From assembly GCA_000467715.1 (NCBI GenBank), contig AJFK01000768.1, forward strand, positions 1 through 64,000: a stretch of 64,000 nucleotides of DNA. Reading direction: 5' to 3'. The notes under the pieces were generated by a model that saw only the letters and a program-made list of their open reading frames with translations, ran no database searches and was not told the origin of the DNA. This stretch comes from Hysterium pulicare CBS 123377 (taxonomy: Eukaryota; Ascomycota; Dothideomycetes; Hysteriales; Hysteriaceae). A program made the translations under genes and the position numbers. Position 1 is the stretch's first letter, and each line of letters begins with the position of its first letter. This document shows, one piece after another, positions 1 to 64,000 of the stretch.

Positions 1-1377
1 GTCTTCGCCTTCACGAACCCGGAATTCCGCTTGTCGAGCGTTAGGAACCAGTGTCTTTGGTGGATGGAACCTATCGTGTTGGATGCGCCCGTGTAGGCAT
101 TGGTTGTGCGGATTGTGGCGGCTTCGGCGCTGTCTTCGGCATCTGAAGTGAAGGCTGGAGTTTGTGCTGGGGGATCAAGGTCGTTGTGTTCGGAGTCGGG
201 TTCAGAGTCTGTAGCTGGAGGGTCAACTGTCGATGAAGCTTTGCGACGACGGCGCGATCGGGGTGTAGATGGAGGACGGGTGGCGTTTGGAGTGTCATTT
301 GCGGAGGGCAAGCGGAGAGTTATGGTGTAGGATTTTGGGAGGCGGGTCCCGTGTAGGCGGAGACGGATGTATTTCTGAGCGGCGGTTAGTGTTCTATGAG
401 ATTTGCTAGATGGGTCTGTGCATACGCTTTGGAACGCCTCGATTAGTTTCTCGTTTTCTGGCTGCTCCGAGGTCAGGTGCTTGGGGATGTCTGAGTCTGA
501 GTCGGCGTCTGATGTATTAGGAGTATGCTGTTGACGCTCAGAGCTCATTTTTCGAGGAAGGACGGTGTATGTTCCGGTGTCCCAAATTAGGAGGGAGCCG
601 CTCGCGTGGGAGGCGGATTCTATGAGGTGGTTCTGTAAGGGGCTGAGTTAGGAAGGGATTTGGAGAAAGAGAAAAAGACTTAATGAAATGATGGTATATA
701 TGTGTAGCAAAGCTTGGGTTGTGACTTTGAGCTAAACGAAAGGATCGTATGACGCGTTGAGCAAGACAAGTTGAAATACTAATCATAAAATTGACTTGGG
801 TTGATGAGGATTCTGAGGGTACGAGATTTGAAGTTGAAAAGGAATAAGACGCATACCCAAAGATTGTGTACTCGAGTCTCAATTGCCATTCTCCCTTGCC
901 TCCTGGAGTTGGGATTGCCAGGAAGACCATATGGGACGGCGAACGAAATTGAGCTCGATTCGGAGAACTGCAGACGCAAATCATCTGCATATGAATCAAC
1001 ATCATATAATTGTTAAGTTTGAAAACCGGCTTATTACAATGAACACCTGCAACAGGATGGTTATGTTGATGGATTACGAAGTGATGTCCGTGAGGATGCT
1101 GATTTCTTTGATACAAATCTGTAAATCCTTCAATTGACAGCCTAGGAACATTATCAGAGTGAGGCTTTGCAGCTGCTGCTAGATGCTGCGTAAAATATGT
1201 AAGGTGGTCTTCGATCTTGGCTTGTCCTGCTTCGACGGCAGCGAGGCTGGGCTCATTTTGAGGAGATGAATCCACGGTGTGTCGAGCTTCATTTCCAGTC
1301 GCCCATTCAGAAATTCTCCGACGTTTTGAGGTTCTAGGAGGCGATATATCGCGAATGAGGCTGGATGGTGTATCCAT
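1..1377 (-). CDS. LigD-type 3'-phosphoesterase domain protein (3' end off window)
   Basis: Stand-alone relative of the phosphoesterase (PE) domain of bacterial DNA ligase D, which trims 3' ends during end joining. Three exons are visible, with introns at 985-1037 and 633-856; splicing is in frame. Exon 1 encodes a basic SKRRR stretch and then GHHFVIHQHNHPVAG. The first intron splits the hallmark motif, and exon 2 restores HYDLRLQFSE followed by VPYGLPGNPNSRRQGRMAIE. Exon 3 resumes with NHLIESASHASGSLLIWDTG, then a long S/T/D/E-rich stretch, and RHWFLTLDKRNSGF near the window edge. The His-rich and HYDxRL motifs are the PE metal/catalytic signature. At least 366 codons are visible, and the C-terminus lies left of the window. 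Fungal copies lack the ligase and polymerase domains, so a role in DNA end processing is inferred. The start is divergent from the next gene by less than 200 bp. Confidence 0.85.
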
Positions 1378-1433
1378 TGCAGAAGATCAGTTGAGGAGAT
1401 GAGTGCCGCAGTCGTGGGGGTCACTGAACGTCG

Positions 1434-4139
1434 ATGACAAGATTCGAGGAAGGCGCTAGAGAACGCCGCTATTCACACCCGTGCTCACCACCTCTCATCC
1501 ATCTCAACGCCAAAGCAGAGCACAAGACTTTCGAATGTTGCAAAGCAACAGATTGCCACTCTCGCCAAGTATTCATGACTACCAAGCCATTTTTCTCGAA
1601 TTTACTCTCAACGTCAAGGCTGAAAAACGCTGTTTCCTATGCTTTTGCCTCTGAAGCTCCCGATGGGGCCACATCCTCTTCAACACTAAGCAATGCTATC
1701 TTCATAGCGTCTGGAGCAGAAAGGAGAGCATCATCTGCCACCGACTACCGGAACTCTTATGAACGTGTGAGGCCTGATCTGATCAGGGCCCGGGCATCTC
1801 TGGAGCAAGCAATAGTGGACCATCGTAGCTCCGACCCACTGAATATTGAAGGGTACTCTGAAGAACATCTGGAAGCTCTATCCATACTTGGAAACATCAA
1901 TTATGTATTAGGGCATTATGAAGCAGCCAAAGACCAACTTGAACAGTCTTTGACGTTTAAGAATTGGGATTCCGATGTCGATAGGTCTATCCAAGCAGCA
2001 AATTTTCTAGATGTGGCGTCTCTTCGTCAAATACGAGCACTTACCTCGTATACACAGTTCCTTGCCAGGTCTGGATGCCATTTGCTCGGAGCACAGGCTA
2101 AATATCGACCAGCCATAGATGCTTTGGAAGCGGTCAGATTGGTCGCAGCACGTTCTGATCGTTTCAATCATCCTTCACAGGAACTGTGCGATATGCTACT
2201 TTCTGCTATCACTGTTGAAAATAAGTTAGGCAAATTCGATGAGGAGATGAACCGATGGTGGCAAAACCTCAATTGTTCCGATCCTTGGTTCGCCTATGCA
2301 TCTCAACCTCGTAATGCGATCATGATCTGGTTCAATGAAGCCATTGCATCACGAAAATCGCCTGCGCTTTGCGAGGAATTTTTCCTCAGGGCATTGACTG
2401 TGAGTGCAATTGTCCTGGGAAATTGGCATCCTACCACACTTGATATTCTTCACCAACTCGGTGAGACATTGAGATCCTGGGATCGCCATGATTCGGCTGG
2501 TCGATTTCTGCTGGAATGTTGTCTAGGGCGCTGTTACCGGTTGGGTCCTTCCCACCCGGAGTCGAGGAGTGCTTTTGAATCTCTACAGAGGTGCAATGAA
2601 TCTCAGGGTCATATTGAGGCTGTCCGTAAATTTCAGGATGCTTCTTGGGATGAGTCATTACAATCAGTTGCGTACGAGCATGTGTATCTAAGGACGGGCA
2701 TCGATCTTCTCCTCCTCATGGACGGTCCTGTCCGATTTGATCGTGCAGAAACCACGGTTAACTTTGTTCTGGAACACTATCAATCGTCTACGATAGATAC
2801 CGACGAGCACGGAGCAGTAATTCACCTTAGACTACATCGCGCGCTTGCGACTTGCGTGTTCAGGCAAAGTAGGATAGCGGATGCTATAGATCTTATCGAA
2901 TCTACCAACAAAACCGTAAAACGGAGTACAGAAGGTCAACTCCAATCCCAGTTAGATTTGGCGATGTTTCATGCAGCAAATGAAGCAACGAAATCTCAGG
3001 CATCGGAATTAAGCCGCATAGTATTCTTTGAGTCTCTCGTAAAGCTGAGTCACGATCGAGCTAGGGCATTTCAAAGAAGACTGGAACAGCTCAATCTTAC
3101 GCATTTCGAATACACTGGAGCTCCTGACGGTGGATCCTTGCCATTTAAGTATCTAGAGACTATCGGGACCGGAGCATACGCAGTCGTCGAGAGTGTGGAT
3201 CTCAACGGTCAGCTATTTGCCCGCAAATCAATCACTTTGCCGAGATATAATCAGAGATCAATACGGCGAGCAATTCGAAACGAAGTACAAGTGATACGAA
3301 CACTTTTACACCCCCATATTGTTCAAGTATACTGTACGTATGAAGAGAAATCAAGGTTCGCGATAATTCTCGAACCATTGGCAACTTGCGATCTCGAAGC
3401 CTTCTTAGCACAACGAACAGAAGCGACCGAACCACCCTGGGAATACAAAGAGTTGATTTTGAAGTGGCTTGGATGTCTGGCTAAAACCCTCGCTTTCATC
3501 CACGATCGAGGAGTACGACATAAAGATATCAAGACGCGGAATATCTTAGTAAAAGATGAAGAAGTTATTTTCGCAGATTTTGGGTCCAGTCATGCCTTTC
3601 TAGATGAGGGTACAAGTGTTACTGAGGGTCCCGCGTATGGACATACATTGATGTATTGCGCACCGGAGGTTGTCTCTTGTGAACCACGAAGTCGATCTGC
3701 TGATATCTTCTCCCTTGGCTGCGTATTTACCGAACTATTGACCTCACTTCAAGGTCGAACTATATCTGACTACTACGATTTCCGCGTACGCCCGGGCGGA
3801 ACTGATGGTAGGAGGGAAACGCATGCGTACCATGCCACCATTGACCTTGTGGAGATGTGGTTTTCATACTCTGAGGGGGATGAGAATGTACTCTACACCG
3901 AAGTCATTCGGCCGATGTTGTATGAGAAGGCGGACCTGCGCCCAACGGCGTTAGGAACTAGCGAGGCTATTGTCCGATGCTTCGAGAAATGCTGGGGAAG
4001 GCGCGTGGTCCAGTGCTCGAATTGTAGGAGAAAGACCGAGGCGGAAGGATCGCATTCATCTTCGTTGGAGTCTGACGACAACGATACCACTGAAGAAGAA
4101 GGTTCTGCGGATAATAGGATCATCTTTGTGGTCACCTAA
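1434..4139 (+). CDS. TPR-like repeat / protein kinase fusion protein
   Basis: Single-exon protein of 901 aa from the first ATG, or 854 aa from the ATG at 1575. The later start is more credible because it leaves about 200 bp of promoter next to the divergent PE gene. Residues of about 100-500 are helical and TPR-like, for example EALSILGNINYVLGHYEAAK and LDILHQLGETLRSWDRHDSA. A protein kinase domain follows at about 572-860: a Gly-rich loop (IGTGAYAVVE), the ATP lysine in LFARKS, catalytic loop RHKDIKTRN, DFG in FADFGSS and APE in CAPE. The catalytic Asp and Asn are present, but the residue before the Asp is Lys, so this is a non-RD kinase. The tail is acidic and Ser-rich. It resembles a fungal-expanded kinase family; the second kinase at 33-35 kb shares its WxGCLA helix and DFGSS motif. 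The substrate is unknown. Confidence 0.85.
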   Translation: MTRFEEGARERRYSHPCSPPLIHLNAKAEHKTFECCKATDCHSRQVFMTTKPFFSNLLSTSRLKNAVSYAFASEAPDGATSSSTLSNAIFIASGAERRASSATDYRNSYERVRPDLIRARASLEQAIVDHRSSDPLNIEGYSEEHLEALSILGNINYVLGHYEAAKDQLEQSLTFKNWDSDVDRSIQAANFLDVASLRQIRALTSYTQFLARSGCHLLGAQAKYRPAIDALEAVRLVAARSDRFNHPSQELCDMLLSAITVENKLGKFDEEMNRWWQNLNCSDPWFAYASQPRNAIMIWFNEAIASRKSPALCEEFFLRALTVSAIVLGNWHPTTLDILHQLGETLRSWDRHDSAGRFLLECCLGRCYRLGPSHPESRSAFESLQRCNESQGHIEAVRKFQDASWDESLQSVAYEHVYLRTGIDLLLLMDGPVRFDRAETTVNFVLEHYQSSTIDTDEHGAVIHLRLHRALATCVFRQSRIADAIDLIESTNKTVKRSTEGQLQSQLDLAMFHAANEATKSQASELSRIVFFESLVKLSHDRARAFQRRLEQLNLTHFEYTGAPDGGSLPFKYLETIGTGAYAVVESVDLNGQLFARKSITLPRYNQRSIRRAIRNEVQVIRTLLHPHIVQVYCTYEEKSRFAIILEPLATCDLEAFLAQRTEATEPPWEYKELILKWLGCLAKTLAFIHDRGVRHKDIKTRNILVKDEEVIFADFGSSHAFLDEGTSVTEGPAYGHTLMYCAPEVVSCEPRSRSADIFSLGCVFTELLTSLQGRTISDYYDFRVRPGGTDGRRETHAYHATIDLVEMWFSYSEGDENVLYTEVIRPMLYEKADLRPTALGTSEAIVRCFEKCWGRRVVQCSNCRRKTEAEGSHSSSLESDDNDTTEEEGSADNRIIFVVT

Positions 4140-4554
4140 TAACCTTCTCCATTCACCCCTTCTGGAGAGTCATCACAGCACGATCTTCTCAGGATCTCTG
4201 TCCTAGAGTGACCATATATGGTCACATTGCCTTCAGGGTGGAAGGTCCAATGGCCTGGCCATAGCAAAAACATCGCTATTCCATAGGTGGCTAGTGATCT
4301 CGAGCATCGTAGTCGAATTTATCATACTATGTCCTCTAGAGCAGTTCTTGCCGGAAAGATTCTTGACTGCGCATCCGGATCAAACTGGTTCTTTTGCTGC
4401 ATTGGCTTTATGTCGTGCATCAGTTCTTGGTAGAATTATTAGTCGAACTTGTAGTCCCAATGGCTGCAATATATGCCATATCGGAATGGCCAAAGTTCGA
4501 GTCAACCTCCAGATTGGGGAGCGTTCGGTTTGAACATAAAACTATACTTCGAAA
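4140..4554. other. Intergenic, convergent 3' ends
   Basis: Tail-to-tail spacer between the kinase gene and the S8 protease gene. I see only short shadow reading frames and no recognisable feature. Confidence 0.6.
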
Positions 4555-7549
4555 TCACGACTTGGTCGGATTCAAAGCCATCCAAATATCCTCTTGAATC
4601 TTTTTCAGCGGCTGTGCAAAGAACTCGAACGGCGATAGATATTTATATCCCTTGTCCCGTTCCTGAGCCATCAGTCTGAACACTCGCCGCATGCCGTCAT
4701 AGCTCTTCAGGGGAATGAATGATGTATGCATCCATGAGGACATGGTCTGCGCTGCATACTCTAGAATGACAGCAGCTAGCGCTGCTGCAACTGGCGTGGC
4801 AAAAGAAGTTCCTGACATCCGCCTCATTGCTCCTTCATCCTCGCGGTCAGGCCATGCGGCATTGATATACTGGCCTACAATGCTGAAGTTCTCACTGTCA
4901 CCATCGCTGTCCTTCGGAGTTGGGTTGTAGGGGGATTTGTTGCCCCATCCATCTGTGCTGTGAATACAAAGTACTTGGTTTCGCCATGCTGGATAGGCAC
5001 GTCCAGAATTGCCCCCATCGTTGGAAGCAGCTGCGAAGAGGAGGATATTAGAGTTGATGGCTTCGGAAAGTTGAGCGTCGATGCTGGGTATGCCTTTTGT
5101 GAACCCGAAAGACATGTTGATGATGTCGACGCACCACTCCGTGCGAGCGACGTGAAGAGCCTGGATTGTGTTACTTGAATGGAACGAAGCAAGCAGATTT
5201 AGACAAATTTAAAAATGAATACCTTAGCAATCTCCTCTGCATGCTGTGCATCAAGATGTCTCGTCTTCATTACCCTAGCGATGTAGATTTCCGCATTAGG
5301 CGCGACGTCTAAGATAATACTGGCGATATGAGTGCCGTGACCAGAGACATCGCCCCCTGATTCGTCGTCCGCCCCGTTCTTCCCGTCAACCCAGCTACAT
5401 ACCTTCATTATGCGATCTCTGGCGGCCTGCATGTCAATGTGGTTCAAATCAATCCCTGTGTCCAGGATGGCTATTTTGACACGATGCTGATTACTGGAAG
5501 GGCCATTTCCCAGTGCCCTTATCGGTTTCAGTCTCTTGAATCTAAAAAACCAGTCGTCGGTAGGTCTGGAATCTCGGTCTGGAATTGACTGGGTTTGCTT
5601 TTCCTCCCCAAACAGTGTGTACAGCTCTCCAGTTCCCTGGGACTGCAATGGTTCCGGAGTGAATGAAGAGCTTTTGGTCTCCTCTTCTAGTGGATGAGCA
5701 GCTCGCTTTGGGGTTTCAGGTGCTCCGCTAATGCGAAGTTGGGGTACGTCGTGAGGACGTTTTTCTGTCCGCGCTACGACTTTGTCTGGCGAGTCTACTT
5801 TTGGCGTATCGAAAACTTTTAAGCCAGAACCTAGATCTAGCTTTGCAGCTTCTGTGTCCAACGAATCGAGTGAAATGAATGCCCCAAAGCCATATTCTAA
5901 TTCGTCTTGAAGAGGCCCAACGACCTTGGTATAAATGAGGTTTCGGAGTGCCTCTCCTTCGCAATAGTCATCCACGCCAAGTGCTGTATCCAAGCATGCT
6001 TCAATTGCATTGCGATAGTTATGGCCGAGTATGAATGGTTTCCTCATGTCAAACACTTCGCATGCTCTTGCCCATTGGTCGTCGACATCCGTCAACGGCT
6101 CATCTAAGCCAAGAAAGCGTTCAAGCTTTTGGCCCAAGTGAATTTCTAGAAGCGTTACCCCAAATCCAACAAGGATTGGATACTGATGGAACATGCTCTG
6201 CGTTTCTTCCTCCAGTGAGGGATCTCTGCTGAGATCAGATTGTAGGAAGGGTCTGAGAGGTATTGCGCCAGCCTTTTCGAAGAAAACGATTCTATCGCGA
6301 GGCCATTTACTGTTGAGCCAAGGGCCCTCGTAAAGATAAAAGAGCGAATACCCTAAGATGACTGCCAAAACCAGTTTTGCCATTTCATTCCAATTTGTGC
6401 CTTGCGACGATAACAACCTTTCCAAAGAAATGGTACGAAAAACGTCTGCTTGCTTGATCATCCGCTCTGTTGGTTTATGAGCCCATAAACCTTGGTCTTG
6501 GCCCAGCATCAAATTCAACCGAAAAGCAGCACTCATATGTTTCTTCCCCAGCAGATCGCAAAAGTGCTTGATAGGTTTCGGTTTCATCAGTCGCCAGGGA
6601 TAGTTGGAGGGCTTCTCATTCTCAAATTTGACCTTGGGTACCGTATCAGAAACGACTGTTAATGGTGTATGCACACGGATTTCGTCCCATGAATGAGTAT
6701 CCGAGTCAAATGTGAAAATTACATCAAGATGACATTCGTCACTGGTTCTGGCCTCGGGGTAAGTCGCGAGAACCAATCTAGTCTCGCAATTCTCAATCTT
6801 ATGACACTGCTCTGGGTGACATTTAGATATTACATCGAAAACTCGACTTGCAGACATCCAGAAATCATGGAAAGGCTCCTTTCGCCGCTTTTTTAGCGGC
6901 GGTATGTCCGGCTCTGAGGGGTCCGGAAAGCGAAGTTGAAGATCATCGAAGCATTCCATAAAGGTGTTTTGTAGAGTTTCGCGATCCTGAGGGCTATCAA
7001 GTCGCAAAGATCGAACAAGAACACCAATCTTTTGATCGTCGAGGGCCTTTTCATCTCCACCCTCCGTGAATATACGTAGCGCATTTAGCCGAGGAAATGG
7101 ATGCCCTACGAGCGTCTGAAGTCAAGACGTGGTCAGCATGATACATGTGGGTATGCCGTGCCTTCAAAGTTTATAGGGGCGCATCATCGGCCTCATATCA
7201 GCGGCCGAATGTTACATGCAATGAATGAGCTGACCTTTGATGCAACGTGCTCCATGATGTCGTCATTCAATACATTTTCCAAGCAATCCAAGAGACGCTC
7301 GGTATAATCAAGGAGTTCGGAAATGATACCAGAAGCTTGCAACGCTCTGAAGATGCAGAAAAGTGAAAAGATAGCTGTCCGCATAGAACCTAGAAATTCT
7401 CGAAGGGATCGATCCTCTTTGGTTGTTTGACGCTCAAGAGCCTTGGTGGCGCGCTGAACAATGGGGAGAAGGCCCATTAGCATGTCTAATTGGCTTTCCT
7501 TGTAGGGCGACCGCATTTGCGGTGTCGGCCTACTGGGTGTCACCGCCAT
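4555..7549 (-). CDS. DUF7580 - subtilisin-like (S8) serine protease
   Basis: Model of 937 aa in three exons, with introns at 7116-7234 and 5161-5222, all in phase. An N-terminal helical part (about 1-105) is followed by a DUF7580-like region at about 250-450, recognised by ISLERLLSS, KLVLAVILGYSLFYLYEGPW and HQYPILVGFGVTLLEIHLGQ. A disordered linker leads to a C-terminal S8 domain with an intact triad: Asp in ILDTGID (about 656), His in GHGTHIAS (about 695) and Ser in MSGTSFATPVAAAL (about 852). There is no signal peptide, so it is probably cytoplasmic, unlike secreted subtilisins. DUF7580 occurs in fungal NLR-like and cell-death-related architectures. An intracellular regulatory protease is inferred. 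The first intron could alternatively use GTAACA and a later TAG. The start is the ATG at 7549; an upstream in-frame Met lies at 7618. Confidence 0.85.
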
Positions 7550-7999
7550 GGGCCTACAAGAGCAAAAATGCCGTCGAAGGATGAGGTTAGCTTTCGACAA
7601 CTGAAAGCATCGAAACATTCGAGCAGACTCAGCGCTGGCGGATGATCATGCCAAGAAACAGAGACGGCTGAAATACGAGATCAGCACGGACCAAGCGGCG
7701 GACCTTATATATTCTGTTATCAGGCTGACTTCCATTACTTGAACTTCAGTTATTCTTCGATCGGTGCCAAAGCAAGTCTTTGACGATTATTTCGCCCGTA
7801 GTGTTCACCAATGGAATCCATATAGGGAGTGCTGCCTTGCAACGATCGCCTGCTGACTCGATCGGAAAACGTTCATGCATCTACCGATACTCGCCCACAT
7901 CTTCAAAGACATCGACATGTTTAAGAGCTAAAGTTATCCAGCGGCTGGTGCTAGTTTCGACTATTCGAGGGATGTTCTACATTTCCCTTCCTATTCCTC
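7550..7999. promoter_or_regulatory. Bidirectional promoter region, S8 protease / C2H2-PH-CNH gene
   Basis: A 450-bp spacer separates two divergent start codons, so the two multi-domain genes probably share upstream control. No specific factor site could be assigned by eye. Confidence 0.4.
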
Positions 8000-10900
8000 A
8001 TGGCGGACGGGTCAAGAGAAACTATAGCCCAAAGCGCGCGTCGTTGCTGCGATTTGTTTTATGACAGCCTGGAAACCCTGGAGTACTGGAAGCTCTCTTC
8101 TTTATGGTCCCAAATGAGAGACCAGTTTGGCAGATTCAACATATGGGCTTCCAGTATCGGCGTGTTCGCCAAAATCCATGCCTCCTTGGATTATAGGTTG
8201 AGAGATCTTTCGGATGCGAAAGAATTGATCATTGGTCATCTTGAAGTCATGATAGAGAGAATGGAACAGAGTAAGTACTCTCGAAAGTGATATAAGCTTG
8301 AGTGGCTAAGATCATACAAGTTTCCGATCATAATTCTTCATTTCACGGCCTGAGCTTCGCGTCATCCAGTGTATATTTGCCAAACCCATTGCCCTCAAAA
8401 GAGATTCAAGATATGATTGCCTCTGTTACCAGTAGCATAGATTGGCTTCAAAGACTATCGAACACCATACGCAGAGCGGGTGCCATGCGGCAGAATATAA
8501 AAGCATCAACTTTTCCTCTAGAGGATTCTGATGGGAATGATCTCAGCAACGTTCTCGAGGGACTGTACAGGCATTGGATTAGGAGAGATCTCCCTGGCAC
8601 CCCAGAAAGTCTCTATGTTCGTTTGATATCAACTATGCTAACGCGACGTCGAAGAATTCTCTATCGAAGATCAAGGCATGAGAAACTCCAGCTGCAACAT
8701 ATTATACCAGAGAAGAAAACCCTATTGGAACCTAGCCCCTTAACCAACCTTGATGTGCCTGGAAATAGCATCGAAGCTCCAATAATTCCATCCACTCCTG
8801 TCACAGTTATTTCGTCAAGTCAGTACACCGCGACGACCGTCCGTCTCGATAATTATCGCAAAGTTTCTGCACCATCGCGGGTGTCGCAAGCTCAGACGGT
8901 TGCGTTAAGTAACCTCGATAGAGCGTCCATCCCACCTTCTCCAAAGATCGGCAATGCTACTGAATTTGTTTGTCCTTACTGCTGTCTCCTCCTTCCCTCG
9001 TCAGAAGCAGCAGATAGAGATAAATGGAGGTCTGCTATAATCGAAAGCTTTGTTTGCCAATACACTAACAATTTTAATAGTCACCATGTAAAGAGAGACC
9101 TCGAGCCTTACGTTTGTCTCTTTGAAGATTGCGATCAAGCCTACGATATTTTCTCTTCGAGCAAAGAATGGATGAACCATATGCGTACTAAGCACTGCAT
9201 GCGTTGGCGGTGTGTGGCAAAATCACATGAGCCGAAGATTTTCGAGTCTCAAAACGAATTCGAAATGCATATGCGAGACGATCACCGAGGGAGATTTCGG
9301 GAAGAGCAACTGCCCTTCTTGGCTGAAAGTAGTGCTCGACCGTTCGGTCCGACGTTTGAACAATGTCCATTTTGTGGTGAGCAAAGCGAAGGACTCGAAG
9401 ATCACATAGCACACCATCTCCAATACCTAGCATTATTATCGTTGCCAATACCGGAAGATATAGAAGACGAGTCGAGCAGTCAAGAGGATAGCTTGTCCAA
9501 CAGAAGTTCTCCTCATAGGTCGAGGAGTACTATGGCAGGTTTTCAAGATCACATGCCCGAAGTAGAGTCTTTGCTACGCAACATTGACGCTGAACCATGC
9601 ACTGATGCGACAAGACCGAAGGATTCTTCGATTCCCAATACAGAATTCCCTGATCTTCCTGATGTTCATCAATCGATTCGATACATGACATGGAATTACA
9701 TACCGGGTGTCAATGCACAACACATTTTTTCATTGGTAGAAGACCAATCGAATGATCCAATTCTCCAACCTTTCATCGGCAGGTACATGTTATCCGGCGG
9801 TGAAACTTTGTCCTCCTTTAGACGACGGCAAGAACAGCCAGCTAGCCAAGTGGACGATGATTACAATTACATAGTGTCCAGTGACAAAGAAGGAGCGGCA
9901 CCTTGGCAACCAGAGCTAGATTCTACCGTGCCTCCAGTACTTTCTGAACCCGAGCTTGTCTTTTCCAGCGAAACAACCATCACTGACCCGATCGGCCCAG
10001 TCACGAACCGAACTCTTCTCGCGTCACTGTCATCGAGGATTGTTTTGCGGCCAGGTATGGAGAGTGTTGAGCTGAATCTGGATCATGTTGGGCGACGACT
10101 AATAGCCAGAGGCGACTTATATCGGTCATCCAATACTTCTGGCCGACTGCTGAAAACACACGTTTTCTTATTCGATCATTACCTGATCCTATCACAACTT
10201 GTAGGCGGCGAATATTATGACGTTTGGAGGCTTGTATGTATAAAATATTCCGAAAGCCATGCGATAATAGAACTTACTCTTCATAGCCTACTCCAATGGG
10301 TCTTCTGACTCTCAGATCAGCAAGACTAGATGGCGCGAGATTTGATGAAAAATCGATCAGCACAAGTTTCGAAACCCTATTTTCTTTCCAGATTAAGCAC
10401 CTTGGGAAGGAGACATATACTCTTTTTGCTGTATCCCAGGCCTCTCGGACGGCGTGGCGTTCCCATATCGTCAATGCAAAGATAGAGCACACAAGACGGT
10501 TGATCCAACAGAATGTTGAACCCTTCGATGTGCGCATATTAGCCGATAACCGCACCGTCGATGAAACGGAACAAGTTGATGATGTTTTGATTCCACATAC
10601 TCCACTCGATGAAACGGAACAAGTTGATGATGTTTTGATTCCACATACTCCACTCGAGAGAGCACTTTCAAGGCAGGATGTTTCTGGGTTTCAATCAATA
10701 CGAATCTCCCGAGTGCACTGCACGACGATGTTTCATCACCACTCTACCGGGGACATGATTGCGGCCGGCACTGACTCTGGTGTTTTCATATCGAAGGCAC
10801 AGGCTCCTTATGAATGGCAACCGGTATAAATCTTCATTCTTTCGTTGTCATCTGATGAACAGGCTCACGCTAATCATGTCTAGGCTATTCGAGTGCCAAA

Positions 10901-11852
10901 AGTCACACAAATTGCTGTGCTCGGACGATTCTCGCTGTTGCTGCTTATTAGTGACAAGGCTCTCCTTTCGTACCACCTTGATGATGTTCTTGATAAGGAT
11001 GCTGCAAAGTACTCATCAGGGCAACGCCTACCAAAGAAATTATCTGGCGCGCGCGATGTGGATTTTTTGGTTACTAGCATGATGAAAGATCGCGAGCTTC
11101 TTGTCTACAAGAAGAGGGAAGGCCTCTCCAGCACATTCAAGGTCTTGGAACCACTTCTCCATAACTCGACTCAAAAGCCTTCTCGCTTCTTCCGTAGCTC
11201 CCGGAAAGAATTCGAATTCTTCCGAGACTTTGACGAATTCTACATTCCTTCAGAGACCTACTGCATCAACGTGTTCCACTCTACCATCGCTATAGGCACG
11301 CCCAAAGGGTTCGAAGTTCTCAACCTTGACAAGAAACAGCTCTTCTCTGTGCCAGATTTGAGAGGGCTGCACGTGATAGTAATAGCAAAGCGGGTTCAGG
11401 ATTTAAAGCCGTTGGCTATGTTGAGGATCAGTGCCAACGAGTTTTTCTGCGTATATGAAGAGTGTGGGGTGTATGTAAACACTCATGGGGAAGTTAGTCG
11501 GTCAGTCATCATGGAATTCGTAGGCAAGGCGACAAGTGTTGCGGTAGGGCCATCTCCATTCCATGTAATCCGATACAGATGAAAAGAGACTAACGAACAC
11601 TTGGTACAGCTTCATGGCCCTTATCTTGTACTTTTCAGTGGTGACTTCATCGAAATCCGCAATGTGCAGAATGGGCGACTGCGGCAAATTATTTCCGGCA
11701 CAGATATCAGATGCGTTGATGACATGCGGTCTTGCATAGATGTCTCCAGAGAATCGGTCAGCATGTCAATCAAGGCCGCGATGCAGCATCCCACACATGC
11801 TGGCAGGCAGCTGGTGTTTGAGCTGGTGCTGAAAGCGGATGTGGCCGTGTAG
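8000..11852 (+). CDS. acuF-type C2H2 zinc-finger / PH / CNH domain protein
   Basis: Five exons, 1207 aa, with introns at 8271-8320, 10234-10286, 10824-10883 and 11544-11609; every phase agrees. The N-terminus (RETIAQSARRCCDLFYDSLE onward) and fingers at about 307-451 (CPYC, YVCLFEDCDQAYD, MRTKHCMRWRC, CPFCGEQ, LEDHIAHHL) match the fungal acuF-like C2H2 module. A PH-like domain (about 680-790: ARGDLYR, THVFLFDHYLILSQ) and a CNH (citron homology) domain (about 860-1200: VTQIAVLGRFSLLLLISDKA, HGEVSRS, GPYLVLFSGDFIEIRN) match the C-terminal half of Rom2-type Rho exchange factors. The DH/RhoGEF domain that normally precedes PH is absent; a roughly 220-residue low-complexity linker takes its place. 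It could be a membrane or Rho-pathway scaffold rather than an exchange factor (inference). Confidence 0.85.
10561..10656 (+). repeat. Perfect 48-bp tandem duplication within coding exon
   Basis: Two identical 48-bp units (10561-10608 and 10609-10656) encode a duplicated 16-residue acidic peptide, DETEQVDDVLIPHTPL. It sits between the PH-like and CNH parts of the C2H2-PH-CNH protein. The unit is a multiple of three, so the frame is kept. Perfect identity suggests a recent or variable-number event. Confidence 0.95.
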
Positions 11853-12593
11853 ATATAACTTATAGCTTAGTCTAAAGCTTTAAAGTTAAAGCTCTTTCCT
11901 ATACCCTTAAACTAAGTAGAGTCTATATACTAATGTTGAGGAAGGCTTCACTCAGCCCATGGCTTCAAGGTCGCTTCCCCGACGCCAAATGATCTATGTA
12001 GACCGATGGCACCGAAGTTGGCAGTATCAGCCATATATATTCTAGCAACTATTTTTAAATCTCTTAATATTTAACATCCTTAATTTATTTCCCTATTATT
12101 TAAACGAAATTATATTACTTATATTTATAAATTTAAGTTATTTCTTCTCTGTACTAAATTAGGTATAGATAAAAGACTATGAAGAGGTAGGTCTCCTGGA
12201 CGGAAAAGCCATTTGAGACGCGTCCTAGAGCTCAAATGAATGCTGCATACGGCGATAGCCTTGGTATGGATGGCCGAGCACATGCATCTATAGTCCTATA
12301 TGCAAGAGGCGAGTCTCCATCTCTTTTACTGACTGACTCAGTCAGCGCCTGGACCAACCGAATTAGGCAACAGTATGGCCACGTGATGTGGTCTGTGCGG
12401 CACAATGACCTACTTTCGGACGCCCTTCTTCTTCGCCCTTTCCTCTCACTCCAACTCATGCAAGTCTGAGTCAAATATAGGCAGAACCCTCTGTCTGTTG
12501 CTTATACTCTACTAACTCTGTCTCTCACTCACGCACAAACAATCTCGTTTCGTTGCTACGCTTATTGAGAGAATCTGCTAACAACAATCAAAT
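11853..12593. other. Intergenic with AT-rich block and left repeat copy
   Basis: About 12040-12175 is strongly AT-rich, then a 41-bp repeat arm begins at 12198. The last roughly 120 bp before the DUF2828 start are pyrimidine-rich, as in many fungal promoters. No coding region is supported. Confidence 0.6.
12198..12238 (+). repeat. Left arm of inverted repeat flanking the DUF2828 gene
   Basis: This 41-bp stretch, starting GGACGGAAAAGCCA, matches the reverse complement of 15059-15099 at 34 of 41 positions by eye. Five of the seven differences are transitions. An AT-rich block lies immediately outside, away from the gene, as on the other side. It is probably the end of a decayed repeat family; the family is unknown. 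Confidence 0.75.
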
Positions 12594-14909
12594 ATGGCAG
12601 AGACACAGAGTGAAGCACCACAGCACACGGTCCTGAACTCAACTTTCCCGGTTTACTTGCCTCCAGACTCCGCCTTGTTCCTCTCCGAATCTGAATTCCT
12701 AGCCCATATCAAGCAATCACTCGGCAATCCAAAACGAAAAGCCGAGTATGAACCCGAAAATCCTCTACGCCAGAAGAGCCACTTCGAGGAGAGCCCTTTC
12801 ATGGACGCACTAATGCAAAACTCAGCTAGAGTTGTCACTGAGTCTGAGTTAGCCGCTGACAACAAGATGATGACTGAAAACGCAGATGTGGCTCATGCAT
12901 CCACCACGTCGCCACTTGTAGATCTCTTTAATGACCTCGAGGATGCTCTATCGGCGACCCGCATGGAACGCTTGCTTGCTTCTGCTTGGAAAGAGGATCC
13001 TGTAGCTACGCTTCAGCTCATCTTCAATGCGAGATCGATTCATCTGGGAAAGAGCAGCCGCGCAGTGTTTTACCGTGCCTGTGGTTGGCTTGCCGGAAAT
13101 CATCCTCTTACCCTGCTGGCAAACCTACGATGGCTGATACGTCCTATCGTCGAGAAGAAGGTGAAGAATGAGGATAAGGATAAGGATGAGGATGAGGATG
13201 AAGATGAAGATATGGTGATGATCGAAGCGGATGATGCGAAGGAGGACCCGGCTACAGGCACAGAGTCTCCGGACAAGGCTCATGATGTCCAGTTCGGCGT
13301 ATCCCATGGCTACTGGAAGGACCTGTTGAATCTCGTCGCTCTTGCCGCTCACGACGAACTCAAAACTGATGGAGACCTTGACTCTATACTCAAAGACCAT
13401 CCGAACGACCCACAGAAAGGCAAGCAAACGCGAGAGTTTGATCCGAAGAAGGCGAAAGAGCTTCGAAAAGAGAAGGAAAAGAAACACCACGACCGCGTCG
13501 TGCGGACATTGGAAAACGATCGCTTCTATCGTGCGCTCCACCTTACAGTGGCTCGGTTGTTCGCAGCCCAGTTACAGGAGGATGTCGGATTGCTGCGTTC
13601 TGAGAAGAAGTCAGACTTGAGGAAGCTCTCACTGGTAGCTAAATGGGCTCCTACATTTGGTGGCGCTCACGACAAGGATACCTTCATCGTCTCATCGATC
13701 TCCGAAATTCTTTATCCTGACGCTTCGGAACTCTGCCCTGAAGTGTCTACGGAGAACCGTGAGCTTTACCTCCGCCATGCACGCGAAGCCTACCGTCGCT
13801 CGATTGTGTCTCCTCTCCGCAAAGCATTAGAGGTTGTTGAACGAGACATCGCTGCAAAAACGTTTGAAAACATCAAGTACGAGCGTGTCCCTTCGCTAGC
13901 GATGGACCGCTGCACACAGCTCTTCATTAAGAAGGATAATGAACACTTCATGCAATATATCGAAAACGTCGCTGCAGGCAAGAGCCGCATCTCTGGCGCT
14001 ACTCTACTCCCTTCAACGCTGGTGAAGAAGGCTGCCAACACCCGGTCCAGCTATCCCAAAGGTTCTCACGGTACCCGACAGTCTCTTGCAGATCAGGCCG
14101 CTGCTAAGATAACGGAAAAGACCATTGATGGCCAGTGGAACACACTCGTTCAGCGCATCCGTGACTCCGGAACTCTACAATCGTCCATTGCAGTCTGTGA
14201 TGTGAGCGGCTCGATGACCAAACCTATTCTCGATGATGGCACCTGCCCGATGGATTCCTCGATCGGCTTATCACTACTTCTCGCTGAGATTGTGAAAGAG
14301 CCATTCGGTGGCGCCATGATCACTTTCTCATCAAACCCGATGATTGTCAAGGTCGGGGGCCCCAATGACAAGCGCACTTTCGCAGAAAAGGTCCGATGCA
14401 TCAAGAACTCAAGCTTCAGCCTGAGTACCAATCTTGTGGCCGTATTCGAGAAGGTCATCCTCCCCATGGCCGTCCAACATAAGCTCAAGCAAGAGGATAT
14501 GGTCAAGCAAGTTTTCGTCTTGAGCGACATGCAATTCGATCAGGCGGATAACATCCATGAACGATGGACCCCTTCTTTTAAACGCATACAGAGTCGCTTC
14601 AAGGAAGCTGGATACGAAATGCCGAAACTCATATTCTGGAATCTGGCCGGCGGTCGCAACAAATCCCCTGCTACTGGCGAGAAGACAGCTCCAAAGCCTG
14701 TTACTGCGGAGGTGGTTGGGACGGCGTTGGTGAGTGGGTATAGTCAAGGGCAAATGAAGATGTTTCTCGAGAACGGCAGCTTCGAGGATGCGGAGACGGT
14801 GGAAGGGTTTGTGGAGGTTAAGGTGGTGAATGAGAGAATGAATCCCTTCACTATGATGAAGAAGGCTATCAGTCACAAGGCATACTCTATGTTGGAGGTG
14901 GTGGACTAA
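12594..14909 (+). CDS. DUF2828 / vWA-like domain protein
   Basis: Uninterrupted 771-aa protein of the fungal DUF2828 family. The N-terminal half is helical and includes RAVFYRACGWLAGNHPLTLL and YWKDLLNLVALAAHDEL. A low-complexity acidic D/E/K run sits at about 190-205. The C-terminal part from about 530 has a von Willebrand A-like fold with a metal-binding DVSGSM motif (DxSxS), then LLLAEIVKEPFGGAMITFSS and KQVFVLSDMQFDQA. The arrangement resembles Ro60/TROVE-type proteins, where a helical repeat is joined to vWA, which makes RNA or protein-complex binding plausible. That is inference, and no fungal function is established to my knowledge. The gene sits inside the pair of inverted repeat arms. 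Confidence 0.9.
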   Translation: MAETQSEAPQHTVLNSTFPVYLPPDSALFLSESEFLAHIKQSLGNPKRKAEYEPENPLRQKSHFEESPFMDALMQNSARVVTESELAADNKMMTENADVAHASTTSPLVDLFNDLEDALSATRMERLLASAWKEDPVATLQLIFNARSIHLGKSSRAVFYRACGWLAGNHPLTLLANLRWLIRPIVEKKVKNEDKDKDEDEDEDEDMVMIEADDAKEDPATGTESPDKAHDVQFGVSHGYWKDLLNLVALAAHDELKTDGDLDSILKDHPNDPQKGKQTREFDPKKAKELRKEKEKKHHDRVVRTLENDRFYRALHLTVARLFAAQLQEDVGLLRSEKKSDLRKLSLVAKWAPTFGGAHDKDTFIVSSISEILYPDASELCPEVSTENRELYLRHAREAYRRSIVSPLRKALEVVERDIAAKTFENIKYERVPSLAMDRCTQLFIKKDNEHFMQYIENVAAGKSRISGATLLPSTLVKKAANTRSSYPKGSHGTRQSLADQAAAKITEKTIDGQWNTLVQRIRDSGTLQSSIAVCDVSGSMTKPILDDGTCPMDSSIGLSLLLAEIVKEPFGGAMITFSSNPMIVKVGGPNDKRTFAEKVRCIKNSSFSLSTNLVAVFEKVILPMAVQHKLKQEDMVKQVFVLSDMQFDQADNIHERWTPSFKRIQSRFKEAGYEMPKLIFWNLAGGRNKSPATGEKTAPKPVTAEVVGTALVSGYSQGQMKMFLENGSFEDAETVEGFVEVKVVNERMNPFTMMKKAISHKAYSMLEVVD

Positions 14910-16356
14910 GGCCAATGAAATTATGATGCATGCGTGGTTGGTTAGTTGGTTGGCTGGTTGGTTGTAGGATTAGATACCCAAAATTTCAACACCCATAGTG
15001 GGTGAAAATTCCGATTTCCATACCTACCTATTCCAAGGTCCCCGTCGCGTGCATGATCTATTTGAGCTGTGGGACAAGCCTCAATTGGCTTTTCCGTCCG
15101 TGAGAGTATCTTTCTTTAACTCTTACACCTACCTCTAATTTAAGATATAGTAAAAAGGAACTAATAATTAAATTATATAATTTAAAATATTTATATTATC
15201 TCTTTTCCGCCCTACCTTAATCTAGCCTTTTCTACCTCCCCTTCCCTCCCTCCCCACACCTCCGCCACCTCCACTCACCGACTTTCCCAGAGCATTACGG
15301 AAGCTTCTTAACCTGCTCCTCCGTCAATTCCACCCAACAATCCCCTCAGCTACCACCCTCAGCTTCCCACCCCCTCTCCCCTTCACAATAGAGACTTTCC
15401 TCCCTATAACGCCCCCATCTCCTACGCTGAGGCTCAGAAGTCGCGGGAGATTAAAAACTAGTGCATCCTGGGATGTGTTTGCTCTTGATGGTTCAAGTGG
15501 AAAGGATATGAAGGGTTTTGAGGGTGCTGAGGGGGTTGAAAGGTCACCGAAGTGACTGGGGGTTGGGTTAGTTGGATGAGGTGTTGGAGGATGGAGGGGG
15601 GTCAGCGTACTGTATCTGAATCGAATATGAAGATTTTCTTGACAGAGGGGGACTTAGACCGCTGAGTGTGATTCTAGTGCGAGGGTTTGTTGTTGTTGAG
15701 GGTGAAGGGTTTGAGAAGAGGAGTTTATATTCTTTGTGTGGGGAGTTTGGAGGGGAGGTGGGATGTAGGATTGCGATTGCGCCGCCTTGGGCTTGGCGGG
15801 GGGTGGTGTAGGTGTCGTTGCACATGGCTTGGAGATGTGGCTTTTAAAATGTATCGAACTTTGTTTGGAGAGGGGGTGTGGGCGAAGGTGGGAGGGTTGT
15901 AGAGAGGAAGAGTGAATAGTAGGCTGGGTAGCTGGATTGAAGTGGAATAGAAAAGAGATATAGGCTTTCAGACGACGAGATCTTGAGGGGGGGAAACCTA
16001 ATGGATTATTAAAGATATGTTATTCTAGTCATTTAATCAACAGAATTGTTTTCTATGTTCAATGTTGTAAGTGGTAATAATGGTTTTGTTAATCGGCGGC
16101 ATTTGAGCAAGTTTGAGAGAGTACCTAAATGGTGGTCCCGTGGGGTTGGGTGGAGATAGTGGAGATAGTGCCAAGAATGTCAACCATCAAGGTGCTTTGC
16201 CTTTGACTTGAGCTTTTTCACCAAAGCATATAAAGGCGGATGCTTAGAGTTTTGGAAAAATTGCTCATGAAAAGGAGTGGAAGTCCATTGCTTTGTACGA
16301 GGTTAAGATCTTCTCCGCCATGGGACCTCCGCTTTCCCTTGGTGCGTCACCTCAAC
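14910..16356. other. Long intergenic region with possible small coding pieces
   Basis: It holds a GGTT-type short repeat (about 14935-14965), the right repeat arm, an AT-rich block and then compositionally skewed DNA. A plus-strand open frame ending at about 15555 reads LRLRSRGRLKTSASWDVFAL and could be an exon of an unrecognised gene. A minus-strand 85-codon ORF at 15568-15825 is Pro/Ser-rich. Neither has a recognisable domain or a complete gene structure, so neither is called. Confidence 0.35.
15059..15099 (-). repeat. Right arm of inverted repeat flanking the DUF2828 gene
   Basis: Reverse-orientation partner of 12198-12238, with the AT-rich stretch of about 15115-15215 on its outer side. 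Beyond the 41 bp, similarity appears to continue weakly into the AT-rich part, with a shared AAATTAG / GAGGTAGGT pattern. Confidence 0.75.
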
Positions 16357-17192
16357 TCACATAGACGCCTTCAAGCCTTTAAATGCATCGGCGCGGTTTC
16401 CGAGATAGCGTTCCTCCGCCATCTTCCAATTGATGACGTTCCAGATGTTCTCCACATAGGCGGCTTTACCATTCAGATACTGGCAATTACGAATCAGCGA
16501 ATCAAATTCCACGTCTCACACCATGACTTCGTTCAACTCACCTGCAAGTAATAAGCATGCTCCCACATATCCACCCCAAAGATTGGCACCTCTCCCTTCC
16601 CAACCACCGGATCCTGATCTTTGGTCGTCGAAACCACCAATTTCCCCTCCTTCCCATCATCTCCAACTTTGACAAGCCATCCCCAGCCACTTCCCTGAAT
16701 GCCCAAAAGAGCCGTCTTGAAAGCTTCCTTGAACTTTTCCTCGCTGCCCCACATCTCTTTAATCTTCTTCGCCAATTTGGGGGCTGAAGATGACTTTGCA
16801 TCGGAGGACTTCGCCGGACAGAGATTCTGCCAGAAGAGCGAGTGGTTGATGTGGCCGCCAGCGTTGAATTTAATCGCTTGTTGGAGGGAAACTTGAGTAG
16901 CAATGTCGGAGTTTGAAATGGCTTCGGCTTGGGATTTCAAGGCTGCGTTGAGGTTTGTGATGTAAGTTTGGTGATGCTTGCTGTGATGTAGCTCCATGAT
17001 TTGGGCGGAGATGTGGGGTTCGAGCGCATCGTAGGCGTATGAAAGCGGCGGAAGGCTATAAGTCGATGGAGACATTTCGCCGAATTCGAAGGGTTGTTGG
17101 ACTTGTTGTTCTGGAGAGGCGTGGGAGGTTGCTGTTGTGGTGGTCGGGAGGAGATTAAGGAAGATGACGGAGTTCTTCCAGGAGAGCTTCAT
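16357..17192 (-). CDS. Superoxide dismutase (Mn/Fe family)
   Basis: Two exons, 257 aa, with an intron at 16480-16541 (GTGAGT...CAG). The enzyme converts superoxide to hydrogen peroxide and oxygen. All metal ligands of the family are visible: His in IMELHHSKHH, His in GGHINHSLFW, and Asp and His in VDMWEHAYY. The second exon carries the family C-terminus, KAAYVENIWNVINWKMAEER. The N-terminus, MKLSWKNSVIFLNLLPTTTT, has a short hydrophobic core and few Arg residues. It looks more like a secretory signal than the Arg-rich presequence of mitochondrial SOD2, so an extracellular or cell-surface enzyme is possible. An in-frame Met at 17249 would give a longer N-terminus. Mn and Fe forms cannot be separated with certainty by eye. 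Confidence 0.92.
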
Positions 17193-18507
17193 ATTTGAGT
17201 TTGAAGACTGGTGCACTGCTTGGGAAATATGACAAATGGTAGCCAACAAGGTGGCTCTGACGATGCAGCAGGGTGCTCAAAACAGCGGGGTTCTCAAAAG
17301 GGAAACGGAAGTGGAGAATTGCCTCAATCTAGCTCGAATACACTCTTTAGGTTTGGTACCAGGTGATCGCTGACCAACTCCCTTGAACTTATAAAGACTA
17401 CAACTCTGAAGATAGAGAGAAATGGATAGAGAGATGGAACTTCAGAACTGCTGCTAAGTAACTGGATAACGCCAATAGCCGATTCGAAGCCGCTCTGTTG
17501 TAAAACGGACGAATAGCGAAGAGACAAGATAGATTTCGAACCCAGCTATGATAGCACAGGAGGTCGTGATTCAGTGAGTGAGTGTCGGAGTAATGTCGAC
17601 GTAAACCGAACATGTCGTTAGTCAGCGTCGAGCCTTGGCATCACGTGGAAAGTATCCGTCAGGTTAGATGGTAAGGCTATTCTTTGTTCCGGTCAGACAC
17701 CACCACAGACTTCCCAACCCAACAGCCTTCTCTTTCCCCAGAGGTCTGGCCCCTTATGACTAACCTTAGTCTCTCCATTTACCATTCTTCCTCGTCCTTC
17801 GTCTACCAGCAATCTACCATCGACCCGGTGATGGGAGTTCATCTTGACCTTTTGTCACGACCGTTAGCTTGAATTTAGGCTGAATGCAAGATCTGCCACT
17901 AAAACTTCCTTCCGATCCCCACAATAACGCGGGGGTATGGAGTCCTATACCCGAAGAGCCGTATCGTGTCTTTGGCATTTGCAGTCCATTCGTGTTTGCC
18001 CATTCCATATTGCTGGATTTCATTTCATATATCCATAACTGCACTTTATCTGGAAACAAGCTCACTAGTTCTATTGAGGTTCGCCTGATAACCAACTACT
18101 TCAGCAACTATTCCCGACAGGTTTGATGATGCTTCGCTGTGCGGGTCCGTCCCGTTCGCGAACACCTAACGGAGATCCCCGAATCTAACCATATTCCATG
18201 CCGAACATACAAGCCGCCCACAAAGCACGACATCATTTGACATGTGCCTCGCACGCTCCCCAACGGTTTGGCTGCAGGGGCATTCCGATCGATACGCCAC
18301 CCATGCCATTTTAGCCGTTTAATTTATCCGCCATAGGGACTTCTCTATGTTGTTTCGAATCACAGCCGTATGACCGTACCCGAGACCAGGTTACTCGCCG
18401 TCAGAGGCCATGGCCCCGGGTATGTAAGTAGCTGGATCCCCTGCATCAGAAGCTCCTCTTTCCGTCCCATTTCCAAACCTTCAATTGTACCGAATTGAGA
18501 TACCATC
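17193..18507. other. Divergent intergenic region, SOD / sugar transporter
   Basis: About 1.3 kb between two divergent start codons. Only short unrelated reading frames are visible, and I see no RNA gene. The last 60 bp before the transporter are CT-rich, consistent with a fungal core promoter. Confidence 0.5.
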
Positions 18508-20643
18508 ATGGCTCCTGTCGGTGGAACTACTCAAGACTTCGAGGCCGCTGCTCTAGCGCGCCGCAGAGCCCTCGCTGGTGCCTCTGGTCCAGCGGCATTG
18601 ATCAAGAATTTCCGTGTTTTCTCTATCGCATGCTTTGCTTGTCTAGGAGGCCTGCTGTATGGTTACAACCAGGGAGTTTTCAGTGGTGTTCTGACCATGA
18701 CTTCCTTCAAAACGCGTGAGTCAACTCTACCAGCCCCTCAGTATGGCAATACTGATTTTCTTAGACATGGGGAGTTACATTGAGGATGAGAAAACTTTGA
18801 CCTGGAATTCTTCAAAACAAGGTTGGCTAGTATCAATCCTCGAACTCGGAGCTTGGCTTGGAACGATGTACTCCGGCTTCCTTGCAGAGATCCTCTCCCG
18901 AAAGTATGCCATCTTAGTAAATGTCTGCATTTTTATTATTGGAGTCGTCGTTCAGACCACCGCAATTGCTGGGTCCGGTCACAACTCCATTTTGGGAGGA
19001 CGATTCATTACTGGTATGGCCATACATCCTACATCCACATTTCTTAACAAATTGATTGACTTTTCCCCATAGGTATGGGTGTTGGGTCACTCTCCATGAT
19101 TGTTCCCATGTATAATGCCGAAATCGCTCCTCCTGAAGTTCGTGGTGCTCTTGTTGGATTGCAGCAGCTTTCTATCACTTTGGGAATCATGATCAGTTTC
19201 TGGATTGACTACGGCACTGTAAGTCTAAACTATTCATTCCTCAACTCATCAGTTAATTGAACACTCGCAGAACTACATTGGAGGAACTGGCAAAACTCAA
19301 CACAACGCCGCGTGGCTCCTACCTTTGTGCCTTCAACTCGTACCCGCTGTAACTCTGGGAATTGGCATGATTTTCATGCCATTCTCTCCCCGTTGGCTCG
19401 TACATCATGACCGTGAGCCCGAGGCTCGACGCGTGTTAGCTCGACTTCGCGGTCTTGGTCAGGATCATGAACTCATCGAGCTTGAACTTGCGGAGATCAA
19501 AGCCCAGTCTCTTTTCGATAAGCGAACGCTGCAGGAGAACTTCCCTCATCTACAAGATATGAGCGCATTGAGCCTCGCCAAGCTGTAAGTTGGAGTACGA
19601 TCTCCTTCTATAATTGATACTAAGTAAACTCCCAGTCAATTCGTTGCCATCGGCTCACTCTTCAAATCGATGCCCATGTTCCGCCGAGTCATCGTGGCCA
19701 CCCTAACTATGTTCTTCCAGCAGTGGACCGGAATCAACGCCATTCTATACTACGCCCCCACCATCTTCCAGCAGCTAGGACTTTCTTCCACCGCTGTCTC
19801 GCTACTTGCAACCGGTGTCGTCGGCATTGCTATGTTCCTCGCCACCATTCCAGCCGTCATGTACGTCGACAAGTGGGGACGGAAACCAACTCTCATCATC
19901 GGTGCCATTGGAATGGCAACTTGCCATATGATCATTGTATGCAAATCCCCTCTAAACTCATTTGCATTGCCCGAAAATCCCTTTACTAATTCTGCTTAAG
20001 GCCGTCATCGTCGCCAAAAACGAAAACCAGTGGCCAACCCATCAGGCGGCAGGTTGGGCCGCCGTCGCCATGGTCTGGCTCTTCGTCATCCACTTCGGAT
20101 ACTCCTGGGGTCCATGTGCATGGATCGTCATTGCCGAGATCTGGCCCTTATCCAATCGTCCATACGGAATCGCTCTTGGTGCTTCCTCCAACTGGTACGT
20201 ACAGTATAAAGCCATGCCCTCTATCCTTCTCTTTCACTTCCTTATTAAACATAAAACGAAAACTAACATTTCATCTGTTTAGGATGAACAACTTCATCGT
20301 CGGCCAAGTAACCCCCGACATGCTCCGAAGCATGAAATTCGGCACTTACATCTTCTTCGGTCTCCTCACCTTCGGCGGCGCCCTATTCATCTGGCTCTAC
20401 GTTCCCGAAACTAAAGGCCTCTCCCTCGAGGAAATGGACATTCTTTTCGGAAGCGTCGGTGTTGCTGAGAAGGAACGCGAGAGGTGGAGGGAGGTTAATG
20501 CTGAAGCGGGATTGACGGAACTGTTGGCGAGGTCGGGTATTCAGGCTGGTGGGGCACATGGTACGCATGGTGATACTGGAGTTATGAAAAACGAAAAGGA
20601 GTTTGAGGTTGAGAAGACGGAGGAGGAGCCGAAACGACTTTGA
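18508..20643 (+). CDS. MFS sugar (hexose-type) transporter
   Basis: Seven exons, 590 aa, with introns at 18716-18764, 19014-19072, 19219-19270, 19585-19635, 19937-20000 and 20195-20282; all phases agree. Twelve membrane spans are expected, with family signatures in order: GGLLYGYNQGVFSG in TM1, FLAEILSRKYAI, GRFITGMGVGSLSMIVPMYN, an SPRWLV stretch (variant of PESPRWL), QQWTGINAILYYAPTIF in TM7, DKWGRKPT and VPETKGLSLEEMD. These place it in the sugar porter family at the plasma membrane. QQxTGIN suggests a monosaccharide such as hexose. The cytoplasmic tail of about 70 residues is charged and includes Glu/Lys clusters. The exact sugar cannot be assigned. Confidence 0.93.
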
Positions 20644-20919
20644 TTGTAAGGTCGAGGGTTTAGAGAGGTTTCTTTGTTTGGGGTGGGAAGAACGGACTGG
20701 GAGGTTGGATTCGGTTTGACTGGACGGGACGAGACTTGAGGTTGGCCTATTGTGGTCTGCCTTATCCTTTGCTTTATTTTCATTCGAGATACCTAGCTAG
20801 GTATTTAAGATACATTCTTTTAATACATGAGTTCGATACGCTTCGAAGCCCAGCATCCCAGATTTCCACGAGAGGAGTTCAGAAAACTGCTGGTAAAGCC
20901 CCAGACTCAGTCCTTAGAC

Positions 20920-22616
20920 CTAACCAGCCTTTGGCTTTACATAAGCATCAACCGTCGGTGATCTGCCCAGCACCGTCGCATTCCGGGTAACCGCCTCGAC
21001 GTAACCCTGATCTACTCTCTCATGTATAGTAACCATAGTCTCAAACCCATCCTTCAAAACACTCCCGCCATTAGTCCCATCCTTCCCGATCGTAAACACA
21101 TCCCAATGATGCACCTCGGTGGCGCCGTTCCAACTAATATAGAAGGTAGAAGCGTCACTGATCTGATCGTATTCCAGAAAAATAGCCGGAACATCATCTG
21201 GGATACCGGACCAATTCGAGCGATGAGCCGAGTACGAAGCCGTCGTGAGGTAGTTATTAGAAGCATTGTAGATGCCGAACTGAGCATGGTAGACCAGAGT
21301 CCCATTCCCCGGATTAGATTTCGGGGCGGCGAATTCAGAGAACCAGGGCGCGTTGCCCCATCCTATGAACACGTTCCCGTTGGAGAGAGCTTGGACGTTG
21401 CCTTGGGCGCTAACTAGGATGCCGTCTGGTTGGTTGAATTGCTGGACGATTGTCGCTGTTTTCTCGTTCAGATCGAGCACGATGAGTTTTCCGGATGAGG
21501 AGGAGGATGTGTTCGTGCCGGGGATATTGCAGTTCGCGTTATCCATGAGCCAGAACCAGGCTTCTTCGAGGTGGTTGGCGGGAACGGAGTCCCAGCGTAT
21601 GAGATTGAGGCCGTGTTGGCAGGAGAAGGTGAAGGGGACGCCTTTGAGGGTGAAATTGGTCGGGTGGAGGGTATCTGTTGTTGGAGGGAATTTGCCGTTG
21701 AAGCGCCACAGCACACTGCCATCTACACCGGAGACTACGTAGATGGTTGACGTGTGGCGGGATGAGATCATGTAATCCCCATGTACGTTCTTCCCTATCG
21801 AGTTTGCGTGGAACCAGTCGTAGGGCGTGAGGGGCGTTTTCCCGTCTCCGCCGAAAGCATCACGGCCGATTGGGTAGTAGGATTCGGAAAGCGGGATGTG
21901 ATCTGCGGCAGCCCATTCGAAGACGACTTTGCGAGTTGTCAAGTCGATTTCTTGGAAGATGCTGTCGAGGAGGTAGCCGTAGGTTTGGTTGACGCCGAGG
22001 GATGTGAGGTCCCAGAATCGAGGTTGATAGATCCCGATGAGCGCGTTGCCGTTTGGTAGAATCTCGAAGAAATGGGCATCGCCTGAAAGACGTCCATTAC
22101 CGGCTACGACGGGACTCGTTGCGTCCTGATAACTTGAATTGAGAATTACGCTTCGTCCGATGTCGGCGCCGCCGCCGCCGTTGGTGAAAATCCCTTGGAA
22201 GAAGGTCAGGACAGACTGGCCGTTATATTGTTGAATTTTGGTGTTGAAGGAGTAGGCTGTCGATGCAGAACCGAAACCGGACCAGACTAGATTGCCGGCG
22301 AGATCGTAGATCACGGGGACGGCTTGACATGCTAGTTGGCTGGCGACGGAAAACTCCTTGATGTAGGGTGCTAGGAAGATGTACGGCTCAGCTTGGCTGA
22401 GCAGAGAAGCGTTATTGACGAGAATGTCCATTGGTTGTGGGCTCAAGTCAGGGCGCTGGCCAGATGTTAGTGCCGAGAATACGTCGAGCATACCTAGGTA
22501 GGTATAATCACTACTGGCACACTTACAGATTTGAATGGATACGGGTTGGATTTGTTCCATGCAAGAGCGAGGAAGGGAAGGCCTAGTATGGCTAGGAAAG
22601 AACGAATGGTACCCAT
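20920..22616 (-). CDS. Secreted arylsulfotransferase-family protein
   Basis: Two exons, 541 aa, with an intron at 22456-22526 that has a good CACTAAC branch site. It begins with a secretion signal (MGTIRSFLAILGLPFLALAW). The ASST-type beta-propeller follows, with RPDLSPQPMDI, FLAPYIKEF, DAHFFEILPNGNALIGIYQP, PYDWFHANSIGKNVHGDYMI, SSRHTSTIYVVSGVDGSVLW, FSCQHGLNL and LSNGNVFIGWG. Bacterial members transfer sulfate between phenols. In filamentous fungi the family is large and mostly uncharacterised, so the reaction here is unproven. Many N-glycosylation sequons (NxS/T) support extracellular exposure. No transmembrane anchor is visible. It is transcribed towards the sugar transporter, with their stops 276 bp apart. 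Confidence 0.88.
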
Positions 22617-23058
22617 CGTCGCTTTGAGTATTGTTGAGCAGCTTGGAAGTTTGCTGTCAACCGTTTCGTAAATCACAAATTCTAGGTTCGAAGAGAGGTT
22701 CCAATTGAGGGAGACTGAGATGAAGACTCTTCGAAACTCGCACTGGGAAAATCGAGGCCTTTTGTACGCGAGTGACTGCGGGAGTGAATTGGGCTAGAGC
22801 GTGAATGCTAGGAAGGAGCTGCCAACTCCACCTTCCAATGTTACGACTTTGAGTAACGAAGCGGAGTGAAACAGACTTGGTCTAAGTATTTCATGATTTT
22901 GTGTCGCATTTCGCGGATAAGTGACACCGTACTAGGCTGAACAAGCTATACGTCTTCGCTATTCGTACAATGAGTTCCGCAGAGTCTGCTTCCTGGCGTC
23001 CAATGATAGACTATCAAGGCCAGTCGAGCACCAACCTCACAGAATTGATTAACGAGCC
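22617..23058. other. Intergenic, no feature seen
   Basis: Upstream region of the arylsulfotransferase gene and 3' end of the next gene. Both strands were read and nothing recognisable was found. Confidence 0.5.
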
Positions 23059-23995
23059 TCAGCTATTTCGGCCAATCTTCTCAGCCACTTGGTCCCACAT
23101 TCCCGGCGCTCGACTTCGCCTCGAGGCTCCCTTGTCTTCTCTCACGTAAAACTTGTTCCTCTCTTCGGCCATCAAGCTCAACGCCTTCTTCCACAACGGT
23201 CGTTCCGCCATCTCTTTCTCAAGCCGCGGGCTCCTGATCCGTTCGAAATTCGCTAGACGCCCCCAGCGAGGTGGAAGGGTGCGCATCTCATACAGTTTGA
23301 CACCAGTAGTCTTTGGGAAAGGAAGGAAACGCACGGTGACAAATTCCAGCTGAGCGTCCTTTGGAAGGTTTTGCGAATATCTCATGAGCACGTCACGGGA
23401 TCTCCGTGCATACTCGGGAAGATAGAGGTTGACTGAGTTGACAAATGGAGATGTTACGTAACCCACGACGATCATTGGAATAGCACCCATTGCGATTACT
23501 GAGGAGTGATTAGATTCAGAAAATGTTGATAGGTGTTAAACGCGAAAAATGAGAGGAGAGAAAAGTTCAACAGATCCATACCTCCGACAGCTTGTAGAGT
23601 AGGGTGTGATGCATTTTCGGAATTGTATAGTCGAGGTGCGAGGGAGATGCATGCTATCCCAAACAAGGCAATGGTTGTGGCTTTCCAAAAGGCAATCCAA
23701 GTTGTCTTCTGGTCGCCCGCATTATATATTAACAATCGAGTCGGATACGCTGTTGTTATCAGCTGGAGCTCGATACTTTATGACAAGGAGTTTCACCAAA
23801 TTTGTTAGGTTGTGAATACTGCCGTGGCGATGCCTGTTGGTTGCGACCTGATGTTGATGTAAAAGGAATCCGTTGTACAAGCCGTTCAAAGAGAGGAGCC
23901 GAGTATCGAATCCTTAAACTAGCCTGGGTTGGGCATATCCGGATAATTGCGGGAGCTCTAAGGCTGCATCCAAGGGATCTCACAAACAGATGCAT
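23059..23995 (-). CDS. Putative mitochondrial inner-membrane protein
   Basis: Three exons, 261 aa, with introns at 23709-23776 and 23499-23581. The first 60 residues are rich in Arg, Ser and Ala and lack acidic residues (MHLFVRSLGCSLRAPAIIRI), which is a typical mitochondrial presequence. Two hydrophobic segments follow, WKATTIALFGIACISLA and VIAMGAIPMIVVGYVTSPFV. The exon 1-2 junction carries the less certain splice site (GTATCG). The C-terminal half is soluble and basic (YLPEYARRSRDVLMRY, VRFLPFPKTTGVKLYEM). The two-span-plus-matrix-domain plan resembles TMEM70/TMEM186-type proteins involved in respiratory complex assembly, but that link is only a resemblance. I do not recognise a specific family. 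Confidence 0.75.
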
Positions 23996-25150
23996 GGCAC
24001 TTGGATGATGTCGGATGGATGCTTAGGTCAGGAGTATGCAAAACGACGAAGCCAACTCGAACCGAAAGACGCTAAACTCAATTGCCCCGGGCACCGCCAC
24101 ACATGGTATAATCGCAGAGGAAAGTCCAGTGGCTTGATAGTAGAATATGTTTTCATTTGAATCAATAAATTTAATAAAATAAGTTTCTTTTTTTATATTT
24201 AAAAAGGGTATGTATATGTTGTTATATTTGAATTGGGTTCAACATAATTAATATTAAAACTTGTTGGATTTTGGGACGGATACACGCCGGAGCACAGAGG
24301 GTCGCCATTGCACCACATGCAGATACTTCGCCTTTCTAGATCTGTTACAGTATCGCCTTCCCTCTGGTCCAGTAACTGTTTTGTGCTAGATATTAGGATA
24401 TTATGCCATGCTCTGCCAGATAGAAGATCCGTCAACTGCTCATCTAGGGGTTGTGGCCTGTTCTTCCGCCTGTAGCCTGCTCTTCTTCGTCCAACGATTT
24501 TCGCCTCCACATCCAGGAGTGATACCCTTCCTCGCTCTACTTCTTTCGTTTCCTATCGTCTTTTCTGGACTCATTTCAGCTTTGAGCAGTGAGGTCAACT
24601 ACTGGGTTTCTAACATTGCCGAGCTCTGGCGAAATTTTGTCCAGACTTGATCACTGCTCGAGAACTGACAATATATTTGAAGGTGAGGGAGTAAGACTCA
24701 GTTCAAGATTTGCCAAGTTCCTTCATCCGTTCCTCTGCCCACGCTCCAAAGTCACCAAAGAATTTTTCCGAGTCACCCGACAGTGGTCTTAGCAAATATA
24801 GATGTAACCTTCGTCCGTGCATACTTACAAAGCCACAATACGCCGCATGAGTGCAGTTGAAAAAGTTCCCAATCAACTTTCGAAAGGTCGATTCCAATCC
24901 ATCCGAAAATCCACGCTATGAATGATAATAATGTCTTCCCCTAATTCAATGACAGATCACGTGTTAGAAGATTAGCTTGGTTCGGCTTTAGCCGCTCCGA
25001 AGCTCACCCTGAGACCACATCTCAATCCCGAATCTCAATGAGTTTTCGTTATCGACGCGAAATAGGTCTTCCTCTTGAGACCTTTTCAGCTATGGCAGAC
25101 TCTTTAGCATGATCCATCTCTATGACAATTTCTTAGGTCCAAAACTCACC
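23996..25150. other. Intergenic with unresolved minus-strand reading frames
   Basis: About 24140-24260 is AT-rich. On the minus strand at about 24700-24950, two overlapping frames look protein-like. One is hydrophobic (FIAWIFGWIGIDLSKVDWEL) with a GTAAGT site after it; the other is DSEKFFGDFGAWAEERMKEL before a stop. They could be two exons of a small gene, but no start codon and no in-phase acceptor could be settled, so no gene is called. Confidence 0.3.
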
Positions 25151-26404
25151 ATGATACCTCTCGTTGGTATTCTGTTCTTGCTACTGTCCCTGGGATCTGC
25201 TTACACCACTCTTTCCGACGACGCGCTCAAAAACATCCCAGGGCCTGGCGACGATTTTGATATTCACAGCGGAGCGCTACTCTCACCGATTCTTCGCACC
25301 AGAGTGTCTGGCACTCCCGGTTCTACCGCTGTTCTTAATCATTTCGTAGACTTTTTTAAAACCCAGCTTCCGAAATGGACTCTGGAATTCCAAAACTCGA
25401 CTTCCACTACTCCGACAAGTAAAGGAAAGCAGATTCCCTTTATAAACTTAATTGCAACCCGCGATCCGCCGGACACCCAGCCTGGAGAGGTAGGCCGCCT
25501 GGCCTTGGTCGCGCATTACGACAGTAAATTGACGCCAACTGGCTTCATTGGAGCGACGGACAGTGCAGCGCCATGTGCTATGTTGATGCACCTTGCGAGA
25601 AGTATAGACGAGGCTTTGACAAAGAAGTGGGAGGCTATGGCTGCTGAAGGTGGTATGGAGCTTGAAGAACAGAAGGGAGTCCAGATACTTTTACTTGATG
25701 GGGAGGAATCATTCTTTAGCTGGACAGATACAGACAGTCTATACGGTGCAAGGTATGTGCCTTTACTACATGGTAATCAGAAGCTACAATAGCTAACGCC
25801 TTCCAGAGCTCTCGCGGAAGAGTGGGAAACAACATACCACACTGCCATGTCTCCATACCGCACTCCCCTCGATAACATGGAACTCTTCCTTCTCCTCGAT
25901 CTTCTCGGCTCCTCTAGACCTACTGTCCCTTCATACTTCAAAACAACACACTGGGCGTACAAGAATATGGCTTCTCTAGAGACTCGATTACGAGACCTTG
26001 GACTATTCAAGTCATCTCCAAACCACCCATCAAGGATGGAGAAGCGCAAGAACAAGAAGCCTCGACTGGAGCCGGTGTTTTTAACCGATGCAAAGAAACT
26101 TGATCATCAATTCATGGGTGGCTTTGTACAAGATGATCACATCCCATTCATGGCGAGGGGAGTCGAAGTGCTACATATTATCCCAACTCCATTTCCGCGA
26201 GTATGGCACGAAATGGATGATGACGGGGAGCATTTGGATATGGACACTGTGGAAGATTGGACAAAACTTGTGACGGCGTTTGCGGCAGAGTGGATGGATT
26301 TGGAAGGCCACCTTGACATCAAAGAGGCAAAGAGGGAACCTGGAGCAGATCACTTAGCGAGCGACAAGAAGAGGAGGAAGACTACGAGTAAGACTGAATT
26401 GTAA
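25151..26404 (+). CDS. Glutaminyl-peptide cyclotransferase-like M28-family protein
   Basis: Two exons, 399 aa, with an intron at 25753-25806 (GTATGT, GCTAAC branch). Members convert N-terminal Gln of peptides to pyroglutamate in the secretory pathway, using one zinc. The zinc and active-site motifs are in order: VAHYDSK, GATDSAAPCAMLMH, LLLDGEE, DDHIPFMARGVEVLHIIPTP and VWHEMDDDGEHLD. The ATG at 25151 gives a clean signal peptide (MIPLVGILFLLLSLGSAYT) in good start context; an in-frame ATG at 25109 would add 14 residues. The tail is basic (DKKRRKTTSKTEL). An aminopeptidase of the same fold is the alternative, but the HYDSK and WHEMDDDGEHLD pair favours the cyclase group. Confidence 0.88.
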
Positions 26405-26925
26405 GTAGTATCCCGTAATGCATAGTTTTAAATGATTGGAGTTGATTATTGCTTAGTGAGATACCCCAAGTAATGACATAAATGATTAATGGTTTCTATT
26501 TCGTGTGTTACGTCAATACTTCTTTGATGAACTGTGATAGCATTGGAACTGTACCTTTCTGATGTTAGCATAGCGAGGTACATTCCTCGCTTCCTGAATA
26601 TTTTTGCAACTCTTCATTGTTCTCTGCTAATTAAGACGAGTTGGAAATGGAAGGACAAAGAAAGCAAATCCCAACTATCGCAGCGCCGAGGGTTGACATT
26701 TCCTGCGTCTTTGTTCCAAGAACGGAACTTAAAAGCCAAAGGTGGCCGTTGATCGCACAGCTGATATCTCCAAGCGGGACACATCCAGCGCTTTGCACCC
26801 AATTTTTTTTTTTTTTTGCTAGATAAGCACCCATTGTATCTGAGTTTTAACTTCTCAGGAGACACCAGCATTTGTCACCTTCGAGAAAATCTTCCATTCT
26901 GCCCACCAAGCTATCGTTTACCGCT
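26405..26925. other. Intergenic with poly-T tract
   Basis: A run of about 17 T residues lies near 26802-26818, roughly 110 bp upstream of the next start codon. Such tracts are common in fungal promoters as nucleosome-excluding elements. Nothing else is recognised. Confidence 0.5.
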
Positions 26926-29900
26926 ATGCCTCCCAAAGGGAAAAGGAAAAGGTCGCTGGGAGATGCACCTCCAGCCCAAAAAGGGAAAAAAGTTGCAATC
27001 TATGAGGAACTAGATAGCGAAAAACAAAAAGGCACACATCGAGTTAAAGAGGGGGATAGGACGGGCACTGAACTCGACTATTGGAATTATAAAGAGCTGA
27101 GGGCGGAAGCCGAGAAAGTAGGAGTATGGGTGAAAGACATGAAAAAGGCCGTAATGGCCAAAGCTATAGCTGCGCACCGTAGAAATGAGGAGAGCAGAGA
27201 GGCTGCGAAGATCGAGAGGCTGAGAGACAGAAAACAACGAGAGGCTGAAGAACAGGTAGAGCGAGAACGCCGACGGGCCGAAGAGCAAGCGGAGAAGCAA
27301 CGTCGAAAGGCAGAAGAGAGGGCAAAACAGATTGAGGAGGGCCTCATAGATCCTGATGAAATAGAAGACGGGCAGAGTTCTGAAGAGGAGTCCGACATCG
27401 AACAAGTTGGGCAGATACTCGAAGATGAGGAAACGTCCAGCTCGTCCAGCTCGGAGGAAGAGAAAGAATCTCTCATCTCTCCACTTTCTATACATCAGAG
27501 GCTCCGCATTTTCGAATGGCCGTTCCCCGATCTGCCATCTCCAAATCCTCCTAAAACGCCCAATTCAGAAATTTCGGACGATACCCCTCCCGAGAACTTG
27601 CCAATAAGGATGCCGTATATGATCATGATGCTCGTCACCACTCAAGGCAGGGAATACGTCGAGCTGCCTGGACGGAACATTCCTACTGGGTTCCGTCAGG
27701 ACTTCGTCCCTAGGCTCTCGCCGGAAGCTATTGATGGAGCGCGAAATGGTGTGTTGATCCGGGAACTCCGATATGCCAGAATAGAGAGTGGCATAGATTG
27801 GAGTAAACGCACCCGAGTACAATGGTGGAATGGGAGGATGTATTTCGATGCAATACCTCTTGAAGAGTTAGATGCTCCAATGACGCCAAGTCCTTCCAAG
27901 TCGCCGAGAAAGGGAAGTCAGTCGCCGAAGGCATCACCAAGAACGCAACAAGCAAATGATGCGAAGAGATCGTCGCGGAACAAGAAGCAACTCGCTGTTG
28001 AAATTAATTCCAACTTCGTTCATAGCAACAACCCCATGTGTTATTTGTCTGCTTATCTAGACTATCCATTCTTACGAGAAGATGACGATGAGCTACCGCG
28101 TACGCTAGATAGACTGTTCTTCGTACGCTTCCCTGGCAATGACTTACCTCACTATTTCTTCTGGACTAGGCCAGGAGAGTGGAAGAATGCAGCACGTCCA
28201 AATCCGGCATATGAAGCTGTCGAGAAAGAGGACATGTTGTTGCAAAAGGAAGAACGAGAAAGACAAGAGCAGCAAATAGAGGACCGAGCGTTTGGGATTC
28301 ATCAACGGTCGCCTGACCTGTTCGATACATTCAGGACGTACCCTCTCTCCAAAAATAAAATTCGTGTCAAGAGAACGACGCCTACGGCGGGCGAGTATAT
28401 ACCTGAGCGTACGGACAACTATCAATATACACATGCCCTTCGAATTATCGAGAAAGAACTCTATGATCTTGGTCTTTCTTCTACACTTCATCGTTTTCGG
28501 GTAGAATGGCTGGACAGTGGGCGTGAAGACAACTGGGAGTTCCTCACGGAACACATGATGGATGTGTTCCCCGACGGCAAGATCCCGGAAGTACCTCCTG
28601 TCCACGAAGAGAAACTGCATGAAAGCGTCAGACCACAATCGATAGCCGAGAAGATCGCTGCTCTTCAACACCCAAGCCCCGATATACCATTGTCTCCTAT
28701 TCAGGGCGACGAACCATGGACAAGAAACGATGACATCTATTGGGACATCGTCTATCTGGACATGGACGAAGATATGGAGGAAGCCTTAGAGGCAAGGGAA
28801 CTCGAAGATGCTGTACAGCGAGACTTGCTAGAGGATCGCATGCGAGAGTTAGAAATTGATAGGCCATCTAAAAGAAGGCTGTCCCTTCAAGATGCTAGGG
28901 CACCACCACAAAGCGTCTCCAGGCTCGCTTTTACGCATGGTAATCGGAACAAGACGTTACCACGTACATTCGAGGAATTTGATTCCTGGCTCCAAGAAAT
29001 CAGTCCCACGGATCGTATAGGCCGCCATAAAATCGAAACTCCACCCGCATATACTCCCGTCAACAAAGCCTTACGTGCCTTTGGACGGCAAAGGTGGGAA
29101 TCTTTGTTCCAGAAGAACGTTGAAGACTCGACAGCAGAACGAGATCCATACCACATAGCGCTTCCATCACCGGGTTTAACGTCTTCAGCAGTCATCCCAG
29201 ACTTCATATCACAAGTAGAGGACATGCCAGTCGAAGAACTGAAGTGGCAACTGTATACCATGATGAGCGAAAAATTGAAGAATGATCAGTATTGCAGGGT
29301 GTGCTTGGAACCTTTCGAACGAACGGATCAGGCTGGTATATATGAACATTATGAGCAGCATAGGAACGAGGCAGGTGATACGTGTCCGTTCTGTGGGATG
29401 GACTGGACGCATTTGAGCTCTCAGGTAAATTTTCCCGCAAAGTTACTACCTTTATGTAAAAAGTTAACGCTCCGTAGTTGAAAGCCTCGCACATTTTCGA
29501 CCACGACTTTCCTTCTTCAACCTGGCCCAAAGATCTCTGGTCGCCCACACTTTCAACTAGACGGAGACCACGTTCCAATGGCGAGAAACCCCATAAGAAG
29601 CGCAGAGCTACTCTCAAAGCTACAAAGGAGCGTAGTAGTCCACCTCCCAAGATCACTACCCAACACACGGCCAGGCGACCATCGAAAGTCAAATTCTCAC
29701 CGCACACTGTCGAACGGCGTATTGCCTACAACGACGAGAATCTCGAAGCCGATGATACAGCTGTAGATGCCGACATTGACTCCCCTTACTCCCCTAAGAA
29801 ATCAAGTCTGAAGAGAGCGAATCGGAACGGAAAACTCACAATCCAACCAAATCTCTCATCGAAGAGAAGGAGAGTTGCGGTCAGGCAGACGAGGGCTTCA

Positions 29901-31136
29901 GAAATGACCAAAAGGAATGGTAACGGAGACGACGACGATGATGCATTATTCAGGCCGCCGTCCACAGCCTCTTCGCCCAGAACGCCGTCACCCGTTCTGT
30001 ACATCATCAAGCGCAAGCCGCCAACGCATCCAGATGCTGCATTCCGGCCTCGAAAGCAGAGTACGACGAGTATGGATAGCATCGTATCCCCTGTGTGCAA
30101 GAAGAGGAAGACAAAGAAAGCTAAGGCTATCAGTACACCAACTCAAGCTTCCGCCAAAGCGTCTATCAAAACCGCCGACAACAAAAGTGAGAAGAAGAAA
30201 CCAGGACGAAAGAGGAAGTTATCAGCCGGAGAGGCTGCTTATGAGGACGTTCCTGACGTTGAACCTGCGACTCCGCCACCGGTTTTAAAGACGAGAAAGA
30301 AGGCAAAGGTAGCGGATCCAACCTTCCATGCGCTACCATCTCCAGGGTCAACCTCTGAAGCTACATCGCCCCATAAATTCACAAGAAAGGGCGTAGGGAA
30401 AGGGAAAATGGCAACCTCAACGCCAATGAATACCAAGACTAAGGCTGTGAAGACCAGGTACCATTCCTCCATAACCACATCTTCAGCTACATCATCGCTA
30501 ACGAAGGTTTTGAAGCGGGACCATGAAGAAATAATTCAGAGTGATGGACCAGCCAAGAAAAAGGGAGCGAAAGGGAGAAAGAAAAGTGAAAATGCCTTCC
30601 CAGAAGATTATATTCCCCTAAACTCTCCCAGCTCAGCTTCCTCATCCACCGCCATCTCGCCAGCCCTAGCGCTCTGGCCCAATCTCAAATCCCTCACATC
30701 CACAAAAGCCTCCAAAGCCTTTAAAGCCTCCAAAAGGGCCTCTCCATCCGTATATCGCAATCTCACCTCTAAACTAAATTCATCTCCTCGCGTAACACCC
30801 ATCACCAAGATGCCCCTAGCACAGCCCAAGCTTATCGCCATAGCTAAAAAGATGGGGCCGAAGATAGTCAATAAGATTGTCGAACCTGCGGAGACGGCTG
30901 ATAAGGTGGAAGCGCAGCTGGAGGCTGTTGTACCGCCTAACACGCCTGCGAGAAGAGGGAGTAGGGGGGTGGGTTTGGATGAGGGCCTTGATGTTGGGGG
31001 TTTGCGGGAGAGGATTGGGGTGGTTACGGGGAGGGTGAAGGCGGCCAAGGTCAGGGAAACGAAGGGTAAGGTAATGAAAGCGAAGGTGAGCAGGAGGGGG
31101 ACCAGGAGGAAGACTGGCAAAGGTCGAGGAGGGTAA
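26926..31136 (+). CDS. Large nuclear protein with SAP-like motif, coiled coil and C2H2-like zinc site
   Basis: Two exons, 1385 aa, with an intron at 29425-29477, in phase. The N-terminus is basic (PPKGKRKRSLG) and is followed by a SAP-like helix pair (about 60-90: YKELRAEAEKVGVWVKDMKK), which suggests DNA or chromatin binding. A charged R/E/A coiled coil (about 95-145) and an acidic Ser/Glu patch come next. Near residue 800, CRVCLEPFERTD plus EHYEQH and CPFCGMDW form a likely zinc site. Exon 2 encodes a long disordered region rich in Lys, Ser and Pro with several KKRRR- and KKRKTKK-type nuclear localisation signals. I do not recognise the family. The start is the ATG at 26926, since the frame upstream has no other ATG. 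Confidence 0.8.
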
Positions 31137-31332
31137 AGTAAGTGATTAGCTCAAAAACGTAAGTATCCTCGCCTTATCCGCTTATTCCTTATACTGTTTG
31201 AATCTCATGAAGAGTAAAAGATGTATGTACAATAAATTTCGTCGTACTGCCCGGCTTCAATCCTTCCCCCAAAAGCTCCATACGCTGTCTGAGCAATCCC
31301 AACTTTCCCCTTTCCTATTTCTCACCCATCCC

Positions 31333-32175
31333 CTAGCACGTGAAAACAGGTGGTCCAGGAATAGTATACGACTTCAAGCTCCCATATATATTAATAAGAA
31401 TCCCCGGATCCGTAGCCTTATAAGCCCCGGGAAAACTAACAGTCGAAGGAGTTTTAGAAGCTGATCCTCCCGTAACATTAATCTGCGCGCATTCCATCTA
31501 CTACACTGTCAGTTATCATTCCTCTCCAAAATCGCCAAATCTCACAGCAAGCAGAGCAAAAAAAAAAAACTCACATAAAACTGCGCCCCATTAGCATTGT
31601 TCGCCCCATGCAACGCAATAAGCTCCCCCCTCAACAAATACTGCCCCGGTGCAATACACGCCGGTATCGTGACCGTCTGCACCCCCTGATTCGCAATCAA
31701 TCTATCAACGCCCCACTTACTGCCATCGAACCCGTCCTGCGCGATCTTGAACCACCCACTCCCGACGCCGCTGTCTGTGGTCGCGTCGCTCACTTTCTTC
31801 ATGTAAGCCATGACGGGGCCTTTGTGGCTGGCGTCGATTATGTCGCTGGAGGTAGCGGCGAGAGTGTGGCGCCATGTTAGCTTGGCGGTTGAGCCAGCGG
31901 GGACGGTTATGATGTTGGAACTGGGGGTGGTGGGGTTTGTGCCGCCATTACAAGCGATGTTGGAGGAGGTTACGTCGGTTATTGGCTGGATGGAGGGTTA
32001 GGATGAGAGGATACGTGGGAGAGATGCGGGACTAGAGAGAGAATGGACGTACGCCATCGTATGAGGGGTCCCTGATACCGTAGCCTACGGGGTTTCCGTT
32101 TAGTTGAACGAAGATGGTATGAGCGGATACTGCTTGGATAGCCGTAGCTATAGAGACTGTTGTAGAGAGTTTCAT
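31333..32175 (-). CDS. AA9 lytic polysaccharide monooxygenase
   Basis: Three exons, 232 aa, with introns at 31986-32052 (CCTAACCC branch) and 31498-31574, the latter containing a poly-T run. LPMOs cleave cellulose or hemicellulose by copper-dependent oxidation outside the cell. The 18-residue signal peptide ends ...QAVSA, leaving His as residue 1 of the mature protein (HTIFVQLNG); that His is half of the copper histidine brace. The second His is in [13 protein letters not shown]. The axial-Tyr region is [15 protein letters not shown], with CAQINVTGG before it. There is no CBM1 and no linker. The gene indicates plant-cell-wall degradation. Substrate and regioselectivity cannot be read from this. 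Confidence 0.93.
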
Positions 32176-33135
32176 CGTGGTGATATATCAAATGAAAAGC
32201 TGCGATGTATAAGATTTCGATACTTAACTGAAAGGAAAGAAATTTTATAGAGGAAGTCTGGTTACTTATAAAATCCAATCCCCTAGGAAAAACAAGAAAT
32301 CTTGAACAAGTTATATCAAATCTATCTACCTACCCTCCGTTTTTCCATGCCCAAAATTGTTATAGCAGCGAGAAACGTGACACAAAACCCCTGGCATGCG
32401 GAGTGTTTTTGACGTCTTTAATCTATCGCTAATCTATTCCCACGCGGATCTGGCATTTCAAACCCGGTACCGTGCCGGGCGGACATCTGGCTCCGTGCTG
32501 GATTGAGGTTAAATGCTTGAAAGTGGTTGTCGCAGTCATATAGAGTGTAATATATGAATTTCCTAATGTAGTTAGGCGGTCGGGAGGTAGGGAGTGGTAG
32601 CGAGCGGGAAAAAGTTTCTTCGTGCATGACATCAACTTTCGGTTGGCGATTTTGAATGGACTGGCAGCTTTCGTTATGATGAACAAGCGCCAAAATCGAT
32701 ATCGCCAAGGAATTTACGGAAAGCTCGACGAAGTTGGCAGTTCTAACGGTCGGGACACGGCTACTAGCGATCTGCCTGTTCTAATGAAACTAAGTGATTG
32801 TAACAAATCACGGCTACGACAGTGTGATATACTCAGAATACTCGTCGCCAGTATCACTTCGTCCCCATAACAGTTCGCCATGTACTAAAGAAGGCCAGAC
32901 CACTAACTCTCTAAAAGGAGCTATACTTGATTCTTCTAAGTAGATAGGCTCAGCGGCCTGATTGGACGGACCTGCAGGTGAGGCTGAAGATACTGCGGAG
33001 ATGGCACGTCTCAGCCTTGCGACATCGATTTCTTATGTAAACAACGCGAAGCGCTTTCGTTCTTCTCTTCTCCTTTCTTGCTTTCAGCTAGGCCATCTCT
33101 GACACATTGTGTACCCCTGTCAAAGGTCGTAAACG
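32176..33135. other. Divergent intergenic region, no gene seen
   Basis: About 960 bp between the AA9 gene and the kinase-fusion gene, which are divergent. Only short overlapping frames without domains are visible. Confidence 0.5.
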
Positions 33136-34839
33136 ATGTCTAACCCCCAGGTTTATTTTCAGCCCGGCGAGGGCATTTCCCGCACTGTTATAACCGCGGA
33201 TATTCAGCGTTACCTTGGTCCTGATGCGTCAGTCAGCCCAGGAGAGGGCACTGGAGAGTATCAAGGTGTGAAGGGATACTGGATCACGTACCCGTTGACT
33301 GAGCACATGGTTCAAGACCTCAAACTAGACACTCAAAGATGGCGGAATGAGCTTAAGCAACGTCTAGGTGAGTTCTCTATGAAACATAGAAAGGCATTGG
33401 ACCCTATTAATAAGCTACAGTAAGTTATGGAGATTCCCGTGCTCACAAATCGAGACAAATGAATGGCCCATCTACACCTGCCATAGCCGTCCAACAGGGG
33501 TTTGACCCTCAGCAACCATATTATTCTTCACAACTCTATAACGAGTACAGTAGGGTTTTCGAAGGACTTAGTAGCCATCCGAGCATTCTAATTCGGAGTA
33601 GGGCCTTCCATACTTCCGAGTATATATCCCACGATGGTGTCTTCATATGCAGGACAGTTCTATAATCGCAACTGCACAGAAGCCGTCGACTACAGCTACT
33701 CGAGACAGCAAGATGCGGCGCCATATGCAAGCTTAGAACAACGGCCTCACTCTGTCGATTCTGCAAGCCGACATAGAAGGCATTACGTTTGGCCACCTCC
33801 GGCGCGCGGCAACGGTTACACAAGGAAAGAAGTAATAACTATAATAGCAGATTCGTGTGGATGGCAGATCGGACAAGAGAAGTTCTTGGATTATGCTCCC
33901 ATTATAGCCCCCCAGTTGGGAAACGTATTGGGTGGCCACTATGGAACAGTAGTCCATGAAGCTTGTATTGGATTTAATCTATTGAGCAAATTCGTTGTCA
34001 AATCATTCAGGATAGATAGGGTTCCACGTGTCGCTGATAGCCAGATCAAGGACATTGGGCGCGAGATATCGGCCTTGAAAAAGCTGATCACACATCCGCA
34101 CGTTGTTAAAATCTTCGGCTCCTTTCGAACGGAATCTCTCCCCACCGGCAAGTCCTACCACCTCCTCATGTGGCCTGTTGGAGGGTGTGACTTGAGGATT
34201 TTCCTAGAACAAACTTGCCAGCTCGTAAAACAGGGCAGACATGATGCCCAGGCTCTACAGTGGATCAGAAAATGGTTCGGGTGTTTAGCGTCTGGCCTTG
34301 AATTCTCCCATGCTCAGAGGGTATACCACGAAGATATCAAACCGAGCAACATAATACACCGTGGAGACCAGATTTACTGGACCGACTTTGGCTCCTCGAG
34401 GATTCTTGAAGACGGCCAAGGAACAACTACAGCTAGCCCCGCACTGGCTACTAAATTATACGCTGCACCGGAAGCCCTTATGAAAGATGATGATAGCATC
34501 GAGCCCCACGGGTCCAAAACTGACGTCTTTTCTCTCGGACTAGTATTCTTCGAGATGCTTCACGGTCTTAACGGCACAGATGTCGCGACTCTTCATGAGT
34601 ATCTCGAGACGTATAATGGGTTAGGGGCTAAAGGCCGGCCAAAGCAATACTGGCGCGTTCTACCAGGAATCGATGCGAGCTTCAATCATCCTTATCCAGC
34701 AGAAATGGCTAATATGTACACCAAATGCATCAAGCCAATGCTGAACCTACAGAGGCAACAACGACCTAGCGCTAGAGAAGTGGTAGCGAGTATTCGTACA
34801 AAACAACCTTGGGGTCCAACGAACTGTCCGTTCTGTTAG
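33136..34839 (+). CDS. Fungal N-terminal module fused to a protein kinase domain
   Basis: Proposed three exons, 531 aa, with introns at 33368-33420 and about 33598-33652. The second junction is tentative, because other GT sites exist at 33571 and 33620. Residues 1-77 (YFQPGEGISRTVITADIQRY, GVKGYWITYPLTEHM) match a small conserved fungal protein of unknown function. A low-complexity Q/Y/S linker leads to a kinase domain at about 240-520: LGGHYGTVV loop, FVVKSF lysine, YHEDIKPSNII catalytic loop (HED in place of HRD), WTDFGSS and AAPEAL. Catalytic Lys, Asp, Asn and DFG are all kept, so it may be active. It closes with NCPFC. If the second intron is wrong, the kinase would be a separate gene starting near 33634. 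Confidence 0.7.
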
Positions 34840-35046
34840 ACACAAACCGGCCTTTAGATACGTTAATTACTTAGAGATAGTTGATATTTCGAATGAAACA
34901 TTGCATGGTACCTCTGTAGAAGACGTATTAGAAGACCGGTTGCGCAATCAAAATAATTTGTCTTCTATCATAGCCAACATGAGCGCCAGAGACAGAAGTG
35001 TAATGATGAAGCTGGGTATCTCTGTATTGAAAGAGCCGATAAACAC

Positions 35047-36381
35047 CTAACCCAGGCCTTTGAAAGCCATGATGCCATTGCTTGCACCCTGTTTCTGACC
35101 TTTATGCTTCTTTCTTCTCTTCTTCCGCTTCCTGGACTGTTCCTCCTCACTGCTATCATTCTCTTCTTTATCGCTGTCGGCCTCATCACTACTTGCTAAT
35201 GATCTCTTTCCCACGCCATCAGCCTCTTCCTCTTCCTCTTCCTCTTCTTCCTCCTCCTCGTCCACATCCTGCCAAGTCTTCTCATGCCATACCCTCACCA
35301 AGTTCCCTCCACCGCTAATCATTCTCCCGCCCACATCGAAGCCAAGACCAACCACGGGATCATCGGAAATAACTGGTTGCTGTTCCGCAATGACCTTATT
35401 GGGACCTATCTTGACGAAGCGAATAGCACCGTTGCCCATTCCAACAGCAACAATATTCCCTCCTGGCCCAACTCCATCTGGAACTAAGGCCAGAGCATCT
35501 AAACTCTCGCCACCAGCAGGCGCACGATCAACAATGATTCTCGCATCTTGATCGTCCCACACTCCACGTTCCCAAAGAGTCAGCACGCCAGTTGCTCCAC
35601 CGACAAGCACCTTCTCACCGACGCTTGTCCCTCTAGAAGGTAATCCAGTGACCATCACCGAGCTCAACAGCTCTTCTTCTTGATCCTCACTCTTCACCAT
35701 TACCCCGCGCCGTAGGTCTGTCACAGCGAGCGTTGTACCTCCCGTAGTCACCCATTGCTTGCTGAAACCACTCGTGCTAGCCCCAGATGGCGGGAGTGGG
35801 GTTAATGAAGATATGTAGTCGTCATGTGGATGGTGTGTCTGGCTCGGTTTCGAGTTATAGGCTTTTAGTTCTCGCAAATCGTAGAGGTGGAGAGCGGAGG
35901 AGTCGGTGGCTAGGAGGAGTGTTTGCGGGGACAGGGCGTGGAGGAGGGAAGGCTCATCAGGCTCATTATTCGCACTATATGTATTTAGATACATGCTCAA
36001 TAAATAGCACAACGATCAAATTATGAGCAGGAAAACTTACGCATTCTTGGGTATCAGGATTTTCGCAACAACCTGACCTGTGGCTGCATCTGCCGCCTTA
36101 ACTTGTTCGTCTGTGCCAGCCGAATACAATTGAGATCCGTCGACACTAAAGCCCAGAGTCCTACAGCTTCCCTCATGTCTTCGTGTCTTCCAAACCTTCT
36201 CTAGCTGGCCAAAACCATTGTCGGAAGCTGTAAGTTCGCTCTCATCAGTAGCGACTGCGGGCAGGCGGAAGGTATGCACTCGGCCACTAGCAAGGCCAAT
36301 TGAGAAGACGGGTTCGGTCGGGTGAATGGCTTGAGTGAACAGATCGGATGCAAGCGGAATGGAACATATTGTATCGAACAT
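35047..36381 (-). CDS. jip5: WD-repeat protein JIP5 (WDR55 family)
   Basis: Two exons, 422 aa, with an intron at 35975-36040. WD40 beta-propeller repeats run over about 1-330: [69 protein letters not shown] and [13 protein letters not shown]. The C-terminal tail combines a run of about 12 Glu residues with a Lys/Arg-rich block ([14 protein letters not shown]), the nuclear/nucleolar tail typical of JIP5. The yeast orthologue is needed for 60S ribosomal subunit production, so a housekeeping nucleolar role is expected. It is convergent with the kinase-fusion gene, with stops 207 bp apart. Confidence 0.92.
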
Positions 36382-37234
36382 TGCCTGTGGTTTGAATTGA
36401 GTTGTTCCAAAGCTCGATTGACGGCGGCAGCTTGGTGATTATTTTTTGATGAGGGAGGTTTTAGCGATCACGTGCACTGGCTTTCACTCGCCTAAACTTG
36501 TCTTAAACTTTACCCCCTTCTTCTCGAAGAGCATTTCAAGATTTAATTGACATCAAAACCGCATCCATTGGTTGATTCATAGAAATGGTTAGTATATTGT
36601 CTTTCGTTGCTTTTCTTACCACAGAGCACTTATCTTCTCCCTCTATATGAGATCACAAAGGTTAATGAACTTGTCAGCAGTTCGTCTACTCATGGAAACC
36701 GTAGCATTAGGATACTTCTTCAATGAACAAAAGAGTTCTTATGCCATTCCTCTTCTATTTCAGCTCCAGTAACACACTATCTGTTTCTAGTTGTATTATG
36801 AATAACTTAATATCTCCTCATCTCATTCAGAATCAAATTCAACATCTCAAATCAACTTTCGGTATCGAGACCACGTTGTATGCTACTGAAAGCTAACAAC
36901 GACATGCTGCAAATCCTTCCCATGGTTCTGTTTTAAGGTAGAAGACCGGCACGCCGGGCCCTAGACCTCTCACTACCACAAGGTACATCGAAGCTAACCT
37001 GAACTCGGTAAAGCAACCATATGCACGTTTCGCAGCTATTGGCGGGGGTTTGCAACTGCCAGGAACCACCTCGCACCGCATGATGAACGCATTTCCATCC
37101 AGCATCATCATCCTAGGTTTGGGAGACCCAGCATGTACATAAGTAGGGGGACGAGGCCAGGTTGCCGGGTGCGAGTTGAAACACATTTTGTTTCTCTTCG
37201 TTTAATCCGTTGCTTGTTTTAAAGGTCTTTGGCC
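36382..37234. other. Intergenic; possible tiny spliced ORF
   Basis: An ATG at about 36595 is followed directly by GTTAGT, and acceptor-like CAG sites occur downstream. One splice combination gives a peptide of about 33 residues (MSTYLLPLYEITK then NQIQHLKSTFGIETTLYATE). It has no known match that I recognise and is not called as a gene. Confidence 0.25.
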
Positions 37235-38456
37235 ATGTTTGCGTCACGCCTTGCCGTCGGAGTCGTCGCCCTAATTTCATGCTGCTCTGCATATGCTCAC
37301 GAAAAAAATGGTTGGGGCCACAATGCATATATCAATTATACAGTCGTTCCCGGCATATTTCAGCAAGACGATGCAGCTACCAATGCCTCAACTTTCAACT
37401 TCACTGCGTCGAATTTTGGTCTAATTGACCGTTCCTATCCAAGTGACAACACATGCAGGGTAAACATTGTCCCTCCTCGAGTTGCCAATGTCCATAGCTA
37501 GGGCGAATGCCATCGATTCTATCTACGCATATTGACATTATTCCAGGAAGGCCGCGACGCAACAGGGTGGCAACGTCTCGCCCACTACATCTCCACCTTA
37601 AACGATCAAGCCGCATCCAATGTCGATTACAAGCTCGTGTTCTTCGGTCGCCATGGCGAAGGTTATCACAACGCCGCCGAATCCTACTACGGGACGCCTG
37701 CCTGGAACTGCTACTACAGGTAAGGGATGAAACTAATAAATTATTCCTGTAACTTCATAAATATGATATTAACAATAGGGTAGTGAACTCGACGGAAACG
37801 CAACCGTAACCTGGGCAGACGCCCACCTAACCTCCAACGGGGCCAATCAAGCCCTCGCCGTGAACGCCTTCTGGAAGACCTTGATCAAAGACCAGAAAAT
37901 CACCCCGCCGCAGAAGTACTACACGAGCCCTCTATACCGCTGTCTTGCTACTGCGAACTTGACATTCGCTGGTTTGGATCTGCCAAGAAGGAACCCGTTC
38001 ATCCCGGAGATTAAGGAATTATTGAGAGAGGGGATCAGCGGCCACACATGTGACCGTCGCAGCAACAAGACATTCATCCACCACAGCTTCCCTACCTACA
38101 CTTTTGAGCCTGGTTTCAGCGAGTACGACCAGTTATGGGAGGCTCTACACGGCGAAACGAGCACGGATCAAGATATTCGGAGCAAGAAAGTGTTGGATGA
38201 TGTATTCGGCAGTGATGATAGCACGTATATCAGCGTGACTAGTCACTCGGGCGAGATTGCTAGTATTCTGAGAGTCCTAGGCCATCGTGTTTTCGGGCTC
38301 TCCACTGGTGCTGCTATTCCGGTCCTGGTTAAGGCGACGACGTTGAAGAATCCTCCGCCGACTTCGACGTACCAGCCTTTTACTGCGCTGGCGACTTGTA
38401 CGGCGCCACCGACGATTACGGCGTCTAGCTGTAATGACTGCTCGTGCTGTAAATGA
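37235..38456 (+). CDS. Secreted histidine-phosphatase (phosphoglycerate mutase-like) protein
   Basis: Three exons, 356 aa, with introns at 37460-37546 and 37720-37783, both in phase. A signal peptide (MFASRLAVGVVALISCCSAYA) precedes a domain with the catalytic RHG motif (VFFGRHGEGYHN). A second arginine site follows (YYTSPLYRCLATANLTF), then EYDQLWEALHGE and ISVTSHSGEIASILRVLGHR, which supplies the C-terminal catalytic His. Sequons (NYT, NAS, NFT, NLT) and the signal indicate secretion or a vacuolar location. The substrate is unknown: acid phosphatase or sugar-phosphate phosphatase activity is typical of the family. The final residues, SSCNDCSCCK, form an unusual Cys-rich tail. Confidence 0.9.
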
Positions 38457-38964
38457 AAGGATGCTATAAGGAATTGAGGGAATAATTTGTGTATATAAAA
38501 ATCGTCAGAGTCTCCGAGGGGGGAAATGCACGAACGTCAAATGAAATGATCGTCAATGCGAAACTTGCTTGAAAACATGTGCTGCATGCTCTAATATTGA
38601 GACTAAGCCTGCTAAGCCTGTGGAATTGTATCTCAACAACTCAAATGTGTCCCATCGTCTTGGGCACACTCTACATATATGAAATGGTTGGATTGGAGGT
38701 AGTGATAGAGAATAGAAAGTAGTAACAAGAGTGAAGTATGTCCGTACATACTATTTACATTTCACCATCCTCATCAACAACAAGAATGATTAACACCCTA
38801 ACCTGAACCCTAGTCGCACAAAAGACCGCCGATGTAGTTGTGAGATGGCCGTGATGCAGTAAGCCTGCGAGCAAACAGCTTCACAATCCTCTCTGGATGT
38901 AGGAAAATTGGTATCCGACGAACATACTCTTGCTATCCCCCTCTCTGCCGCCTCAACATCAAAT
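38457..38964. other. Intergenic, convergent 3' ends
   Basis: A minus-strand frame just downstream of the 2EXR stop (VCSSDTNFPTSREDCEAVCS, ending near 38790) is Cys-containing but has no start and no clear acceptor. Nothing else is recognised. Confidence 0.4.
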
Positions 38965-40901
38965 CTAGTCTCGGAAATCAAATCTGTAGCGACTCATGAT
39001 CTTCTCTTGAATGTCCGCCGGCAACTTGAACCCACATTCACAGGTATAATTCCAATGATCCTGGTAAAGGCAGAGATAGTCTTTGTTAGCGAGAATTACG
39101 GAGCCCTCGAAGTGGCAGGACTTCGAGCATTCGCATTCTGGAGGTCTAACAAGTAGGTTAATATGTGATCATGGTACAAATCTTCAAACAATCATTCCGC
39201 TTTCTGATGAGTAGGAAAGGAGCAAAGTGTCATAACTTACACGTTGTCTCTGAAAGTGCGCTTGATTGCCTCTAGATCAATAGCATGATGGATACCTCGT
39301 CGCTTCTCCGCGAAGATTCTATCCCATTTCTCTTTGACACTAGTCTTGATGCACCCGCTGAGCTCCACCTTGAAATCTTTGATATATTCATTTGCAAAGC
39401 CGAGAATAGCATCGATGAGAACCTTGTGGCAGGAGGTCCTCCACTCGTCGTCAACGTTCGGCGTCTCGTGCCAAGGATTTTGATTCAAAGATGCAGATCC
39501 CCACGGATCAGTCAACGGACCCCATTTCGTGCTCTGGAACTTGAGCTCTAGGAATTTGAGATTTGGTAGCTTTTCAAGTTGTTTTGCTGGGACTTGCGAA
39601 CCCTGTACGCCTCGCGAGCCCGGATATGATGGCAGTTGAACACCAAAGAAATCCATGTAGTCTGTTGTTAGAAAGTCCATTCGGATGCGTGAGAGTGCAT
39701 TGTAAGGAATAGCCCGGACATCGGCAAGGATCTTTTGCAGTCCCGAAATGGAGTGGAAGTTGAAGAAAGACTTCTCCCATACCGCTTTTCGAGCTTCGAA
39801 GTAGACCTGTTTGTTGACGAAGAAGAGCCTAAGATCTGGTCCATCCACAATTTGCGTCTTATCATGAAGTTGTATGCGTGGCCGTGGATTGGTCCCCCCT
39901 TCTCGCGGAGTGAGTCCTTCGTTGCTGGGATTCCAGCCATCACCAAGAACAAGAGAAGAACCGCCCAGAAATAAGCTCGTGGTAGTTACGTATTTCCATC
40001 GAGGGTACATCTCCATCCCTATGCAGTGCTGGTATATGTTCTCACGCAGCTCAAGAGGGAGCTTGAGAAGATCGAAACTCTTAAGATTCGTATCCCACCA
40101 GAGTCGCTGAAGAGCATAACCGCGCTCACCGGTGATTGTAACAGCATACAAAGGGAATTCCACTTCCAACCATCTCTTGAGGAGTATGTTTGAGGTACCA
40201 GCGATCACGAATACCTCATCACCAGGGAAAACAAAGCCAGTAGAACTGGCACACAATTCGATGGCGTTTCCAATGTATCCCGGTTCGATGAAGGTATACT
40301 TCTTCATCTCGTTGGATGCTTGTGCATCAGCGCTTCCGGTGTGGACTAGCTTAAAATCGGTGAGTCTCTCGTGTACTTGATGTTGGCGACCGTATTTCTC
40401 TACCGCGGTTTGCCCACTCTGGGTCAGATCCTCTTTATCGCCTTCTCCTTCATCAAAATCTCCTTGAAGACATTCTATTTCAAGAGACTTTTTCCAAGAG
40501 TGAGACTCCCAGAACGCACCGATGCCCCCAGGAATCCCAAACGCGACCTCACCTCCATAGCCTGGAAGCATAGCCGTGAATTTGTTCCGTCGACCATTCC
40601 GGCGACGAGAAGCCACTGTTACGCCCCCTGTATTTGCATTTGTCGATGAACATGGCTCAATGGATCCAGAGTCCCAAAGGCTGTATGCTTTAGATTTTCC
40701 CGGTACGGCTTCCCAAGCGTCCTCCCGGAAATACACTTCTTCATTTGATATCTCAAACACCCGCATGTCAGCGCAAAATCCTTCAAATGTAGCATTCCTT
40801 CGTTTTTCGACTAAGTATTTGGCCGCCTGGTAGATTGGATCAACCTTTGGTCCGCTTGGCACGATGGTTGACCACGGCGACTCACCTATGTGCCATTCCA
40901 T
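38965..40901 (-). CDS. 2EXR-domain (F-box-like) protein with Cys-rich C-terminal exon
   Basis: Two exons, 613 aa, with an intron at 39146-39240. Without splicing the frame would stop one codon after ...TFRDN. The site there is a consensus GTAAGT, and joining to the TTAG acceptor adds 60 in-frame residues. The N-terminal ~280 residues are unfamiliar. The 2EXR core begins FDLLKLPLELRENIYQHCIG and continues with DLRLFFVNKQVYFEARKAVW and LQKILADVRAIPYNALSRIR. This family is very large in plant-associated ascomycetes and has no firm function. The added exon has a dense Cys pattern (PPECECSKSCHF, DYLCLYQDHWNYTCECGFKL), possibly a zinc or disulfide module. No signal peptide is present, so it is probably intracellular. 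Confidence 0.8.
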
Positions 40902-42187
40902 AGAGAGCAGAGTTGGAATACTTTGAGGTAGAATGGCTGTGATAAACGGCGAGTTAAAGAGAACTGCGAACTACCGACTAGCTACATTCACTGAGAATGC
41001 AGTGCCGACTTCAATACTGCGTGCGTGGTATATCGTGGCTAGCTAGGTGGAGTAGTTGTGTCTCAATGTTCATTGGTTGGAATGCAAAAAATTGACAAAC
41101 AGCGTTCTGTATTTGAGTTCAATAGCGTGCAAGCTGGCGAACAGAAAGAATGTTTTTCCGGTCGCCACGGAATATCCTGCCAAGTACAATTGGTCTAATG
41201 TGTTTCGTGAAACTAATCTCCTATTCTTCTCATAGTTGCCTTACCGAACAACCAGCAGAACCTAAGATCTTTAGAGTGAAACAATAGAGTAGTTATTTGG
41301 ACATGACTACTGCATGCGTTAAGTGCCTCTTCTGGCTCGTGCCAAGCTAGCAGAACAACAAGCGCTTCACCCAAAGTCGCTGGTAGAAACGTGCTTGTCG
41401 CTAGCTTGTTCTGTAACTAATACACCGTGGAAAACCTGCGCTACAGAAATTGTACTTGCAGCAGATATTGGCATCGTTGCTACGAGTTTAGATCCATATG
41501 TCCGATCTGAGATGTTATTGGTAGCCGGCTTTGTCTCACACATACTGCGCCCAGTTAGCGAAAGATAGATCGGAATAGAAGTAGCATAGCATCTAGGTAT
41601 ATGAGGCCATTATTCAACCCAAGACTGCATGTCCTCAAGCACACAAAGCAAAAGATGTGCGAGGTTTTGAGGCCCGGAGCCGACAAGGAGTTGAAGCTGT
41701 CATGGCAGGCTAAAAGATCAGATGGCTCCACGAGTTAGAGTGGAGGGTGGTTCATTCACGGGAAACCCCTTTCGAAAGGTCTTCAATGTCTGTGGACGCC
41801 GTTTAGTGTGAGGAGCGCTTCCTAGAAGTGTCGAGGTAAGAGAAGAGGCCACACCATAATTGACGAAGCTCTCGACCTAAGAATGAACAAGATTCCGGGC
41901 AGCGTGGTGAAATGGCGAACGCTTCTGTGTTTGTGCAGAAGAACCGATGAGAGGAGCCGGTAGATGAAGGATGAAAGGGGGAGGCCTGAGAGGTGAGCTT
42001 CGAATTCTGGACGCGACATTACATAATCATGAAACTAACGTGAACCCGCGTCACCGCCTTCACCTCACCTTATGTTGCTCAACAAACTACTGAACTTCAC
42101 CTCACCTTTCACCTCCCACTCTGATCCTCTCTTTCCTCGTTCAACCTTTCCTTCTCAAGATCTATTATCTCGTTGTGATACACCACG
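40902..42187. other. Intergenic, divergent promoters, no gene seen
   Basis: About 1.3 kb between two divergent genes. The longest frame is 81 codons, with no domain or conserved composition. No RNA gene is visible. Confidence 0.5.
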
Positions 42188-43933
42188 ATGGCACGAAGGA
42201 AATGCGAAGACGATTCCTCCAACCACGTTCAGAAATCTAGAACTCAGAAACGCGTCCGATCCGACCCTCGGCATGATTTAAATGCTTCTGCAATACCGCC
42301 TGTCAGCGTTAACGTCAGAGACGCTGGCAGGACTACTTTTGTCTATGACTTATCACCGTCGAATAATTTTACAGCGCCGAACCACCGTTCTAGTCGTGAA
42401 GCCACTACTGACACACTCTATCGAGATCCGACTCCTCTGCCACACCACAATCTACCCGTTATACAAGGATCTCACCTGAACAATGGTATCTCCAACACGA
42501 GACGGCGCCGTACCGAGGATCCGGAAACCCTTGGGAGACACGTCGACCCGATCGAAGATATTGATGACGAAGTGAATGTGCTCAAGCATGATCCAACGAA
42601 TCCAGAAGACAAGTGGCAGATCAGATGCCTTTCCGAAAATCTCTCACGACAAGAGCTATGTAGTTATCTTGGGTTTCTCAATACAGCGAAATTGCGACAA
42701 TGGGAGGTCAGCAACCTCCAGAGATTGATATTCCTTCAAGAAAATCGCTTTGCGATGAGAGTTGGATATGTTAGTGTTGTTGGTGTACTTCGCATCGTAT
42801 GCAATTACGGGGCTGAAGGCGCAAGACTCCTTCATTGGTTAGAGAGCAGACCGATCTGGAAGCCCATCGACCCCTTGGACATTCACGCTATCCTAGTAGA
42901 ACTCGATCTAACTTCCATTCCGCTGGGAGCGCCCACTCCAATTGATAGAGGGTCGGATCTAATGTTGGCAGCCTCAGTCATTTGGTTGATACAAGGCTCA
43001 AGAGATCAGTTTCCGCAATCTCATAGAACCAAAACCGGACGAATGAAGTATCATCCTGAGGATGTCAACCGTGCGTATTGGTATCTCTGGAATCTCGGGA
43101 AAAGCAATCCCAGGTTCGACGATGACGAAGTCTTGTCTCGTGTTACAATCACATTCGGTAAAGACCTCGGACTAGACTCATGGCACGATACGGATCCAAC
43201 GCCAATGGTTGACTTCGAGGACGATGATCTCCCAGACCACTACTTGTACCAAGGAAGGGATTCCACGAAAAAGAGCCGTTCGGCCCGGTCTCAGAGGCAA
43301 CAAAATGCAAGCGCCGTTGATGATCCTGACTCGAATAACCGGGCGAACCGGCAACATATCTCCTCCCCATCTTCATTACACGTCTCAGACAGCAACGACT
43401 CTTCCCTTGATCCAGATTTCGATGTCCGTCTACAAAGCACTTGTTCACATAATGCTCCTACTGCGGTGCCTCCACTCATTGTCCAACTGCCCATCCGGCA
43501 ACCACCACCAAGTTCCGGTTCTAACCTGATCGAAAACATGAAGAGCCAACTCCTTGCACTTCATATATGGGTCTACGCCACTCTCCCAGATGCAGACGAA
43601 CGTCCTGAAATAGACGACTTATTCGCGCAGGCACGCTCGAAGATGAAGGACGGTAACCAGACCGCCTTTGCTCAAGCCCGGGCAGATATAAAGATTCATG
43701 CATGGAGCGCAGATCCTATGGTCACCGAGCAACTTCAGAAGCAAATGAAGCAGCTTGAGAGGCTTCAACTTTGGGTTTACGGCCACACCGAAAACCCGGA
43801 TGCTGACGAGGAAATCACTACAGCGCTCAATGACGTCTTCTCAGCCATCAAAGACGGGAACGAAAAGGAGTTTGCTGTTGCGAGGGCGACGGTCAAGGAA
43901 ATGGTTGGAAATAGGGAGATGGGTATTATTTGA
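42188..43933 (+). CDS. Uncharacterised protein with C-terminal ~50-residue duplication
   Basis: Single exon, 581 aa, not recognised. The N-terminus is basic (MARRKCEDD, TQKRVRSD, NTRRRRTEDP), so nuclear entry is likely. A structured region at about 135-320 contains LSENLSRQELCSYLGFLNTA, LRQWEVSNLQRLIFLQENRF and WLIQGSRDQFPQS. A disordered S/N/D/P stretch follows. The last 140 residues hold two copies of a helical unit: LHIWVYATLPDADERPEIDD then KMKDGNQTAFAQARADIK, and LQLWVYGHTENPDADEEITT then AIKDGNEKEFAVARATVK. Shared spacing and the WVY, PDADE, KDGN, FA.AR and K positions show an internal duplication. No transmembrane segment or signal peptide is present. Confidence 0.75.
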   Translation: MARRKCEDDSSNHVQKSRTQKRVRSDPRHDLNASAIPPVSVNVRDAGRTTFVYDLSPSNNFTAPNHRSSREATTDTLYRDPTPLPHHNLPVIQGSHLNNGISNTRRRRTEDPETLGRHVDPIEDIDDEVNVLKHDPTNPEDKWQIRCLSENLSRQELCSYLGFLNTAKLRQWEVSNLQRLIFLQENRFAMRVGYVSVVGVLRIVCNYGAEGARLLHWLESRPIWKPIDPLDIHAILVELDLTSIPLGAPTPIDRGSDLMLAASVIWLIQGSRDQFPQSHRTKTGRMKYHPEDVNRAYWYLWNLGKSNPRFDDDEVLSRVTITFGKDLGLDSWHDTDPTPMVDFEDDDLPDHYLYQGRDSTKKSRSARSQRQQNASAVDDPDSNNRANRQHISSPSSLHVSDSNDSSLDPDFDVRLQSTCSHNAPTAVPPLIVQLPIRQPPPSSGSNLIENMKSQLLALHIWVYATLPDADERPEIDDLFAQARSKMKDGNQTAFAQARADIKIHAWSADPMVTEQLQKQMKQLERLQLWVYGHTENPDADEEITTALNDVFSAIKDGNEKEFAVARATVKEMVGNREMGII

Positions 43934-44747
43934 GTTTGGAGAGGATGGGGACTGGCTGTCAAGGATATATTGACAAAGGGCGAATTTATGGAGAATATAT
44001 ACGGAGATTCTCTGCAGGGGAGATAAAGGGTCATCCTTGGGCATTACGATTGGGAATGGATTTGCACTTGAATGTGGGGCGGATGGGAGCCCAGAACTTG
44101 ATCGAAAATACCCTTCAGGAATGCAAACTTCCCATCATCATATGTTTTATGAATTATATGTCGAGAATACCGTGATCAACTGATCTATAACCAGCTCGAT
44201 GATTAGAATTCGTAGGCGAGAAGGAGCATGCCGAATTAACTTCTCTTTCCATCCATTATACATTCATCAAGCTTTATTGACAACTGGGCTCACGTAACCA
44301 CAGATTCGCCATTACCGACTAGAACCTAGGAATTGCTCCCTCTCTACCCCACGAGGTGATATCGTTTAACGTGTCTCAGTAACTTCATTGGAAAGGACAT
44401 TCGTGACATGTTTTCCAACCATCCAAAGGTAAGCGCTTGTGCGTCAATAGGAGAAAAGTGAACGAAGGCAATCTGTTGAAGACTCATGCCGTGAGTCCAT
44501 TCGTGCGGTGGTATGGATGGGCTCGACTGATGACTGGCAAATCGCAGCAGGGCCTTAAACCGGTGTATCCTAATTTCTGAGTAATGGACTAGAGTTCAGT
44601 CTCAAGTACACTGAATTCTTAAAGAGCCAATTTAATGTTCGAATAGTTGATAAGAGGATTTCACGTACCTGAGTAAGGTTTTAACCAGGAGTACAGAAAA
44701 GATGTCAATTAGCCCCGAGCCAGGACCAGTTTTGCGTAGTACGACAC
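43934..44747. other. Intergenic, convergent 3' ends
   Basis: Tail-to-tail spacer of about 0.8 kb. No feature is recognised. Confidence 0.5.
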
Positions 44748-46783
44748 TCAAAACTGAGGGAGCAGCTCTGAGAGGAACTTATTCAAGAGACAAAAGAAAA
44801 CATAGAGTCCAGCAAGCGCTCCGATGAGAGGATAATAATAATCCGGCCATCCCCTAAAGCTCGTATAAAACCCCACAGCGACCCAAGCAGCCGTCAGAAA
44901 GTTAAATACATGCAACGCAGCGAAAATAGATGAGCCGACCCGTTGCCCACCCCATCCAATCACCTTCAACCTCTCAATCACAAAGGAGAAAAGAAGAGAG
45001 TAGAAGAAAGAAAGCGGGAAGCTGAGAATCGGCCCCAGCGGGAAGAAGCTCAACGTCATGTAGTTCATGTTCCTGAAATAAGGCATGACTAGGGATGCGG
45101 CGCCTGGAAAGTTGAACCTGATTGAGGCGACGATTGCTATGCTGTAGCCGAGAATCATAAAGAGGCTTGAGGAGATGAATATGAGGAATGAATTCGATTT
45201 CCCGTAGTAGTCGAAACGTGGTTCGTCCCGGACTCCATCGGGAGGTATAGAGCTTGCTGAAGCTGTGTCTTGTAGTGATTGCGTTCGTGGTAGAGCATAT
45301 GTTTGAATTTCGTGGACATTTTCCTTCGCTTGCGCGGTCGGTGGCCTTGCAATGATTTCCGAGGACTCACTTTCATAGGATGTGCCTGCGCGGGGATCAG
45401 TAGTAACATAGCAGATGTCGATATGGATAATACCTGGATAGAAATGCTCAATGACAGTCTCGACTGGAGCTGCGAGCAGAAGCACAGGCAATATTTGTCC
45501 AAAAGCCCATCCACCGGTCCCGTTATTCACCACGCTGCAATTGATGGGAGAGTCCTCGGCATCTCCATTGCAATGACTCAAAAGTAATAACAGTTGGAGA
45601 AGCCCCCAAATGAATGTGACGAGGAGCCACCAAACCTGCAGAGTAGCGGTTGGATAAGCGGATATCAGATGGATTGGAACCATACCAAGGAGAAGCTATA
45701 ACGATTGGCATACCTCGAAGAACATCGATGACCAAGCATCTACTAGGAAGCGGGTAATCAAGAATACTGCCAATACGGGCCGGTAACATAGTGTCCGCCT
45801 GAGACCATGCGGCGAAGCCTGCACGTCACACCAAGCATACAATTTGTCCAATATTAGTAGAGAGCGCCCGCTAAGGACTTTTCTCAGAGTCCCAAATACG
45901 GATATTGATAGGATGCGATGAAGCCTGATGACGCGAATGACAAATCCAGAGCAAAGTAAAAGCATTGCAAGCACTGTTCCCGTAATAACCTGAGGTACTT
46001 TACTGAACCATATTGGCGGCGCCGAAATAAAATAGCAGATGGCGTATTCTCCGGGATAGCCACACTCCTCAGTGTGATAGATTGCGACAAGTAGTAGGAC
46101 GAGTAGGATAAGCATGGCAAGCAACCGCCACGCACGCGCTCCAGGCCTGTTGTAAAGGTAGTTTCGAAGAAAAGTAAGACATGCGAGATGCGTAACACTT
46201 GAGAACCACACAGTATAGGTGAGGGCTGCCCAATGATAGCAGGAAAGGCCACACGGTAGCTGGGAATATCCACTAACCAAGAAGGAAATACCAGTTATGA
46301 TATGTCCATCGCTCATGGTGAGCACGCACTGTATAGTCTTAGCACAAATTTTAAGAATCTAATTTGATTGAGATGGTTTGGCAAACCTTTGTGAGCGACT
46401 TGTCCAGACGTGAGAGGTCAGTTGGGCCGGAGGTAGTTGTCTTAGACCCGCTCGGTCTGACTCTCGAAAATAGTTTCACCATCAAAATATCTACTGGATT
46501 TGGTCTGAATGAGCCAGACTGGCGTGGATCAGCGGTACCATCTTTCTGACGGAATGGATCGAGGTCTGGTTGGTATGCGAGCAGATAGTAAAGGGTGATG
46601 ATAGCCACCACGAGTCCTGATGTCACAGTATAACCGATTAAGACCTAAAATCACACTTTCAAAAACAACCCATCATTAATAGCCAAAGAGTGAAGAACTT
46701 ACTCCGGTACCTGTAATGTCAGGATAGGGCGAGACTTGACCTGGCCGCGCCGAACAGTCGTATGCACATGAACCATTAGACAT
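44748..46783 (-). CDS. Fungal polytopic membrane protein, function unknown
   Basis: Four exons, 613 aa, with introns at 46645-46702, 46329-46386 and 45636-45712, all in phase. The N-terminus (CAYDCSARPGQVSPYPDITG, then GVLIGYTVTSGLVVAIITLY) and the segment CVLTMSDGHIITGISFLVSG, CGLSCYHWAALTYTVWFSSV, THLACLTFLRNYLYNRPGAR are typical of a large ascomycete family of multi-span membrane proteins with no assigned function. About nine hydrophobic spans are visible. A cytoplasmic loop at about 400-450 is rich in Ser and Thr. Several members of the family have been noted beside non-self-recognition genes, but nothing here proves such a role. Membrane location is certain from composition; activity is not. 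Confidence 0.82.
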
Positions 46784-47501
46784 GGCAAGCGAAGAACTAC
46801 CGGCTATCATGAGTGGCGCTGGAGAGCCTAGAATATAAAAGCAAAATCATCTTCCGACGAGCACAACCAAAATGCTTGCAGATTTAATGGTTTTAATCTG
46901 CACGGCTGTTTTTAAGGCATAGCGCCGCCATGTTGGACCCAATCAGGAAGCGAGGCCAAATTGCATTTTTATGCAACGGATAGGTATCACCCAGCATCTT
47001 TAAAGGAAGCGAGGATGAGCCGAATTGGTTGAAATAAGCATTCGATTAAGCATTAGAATTGCGGGATGCTGAAGGGAGCGACCAGCCCTAGTCCCTGCTG
47101 CAATTGGTATTTAGGTTTGCGGTTCTTCGATGCGGAACACTACTATCTGAAGTAATCTTTGGTCTCAAATGGAGGTACGTTGGCCTTTATAGTAGAAATT
47201 TTAGGATGGAATGGTCGGTGGTTCGATCGTGAATGGTGGATGTTAATGACAGTCGAACGAAACCGGGGATTAAGTCGCTTAAAATTTATATAGCCTGCTA
47301 AAAGGAGATTGAGCTCAACTTAGGGAAGAAGAAAAGAGATGAACGAACAAAGCCTAGAGCTAAGACTCGTGGCGGTCAAGTGTGAGTAGTGGTGGCCTTG
47401 AGGACGAGAAAAGAGAGATGATCTGTAATTCTACCCCGAGTCCATGGTCCGTAAGGGCTATTTGGCGAAGCATCATTAACTCGCTGCTAGAAGCTGTTTC
47501 T
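46784..47501. other. Intergenic, no feature seen
   Basis: Promoter side of the membrane protein and 3' side of the RidA gene. No coding signal or RNA gene is recognised. Confidence 0.5.
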
Positions 47502-48024
47502 CTATGACGCTATAGCAACGAACTCTATCTCGACATCAGTCCCCAAAGGTAGAGCAGCCACTTGAACACAAGTTCGTGCCTATTACATGGCCGACGTTAG
47601 CTCTTGCCATCTACTAAAGTATACGAGCAGACGAAAGAACGAGGTCAACATACAGGTTTATAATCCGAGAAAAACTCCAAATACGCTTCATTCATGGCCC
47701 CAAAGTCCGCCATATTAGTCAAATAGACGTTGCATTTGACGATATTATCCAATTTAGAGCCAGCATCTGCGAGAACGCCGGAGATGATGCGCATGATTTG
47801 CCTCTTTGTGGTATCAGTACCATTCACCAAGCATTTCTCGAGCTTTGAGAGCTTACCGTCCTATCCTTGACATCCCCCTCAACAATTTTGTTAGTCTTAG
47901 GATCCATTCCAATATTCCCACTTCCATATATCATGCCATTATGCTTTACAGCAGCAGAAAAAGGCATCACGGGAAAGGGTTTAGGAGTAGCGTCTGTTTC
48001 GACGACTTCTTTCGTGGATGCCAT
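47502..48024 (-). CDS. RidA/YjgF-family enamine/imine deaminase
   Basis: Three exons, 131 aa, with introns at 47804-47856 and 47580-47652. RidA proteins hydrolyse reactive enamine/imine intermediates of PLP enzymes, releasing ammonia. The full trimer-forming domain is present: AAVKHNGMIYGSGNIGMDPK, RQIMRIISGVLADAGSKLDN, IVKCNVYLTNMADFGAMNEA and the catalytic-Arg segment ARTCVQVAALPLGTDVEIEF. Length matches the family (about 130 aa). An in-frame upstream extension with Met codons (about 48079 and 48162) could add a hydrophobic/basic leader, so a mitochondrial isoform is conceivable. The ATG at 48024 gives the usual cytosolic length. Confidence 0.92.
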
Positions 48025-48354
48025 TTTCGGGGCTGATAGATGATTTGTCACTTGAGAAAGTCGTTGGGACTGTGGAGACATGAAGGAGAAGACGAAGAAA
48101 AAACGAAGGAGAATAAGCTGATAAGTAGTTTTGGTACCTTGGATTGTTGTTGTCTTTATCAATCAAGATAGATTTTCACGCCCTACTGCTGACTGCATGC
48201 GGGGCTCAAGATTCTCACCCCCACTTTATGATATCTACCTACCTAGGTATTTCGAAGTAAGAACAACAAAGGTATAAACTTACTCTGATCTTTAGGCATC
48301 ATTGTAATAGGCATCTGCTTTCCAAACATGGATCTCGCTGAGACCCAAGCCCAA
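48025..48354. other. Intergenic between RidA and GNAT genes
   Basis: Short spacer with a pyrimidine-rich stretch upstream of the RidA start. No other feature is seen. Confidence 0.5.
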
Positions 48355-49165
48355 TCAATCCTTCTTCCCCGAGAGAGGACCCCTTCTAACCAGATTAACC
48401 TTCCCACAAGGCACAAACCCAGCATGCAAGTAAACAGGCCTCGCATAAGGCGCGGCCTCCAAATACAACGGCGTAGGCGGCTCCATCCGATCAGCCTGCT
48501 CAATCGCCCAATCCATCAAGAGCCTCCCGACTCCGCGCCCCTGATACTCGGGGTATACAAACAGAGGCGCAAGATACCAATGCGGCTCATCGCCCATGAC
48601 CTCTTTCCGTATATCATCATGCGCATCAAATGACTCCTTCCAAGCCTCGATATCTGTGCCTGCCCACATATCCGCCACCTCGGCCTCTGTCCAGCCTTTG
48701 TGCTCGGCGAACTTGAAGTGTTCTACTGCTGAGCGCCGCCAGACGTTGTACACTTCTGCTCCCGGTGCCATCCAGCCTGCGACTCCGATCAATTGCCCCG
48801 TACTGGCAAGTGACGCTTTTATAAACTTCATGTGTGGGAGGGAAAGAGACGGTCGAAGGCGTTTGGCTAGTCGTGCTATGCGGATGTCGAGGGAGGGGCG
48901 GAGAGCGGGGGGCTCCATTTTACCCCAGAAGCCCTCTGGGAAGCTGGCGTACATGCCATCGGCCTATTTTACGTCCAGAACTAGTGTTTAGTGTGGTGTT
49001 GAAGGGGGTGTTTAAGGGCAAGCTCACCAATGCTTCGAAGTCCCCCTCTCCAATGGCAGAGATGACAATGTCGGACGTGGGGATTCGGGCGGAGGGTTCG
49101 ACTGGGAGTGTTTGCGGAGGATTGCCTTCTGGCACTTCTACGGTGATGAGTTCGGCCTCCGACAT
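48355..49165 (-). CDS. GNAT-family N-acetyltransferase
   Basis: Two exons, 248 aa, with an intron at 48964-49026. The fold's acetyl-CoA binding motif A is clear in LFVYPEYQGRGVGRLLMDWA (Q/RxxGxG). The preceding strand GDEPHWYLAPLFV and the C-terminal strand YLEAAPYARPVYLHAGFVPC are typical of fungal small-molecule or peptide acetyltransferases. The N-terminus (SDIVISAIGEGDFEAL, then ADGMYASFPEGFW) matches this fungal subgroup, in which the substrate has not been defined. It reads in the same direction as the RidA gene downstream, but with 330 bp between them they are probably separate transcripts. Confidence 0.9.
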
Positions 49166-49620
49166 TGTTTGCGTGCGAGAGATACTCGGCGCAATGCTGA
49201 AGGAGGGACTAGGAAACTCATATTAAGTAGAGGTGGCAGTCAGTGAAAGGATTCAGGCTTATCCACCGCCCAGAGGGGTAAGACTAATTTGCAGTCATGA
49301 ACTAAAGGTCTGTGCAACCCCTATATTGGGGAACACCAATAACCAGAGAATCTGACTCCAACTGCGCCGCTAAAGTGCGTCTTATAGTTTTCATGTAACT
49401 AAGTTCAAAGCGGCTACCTAACAACTTAGGAAGATAAAGGGCTTCCTATTCCGATTTAGTTCGCTCGGTTACGACTCCATTGCATCCTCGTGGGAAAGAG
49501 ACCTAATTTTGCCTAACAAAGCAGTTCACCGTAGACATAATGAGAGTATAGATAGACGAACAGAGTCATCGCAGGAATCTCACTTTCTCTATTCCTAATT
49601 CATAACGCCCAAATCCAAAC
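49166..49620. other. Intergenic, no feature seen
   Basis: About 0.45 kb of spacer. Short frames only. Confidence 0.4.
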
Positions 49621-50917
49621 TCAGAGCCCAAGCCCCACAAGGAAAAGCACCAAAAGCACCAACACCAATGCGCATTCTGAGAACAGTCCCCTAAATAAAG
49701 ACAAAGTTCCTACTTCTCCAAGCCTCTGCAGACAATTATACATCCCGTTCACCTCTTTCCGCATAGTCAGGTTGGGCTCCGCATCATGCATCAAAGTGCT
49801 CCCGCTGCCGCGAACATAGCCAACATAATGCACTAATCTCAACCTCTATTCCAATATAGTCCAGAAAATAGATTCATTGGTACAGAGTAAAGCCCGCTCA
49901 GCAGCATTCTTCCAAAACAGTATTTGGATAGGAGTGCAGATACGTACTCACTTTTAAGCGTGCCATCGCCTGTGAACAGTGACTCATCTGCGACTACCAG
50001 CTTAACCAGGGGTATACTTAACCTCATAGTCTTCAGTCATCCCTAGCGTCGTAGCAATTATCATGCAGACTTCGAGTATGACTTCGGCGCCGCACGAGTG
50101 TTCTGGTTATGCTCAACGACCATTCCCTCCGGTTCTTGGGCTTTTCGGAGATCATCGGCGACTTAGACAAGAATCGCGCCGTTGACGGAGTGTTTCCATT
50201 CGCATAGCAGACTGATATCCGGAAGGGAAGGGATCCGTTTATCCATCTCGTCAAGAAGCGCCACAGTAATGAAGGTCTCCCTGACGAATTGGTAAAGCTG
50301 ATTCCATTCTCGTGATGAATATCAAGCTCGCTTGAAAATTTCGCTGCTGTCCAGTCTGACTTCTCGCAAGCGCCGTAATAGAGCATCAGATCTGACGGGG
50401 CCTGGCCGGTGAGAGCTCCAAGGTGAAGCCGTGGTGGAATCTTGGCGGCGATTTTGCGTGTCGGACTTCGAAAATGGGCGGAGGCTAAAACCCAAAGACC
50501 TTGCTGTTCAGTTGCGATAGTTGAGCTTCAAGATGCATAAAGCTAGGGAGATATGTCGGCTTGGTCCGAAATGAGGCTCCGTAGCATGAGTTCCAACACT
50601 TTTCTTCCATCCCGTATAGCTTATTCGGCTTTTGTGCTGGGAGGTAAAGCACTTTTCCAACCGATCGCATATCACGTTTAGGCGTTGTATCTGTAGCTGA
50701 GTGGATGTTGGCTACTCGTGCAGTCCACGGCCTTGAAGAGAAGCGTTCGACCGGATTTCCGAACTGCAGCCTTCCTAGTGAACAACTGGCCAACTGTTCC
50801 GCAAGCAAATATTGGGTTCAGTAAAAGCGGAAATCTACCGAAGTTTCCGGCTAACATATGGACGTGCACATGAACCACCGATACCCTAGATTCTGATCTC
50901 CCGTGGGGCACATCCAA
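49621..50917 (-). pseudogene. Unresolved, possibly decaying gene with C-terminal membrane segment
   Basis: The minus strand has protein-like stretches scattered over all three frames without a complete in-phase model. The last one (LVHYVGYVRGSGSTLMHDAE, KEVNGMYNCLQRLGEVGTLS, ending in the hydrophobic ECALVLVLLVLFLVGLGL and a stop at 49621) looks like a genuine C-terminus with a tail-anchor-like span. Upstream pieces are VILEVCMIIATTLGMTEDYE near 50035-50090, LYQFVRETFITVALLDEMDK near 50230-50310 with a stop after NGAILV, and LMLYYGACEKSDWTAAKFSS near 50320-50385. Two readings are possible: a host gene broken by at least one frame change and one stop, or an intact gene with several non-consensus introns. 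The family is not recognised. RNA reads would decide. Confidence 0.45.
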
Positions 50918-51081
50918 GTCTCTATGGCTGTGCGCGGATAGAGGCAGGAATGAAGCCTGATGTTCACAATCGGGTGGGACTAGAATATCGTAAGATCGAT
51001 GGGTTATGCTAACCTAGATGTGGTCGTTATAGGACGCTAAGAAGTATTAGTAACCTTTCCTTTATAATGAGTATCTGCTAC

Positions 51082-52215
51082 TTACTTCTCTGGTCTTGAG
51101 TAGGTATCAATAATCTCGGACATCTCAGGAAACTTTCGTCTGAACTTGTCCCCAACAGTCCAATTCTTCAATTGGCGGAGGTGTTCCTCGTAGATCGGGT
51201 TGATCAAAATCCCGCCACCTTCGCCAGGGGCTGTGGTGATAATGACGGAATTGGGGTCGTATTCCCAACGTATTAGGAATGACGTAGAAAATGCAGCAGC
51301 AAAGTCGTCCAACGTGATATCTGGATGCTCGATGAGGTAGCCTCGCACTTTCGGCCAAGCGATTCTATCGATCCAGGAAGCATGAGCTTTCTCGAGCTGA
51401 CACGGCACTGGCCTCAACCAGTCGGGCATTTGCTCGAAAGCCTGTTTTGTCCGTAGGACTTGCCACTTGAATCAAGCCCATCAGTCCAAGTCCTGATATA
51501 AGTAGGGGAATATTCTCATACTTTCATCAATGTAGACATAATGTAGTGAACAGCGATTTGCTTGGGTAAAGTGTCAATCTCGTGATAACCTATAAGTAAG
51601 CAAACATTAGATCTAGTTGAGTTGCTATTAGTTTCGGTTCTAGTACTTACTCCTCACAATATCGCCCACTACAGCACTCGTTTCGTCCACAATGCGGTTC
51701 GGTCTTCCATCGAACAAGGCACTGAGATCCGGTTTATCTGGATAAGCTTCAATCTTCCCAGCAGTCTGGAACGCGTACGCCTCCCAACGAGACTCGACAA
51801 AAGTTTGCAGTATTTGATCCGACATGCATGTTGGAGCGGTGTTCAGGGGAATGGCTTCGTAGGGCATCAATGTTCCTGCGGGTACGCTTGATGGCGAGCC
51901 TTCCTTCCCTTGTCCGTTTCCCAATAGTCGAAGCTGGAGAGCTGCCTTCTGGACTCTCAAATGATCGTTCTCCTCGGATACTGCGAGAAATCGCGTGTAA
52001 AGCTCAGCCTTCTCCCTAGATTCGACCGTCAAAGCCCGAGACAACTCATTGACTTGCTGAGTAAGACAAGCGATGTTCCACTTCGTCCTTTCTCTCATGG
52101 CCCGTTGGGACTTGCGATCCCTGGCTCGTTTACGCTGCAGGTTCTCATCATCCTGGTCTCGCGTTGTAGCCGGTGATGTCGTGTCACTGGGTGAAGTTGT
52201 ACTCGTAGCCATCAT
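51082..52215 (-). CDS. bZIP-type transcription factor with DUF3425
   Basis: Three exons, 338 aa, with introns at 51590-51650 and 51466-51521, in phase. The basic region (RKRARDRKSQRAMRERTKWN) runs into a leucine-zipper-like coil (LTQQVNELSRALTVESREKA, LYTRFLAVSEENDHLRVQKA). The C-terminal DUF3425 region is clear from MPDWLRPVPCQLEKAHASWI, DRIAWPKVRGYLIEHP, IRWEYDPNSVII and NPIYEEHLRQLKNWTVGDKF. This combination marks a large group of filamentous-ascomycete regulators that often sit beside metabolic gene clusters. Its position next to the catabolic-looking genes makes it a candidate local regulator (inference). The start is at ATG 52215; an ATG directly follows at 52212. Confidence 0.9.
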
Positions 52216-52632
52216 TTCTGCGACTTGGGCGTGCCTCCACAATTGAACAATATCACACAGTCAGCTTTGTTGATATCGAGGTTGGTGTCAATATTAAGTG
52301 CTGGGTTGAGTTGAAAGAGTGGAGAAGCTAGAGGGGTGGCCGGGCGCGATTTTCCGAGAGCTATCCCCGCAATTTATGACATGGTGTAAGCGCTAACAGG
52401 GTCAGTGCCAGCGATCGCTTACGACCCCTTCCGCTTCCCCAGCGAGCATCTCCGTGAGTCTGCTCATCAACTTCAACAGAGCCTCTTTTCTCTTCTATCT
52501 TAGGTCAGGAGTGACTGCAAGAGGACAGGACGGGAAACACTTGAAGTTACCAACTATGGATTCTCTGATATTGAACGACAACACCTTCGAAATGCTCATC
52601 ATACACGAAGCTACAGTCTCTTAGCCTGCGCC
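52216..52632. other. Intergenic between regulator and AtuA-like gene
   Basis: Promoter of the bZIP gene and 3' end of the AtuA-like gene. No feature could be assigned. Confidence 0.4.
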
Positions 52633-55133
52633 TTAGATGCGACCACGCTCAAGGAACTTGTTGGGAATGTCCACTTTCTTGCATCTGATATACTCGCAAA
52701 GGTTCTTGCCCAAGCTGTCGTAGCCGCTCGTTGCATTGAACCCTCTGTCTAAATGGTCGCGAAGCAGGAAATGAACGCCGTTGATGTTTGGTAGTTCTGT
52801 AGAAATCAGTCACGAGTACCAACAATAGCTGGGAGAAATGTTTCCAGGGTGCTTACCGCAGCGATCAATGTTCTTGCCCTTGTCGTCTTTGCCAAGTAGC
52901 TCTCGTATCTTTTCAACCGTGAGAAGACTTCGCAGCCAGTCATACTCGTCCCCGTGGCGGACCCACAAACCCAAATTCGCATTGGACGATTTATCTCCAG
53001 AGCGGCCCATAACAACATATCCCAATGGAGCACGAGTGGTAGGGCCGAAAGAAGAGAGATCTGCGGGGTTCGTCGGGCCATATGATGGTTGATTGAAATC
53101 GTACTGCTTCGTGAGGGTCGGAGTGGGGATATCCACTACAGTGCCGTCGGGCAGATGCGCAGTCTCCTTCACGAATGATTGCGGCATTAGACTGACCCAG
53201 TACTCGAAAAAGGGTCTTCCGATGGCCTGCCGCATATCAGGGTTCATGGTGGAGCCTGGATAGCCTTGCAGCAGATTCTCAATGCAAAACCGGGCGAATG
53301 AACCACGGTCAGAGTCTACGATAGCTCCAGCAGAGAGAATATCGGGATCTTGAGACTGTGCGAAGATGCGGTAGTCGACTGTAGCTTCGTCCTGTCATAA
53401 ACATCAGTATAAAGCATTCCCAGAACTGTTGAGAATGAGATTTGCATACCTGTGATTGTGGATCATCTGGAACTGTGCCGCACGTTTGAAATTTTAGGCA
53501 GGAGAATTTCTTCACGTCGTCACCCATGGCTTTACGGATTTGCATTTCGGTCATTTTAGCTTTCTCTTCGATGTCAAGTCCAGTTAGGAAGAAGTGGAAC
53601 TCGGCTTGATAACCGCCTTTAGCAGTAATGCCAACTAGACCACGACATTAGCTATTTGTCATGAGCAGAATTCAACTGACTTACCCTTGGTAGTCGGAGG
53701 CGGAGGGAGGCCTTGTACCCCTGAAACCTTGACAGCGTTCTCGCCAACCTGTTCCAGCTTGACTTTCTCAATCTGGGCGGTGACATCCGAGTTGTAGTAG
53801 TAAGGTCCCTAATCTTGCATTAGAATCTAGAGTTAACTACTTAATTAAGTAGACTTAATACCTGAATCTCATATAGCAGCTGACTAGCAACAGTGTGGAT
53901 ATTCACTAGTCCATCCCTGCCCTTCTCCATGGTAATCACAGCCTCACCAAGGTGGTCAATTGCCGCGATGGGGTATGCCATATCGAGGTAGTTTGGAGCA
54001 AGAGATTTGAAGCCGCTGTAGTAGCCTCCTGTAGCGTAGTTCGAGCATTCAATGATATGTCCAACTTTTGAAGATTAGCATGGATAATAGTCCAACTTTT
54101 GGAACATTATCTCACCCATGAGAGCACCAGCAAGTTCTTGAATGTTTTCACGGCTCCATCCGTGCCACCACATCGCAGCACCGACTGTGACGGAGGCATC
54201 GGCGACACGACCGCAAACAACGATGTCAGCACCGCCTAAAGGAGGTTTAGTCATGGCGCAGTCGTTTCAAGATCATCTACTACTTACCTGCAAAGCACGC
54301 TGCAATACCCGTGCCTCCCAGGTAGCACTGGGCGCAGATCGGATCGAAGCCCCAGTCTTTGATGTTCTTTCCCGCTGGAAGATTGGGGAAATTCTCGCCT
54401 GGACACCGTTAAGTCATGTACTCTCTTGGCCCGCATCCAGGTTTAAAGTGGTGCTGGAGAAGAAAAGTTCCGAAATTCTCACCTTTCTTCAAGAGTTCAA
54501 ACATAGCATCTGTCACATCATCGCCGTCCACATAGCCGACTTTCAAGTCAACTCCGTGTTTGACAATTAGCTTCTTGACTTCCTCTGCAAGGCCTTGCAC
54601 GTCACTAGCTCCAGCATTTACGCAAACTTTGGTATTGTTCTTGGCGAGCCATGGGATAGCAGGGTCAATTTCCTGGAGAAAATATGGCTCGAACTGCAGC
54701 GAGGGCAAGATTAGAATCAGGCTGAAAAATTCAGAGGTTCGGGAAAGTGACATCCACCTACCGCTGCACCAACGTTTGACAATTGCTTTTTGGCAAGCTT
54801 GTCTCTCTTGTCCGAACCTCTCAGTGTCATGTTGCATTCGCTCATCCAGTCACCTGCAAAAATTCAGCTGTTGAGGAACAAACCTTCAGTTAGTCCGACG
54901 AGGAACCATACCAGTAATGACATCGACCTGTGGCTCGTTCTTAGCCATGTCATGAATCGCTCTTGCACGATCGTAAACACCTGTAATGGCAACATCAGTA
55001 AGCAAGCCAGTGCCTGAGGTATTTTCAAAGGTTACAAACCTCCAGAGCACCCCGCGATATTGATCGGCCTCTTATGTGTGCCATTTACACCATTGGTGCC
55101 GTTGACACCGTTTGTTCCGTTCGTGACAGGCAT
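52633..55133 (-). CDS. AtuA-like (DUF1446) protein with C-terminal AtuA-type domain
   Basis: Eleven exons, 635 aa. Introns: 54981-55039, 54854-54911, 54694-54761, 54399-54482, 54236-54287, 54065-54115, 53809-53861, 53635-53684, 53392-53449 and 52797-52856; all phases close. The N-terminus repeats NGTNGVNG and is followed by INIAGCSGGVYDRARAIHDM. Core DUF1446 motifs follow: VDVITGDWMSECNM, KVCVNAGASDVQGLAEEV, CAQCYLGGTGIAACFAGGAD, IVVCGRVADASVTVGAAMWW and HIIECSNYATGGYYSGF. The C-terminal domain begins APLGYVVMGRSGDKSSNANL and ends YIRCKKVDIPNKFLERGRI. AtuA belongs to bacterial acyclic-terpene (citronellol/geraniol) utilisation operons, but its biochemical role is not settled. In this setting a catabolic role on an acyl-CoA or terpenoid-derived acid is inferred. 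No organelle signal is obvious. Confidence 0.9.
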
Positions 55134-55979
55134 TTCGTATAAGAAAGAAAGTTGGAAGGCAAATGTCGAAAGAGAAAGTCAAGGATTCAACGGGGGTGTC
55201 GTGAGAAATAATCCGGCTGCAAAAGATAAAGAGTATCGTACGATGTGTTGACTTTAAAGGTCTGGGTGAGTCCGGTGCACATAGCGTGCTCGAATGTCCC
55301 CACGCCGCGTTATCCAGCATCTTTGGTATATCGGCACATGACACCCTGGGAGCTTAGAGCAGTGTTGCGGGGGGTTAAATCAAAAGCCAGCCGGTCTTAT
55401 AAGTCCGAGAGACGTTTTAGGTCCTATGCAGCAAACGCCGCGGTGGTAAGCATCCTGAGGGCGGCTTTAATTAGCCAGTAAATTCTAAGCTCCGATAAAA
55501 CAAAATACGGAATTCCTCTTCTGGTTGGTAGGCGAATCGACAGTTGCTCCAGTGGAGAAAGATGGGGGCACAGCCATTAGCAAACTAGTGATTCATCCTT
55601 GCGGGTGTCAAACTCACTAACGCTAATGATTCATTGCCCAAATCGTCCGATTGGTACCCCGCGAGTTCCTTACCTATAGCACCCTATTGATAAACATTCA
55701 TCCAGGTAGAAGTTTTGTTGGCCGAGAGACTGGCAAGAGACTGGCACAGGAATTAGGCCATCTGAAAAAATCCACGCTTCACACTTCTGCGCCCTATAGA
55801 TCCGATTCTGATTTGTTAGGCACTTTTCCTTCTCCAAATATACGGAGATAATTTTCGTGGACAATTTTGATATATCAACAATGACACTCTAGCTCAGTAG
55901 ATGATACTATCACGAAGTAGATGACTACCAGTGATATGCTTGATCCATTTTAATTGCCAAACCCGAAGGGAGACCTATT
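55134..55979. other. Intergenic, no gene seen
   Basis: About 0.85 kb upstream of the AtuA-like gene. Both strands show only short frames without domains. A gene-local promoter is expected at the left part. Confidence 0.4.
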
Positions 55980-56702
55980 TCAGAGATTGGGTGCAGTTTT
56001 TTCTTTGTGAAGATAACCAGCAACCACCTTCAAGAACGCAAATTGCAAATTTGTCCTAATTTCTCCATACTTGGCCTTGTTGTCCACAACAGCAGAGCTC
56101 TTGGCGTGAACATCCCAAAGATAGTTCTTACTCTCGTAGACTTCCACCGTCCTGATAGTATTCGCGTTATCCTTATCCTTCAGAATGGCATAACCCAAGG
56201 TTCCTGGCTCATTCCGCTGGCTTTCCAAGGTGACCTTCTGCCAGCCATCGAAGGCACCCTCCCTAGTCCCCTCCTTGTAGTCCAGAGTAGCAAATACGAT
56301 ATAAGGGTCGCTCGCTTTCACAGTCTCTGATCGTGAAAATGAAAACACTGTCTCCGTGGTGTATACATTAGGAGGTCCTTCGAAGAGTGAGGCATCCGAT
56401 GAAAAGACTTTAATCAGGTCGGTAACGGCTGCAGATCCCATGTGCGAGTCCAGCGCAGCCTGGTCAGCATACCTGTAAAAGTCAGTTTACAGTTGATCAA
56501 ATAAAGGAAGAGTTGCATACTCTTCGATTACATAGACGGACTTCTCGTCTTGGGTATCTTGTGGTATGGTAATGGCGTAGCGCGTTACGCCGGGTTCCTG
56601 ATCTTTGGAGAATTGGCTGACTTTTGTGAGATTTTCGAGGACCTTTTCTCTCGCATCTTTCCCAGCCGTGGTAAGGTGCCCGATCACTGCAATAGATGGC
56701 AT
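55980..56702 (-). CDS. Tandem ABM (antibiotic biosynthesis monooxygenase-like) domain protein
   Basis: Two exons, 224 aa, with an intron at 56473-56520 (48 bp). Two dimeric alpha-beta barrel (ABM) units follow each other. The first is PSIAVIGHLTTAGKDAREKV, EPGVTRYAITIPQDTQDEKS and VYVIEEYADQAALDSHMGSA. The second is DPYIVFATLDYKEGTREGAF, GTLGYAILKDKDNANTIRTV and EVYESKNYLWDVHAKSSAV. ABM domains act as cofactor-free oxygenases, isomerases or cyclases, or as small-molecule binders. The substrate cannot be read. The two units in one chain would form a pseudo-dimer. It lies inside the catabolic-looking cluster on the same strand as the AtuA-like and transporter genes. Confidence 0.88.
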
Positions 56703-57093
56703 GTTGTAGTAAGTTCAAATTGAGGTTGGTTGCGGAAGGTTGCAGTGCTCAAGTCTAGAGATCTCGAAGATCTACGCTCCAGCCCACAGCACGTGGGAAC
56801 ACACTAAGGAGCACATGAGGGAGGGGTATGGTCCAACGAGCATTAACTGGTGGGGACGGTGGATTGGTAGTGTTGAAAGGGAAGATGGATGCCGAAGTTG
56901 AGGCTTCGGTTCGGCTCAAGAGCGCGCTTCCGACTGCACGTGATTTTACTTTTTCTACTAGCCGAATATCAAGTATATGTGCATCATCATTATTTACTTT
57001 CCTGTCTTCTTAATGCAACACTTGTCTGCTCTTTTAAAACTCAAAGAATTCAACTACTATCTGAACGCGGGAACGACATTACAGCGCAGAATT
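56703..57093. other. Intergenic between ABM and transporter genes
   Basis: Promoter of the ABM gene and 3' end of the transporter. No distinct feature is recognised. Confidence 0.4.
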
Positions 57094-59125
57094 TTACACG
57101 TTAGGTTCCTTGTGGTGAACACCTGCATCCTCCAAATTGCCACCAATCCCTTTCCCGTGCATCCTTCTCTCAACTTTGCTCGTCAAGTGCTTCTTCGGGT
57201 CTTTCGTCAATAAGGATCCAATGATGGCAATTCCTCCAAACCCCAGTGATGCAAGATACACCGTCTTGAATGCCTGGGAATAAGCAGTTGGAATCGACTC
57301 GGCCACTGCACCAATAATTCCTTTCGTGATACCAGGAACCTTTGCGAGCGTCCCAGCTGAGATGGCCTCCAAAAGCACTGGCACCACTGACGCAGGTAGT
57401 CCAGCCTTTACCGCAGCACCTCCGACCACCGTAGGGAGAGTTGTAGTCAGTCTGTTCGTGAGGATGGTTGAATAGACAGCGACCGCAACGGACCCTCCAG
57501 CAGCTCTGATGCTAGCAAGCATACCAGACGAAAGGCCAATATCTTCCGCATGACAGAAGAGAGGCGCTAGTGACTAAGAAGACTTAGTGAATTTGCCGAG
57601 GACGTTGTCGCAGGGTGCTTACCAGAGCAGCCAGCTCAATGAAGCCGACAAAGAACGGCCCGATGATGGTAAACGCTATTCCCATACTTTTCGTGCTCGG
57701 TGTCAAAGAAGCCAGAGATGACACGAAGGCCACCATGCCAAAGGCAGACAAAATGAGCCAATATCTTGTGCCCCCAAATACCTTGATCATCCCACCGGCA
57801 CAAATCTGCCCAAGAGCTGTTGCTGCGGAAACAGTGCACTTCGACAATAGTCAGTTGGGTTTGACCCTACACCCTTAGAAGAAGCACACTTACCGAGAGC
57901 CAACCGGCATAACTCGTGTCAGTCGTGTACATAGTAGCAACCTGTTGAGGCCAGAGCAATACTGCTGAGTAATAGAACATGCTCGCCACCGTCGCGCATG
58001 CCACTAAGCTTATGAAACCCCTATTGCGGAAGAATTTCATGGGCATCAGGGGATATTTCGTATTCCCGAAAGCTTCCCAACAGCCGAAGGAGATCAAGAG
58101 AATTCCACCGATGACAATGGTGCAGATTACTCCAGCTGATCTCCATGGGTACAGTCCGCCTCCCTAATTTCTGTGAGCATTTTGCTTGAAGAGAAGAGAA
58201 GGTGCAAGAGAGGAAGAAAGCAATTTACCCAGCTAATGCCCATTAAGAAGAGTGTCATTCCGGATACAAAGAGAAACATTCCAACATAGTCTAACTCTTT
58301 CATTTGGGAGCGCTTGGACTTGTGCTCATGCAACATGTGGAAGGTGGGCGGATGATAGAAGAGGACGAGCAGAACTGAGACTGTAAGCAGCCGCAAATTA
58401 GGGGCGGTATGTGAGCTCACTGATTGCAACGCCAACTACGATCAAGTTGATATAGTACGTCCAGCGCCAGCCTAGTGATGGATGTGCTACGAAGGCTCGA
58501 GCTATCTTAGGTCCAAAAGTCGCGATAGGCGCTGAGGTTGCAAAAATGAAGGACATCACCGCAGGACCTGCATGATCATTAGCACGCCATCCATGTGTTG
58601 CAACCTCAAAAACTTACGGTACTTATTTGGAACAAGTTCTCCGACAGCGACGCCGAAACTTAGCTGAATGCACTCCCCAATGCCATAAACAACGCTGGCA
58701 ACAATCAGTGAGTTGATATTTTGTGCTGTTGCCCCAATAATCAAGCCGATAAAAGCTACGCAGTTGCCTCCGATAAAGAAGTAACGGCGACCAAACAAGT
58801 CTGAAAGCCGGCCGGATACCAGAAACATGCAGCTCTCTGCAAGCGTTCTTCCAATGTTGACCCATGTGATGTTCTTCGAGGGCCCAATATCCGCGTCAAT
58901 GGTAGTCAACACGTTTGTCGGCAGGATGAGGAAGATATACGCCGATATCTGGGCAAGACAGAGTCCAAAAAGCGTTCCAAGAAATGGTAGACTGTAGAAG
59001 TATCCTTTTGGAAGATCATCTCCCCGGGCAACGTCGTTTATGGATAGGATCTCCGCATCGCGGTCGGAGTTCTCGTCTTGCACGATCTCGTGCTTTTCTA
59101 CGGGCTCATGGTACTTTGCAGCCAT
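57094..59125 (-). CDS. MFS transporter, TRI12 family
   Basis: Six exons, 590 aa, with introns at 58568-58617, 58381-58420 (only 40 bp), 58164-58228, 57839-57893 and 57574-57622; all in phase. About 14 spans are expected. The TRI12-type pattern is seen in YIFLILPTNVLTTIDADIGP, NITWVNIGRTLAESCMFLVS, GRLSDLFGRRYFFIGGNC, YGIGECIQLSFGVAVGELVP, GGLYPWRSAGVICTIVIGGI and DIGLSSGMLASIRAAGGSVA. This group includes the trichothecene efflux pump Tri12 and siderophore-type carriers. In this cluster it may import or export the cluster's substrate at the plasma membrane (inference). The N-terminal roughly 50 residues are acidic and cytoplasmic. Confidence 0.9.
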
Positions 59126-59771
59126 CTTGGCTGAATTGTTTGCCTTGATATGACGGAAAGAAGAAGACAAGGGGAGAAAGGGAAAAAAAGATGAAATCCC
59201 AACCGCCTGGGAACGATGAATCCAGGGAGGCGGATAGGAACGCTGGAGGATGTTATAGAAAGTTTACTGCTTATATCCCGCTATGCCCAAAATGGCCTAC
59301 AACATGCAGCCATCGGTGTTTGGAAATTAAACTGCAGGGACTATCATTTTAGGATGGACCCGATGACTCGGAAGCATGAAAGGAGTGCGCCCAGACCATT
59401 CTCGCTCCGCATTGCACCAGCATTTACTAGCGCAGGCGGGCTGTGGGGTGAGGATGGGGAATAAGTGGAGAACCGGGGGCGGGAAGGTGTGAAGACAATC
59501 TACTCGGAAAACCTTTCGCTGACGCTGTACAGAATTCCCAAAACGTCGTACAAAGCGAAATCTGACTCCCGAATGCATGACTCGCCGCTTTTCCACCAGC
59601 TTTAGCGTCATCTTGCGTTTACACCACAATATACTTTCGCCTACTGGCTTCGTTACCAGCAGTCTACAAAGATGATAATTTGGACTGGATGAAAAGTTGA
59701 TGGATAATTGGCCTTCTTAGAGATTATCATGAACGTGCACTAATGAAGATCCAGCATACAACAATTTTGGC
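59126..59771. other. Intergenic, transporter promoter side
   Basis: About 0.65 kb between the transporter start and the SDR stop, same strand. No RNA gene or repeat is recognised. Confidence 0.4.
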
Positions 59772-60642
59772 TCAGCAGTTCCAGGCTCCATCGATTGAAT
59801 GCACTGCTCCAGAGATGAAAGACGATTCGTCACTCAAAAGGAATGCCACAAGATTGGCCACTTCGATAGGCTTCCCAACTCGTTGCAAGTAGCCTTGACT
59901 GTTGTCGAAAGTGACCGCAGCATTTCCTTTCCCAGCAATTTCTCTGGCCTTCGACACCATTGGAGTATCAATGGTTCCCCTGCCAATATTTCATCAGCAC
60001 TCATTCTGGCCTACAGAAGGAGGGACCTACGGTGCTATAGCATTGACTCTTATCCCCCTGTGACCCATATCCTTTGCTGCGCTCCTCGTGAGTCCGACGA
60101 CGCCATGCTTACTCGCCGAATACGCTGCATTCTTCTGTCGGCCTTGAATCCCAGCTATCGAAGCCGCATTGACGATTGAACCTCCATCTTTCATCGCCTG
60201 CAGTTCCGCTCTCTGGCAGTACCTAGGAAAATATAAGCAGCAGTTTATTTATTTAGGGAAGTCAATATACTAACATCACACCAGTGAGATTGACGCCAAT
60301 GACAAAATCCCAATCGGAATTCTCAAGTTCAGCTGCCGTTTTGTTGCCAATGCCGGTTCCGGTGACTCCAGCAAGGTTCGCCGCTCCATCCAATTTCCCA
60401 AAATGAGAGACCGTAGCATGTATCCAGGCATCTACTTGAGTACTATCTCTCACATCAAGTTTAAAGGTTTGGACGTGACCTCCTGCAGTGCGGATCTGGT
60501 GCGCTGCCTCATTCAGAGGACCTTCCTGTACATCAGCTAAAGATACCTGAGCACCGCGAGACGCCAAGAGCTTCGCAGTCTCTAATCCGATTCCAGATGC
60601 ACCTCCCGTTATGGCAATGACTTTCCCATTCAAGCTGGACAT
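59772..60642 (-). CDS. Short-chain dehydrogenase/reductase (classical SDR)
   Basis: Three exons, 255 aa, with introns at 60223-60274 and 59980-60030. The nucleotide-binding TGGASGIG motif opens the fold. It continues with LDVRD, NLAGV (a form of NNAG), the catalytic Ser in VNAASIAG, and YSASK with the catalytic Tyr and Lys. IRVNAIAPGTIDTPMV is followed by the C-terminal ISGAVHSIDGAWNC. The Asp after the second strand (SLADVQE) suggests NAD(H) rather than NADP(H). Such enzymes oxidise 3-hydroxyacyl-CoA or other secondary alcohols, which fits the cluster, although the substrate is not determined. It is divergent from the acyl-CoA ligase across 334 bp, consistent with co-regulation. Confidence 0.92.
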
Positions 60643-60976
60643 CTTTTAGTCGAAACTTATGCTTTTCCGTCAAGAAGTTTTAGATTTCAAATATTACGGT
60701 AAAACGAACAAGGATCAAAGAGAATATTAGCCCACTAATGGAGAAGCCACTCGTGGATATTATTGATTAGAATGCGCAGTTATTGCACAAATATACTGAC
60801 TTGCTTGGATGCAATTCTAGATCATACGTAGCCCCGCTTGGATATCTTCAACCGAGAGCAGAATCATGTGACTTCTTAAGAGCGCCTCAAGTCTATTTTC
60901 CCTTGTGTATTCTACAAAAGTACATTTTTGTGGACATCATGTTCACTTGTATATTTGAATACCATGATTCACCAGA
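60643..60976. promoter_or_regulatory. Bidirectional promoter, SDR / acyl-CoA ligase
   Basis: A 334-bp spacer separates the two divergent start codons. Shared control of both genes is likely. No specific factor site was identified by eye. Confidence 0.45.
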
Positions 60977-62961
60977 ATGTCATCTTCAACAATCTACCGT
61001 TCTGATTATCCCCCTCCGCAAGTTCCGACGAACCTTTCCGTCTCTCAACTACTTCAGCTTTACAATCCGGATGATGTCGAGAATGACAAGACGCTCTTTG
61101 AAGATGATTGGACCGGAAGGAAGCTTACGTACGCCGGAATAAGGGACGAAAGCAGTCGAGGCGCTTTTGGATTCAGGAACGTATTAGGTTTGCAAGAGGG
61201 CGATATTGTTTGTATCTGTGCCCCCAATTCTGTACGTGAACTGGACTCAGTGCTCTCTTACTCATTAGTACGAAGCTAACGGCAAAGGTTGATGTCGTGA
61301 AATTGATTCACGCGGTATTGTGGTGTGGAGGTACGGCAGTGTAGGTCTTCCGAATCCGAACCAAGAATATGTTTCTGCACTAACAATCTGATAGACTAGT
61401 CAATCCACTCAGCACTGCCTACGAAGTGGCGCACTGCCTGGAAGTATCTCGGCCAAATGTAGTCGCCGCGGACTCGAGTACGTGGCCTACATTGTTCGCA
61501 GCGGTCCAGAAAGTGACTACTGGCTTCCAGGAGCTGAAAGGAGTGTCTATTGATGATACCCAATCACCTTTATCATTCGTATGGTCATCTGCTTGTCCAT
61601 CTTCCGCTCGCCCTTGCTGATCCCGTTTAGGCAATCTCGCTTTCCCAACTTTTCGATCAGTGCCAAACGCTACCTCCTATGGATTTGTCTGGCCGAGATA
61701 GCAGAGATCACACTGCCGTCGTATGCTTCAGCTCCGGCACCAGTGGTAAGTCCAAGGGAGTGGAACTGTCTCACTTCAACCTGGTCGCTACCATGCTAGG
61801 TCTTCGGGCTACCGGTACGTTACTGGATAGACCTCATGATACACACAGTAACTCTGCTAATTAGTATATTTCTAGATCCGATGTACTGGAACGGTGGCAT
61901 TAGGGGAGTCTTCTTTGCCCCTCTTTGTCACATCTACGGTAGATCATCACGATTCAAAATCTAAGCTTTCGCCCAGGCTAATGACACAAGGATTAATGAC
62001 TGTGGCACTGATGGGCAGCTTCCTCGGATACTTTACGGTCTTGATGAAGAAGTACAGTCTAGAAGGCTTCCTGCAGCTCTCGGCAAAGATCAACGCTACT
62101 GCTCTCCGCATTCTTCCCACGATCGCTGTCGCAATGACCAAAGATCATGGATTTGATCTCTCCCGGCTAGCAAGCGTTAGGTTCATCATGTGCTCTGGAG
62201 CTGCCTTGCCACCCTCGGTCATTGAATTCCTCAATACCAAGTTCCCCAATGCTCCTATTTTTCAGGGGTACGGGATGACAGAGACAAACATCACTACCTT
62301 GAAACCCGAGTCTGCGCATAGGGTTGGAAGTGTAGGAAAGCTGTTTGCTAATGTTGAAGCCAGGATCGTTGACGATGATATGAATGATGTCGAAGTAGGC
62401 CAACAAGGTGAGATGCTTGTACGTGGACCCTCAGTCTTTCGCAGGTACATGAATAATCTCGATGCAACGAGAGAAACGTTTCATGGTGGGTGGATGCGGA
62501 CCGGAGATATTTTACGGGTAGATGAAAAGGGGTTCTTCTATCTCACTGAGAGGAAAAAAGAACTTATCAAATATAAAGGGTGGGTTCTTATCACCCTTGG
62601 ATGGATAAAGGTTCTAACAATCTTTCTCAGTAACCAAGTGGCACCAGCGGAGTTGGAGGCAATACTTGACTCTCATCCAAACGTAAACGAATGTGCAGTA
62701 TGCGCACTTTGGGACGAGAACCAGGGAACTGAAGTTCCAATCGCATACGTCTCCCTCACTGCAGGTAGCAAGGCCGCCGGCAAGACCGTAGATGCTATGC
62801 TCGCAGATATCAGAAAACATGTCGATGACAAAGTGTCGCCTTACAAGAGATTGAGAGGAGGTGTAGTGGCATTGAATGAGATACCTAAATCTGGAAATGG
62901 GAAGATATTAAGACGTCTATTACCAGCACGTTTAGCCAGGGGGCGAAATTCAAAGTTGTAA
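60977..62961 (+). CDS. Peroxisomal AMP-binding acyl-CoA ligase (4-coumarate:CoA ligase-like)
   Basis: Seven exons, 552 aa, with introns at 61232-61287, 61341-61394, 61579-61630, 61815-61875, 61939-61990 and 62580-62630; phases close. The enzyme adenylates a carboxylic acid and transfers it to CoA. Motifs in order: CFSSGTSGKSKGVELSHFN (A3), APLCHIYG, IFQGYGMTETN (A5), GWMRTGDILRVDEKGFFYLT (A7), ERKKELIKYKG with the hinge region, and PKSGNGKILRRLLPARLA, whose GK is the catalytic lysine. The protein ends NSKL, a canonical peroxisomal targeting signal type 1. Overall it is closest to the fungal 4CL-like/aryl or medium-chain acid ligases. The substrate pocket cannot be assigned by eye. The unspliced frame at intron 5 also stays open, so retention there would insert residues after CHIYG. 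Confidence 0.93.
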
Positions 62962-62990
62962 AATCGATCGTTCAGATTCTATTTAATTTC

Positions 62991-63827
62991 TTATAATCTA
63001 CTACCTTTCCAAACAGGCGCTCTCTTTTCACTGAATGCCGCCAACCCTTCCAATATATTCTCCCCTTTCTGCAATTCTGCAAATTCTCTCTCCAACGTGA
63101 CTTCCACCGCTCTCTCTACCGAAGCCGTTTCCCATCCTTGCCTGATTCCGGCTCTCGTACATATGATGGCATCGGGGCTATTCACTGCAATAGCAGCCGC
63201 ATACTTAACAGCCTCATCCACTACCCTCTCCACAGGCACAACTTTATTAACAAGCCCCCATTCTAGGGCCTCTTGTGCCGTGATCGTCCTCCCCGTCAAA
63301 GCAAACTCACTCGCCCTCTGCAGCCCAATCGTCCTAATCAATCTAGGCAGACAACCTCCAATAGGCGAAACACCTCTCTTGACTTCCGGCAATCCAAACG
63401 TCGCTGTCTCCGCCGCAACCACCAAATCACAATTCACAATGAACTCGGTCCCTCCACCCATAGCAAGTCCATTGACAGCCGCAATAATAGGCTTCTTCCC
63501 CAACCTCCTACTCAATGGCTTAAACGCCGGTGCATTCCCCATCCTCTTCTTCGGATCTGCGTCGGATGCCATGGAGTTATTCCATTCTTTTAAGTCGGCG
63601 CCGGCGGAGAAGGCTCGGCCTGTGCCTGTTATTATGGCGACGGAGAGGTTGGGTTCCTCGTCTAGCCATTTCCATACGCTGTCCATCTCCCACTGGGCGT
63701 CGGTGTTCATTGCATTCAGGGAGGAGGGACGGTCCATCCGCACCAGGAGGACGCGAGGAGCTGGGTAGGAGAGTTTGAGGAAGGTGGGTGTAGGTGGTGC
63801 GGGGGTGATTGTTGGTTGATTCGACAT
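62991..63827 (-). CDS. Peroxisomal enoyl-CoA hydratase/isomerase family protein
   Basis: Single exon, 278 aa from the ATG at 63827; the open frame extends upstream to another Met at 63878. Crotonase-fold signatures are VLLVRMDRPSSLNAMNTD, the oxyanion-hole segment GTGRAFSAGADLKEW, and IIAAVNGLAMGGGTEFIVNC with CDLVVA and FGLPEVKRGVSPIGG. Its Glu residues fit hydratase chemistry: addition of water across a 2-enoyl-CoA double bond. The C-terminus GSRL is a PTS1 variant, matching the neighbouring ligase's SKL. The two genes are tail to tail with only 29 bp between stop codons, an unusually tight arrangement in which the transcripts must overlap at their 3' ends. Confidence 0.92.
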   Translation of the reverse strand: MSNQPTITPAPPTPTFLKLSYPAPRVLLVRMDRPSSLNAMNTDAQWEMDSVWKWLDEEPNLSVAIITGTGRAFSAGADLKEWNNSMASDADPKKRMGNAPAFKPLSRRLGKKPIIAAVNGLAMGGGTEFIVNCDLVVAAETATFGLPEVKRGVSPIGGCLPRLIRTIGLQRASEFALTGRTITAQEALEWGLVNKVVPVERVVDEAVKYAAAIAVNSPDAIICTRAGIRQGWETASVERAVEVTLEREFAELQKGENILEGLAAFSEKRAPVWKGSRL

Positions 63828-64000
63828 TATGGCAGTGTTCGTAGTCGTCTCACGTATGATTACGAGGAACAGTAACAATGAAAATAGTTGAAAACCAACT
63901 CAATCACTCAGACATCAATATTGGGAGTCGATGTCTCTGGAATCAGAAAGTTCAGACGAAAGCTGTGAGGGCGTTTCCTCACGAGTCAGAGAATGTCGGC

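Follow-up and report, generated by a model that had tools for sequence, protein, structure and literature searches.

The window analysed here (the whole 64,000-bp stretch, positions 1 to 64,000 of contig AJFK01000768.1) ends inside a gene cluster that runs on beyond position 64,000 of the 114,993-bp contig. The neighbourhood comprises 11 genes (contig positions 51027-71394, ∼20 kb), with seven inside the window and four to its right (64491-71394). Its genes and promoter features are as follows:

51027..52215, minus strand, DUF3425 regulator (4-exon model, 332 aa; Pfam DUF3425, 75.8 bits)
52633..55133, minus strand, AtuA1 (11 exons with GT-AG introns, 635 aa; Pfam AtuA and AtuA_ferredoxin)
55589..55633, two TGATTCA elements (55589 and 55627), 456 and 494 bp upstream of AtuA1
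55980..56702, minus strand, double-ABM protein (224 aa; Pfam ABM, two stretches)
57094..59125, minus strand, TRI12-type MFS transporter (6 exons, 588 aa; Pfam TRI12, 261 bits)
59772..60642, minus strand, SDR (3 exons, 255 aa; Pfam adh_short_C2, 212 bits)
60965..60971, TGATTCA element in the SDR-ACL1 divergent promoter
60977..62961, plus strand, ACL1, acyl-CoA ligase (7 exons, 552 aa; Pfam AMP-binding + C)
62991..63827, minus strand, ECH1, enoyl-CoA hydratase (single exon, 278 aa; Pfam ECH_1)
63828-64490, ECH1-AtuA2 divergent promoter (the window holds the part 63828..64000)
64024, 64042 and 64190 (contig coordinates), TGAWTCA elements in the ECH1-AtuA2 divergent promoter
64186-64200, palindrome CTAATGATTCATTAG, containing the element at 64190, upstream of AtuA2
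64491-66457 (contig coordinates), plus strand, AtuA2 (Pfam AtuA and AtuA ferredoxin-like domain)
66813-67966 (contig coordinates), plus strand, MaoC/hydratase-2
68048-68968 (contig coordinates), minus strand, ECH2, second enoyl-CoA hydratase
69287 and 69310 (contig coordinates), TGAWTCA elements between ECH2 and ACL2
69658-71394 (contig coordinates), plus strand, ACL2, second acyl-CoA ligase

All seven genes that the first-pass annotation had named in the window lie where it put them; their models are intact and can be spliced, and Pfam supports each. For the regulator, DUF3425 was the sole Pfam domain and the bZIP-like basic region (RKRARDRKSQRAMRERTK) was recognised by eye; the genome has 9 DUF3425 matches from 8 genes, and the protein ranked second best among them. 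The same annotation had suspected that the cluster might continue past the window, and it does so with a divergent AtuA2, the MaoC hydratase, ECH2 and ACL2, up to 71394. To the left lies one GNAT gene (48355-49165), and to the right of 71394 a Fringe-like gene is followed by a NAD-epimerase-type gene and a methyltransferase. Three families are doubled in the cluster, and pairwise identities of 38% (AtuA1/AtuA2), 42% (ECH1/ECH2) and 34% (ACL1/ACL2) rule out recent tandem duplication as the source. Of the genome's eight AtuA genes this 20 kb holds two, and of its four closest SidH-like ECH genes likewise two.

Both AtuA proteins matched the AtuA domain (PF07287) over its full length (profile 1-437 of 437; AtuA1, 541 bits; AtuA2, 537 bits), and each carried a fused C-terminal ferredoxin-like domain (PF23544; 45 and 62 bits, respectively). 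An RSGDK stretch, chosen by eye, was present in both, and R480, G482, D483 and K484 were invariant across 46 aligned bacterial AtuA rows. Comparison of AtuA2 with PDB sequences revealed no solved relative; the sole match, mavicyanin (E 0.04), was taken as chance. A separate recent gain of AtuA2 from bacteria was not supported: in the AtuA tree a branch with support 100 set the seven fungal rows apart, but AtuA2 sat on a very long branch, against which the method cautions. Four of the six closest SDR genes had an AtuA gene no more than 10 kb away. At C51 and C68, gene models covering 20 kb showed the AtuA-SDR pair with neither a ligase nor a SidH-like hydratase. Near the C145 and C513 AtuA genes, small proteins considered as EthD/ABM-like partners were dropped because they had no Pfam match.

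A bZIP-type element, TGAWTCA, was spotted by eye on this contig before its enrichment was tested. Intergenic DNA within the cluster (4,456 bp) contained 8 sites versus 7 in 39,167 bp outside, and seven enzyme genes had the element in their promoters (AtuA1, AtuA2, SDR, ACL1, ACL2, ECH1 and ECH2). Pieces of ATGATTCAT were top-ranked among 6-, 7- and 8-mers and joint first among 9-mers, with best k-mer p values of 0.06 to 0.45 after multiplication by the number of k-mers of each length. The promoter scan found no TGAWTCA upstream of the ABM, transporter, regulator or MaoC genes. The exact 15-bp palindrome upstream of AtuA2 occurs at exactly two places in 37.2 Mb; the second is on a different contig, upstream of the C68 AtuA gene and ∼190 bp from its predicted start, and its flanks are unlike those at AtuA2. 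Allowing one mismatch yielded six further places (∼3 expected by hand calculation; the reversed control gave 2 forward and 0 reverse), none of them on a contig carrying an AtuA gene. Five other AtuA genes had no TGAWTCA within 1.5 kb upstream, nor was there one upstream of the hydratase that neighbours the DUF3425 gene on C526. Paired TGATTCA returned 35 rows genome-wide (20 forward, 15 reverse), representing fewer places, compared to 3 + 3 for the reversed control; a pair near the C481 DUF3425 gene was rejected because it is a short tandem repeat, separated from that gene by a further predicted one. On these sequence patterns, TGAWTCA is a candidate shared regulatory element of the seven enzyme genes, which would then be co-regulated.

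Peroxisomal targeting was judged by PTS1 patterns at the C-termini. Strict signals ended ACL1 (SKL), ECH1 (SRL) and ACL2 (AKL), i.e., 3 of 11 cluster proteins compared to 4 of 82 other predicted proteins. AtuA2 (ASL), MaoC (SSL) and the ABM protein (PNL) fitted the loose pattern only and are weak cases; AtuA1 (GRI), SDR (WNC), ECH2 (SYL), the regulator and the transporter fitted neither pattern. Breakdown looks as though it would be at least partly peroxisomal, and the enzyme set cannot be assigned to a single compartment because AtuA1, SDR and ECH2 have no PTS1 and those of AtuA2 and MaoC are weak.

The first-pass annotation had seen no carboxylase or acyl-CoA dehydrogenase gene, and this holds across the contig (C501) among the best-scoring candidates listed by genome-wide profile searches. 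These comprised at least 16 matches for acyl-CoA dehydrogenase (Acyl-CoA_dh_M), at least 20 for thiolase, at least 5 for carboxyltransferase (three genes, on C465, C106 and C278) and at least 5 for HMGL-like proteins, with none on this contig in any family, so that classical Atu chemistry would be impossible from the cluster alone. A carboxylase pair on C278 was considered as a nearby partner and rejected; it sits where a different contig ends and cannot be tied to C501.

The first-pass annotation had proposed a single degradation pathway, without an unrelated gene between its members, for a terpenoid, aromatic or branched acid. The gene content, the three PTS1 signals, the shared element and the recurrence of AtuA with SDR argue for a shared CoA module. 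The absence of unrelated genes is doubtful, as the ABM protein, transporter and regulator, with no TGAWTCA upstream, may be neighbours only. Taken further, this observation would give a loose neighbourhood of two or more small functional sets, with an AtuA-SDR-ligase-hydratase set beside an ABM/TRI12/regulator set and no single pathway uniting them; the MaoC gene likewise has no upstream element, and the AtuA-SDR pairs at C51 and C68 do without ligase or SidH-like hydratase. The element common to the promoters of seven genes across 14 kb, together with the concentration of AtuA and SidH-like genes in one place, opposes this explanation, which we regard as improbable.

Two other explanations concern the chemistry. 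The best PDB relatives of ACL1 were 4-coumarate-CoA ligases, as would be expected if the cluster served a phenylpropanoid or hydroxycinnamic acid, with ligase, hydratase and dehydrogenase shortening the side chain in a CoA-dependent manner and AtuA as an accessory; ABM-type proteins and efflux pumps are frequent companions of aromatic metabolism. However, 4-coumarate-CoA ligase likeness is common to many fungal ligases and therefore says little, no ring-cleavage or oxygenase family besides ABM was found by Pfam among the cluster proteins, and ECH1 scored 269 bits against SidH (7OEQ) versus 107 bits against hydroxycinnamoyl-CoA hydratase-lyases. We consider an aromatic substrate unlikely, though it deserves some weight. 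SidH was the best PDB relative of both ECH1 and ECH2 by a wide margin (the next relative of ECH1 reached 153 bits), which raises the alternative that SidI/SidH-like peroxisomal steps build a branched acyl-CoA unit of a secreted metabolite. The parts of PMC3709128 available to us describe SidI, SidH and SidF in Aspergillus as peroxisomal and biosynthetic, and a DUF3425 regulator with a TRI12 pump would suit a secondary-metabolite cluster. Against this, Pfam detected no PKS, NRPS, terpene synthase or SidF-type acyltransferase domain in the 11 cluster proteins or the seven flanking genes, and bacterial AtuA is accompanied by enzymes typical of acid breakdown. In addition, pairwise identity to the 7OEQ stretch was 48% for ECH1, 41% for ECH2, 46% for a homologue on C526 and 55% for one on C23, by sequence a better candidate for the true SidH orthologue than ECH1 or ECH2. 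We regard a biosynthetic role as rather improbable. The SidH-like hydratases tilt the substrate towards beta-methyl-branched acids.

The explanation we favour, at about even confidence, is a co-regulated module that handles a beta-branched (isoprenoid-like) acid as CoA-thioesters, works like part of the Atu pathway and lacks the Atu carboxylase. Its core is best explained as at least the seven enzyme genes AtuA1, AtuA2, SDR, ACL1, ACL2, ECH1 and ECH2, and probably MaoC as well. We infer the co-regulation itself, the substrate class, the order of the steps, the AtuA chemistry, the element-binding protein and the direction towards breakdown as follows. ACL1 or ACL2 would convert the acid into its CoA-thioester inside the peroxisome. 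ECH1 and ECH2, which being SidH-like plausibly handle 3-methyl-branched enoyl- or 3-hydroxyacyl-CoA, would hydrate or dehydrate the branched intermediate together with the MaoC hydratase-2, and the SDR would oxidise an alcohol or a 3-hydroxyacyl-CoA. AtuA may take over the branched CoA intermediate at the step that ordinary beta-oxidation cannot pass, and the products would then go to general beta-oxidation and a leucine-type route whose genes lie elsewhere. The set would be activated through TGAWTCA by a bZIP-type factor, for which the DUF3425 protein of the cluster is a plausible candidate. A bolder version, to which we give little credence, is a carboxylase-free fungal counterpart of Atu in which peroxisomal AtuA enzymes and the SidH-like/MaoC hydratases would cleave a beta-methyl-branched (isoprenoid) acyl-CoA that has not first been carboxylated, with a dedicated bZIP/DUF3425 switch acting also on a stand-alone AtuA-SDR locus in another part of the genome. 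If true, it would give AtuA a definable reaction. In the literature available to us in part, the lyase reaction in terpene breakdown is credited, speculatively or tentatively, to AtuA or else to LiuE, and DUF1446 is elsewhere called a protein of unknown function. Two divergent AtuA proteins, one control element and partners of known chemical class make this question experimentally tractable, and the cluster could explain how a fungus breaks down branched acids beyond the reach of ordinary beta-oxidation.

Our literature search found no described fungal AtuA cluster. Two proteins are annotated as AtuA in Phacidium infestans, a fungus on pine needles, where a role in uptake or detoxification is worded as a possibility, and the parts of that report available give no cluster, regulation or function (PMC12148953).

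As in Pseudomonas atuABCDEFGH, AtuA, SDR, enoyl-CoA hydratase and acyl-CoA ligase are grouped in the fungal cluster; counterparts of AtuE (ECH_1), AtuB/G (adh_short_C2) and AtuH (AMP-binding) were found at the level of family assignment. The Atu logic, according to the portions of PMC4847356 and PMC4097962 available, is activation of the acid as a CoA-thioester followed by hydration. In contrast to Pseudomonas, profile matches for the geranyl-CoA carboxylase AtuC/AtuF (AtuC-type carboxyltransferase) and the citronellyl-CoA dehydrogenase AtuD (acyl-CoA dehydrogenase) included none on C501, whereas the fungal cluster has two divergent AtuA proteins, two ligases, two hydratases, MaoC and peroxisomal signals. 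A bZIP-type element takes the place of the AtuR operator described in the accessible part of PMC9973270. The pairing of a peroxisomal ligase with a SidH-type hydratase resembles the SidI-SidH-SidF module, although none of the 11 proteins has an acyltransferase domain of the SidF type and ECH1 and ECH2 are 48% and 41% identical to SidH. To our knowledge, the Sid module includes neither AtuA nor an SDR. Among 80 bacterial AtuA loci, with neighbours taken from tblastn and codon-scored genes, 35 had an ECH, 33 an acyl-CoA dehydrogenase, 22 carboxylase subunits and 17 a ligase. Among actinobacterial AtuA operons, that of Pseudonocardia dioxanivorans CB1190 (L065) differs from the fungal cluster in having carboxylase CT and BC subunits and a TIGR03084 protein and no MaoC or SDR match, but like it combines AtuA with a pair of ligases and a pair of hydratases. 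Its ECH located two genes from AtuA shares its top three NCBIfam families with ECH1, all below cut-off, and this gene order occurs in three of the 80 loci (L065, L073 and L121).

The contig carrying the window, C501, is 114,993 bp long in a genome of 37.2 Mb and 596 contigs, and the window comprises its first 64,000 bases. Genes were modeled with a purpose-built small splice-aware gene finder, and the proteins were then checked with Pfam; the AtuA1, ACL1, AtuA2, and MaoC models were hand-corrected against family signatures, and the introns of the cluster models are GT-AG. Introns were present in 32 of 44 gene models (first 104 kb of C501), in agreement with fungal origin. This analysis bore out all seven genes named in the first-pass annotation, i.e., a DUF3425 regulator, a DUF1446 AtuA-like protein (AtuA1), an ABM protein, a TRI12/MFS transporter, a short-chain dehydrogenase (SDR), an acyl-CoA ligase (ACL1), and an enoyl-CoA hydratase (ECH1). 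Its suspicion that the cluster continues past 64,000 was also correct, with four further genes of like character on C501.

64491-66457, + strand, AtuA2 (619 aa)
66813-67966, + strand, MaoC/hydratase-2 protein (325 aa)
68048-68968, - strand, enoyl-CoA hydratase ECH2 (283 aa)
69658-71394, + strand, acyl-CoA ligase ACL2 (559 aa)

Given these four genes beyond the window, the cluster spans ∼20.4 kb and eleven genes with a doubled core (two each of AtuA, ligase, and hydratase). Recent duplication was rejected as the source of the doubling at identities of 38% (AtuA1/AtuA2), 42% (ECH1/ECH2), and 34% (ACL1/ACL2). According to Pfam, ACL2 is followed on its right by a Fringe-like protein, an NAD-epimerase-type protein, and a methyltransferase, and a GNAT acetyltransferase and a RidA-type protein lie to the left of the regulator. 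The latter two genes occupy 47502-49165 of the window, immediately left of the cluster, and on that side the closest intergenic TGAWTCA site beyond the cluster is at 36573.

TGATTCA was first spotted by eye within a longer palindrome during promoter reading. The element TGAWTCA, whose half-sites are of the AP-1 type bound by bZIP factors, is present at 8 sites within the cluster's 4,456 intergenic bases versus 7 within 39,167 outside (binomial p 4e-5), with 2 copies in gene spans inside the cluster and 2 outside. The intergenic cluster sites are located 5' of AtuA1 and between SDR and ACL1, ECH1 and AtuA2, and ECH2 and ACL2; in the promoter scan, the genes for the regulator, ABM protein, transporter, and MaoC had no site in front of them. 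All four copies of the longer form, ATGATTCAT, present in 114 kb lie in cluster intergenic DNA (55626, 64041, 64189, and 69309). Because the motif had been seen before testing, all k-mers were ranked by cluster enrichment in a motif-blind manner. Pieces of ATGATTCAT topped the 1,735 6-mers, 3,214 7-mers, and 4,005 8-mers, and ATGATTCAT was joint first among 4,245 9-mers; the p values multiplied by the number of k-mers were ∼0.10, 0.06, 0.24, and 0.45, respectively, so no k-mer length is significant by itself. A more independent test is the genome-wide palindrome search. The exact 15-bp palindrome, CTAATGATTCATTAG, occurs at two places in 37.2 Mb: the ECH1-AtuA2 promoter and contig C68 (58641-58655; L022:1141-1155), ∼190 bp 5' of the predicted start of an AtuA paralogue. 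By hand calculation, the chance expectation for a 15-bp match is ∼0.07 if all four bases are equally frequent, and the 500-bp regions preceding the eight AtuA genes make up ∼1e-4 of the genome. When 250 bp on each side of the two copies were compared, no aligned stretch exceeded the 23 bp surrounding the palindrome, which rules out a copied promoter. The cluster's DUF3425 protein may be the binder of TGAWTCA. Counting against the element, TGAWTCA was absent from the 1.5 kb preceding five other AtuA genes, measured from model or match starts of which some are uncertain, and it was also absent upstream of a SidH-like hydratase beside a DUF3425 gene on C526.

The eight AtuA genes are spread over seven contigs. 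Identity to the six others is 45-54% for AtuA1 and 33-42% for AtuA2, with the C68 gene taken as two pieces. That gene lacks a one-piece model (one match crosses a TAG) and may be broken or contain unpredicted introns; it also has an SDR alongside. A tree that included 80 bacterial AtuA sequences placed the seven fungal rows (C68 pieces omitted) on one side of a branch, and AtuA2 is the deepest of them with a very long branch. Near the AtuA gene of another locus (C145:50867-54294, L024) are a distant ECH whose C-terminus is SKL and a small protein that matches no Pfam family.

Strict C-terminal peroxisomal signals (PTS1) terminate ACL1 (SKL), ECH1 (SRL), and ACL2 (AKL), i.e., 3 of 11 cluster proteins versus 4 among the 82 predicted proteins outside the cluster. 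The latter four correspond to three ECH genes and one nitronate-monooxygenase gene from loci that had been retrieved because of an ECH or AtuA match. The AtuA2 and MaoC C-termini fit a loose pattern only, and the C-terminal scan found no PTS1 in AtuA1, SDR, or ECH2. The absences reported in the first-pass annotation extend to all of C501, which has none of the genome's 16 acyl-CoA dehydrogenase or 5 carboxyltransferase matches, nor any of its 20 thiolase or 5 HMGL-like matches. The cluster alone therefore cannot run the bacterial Atu route; it either borrows a carboxylase and lyase or has different chemistry. On C106 (44299-59683), a carboxyltransferase named by eye as MCC-beta-like lies within ∼15 kb of an acyl-CoA dehydrogenase match and a ligase match (48% to ACL1 over the C-terminal part), both 10-15 kb from it; this group is perhaps a leucine-type breakdown cluster able to finish the cluster's products. 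A third carboxyltransferase gene, besides those of C106 and C465 (an acetyl-CoA-carboxylase-sized frame), forms a divergent pair with a biotin-carboxylase-like gene at a contig end (C278:66-4502, L046).

Our preferred reading, at about an even chance, is that the cluster is a co-regulated and partly peroxisomal CoA-thioester module whose substrate is a beta-branched, isoprenoid-like acid. Among solved proteins, SidH (7OEQ), a mevalonyl-CoA hydratase of siderophore synthesis, is the best match of ECH1 (269 bits versus 153 for the next chain) and also of ECH2 (229 versus 143). SidH dehydrates mevalonyl-CoA, a 3-hydroxy-3-methyl acyl-CoA, according to a passage of PMC3709128, and its reaction matches in chemical type the hydratase step in the degradation of terpenes and leucine. 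ACL1 is 4CL-like by comparison with solved relatives, MaoC is kin to peroxisomal hydratase-2 enzymes, and the top NCBIfam families of ECH1 (EchA19, PRK08252, and DpgD) each score under the curated cut-off. Aromatic side-chain shortening is a distinctly less probable role. A biosynthetic role seems unlikely; the C23 ECH, 55% identical to SidH, is the better candidate for SidH itself, and breakdown is the preferred direction because of the bacterial AtuA company and because Pfam detected no core biosynthetic domain in any of the cluster's 11 proteins or in seven genes flanking it. Three more distant C501 genes gave a kinase, DUF2828/DUF7788, and no match. Slightly more doubtful still is a loose neighborhood of genes. 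When the whole genome was searched with the cluster's SDR, ranking by hand-summed exon scores yielded six close genes (C501, C51, C68, C513, C233, and C540), four of which have an AtuA gene less than 10 kb away (C501; C51, 0.6 kb; C68, ∼1.4 kb; C513, 8.7 kb). Such DNA is ∼0.4% of the genome by hand calculation, and on that basis the proximity of three of the five genes outside C501 is far from chance. The pairing of a DUF3425 gene with a SidH-like ECH recurs once, on C526, and these two DUF3425 genes are the top two of nine genome matches. At the left end of that contig (652-4838, L047), the regulator adjoins the ECH, whose last residues are SKL, and a nitronate monooxygenase (Pfam NMO) terminating in AKL, possibly a second small peroxisomal set.

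Passages of PMC9973270 and PMC4847356 assign the lyase step to AtuA speculatively or tentatively, and one of PMC4097962 gives it to LiuE instead. Our open-access literature search (AtuA/DUF1446/DUF4387/PF07287, fungal terpene use, Grosmannia limonene genes, and fungal catabolic clusters) found no described fungal AtuA cluster. In passages from it, two proteins of Phacidium infestans are annotated as AtuA (PMC12148953), expression data tabulated for Aspergillus nidulans list one DUF1446 gene, a table for Moniliophthora roreri lists two, and a DUF1446 gene of a bacterium, called unknown-function there, adjoins methylaspartate ammonia-lyase.

Bacterial neighborhoods were taken for the best 80 of 210 relatives from one scan, a selection skewed toward fused AtuA of the AtuA2-like kind, with at least 20 kb in 62 of the 80 loci and less in the remainder. 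Codon-scored gene families, each identified through one or a few of its members, gave raw, background-uncorrected counts of 35 for ECH, 33 for acyl-CoA dehydrogenase, 22 each for carboxyltransferase (CT) and biotin carboxylase (BC), 19 for TIGR03084-type proteins, 17 for ligase (ACL), and 15 for CoA-transferase III type proteins. The tblastn counts over the 80 loci were consistent (ECH 36, acyl-CoA dehydrogenase 33, CT 22, BC 22, ACL 17, SDR 12, and MaoC 0). The TIGR03084-type proteins near AtuA are of metal-binding type. The closest bacterial relatives of AtuA2 are among the 15 loci with a CoA-transferase III type protein, which in Actinomycetospora (L052:11787-13268) lies immediately 3' of AtuA. 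Three Pseudonocardia loci (L065, L073, and L121) have the order CT-BC-ACL-ECH-ACL-ECH-AtuA; the full operon of P. dioxanivorans CB1190 (L065:903-11743) reads CT-BC-ACL-ECH-ACL-ECH-TIGR03084-AtuA. The L065 hydratase closest to AtuA shares its top three NCBIfam families with ECH1. Unlike the fungal cluster, these three loci carry a carboxylase, and like it they have a doubled ligase/hydratase set.
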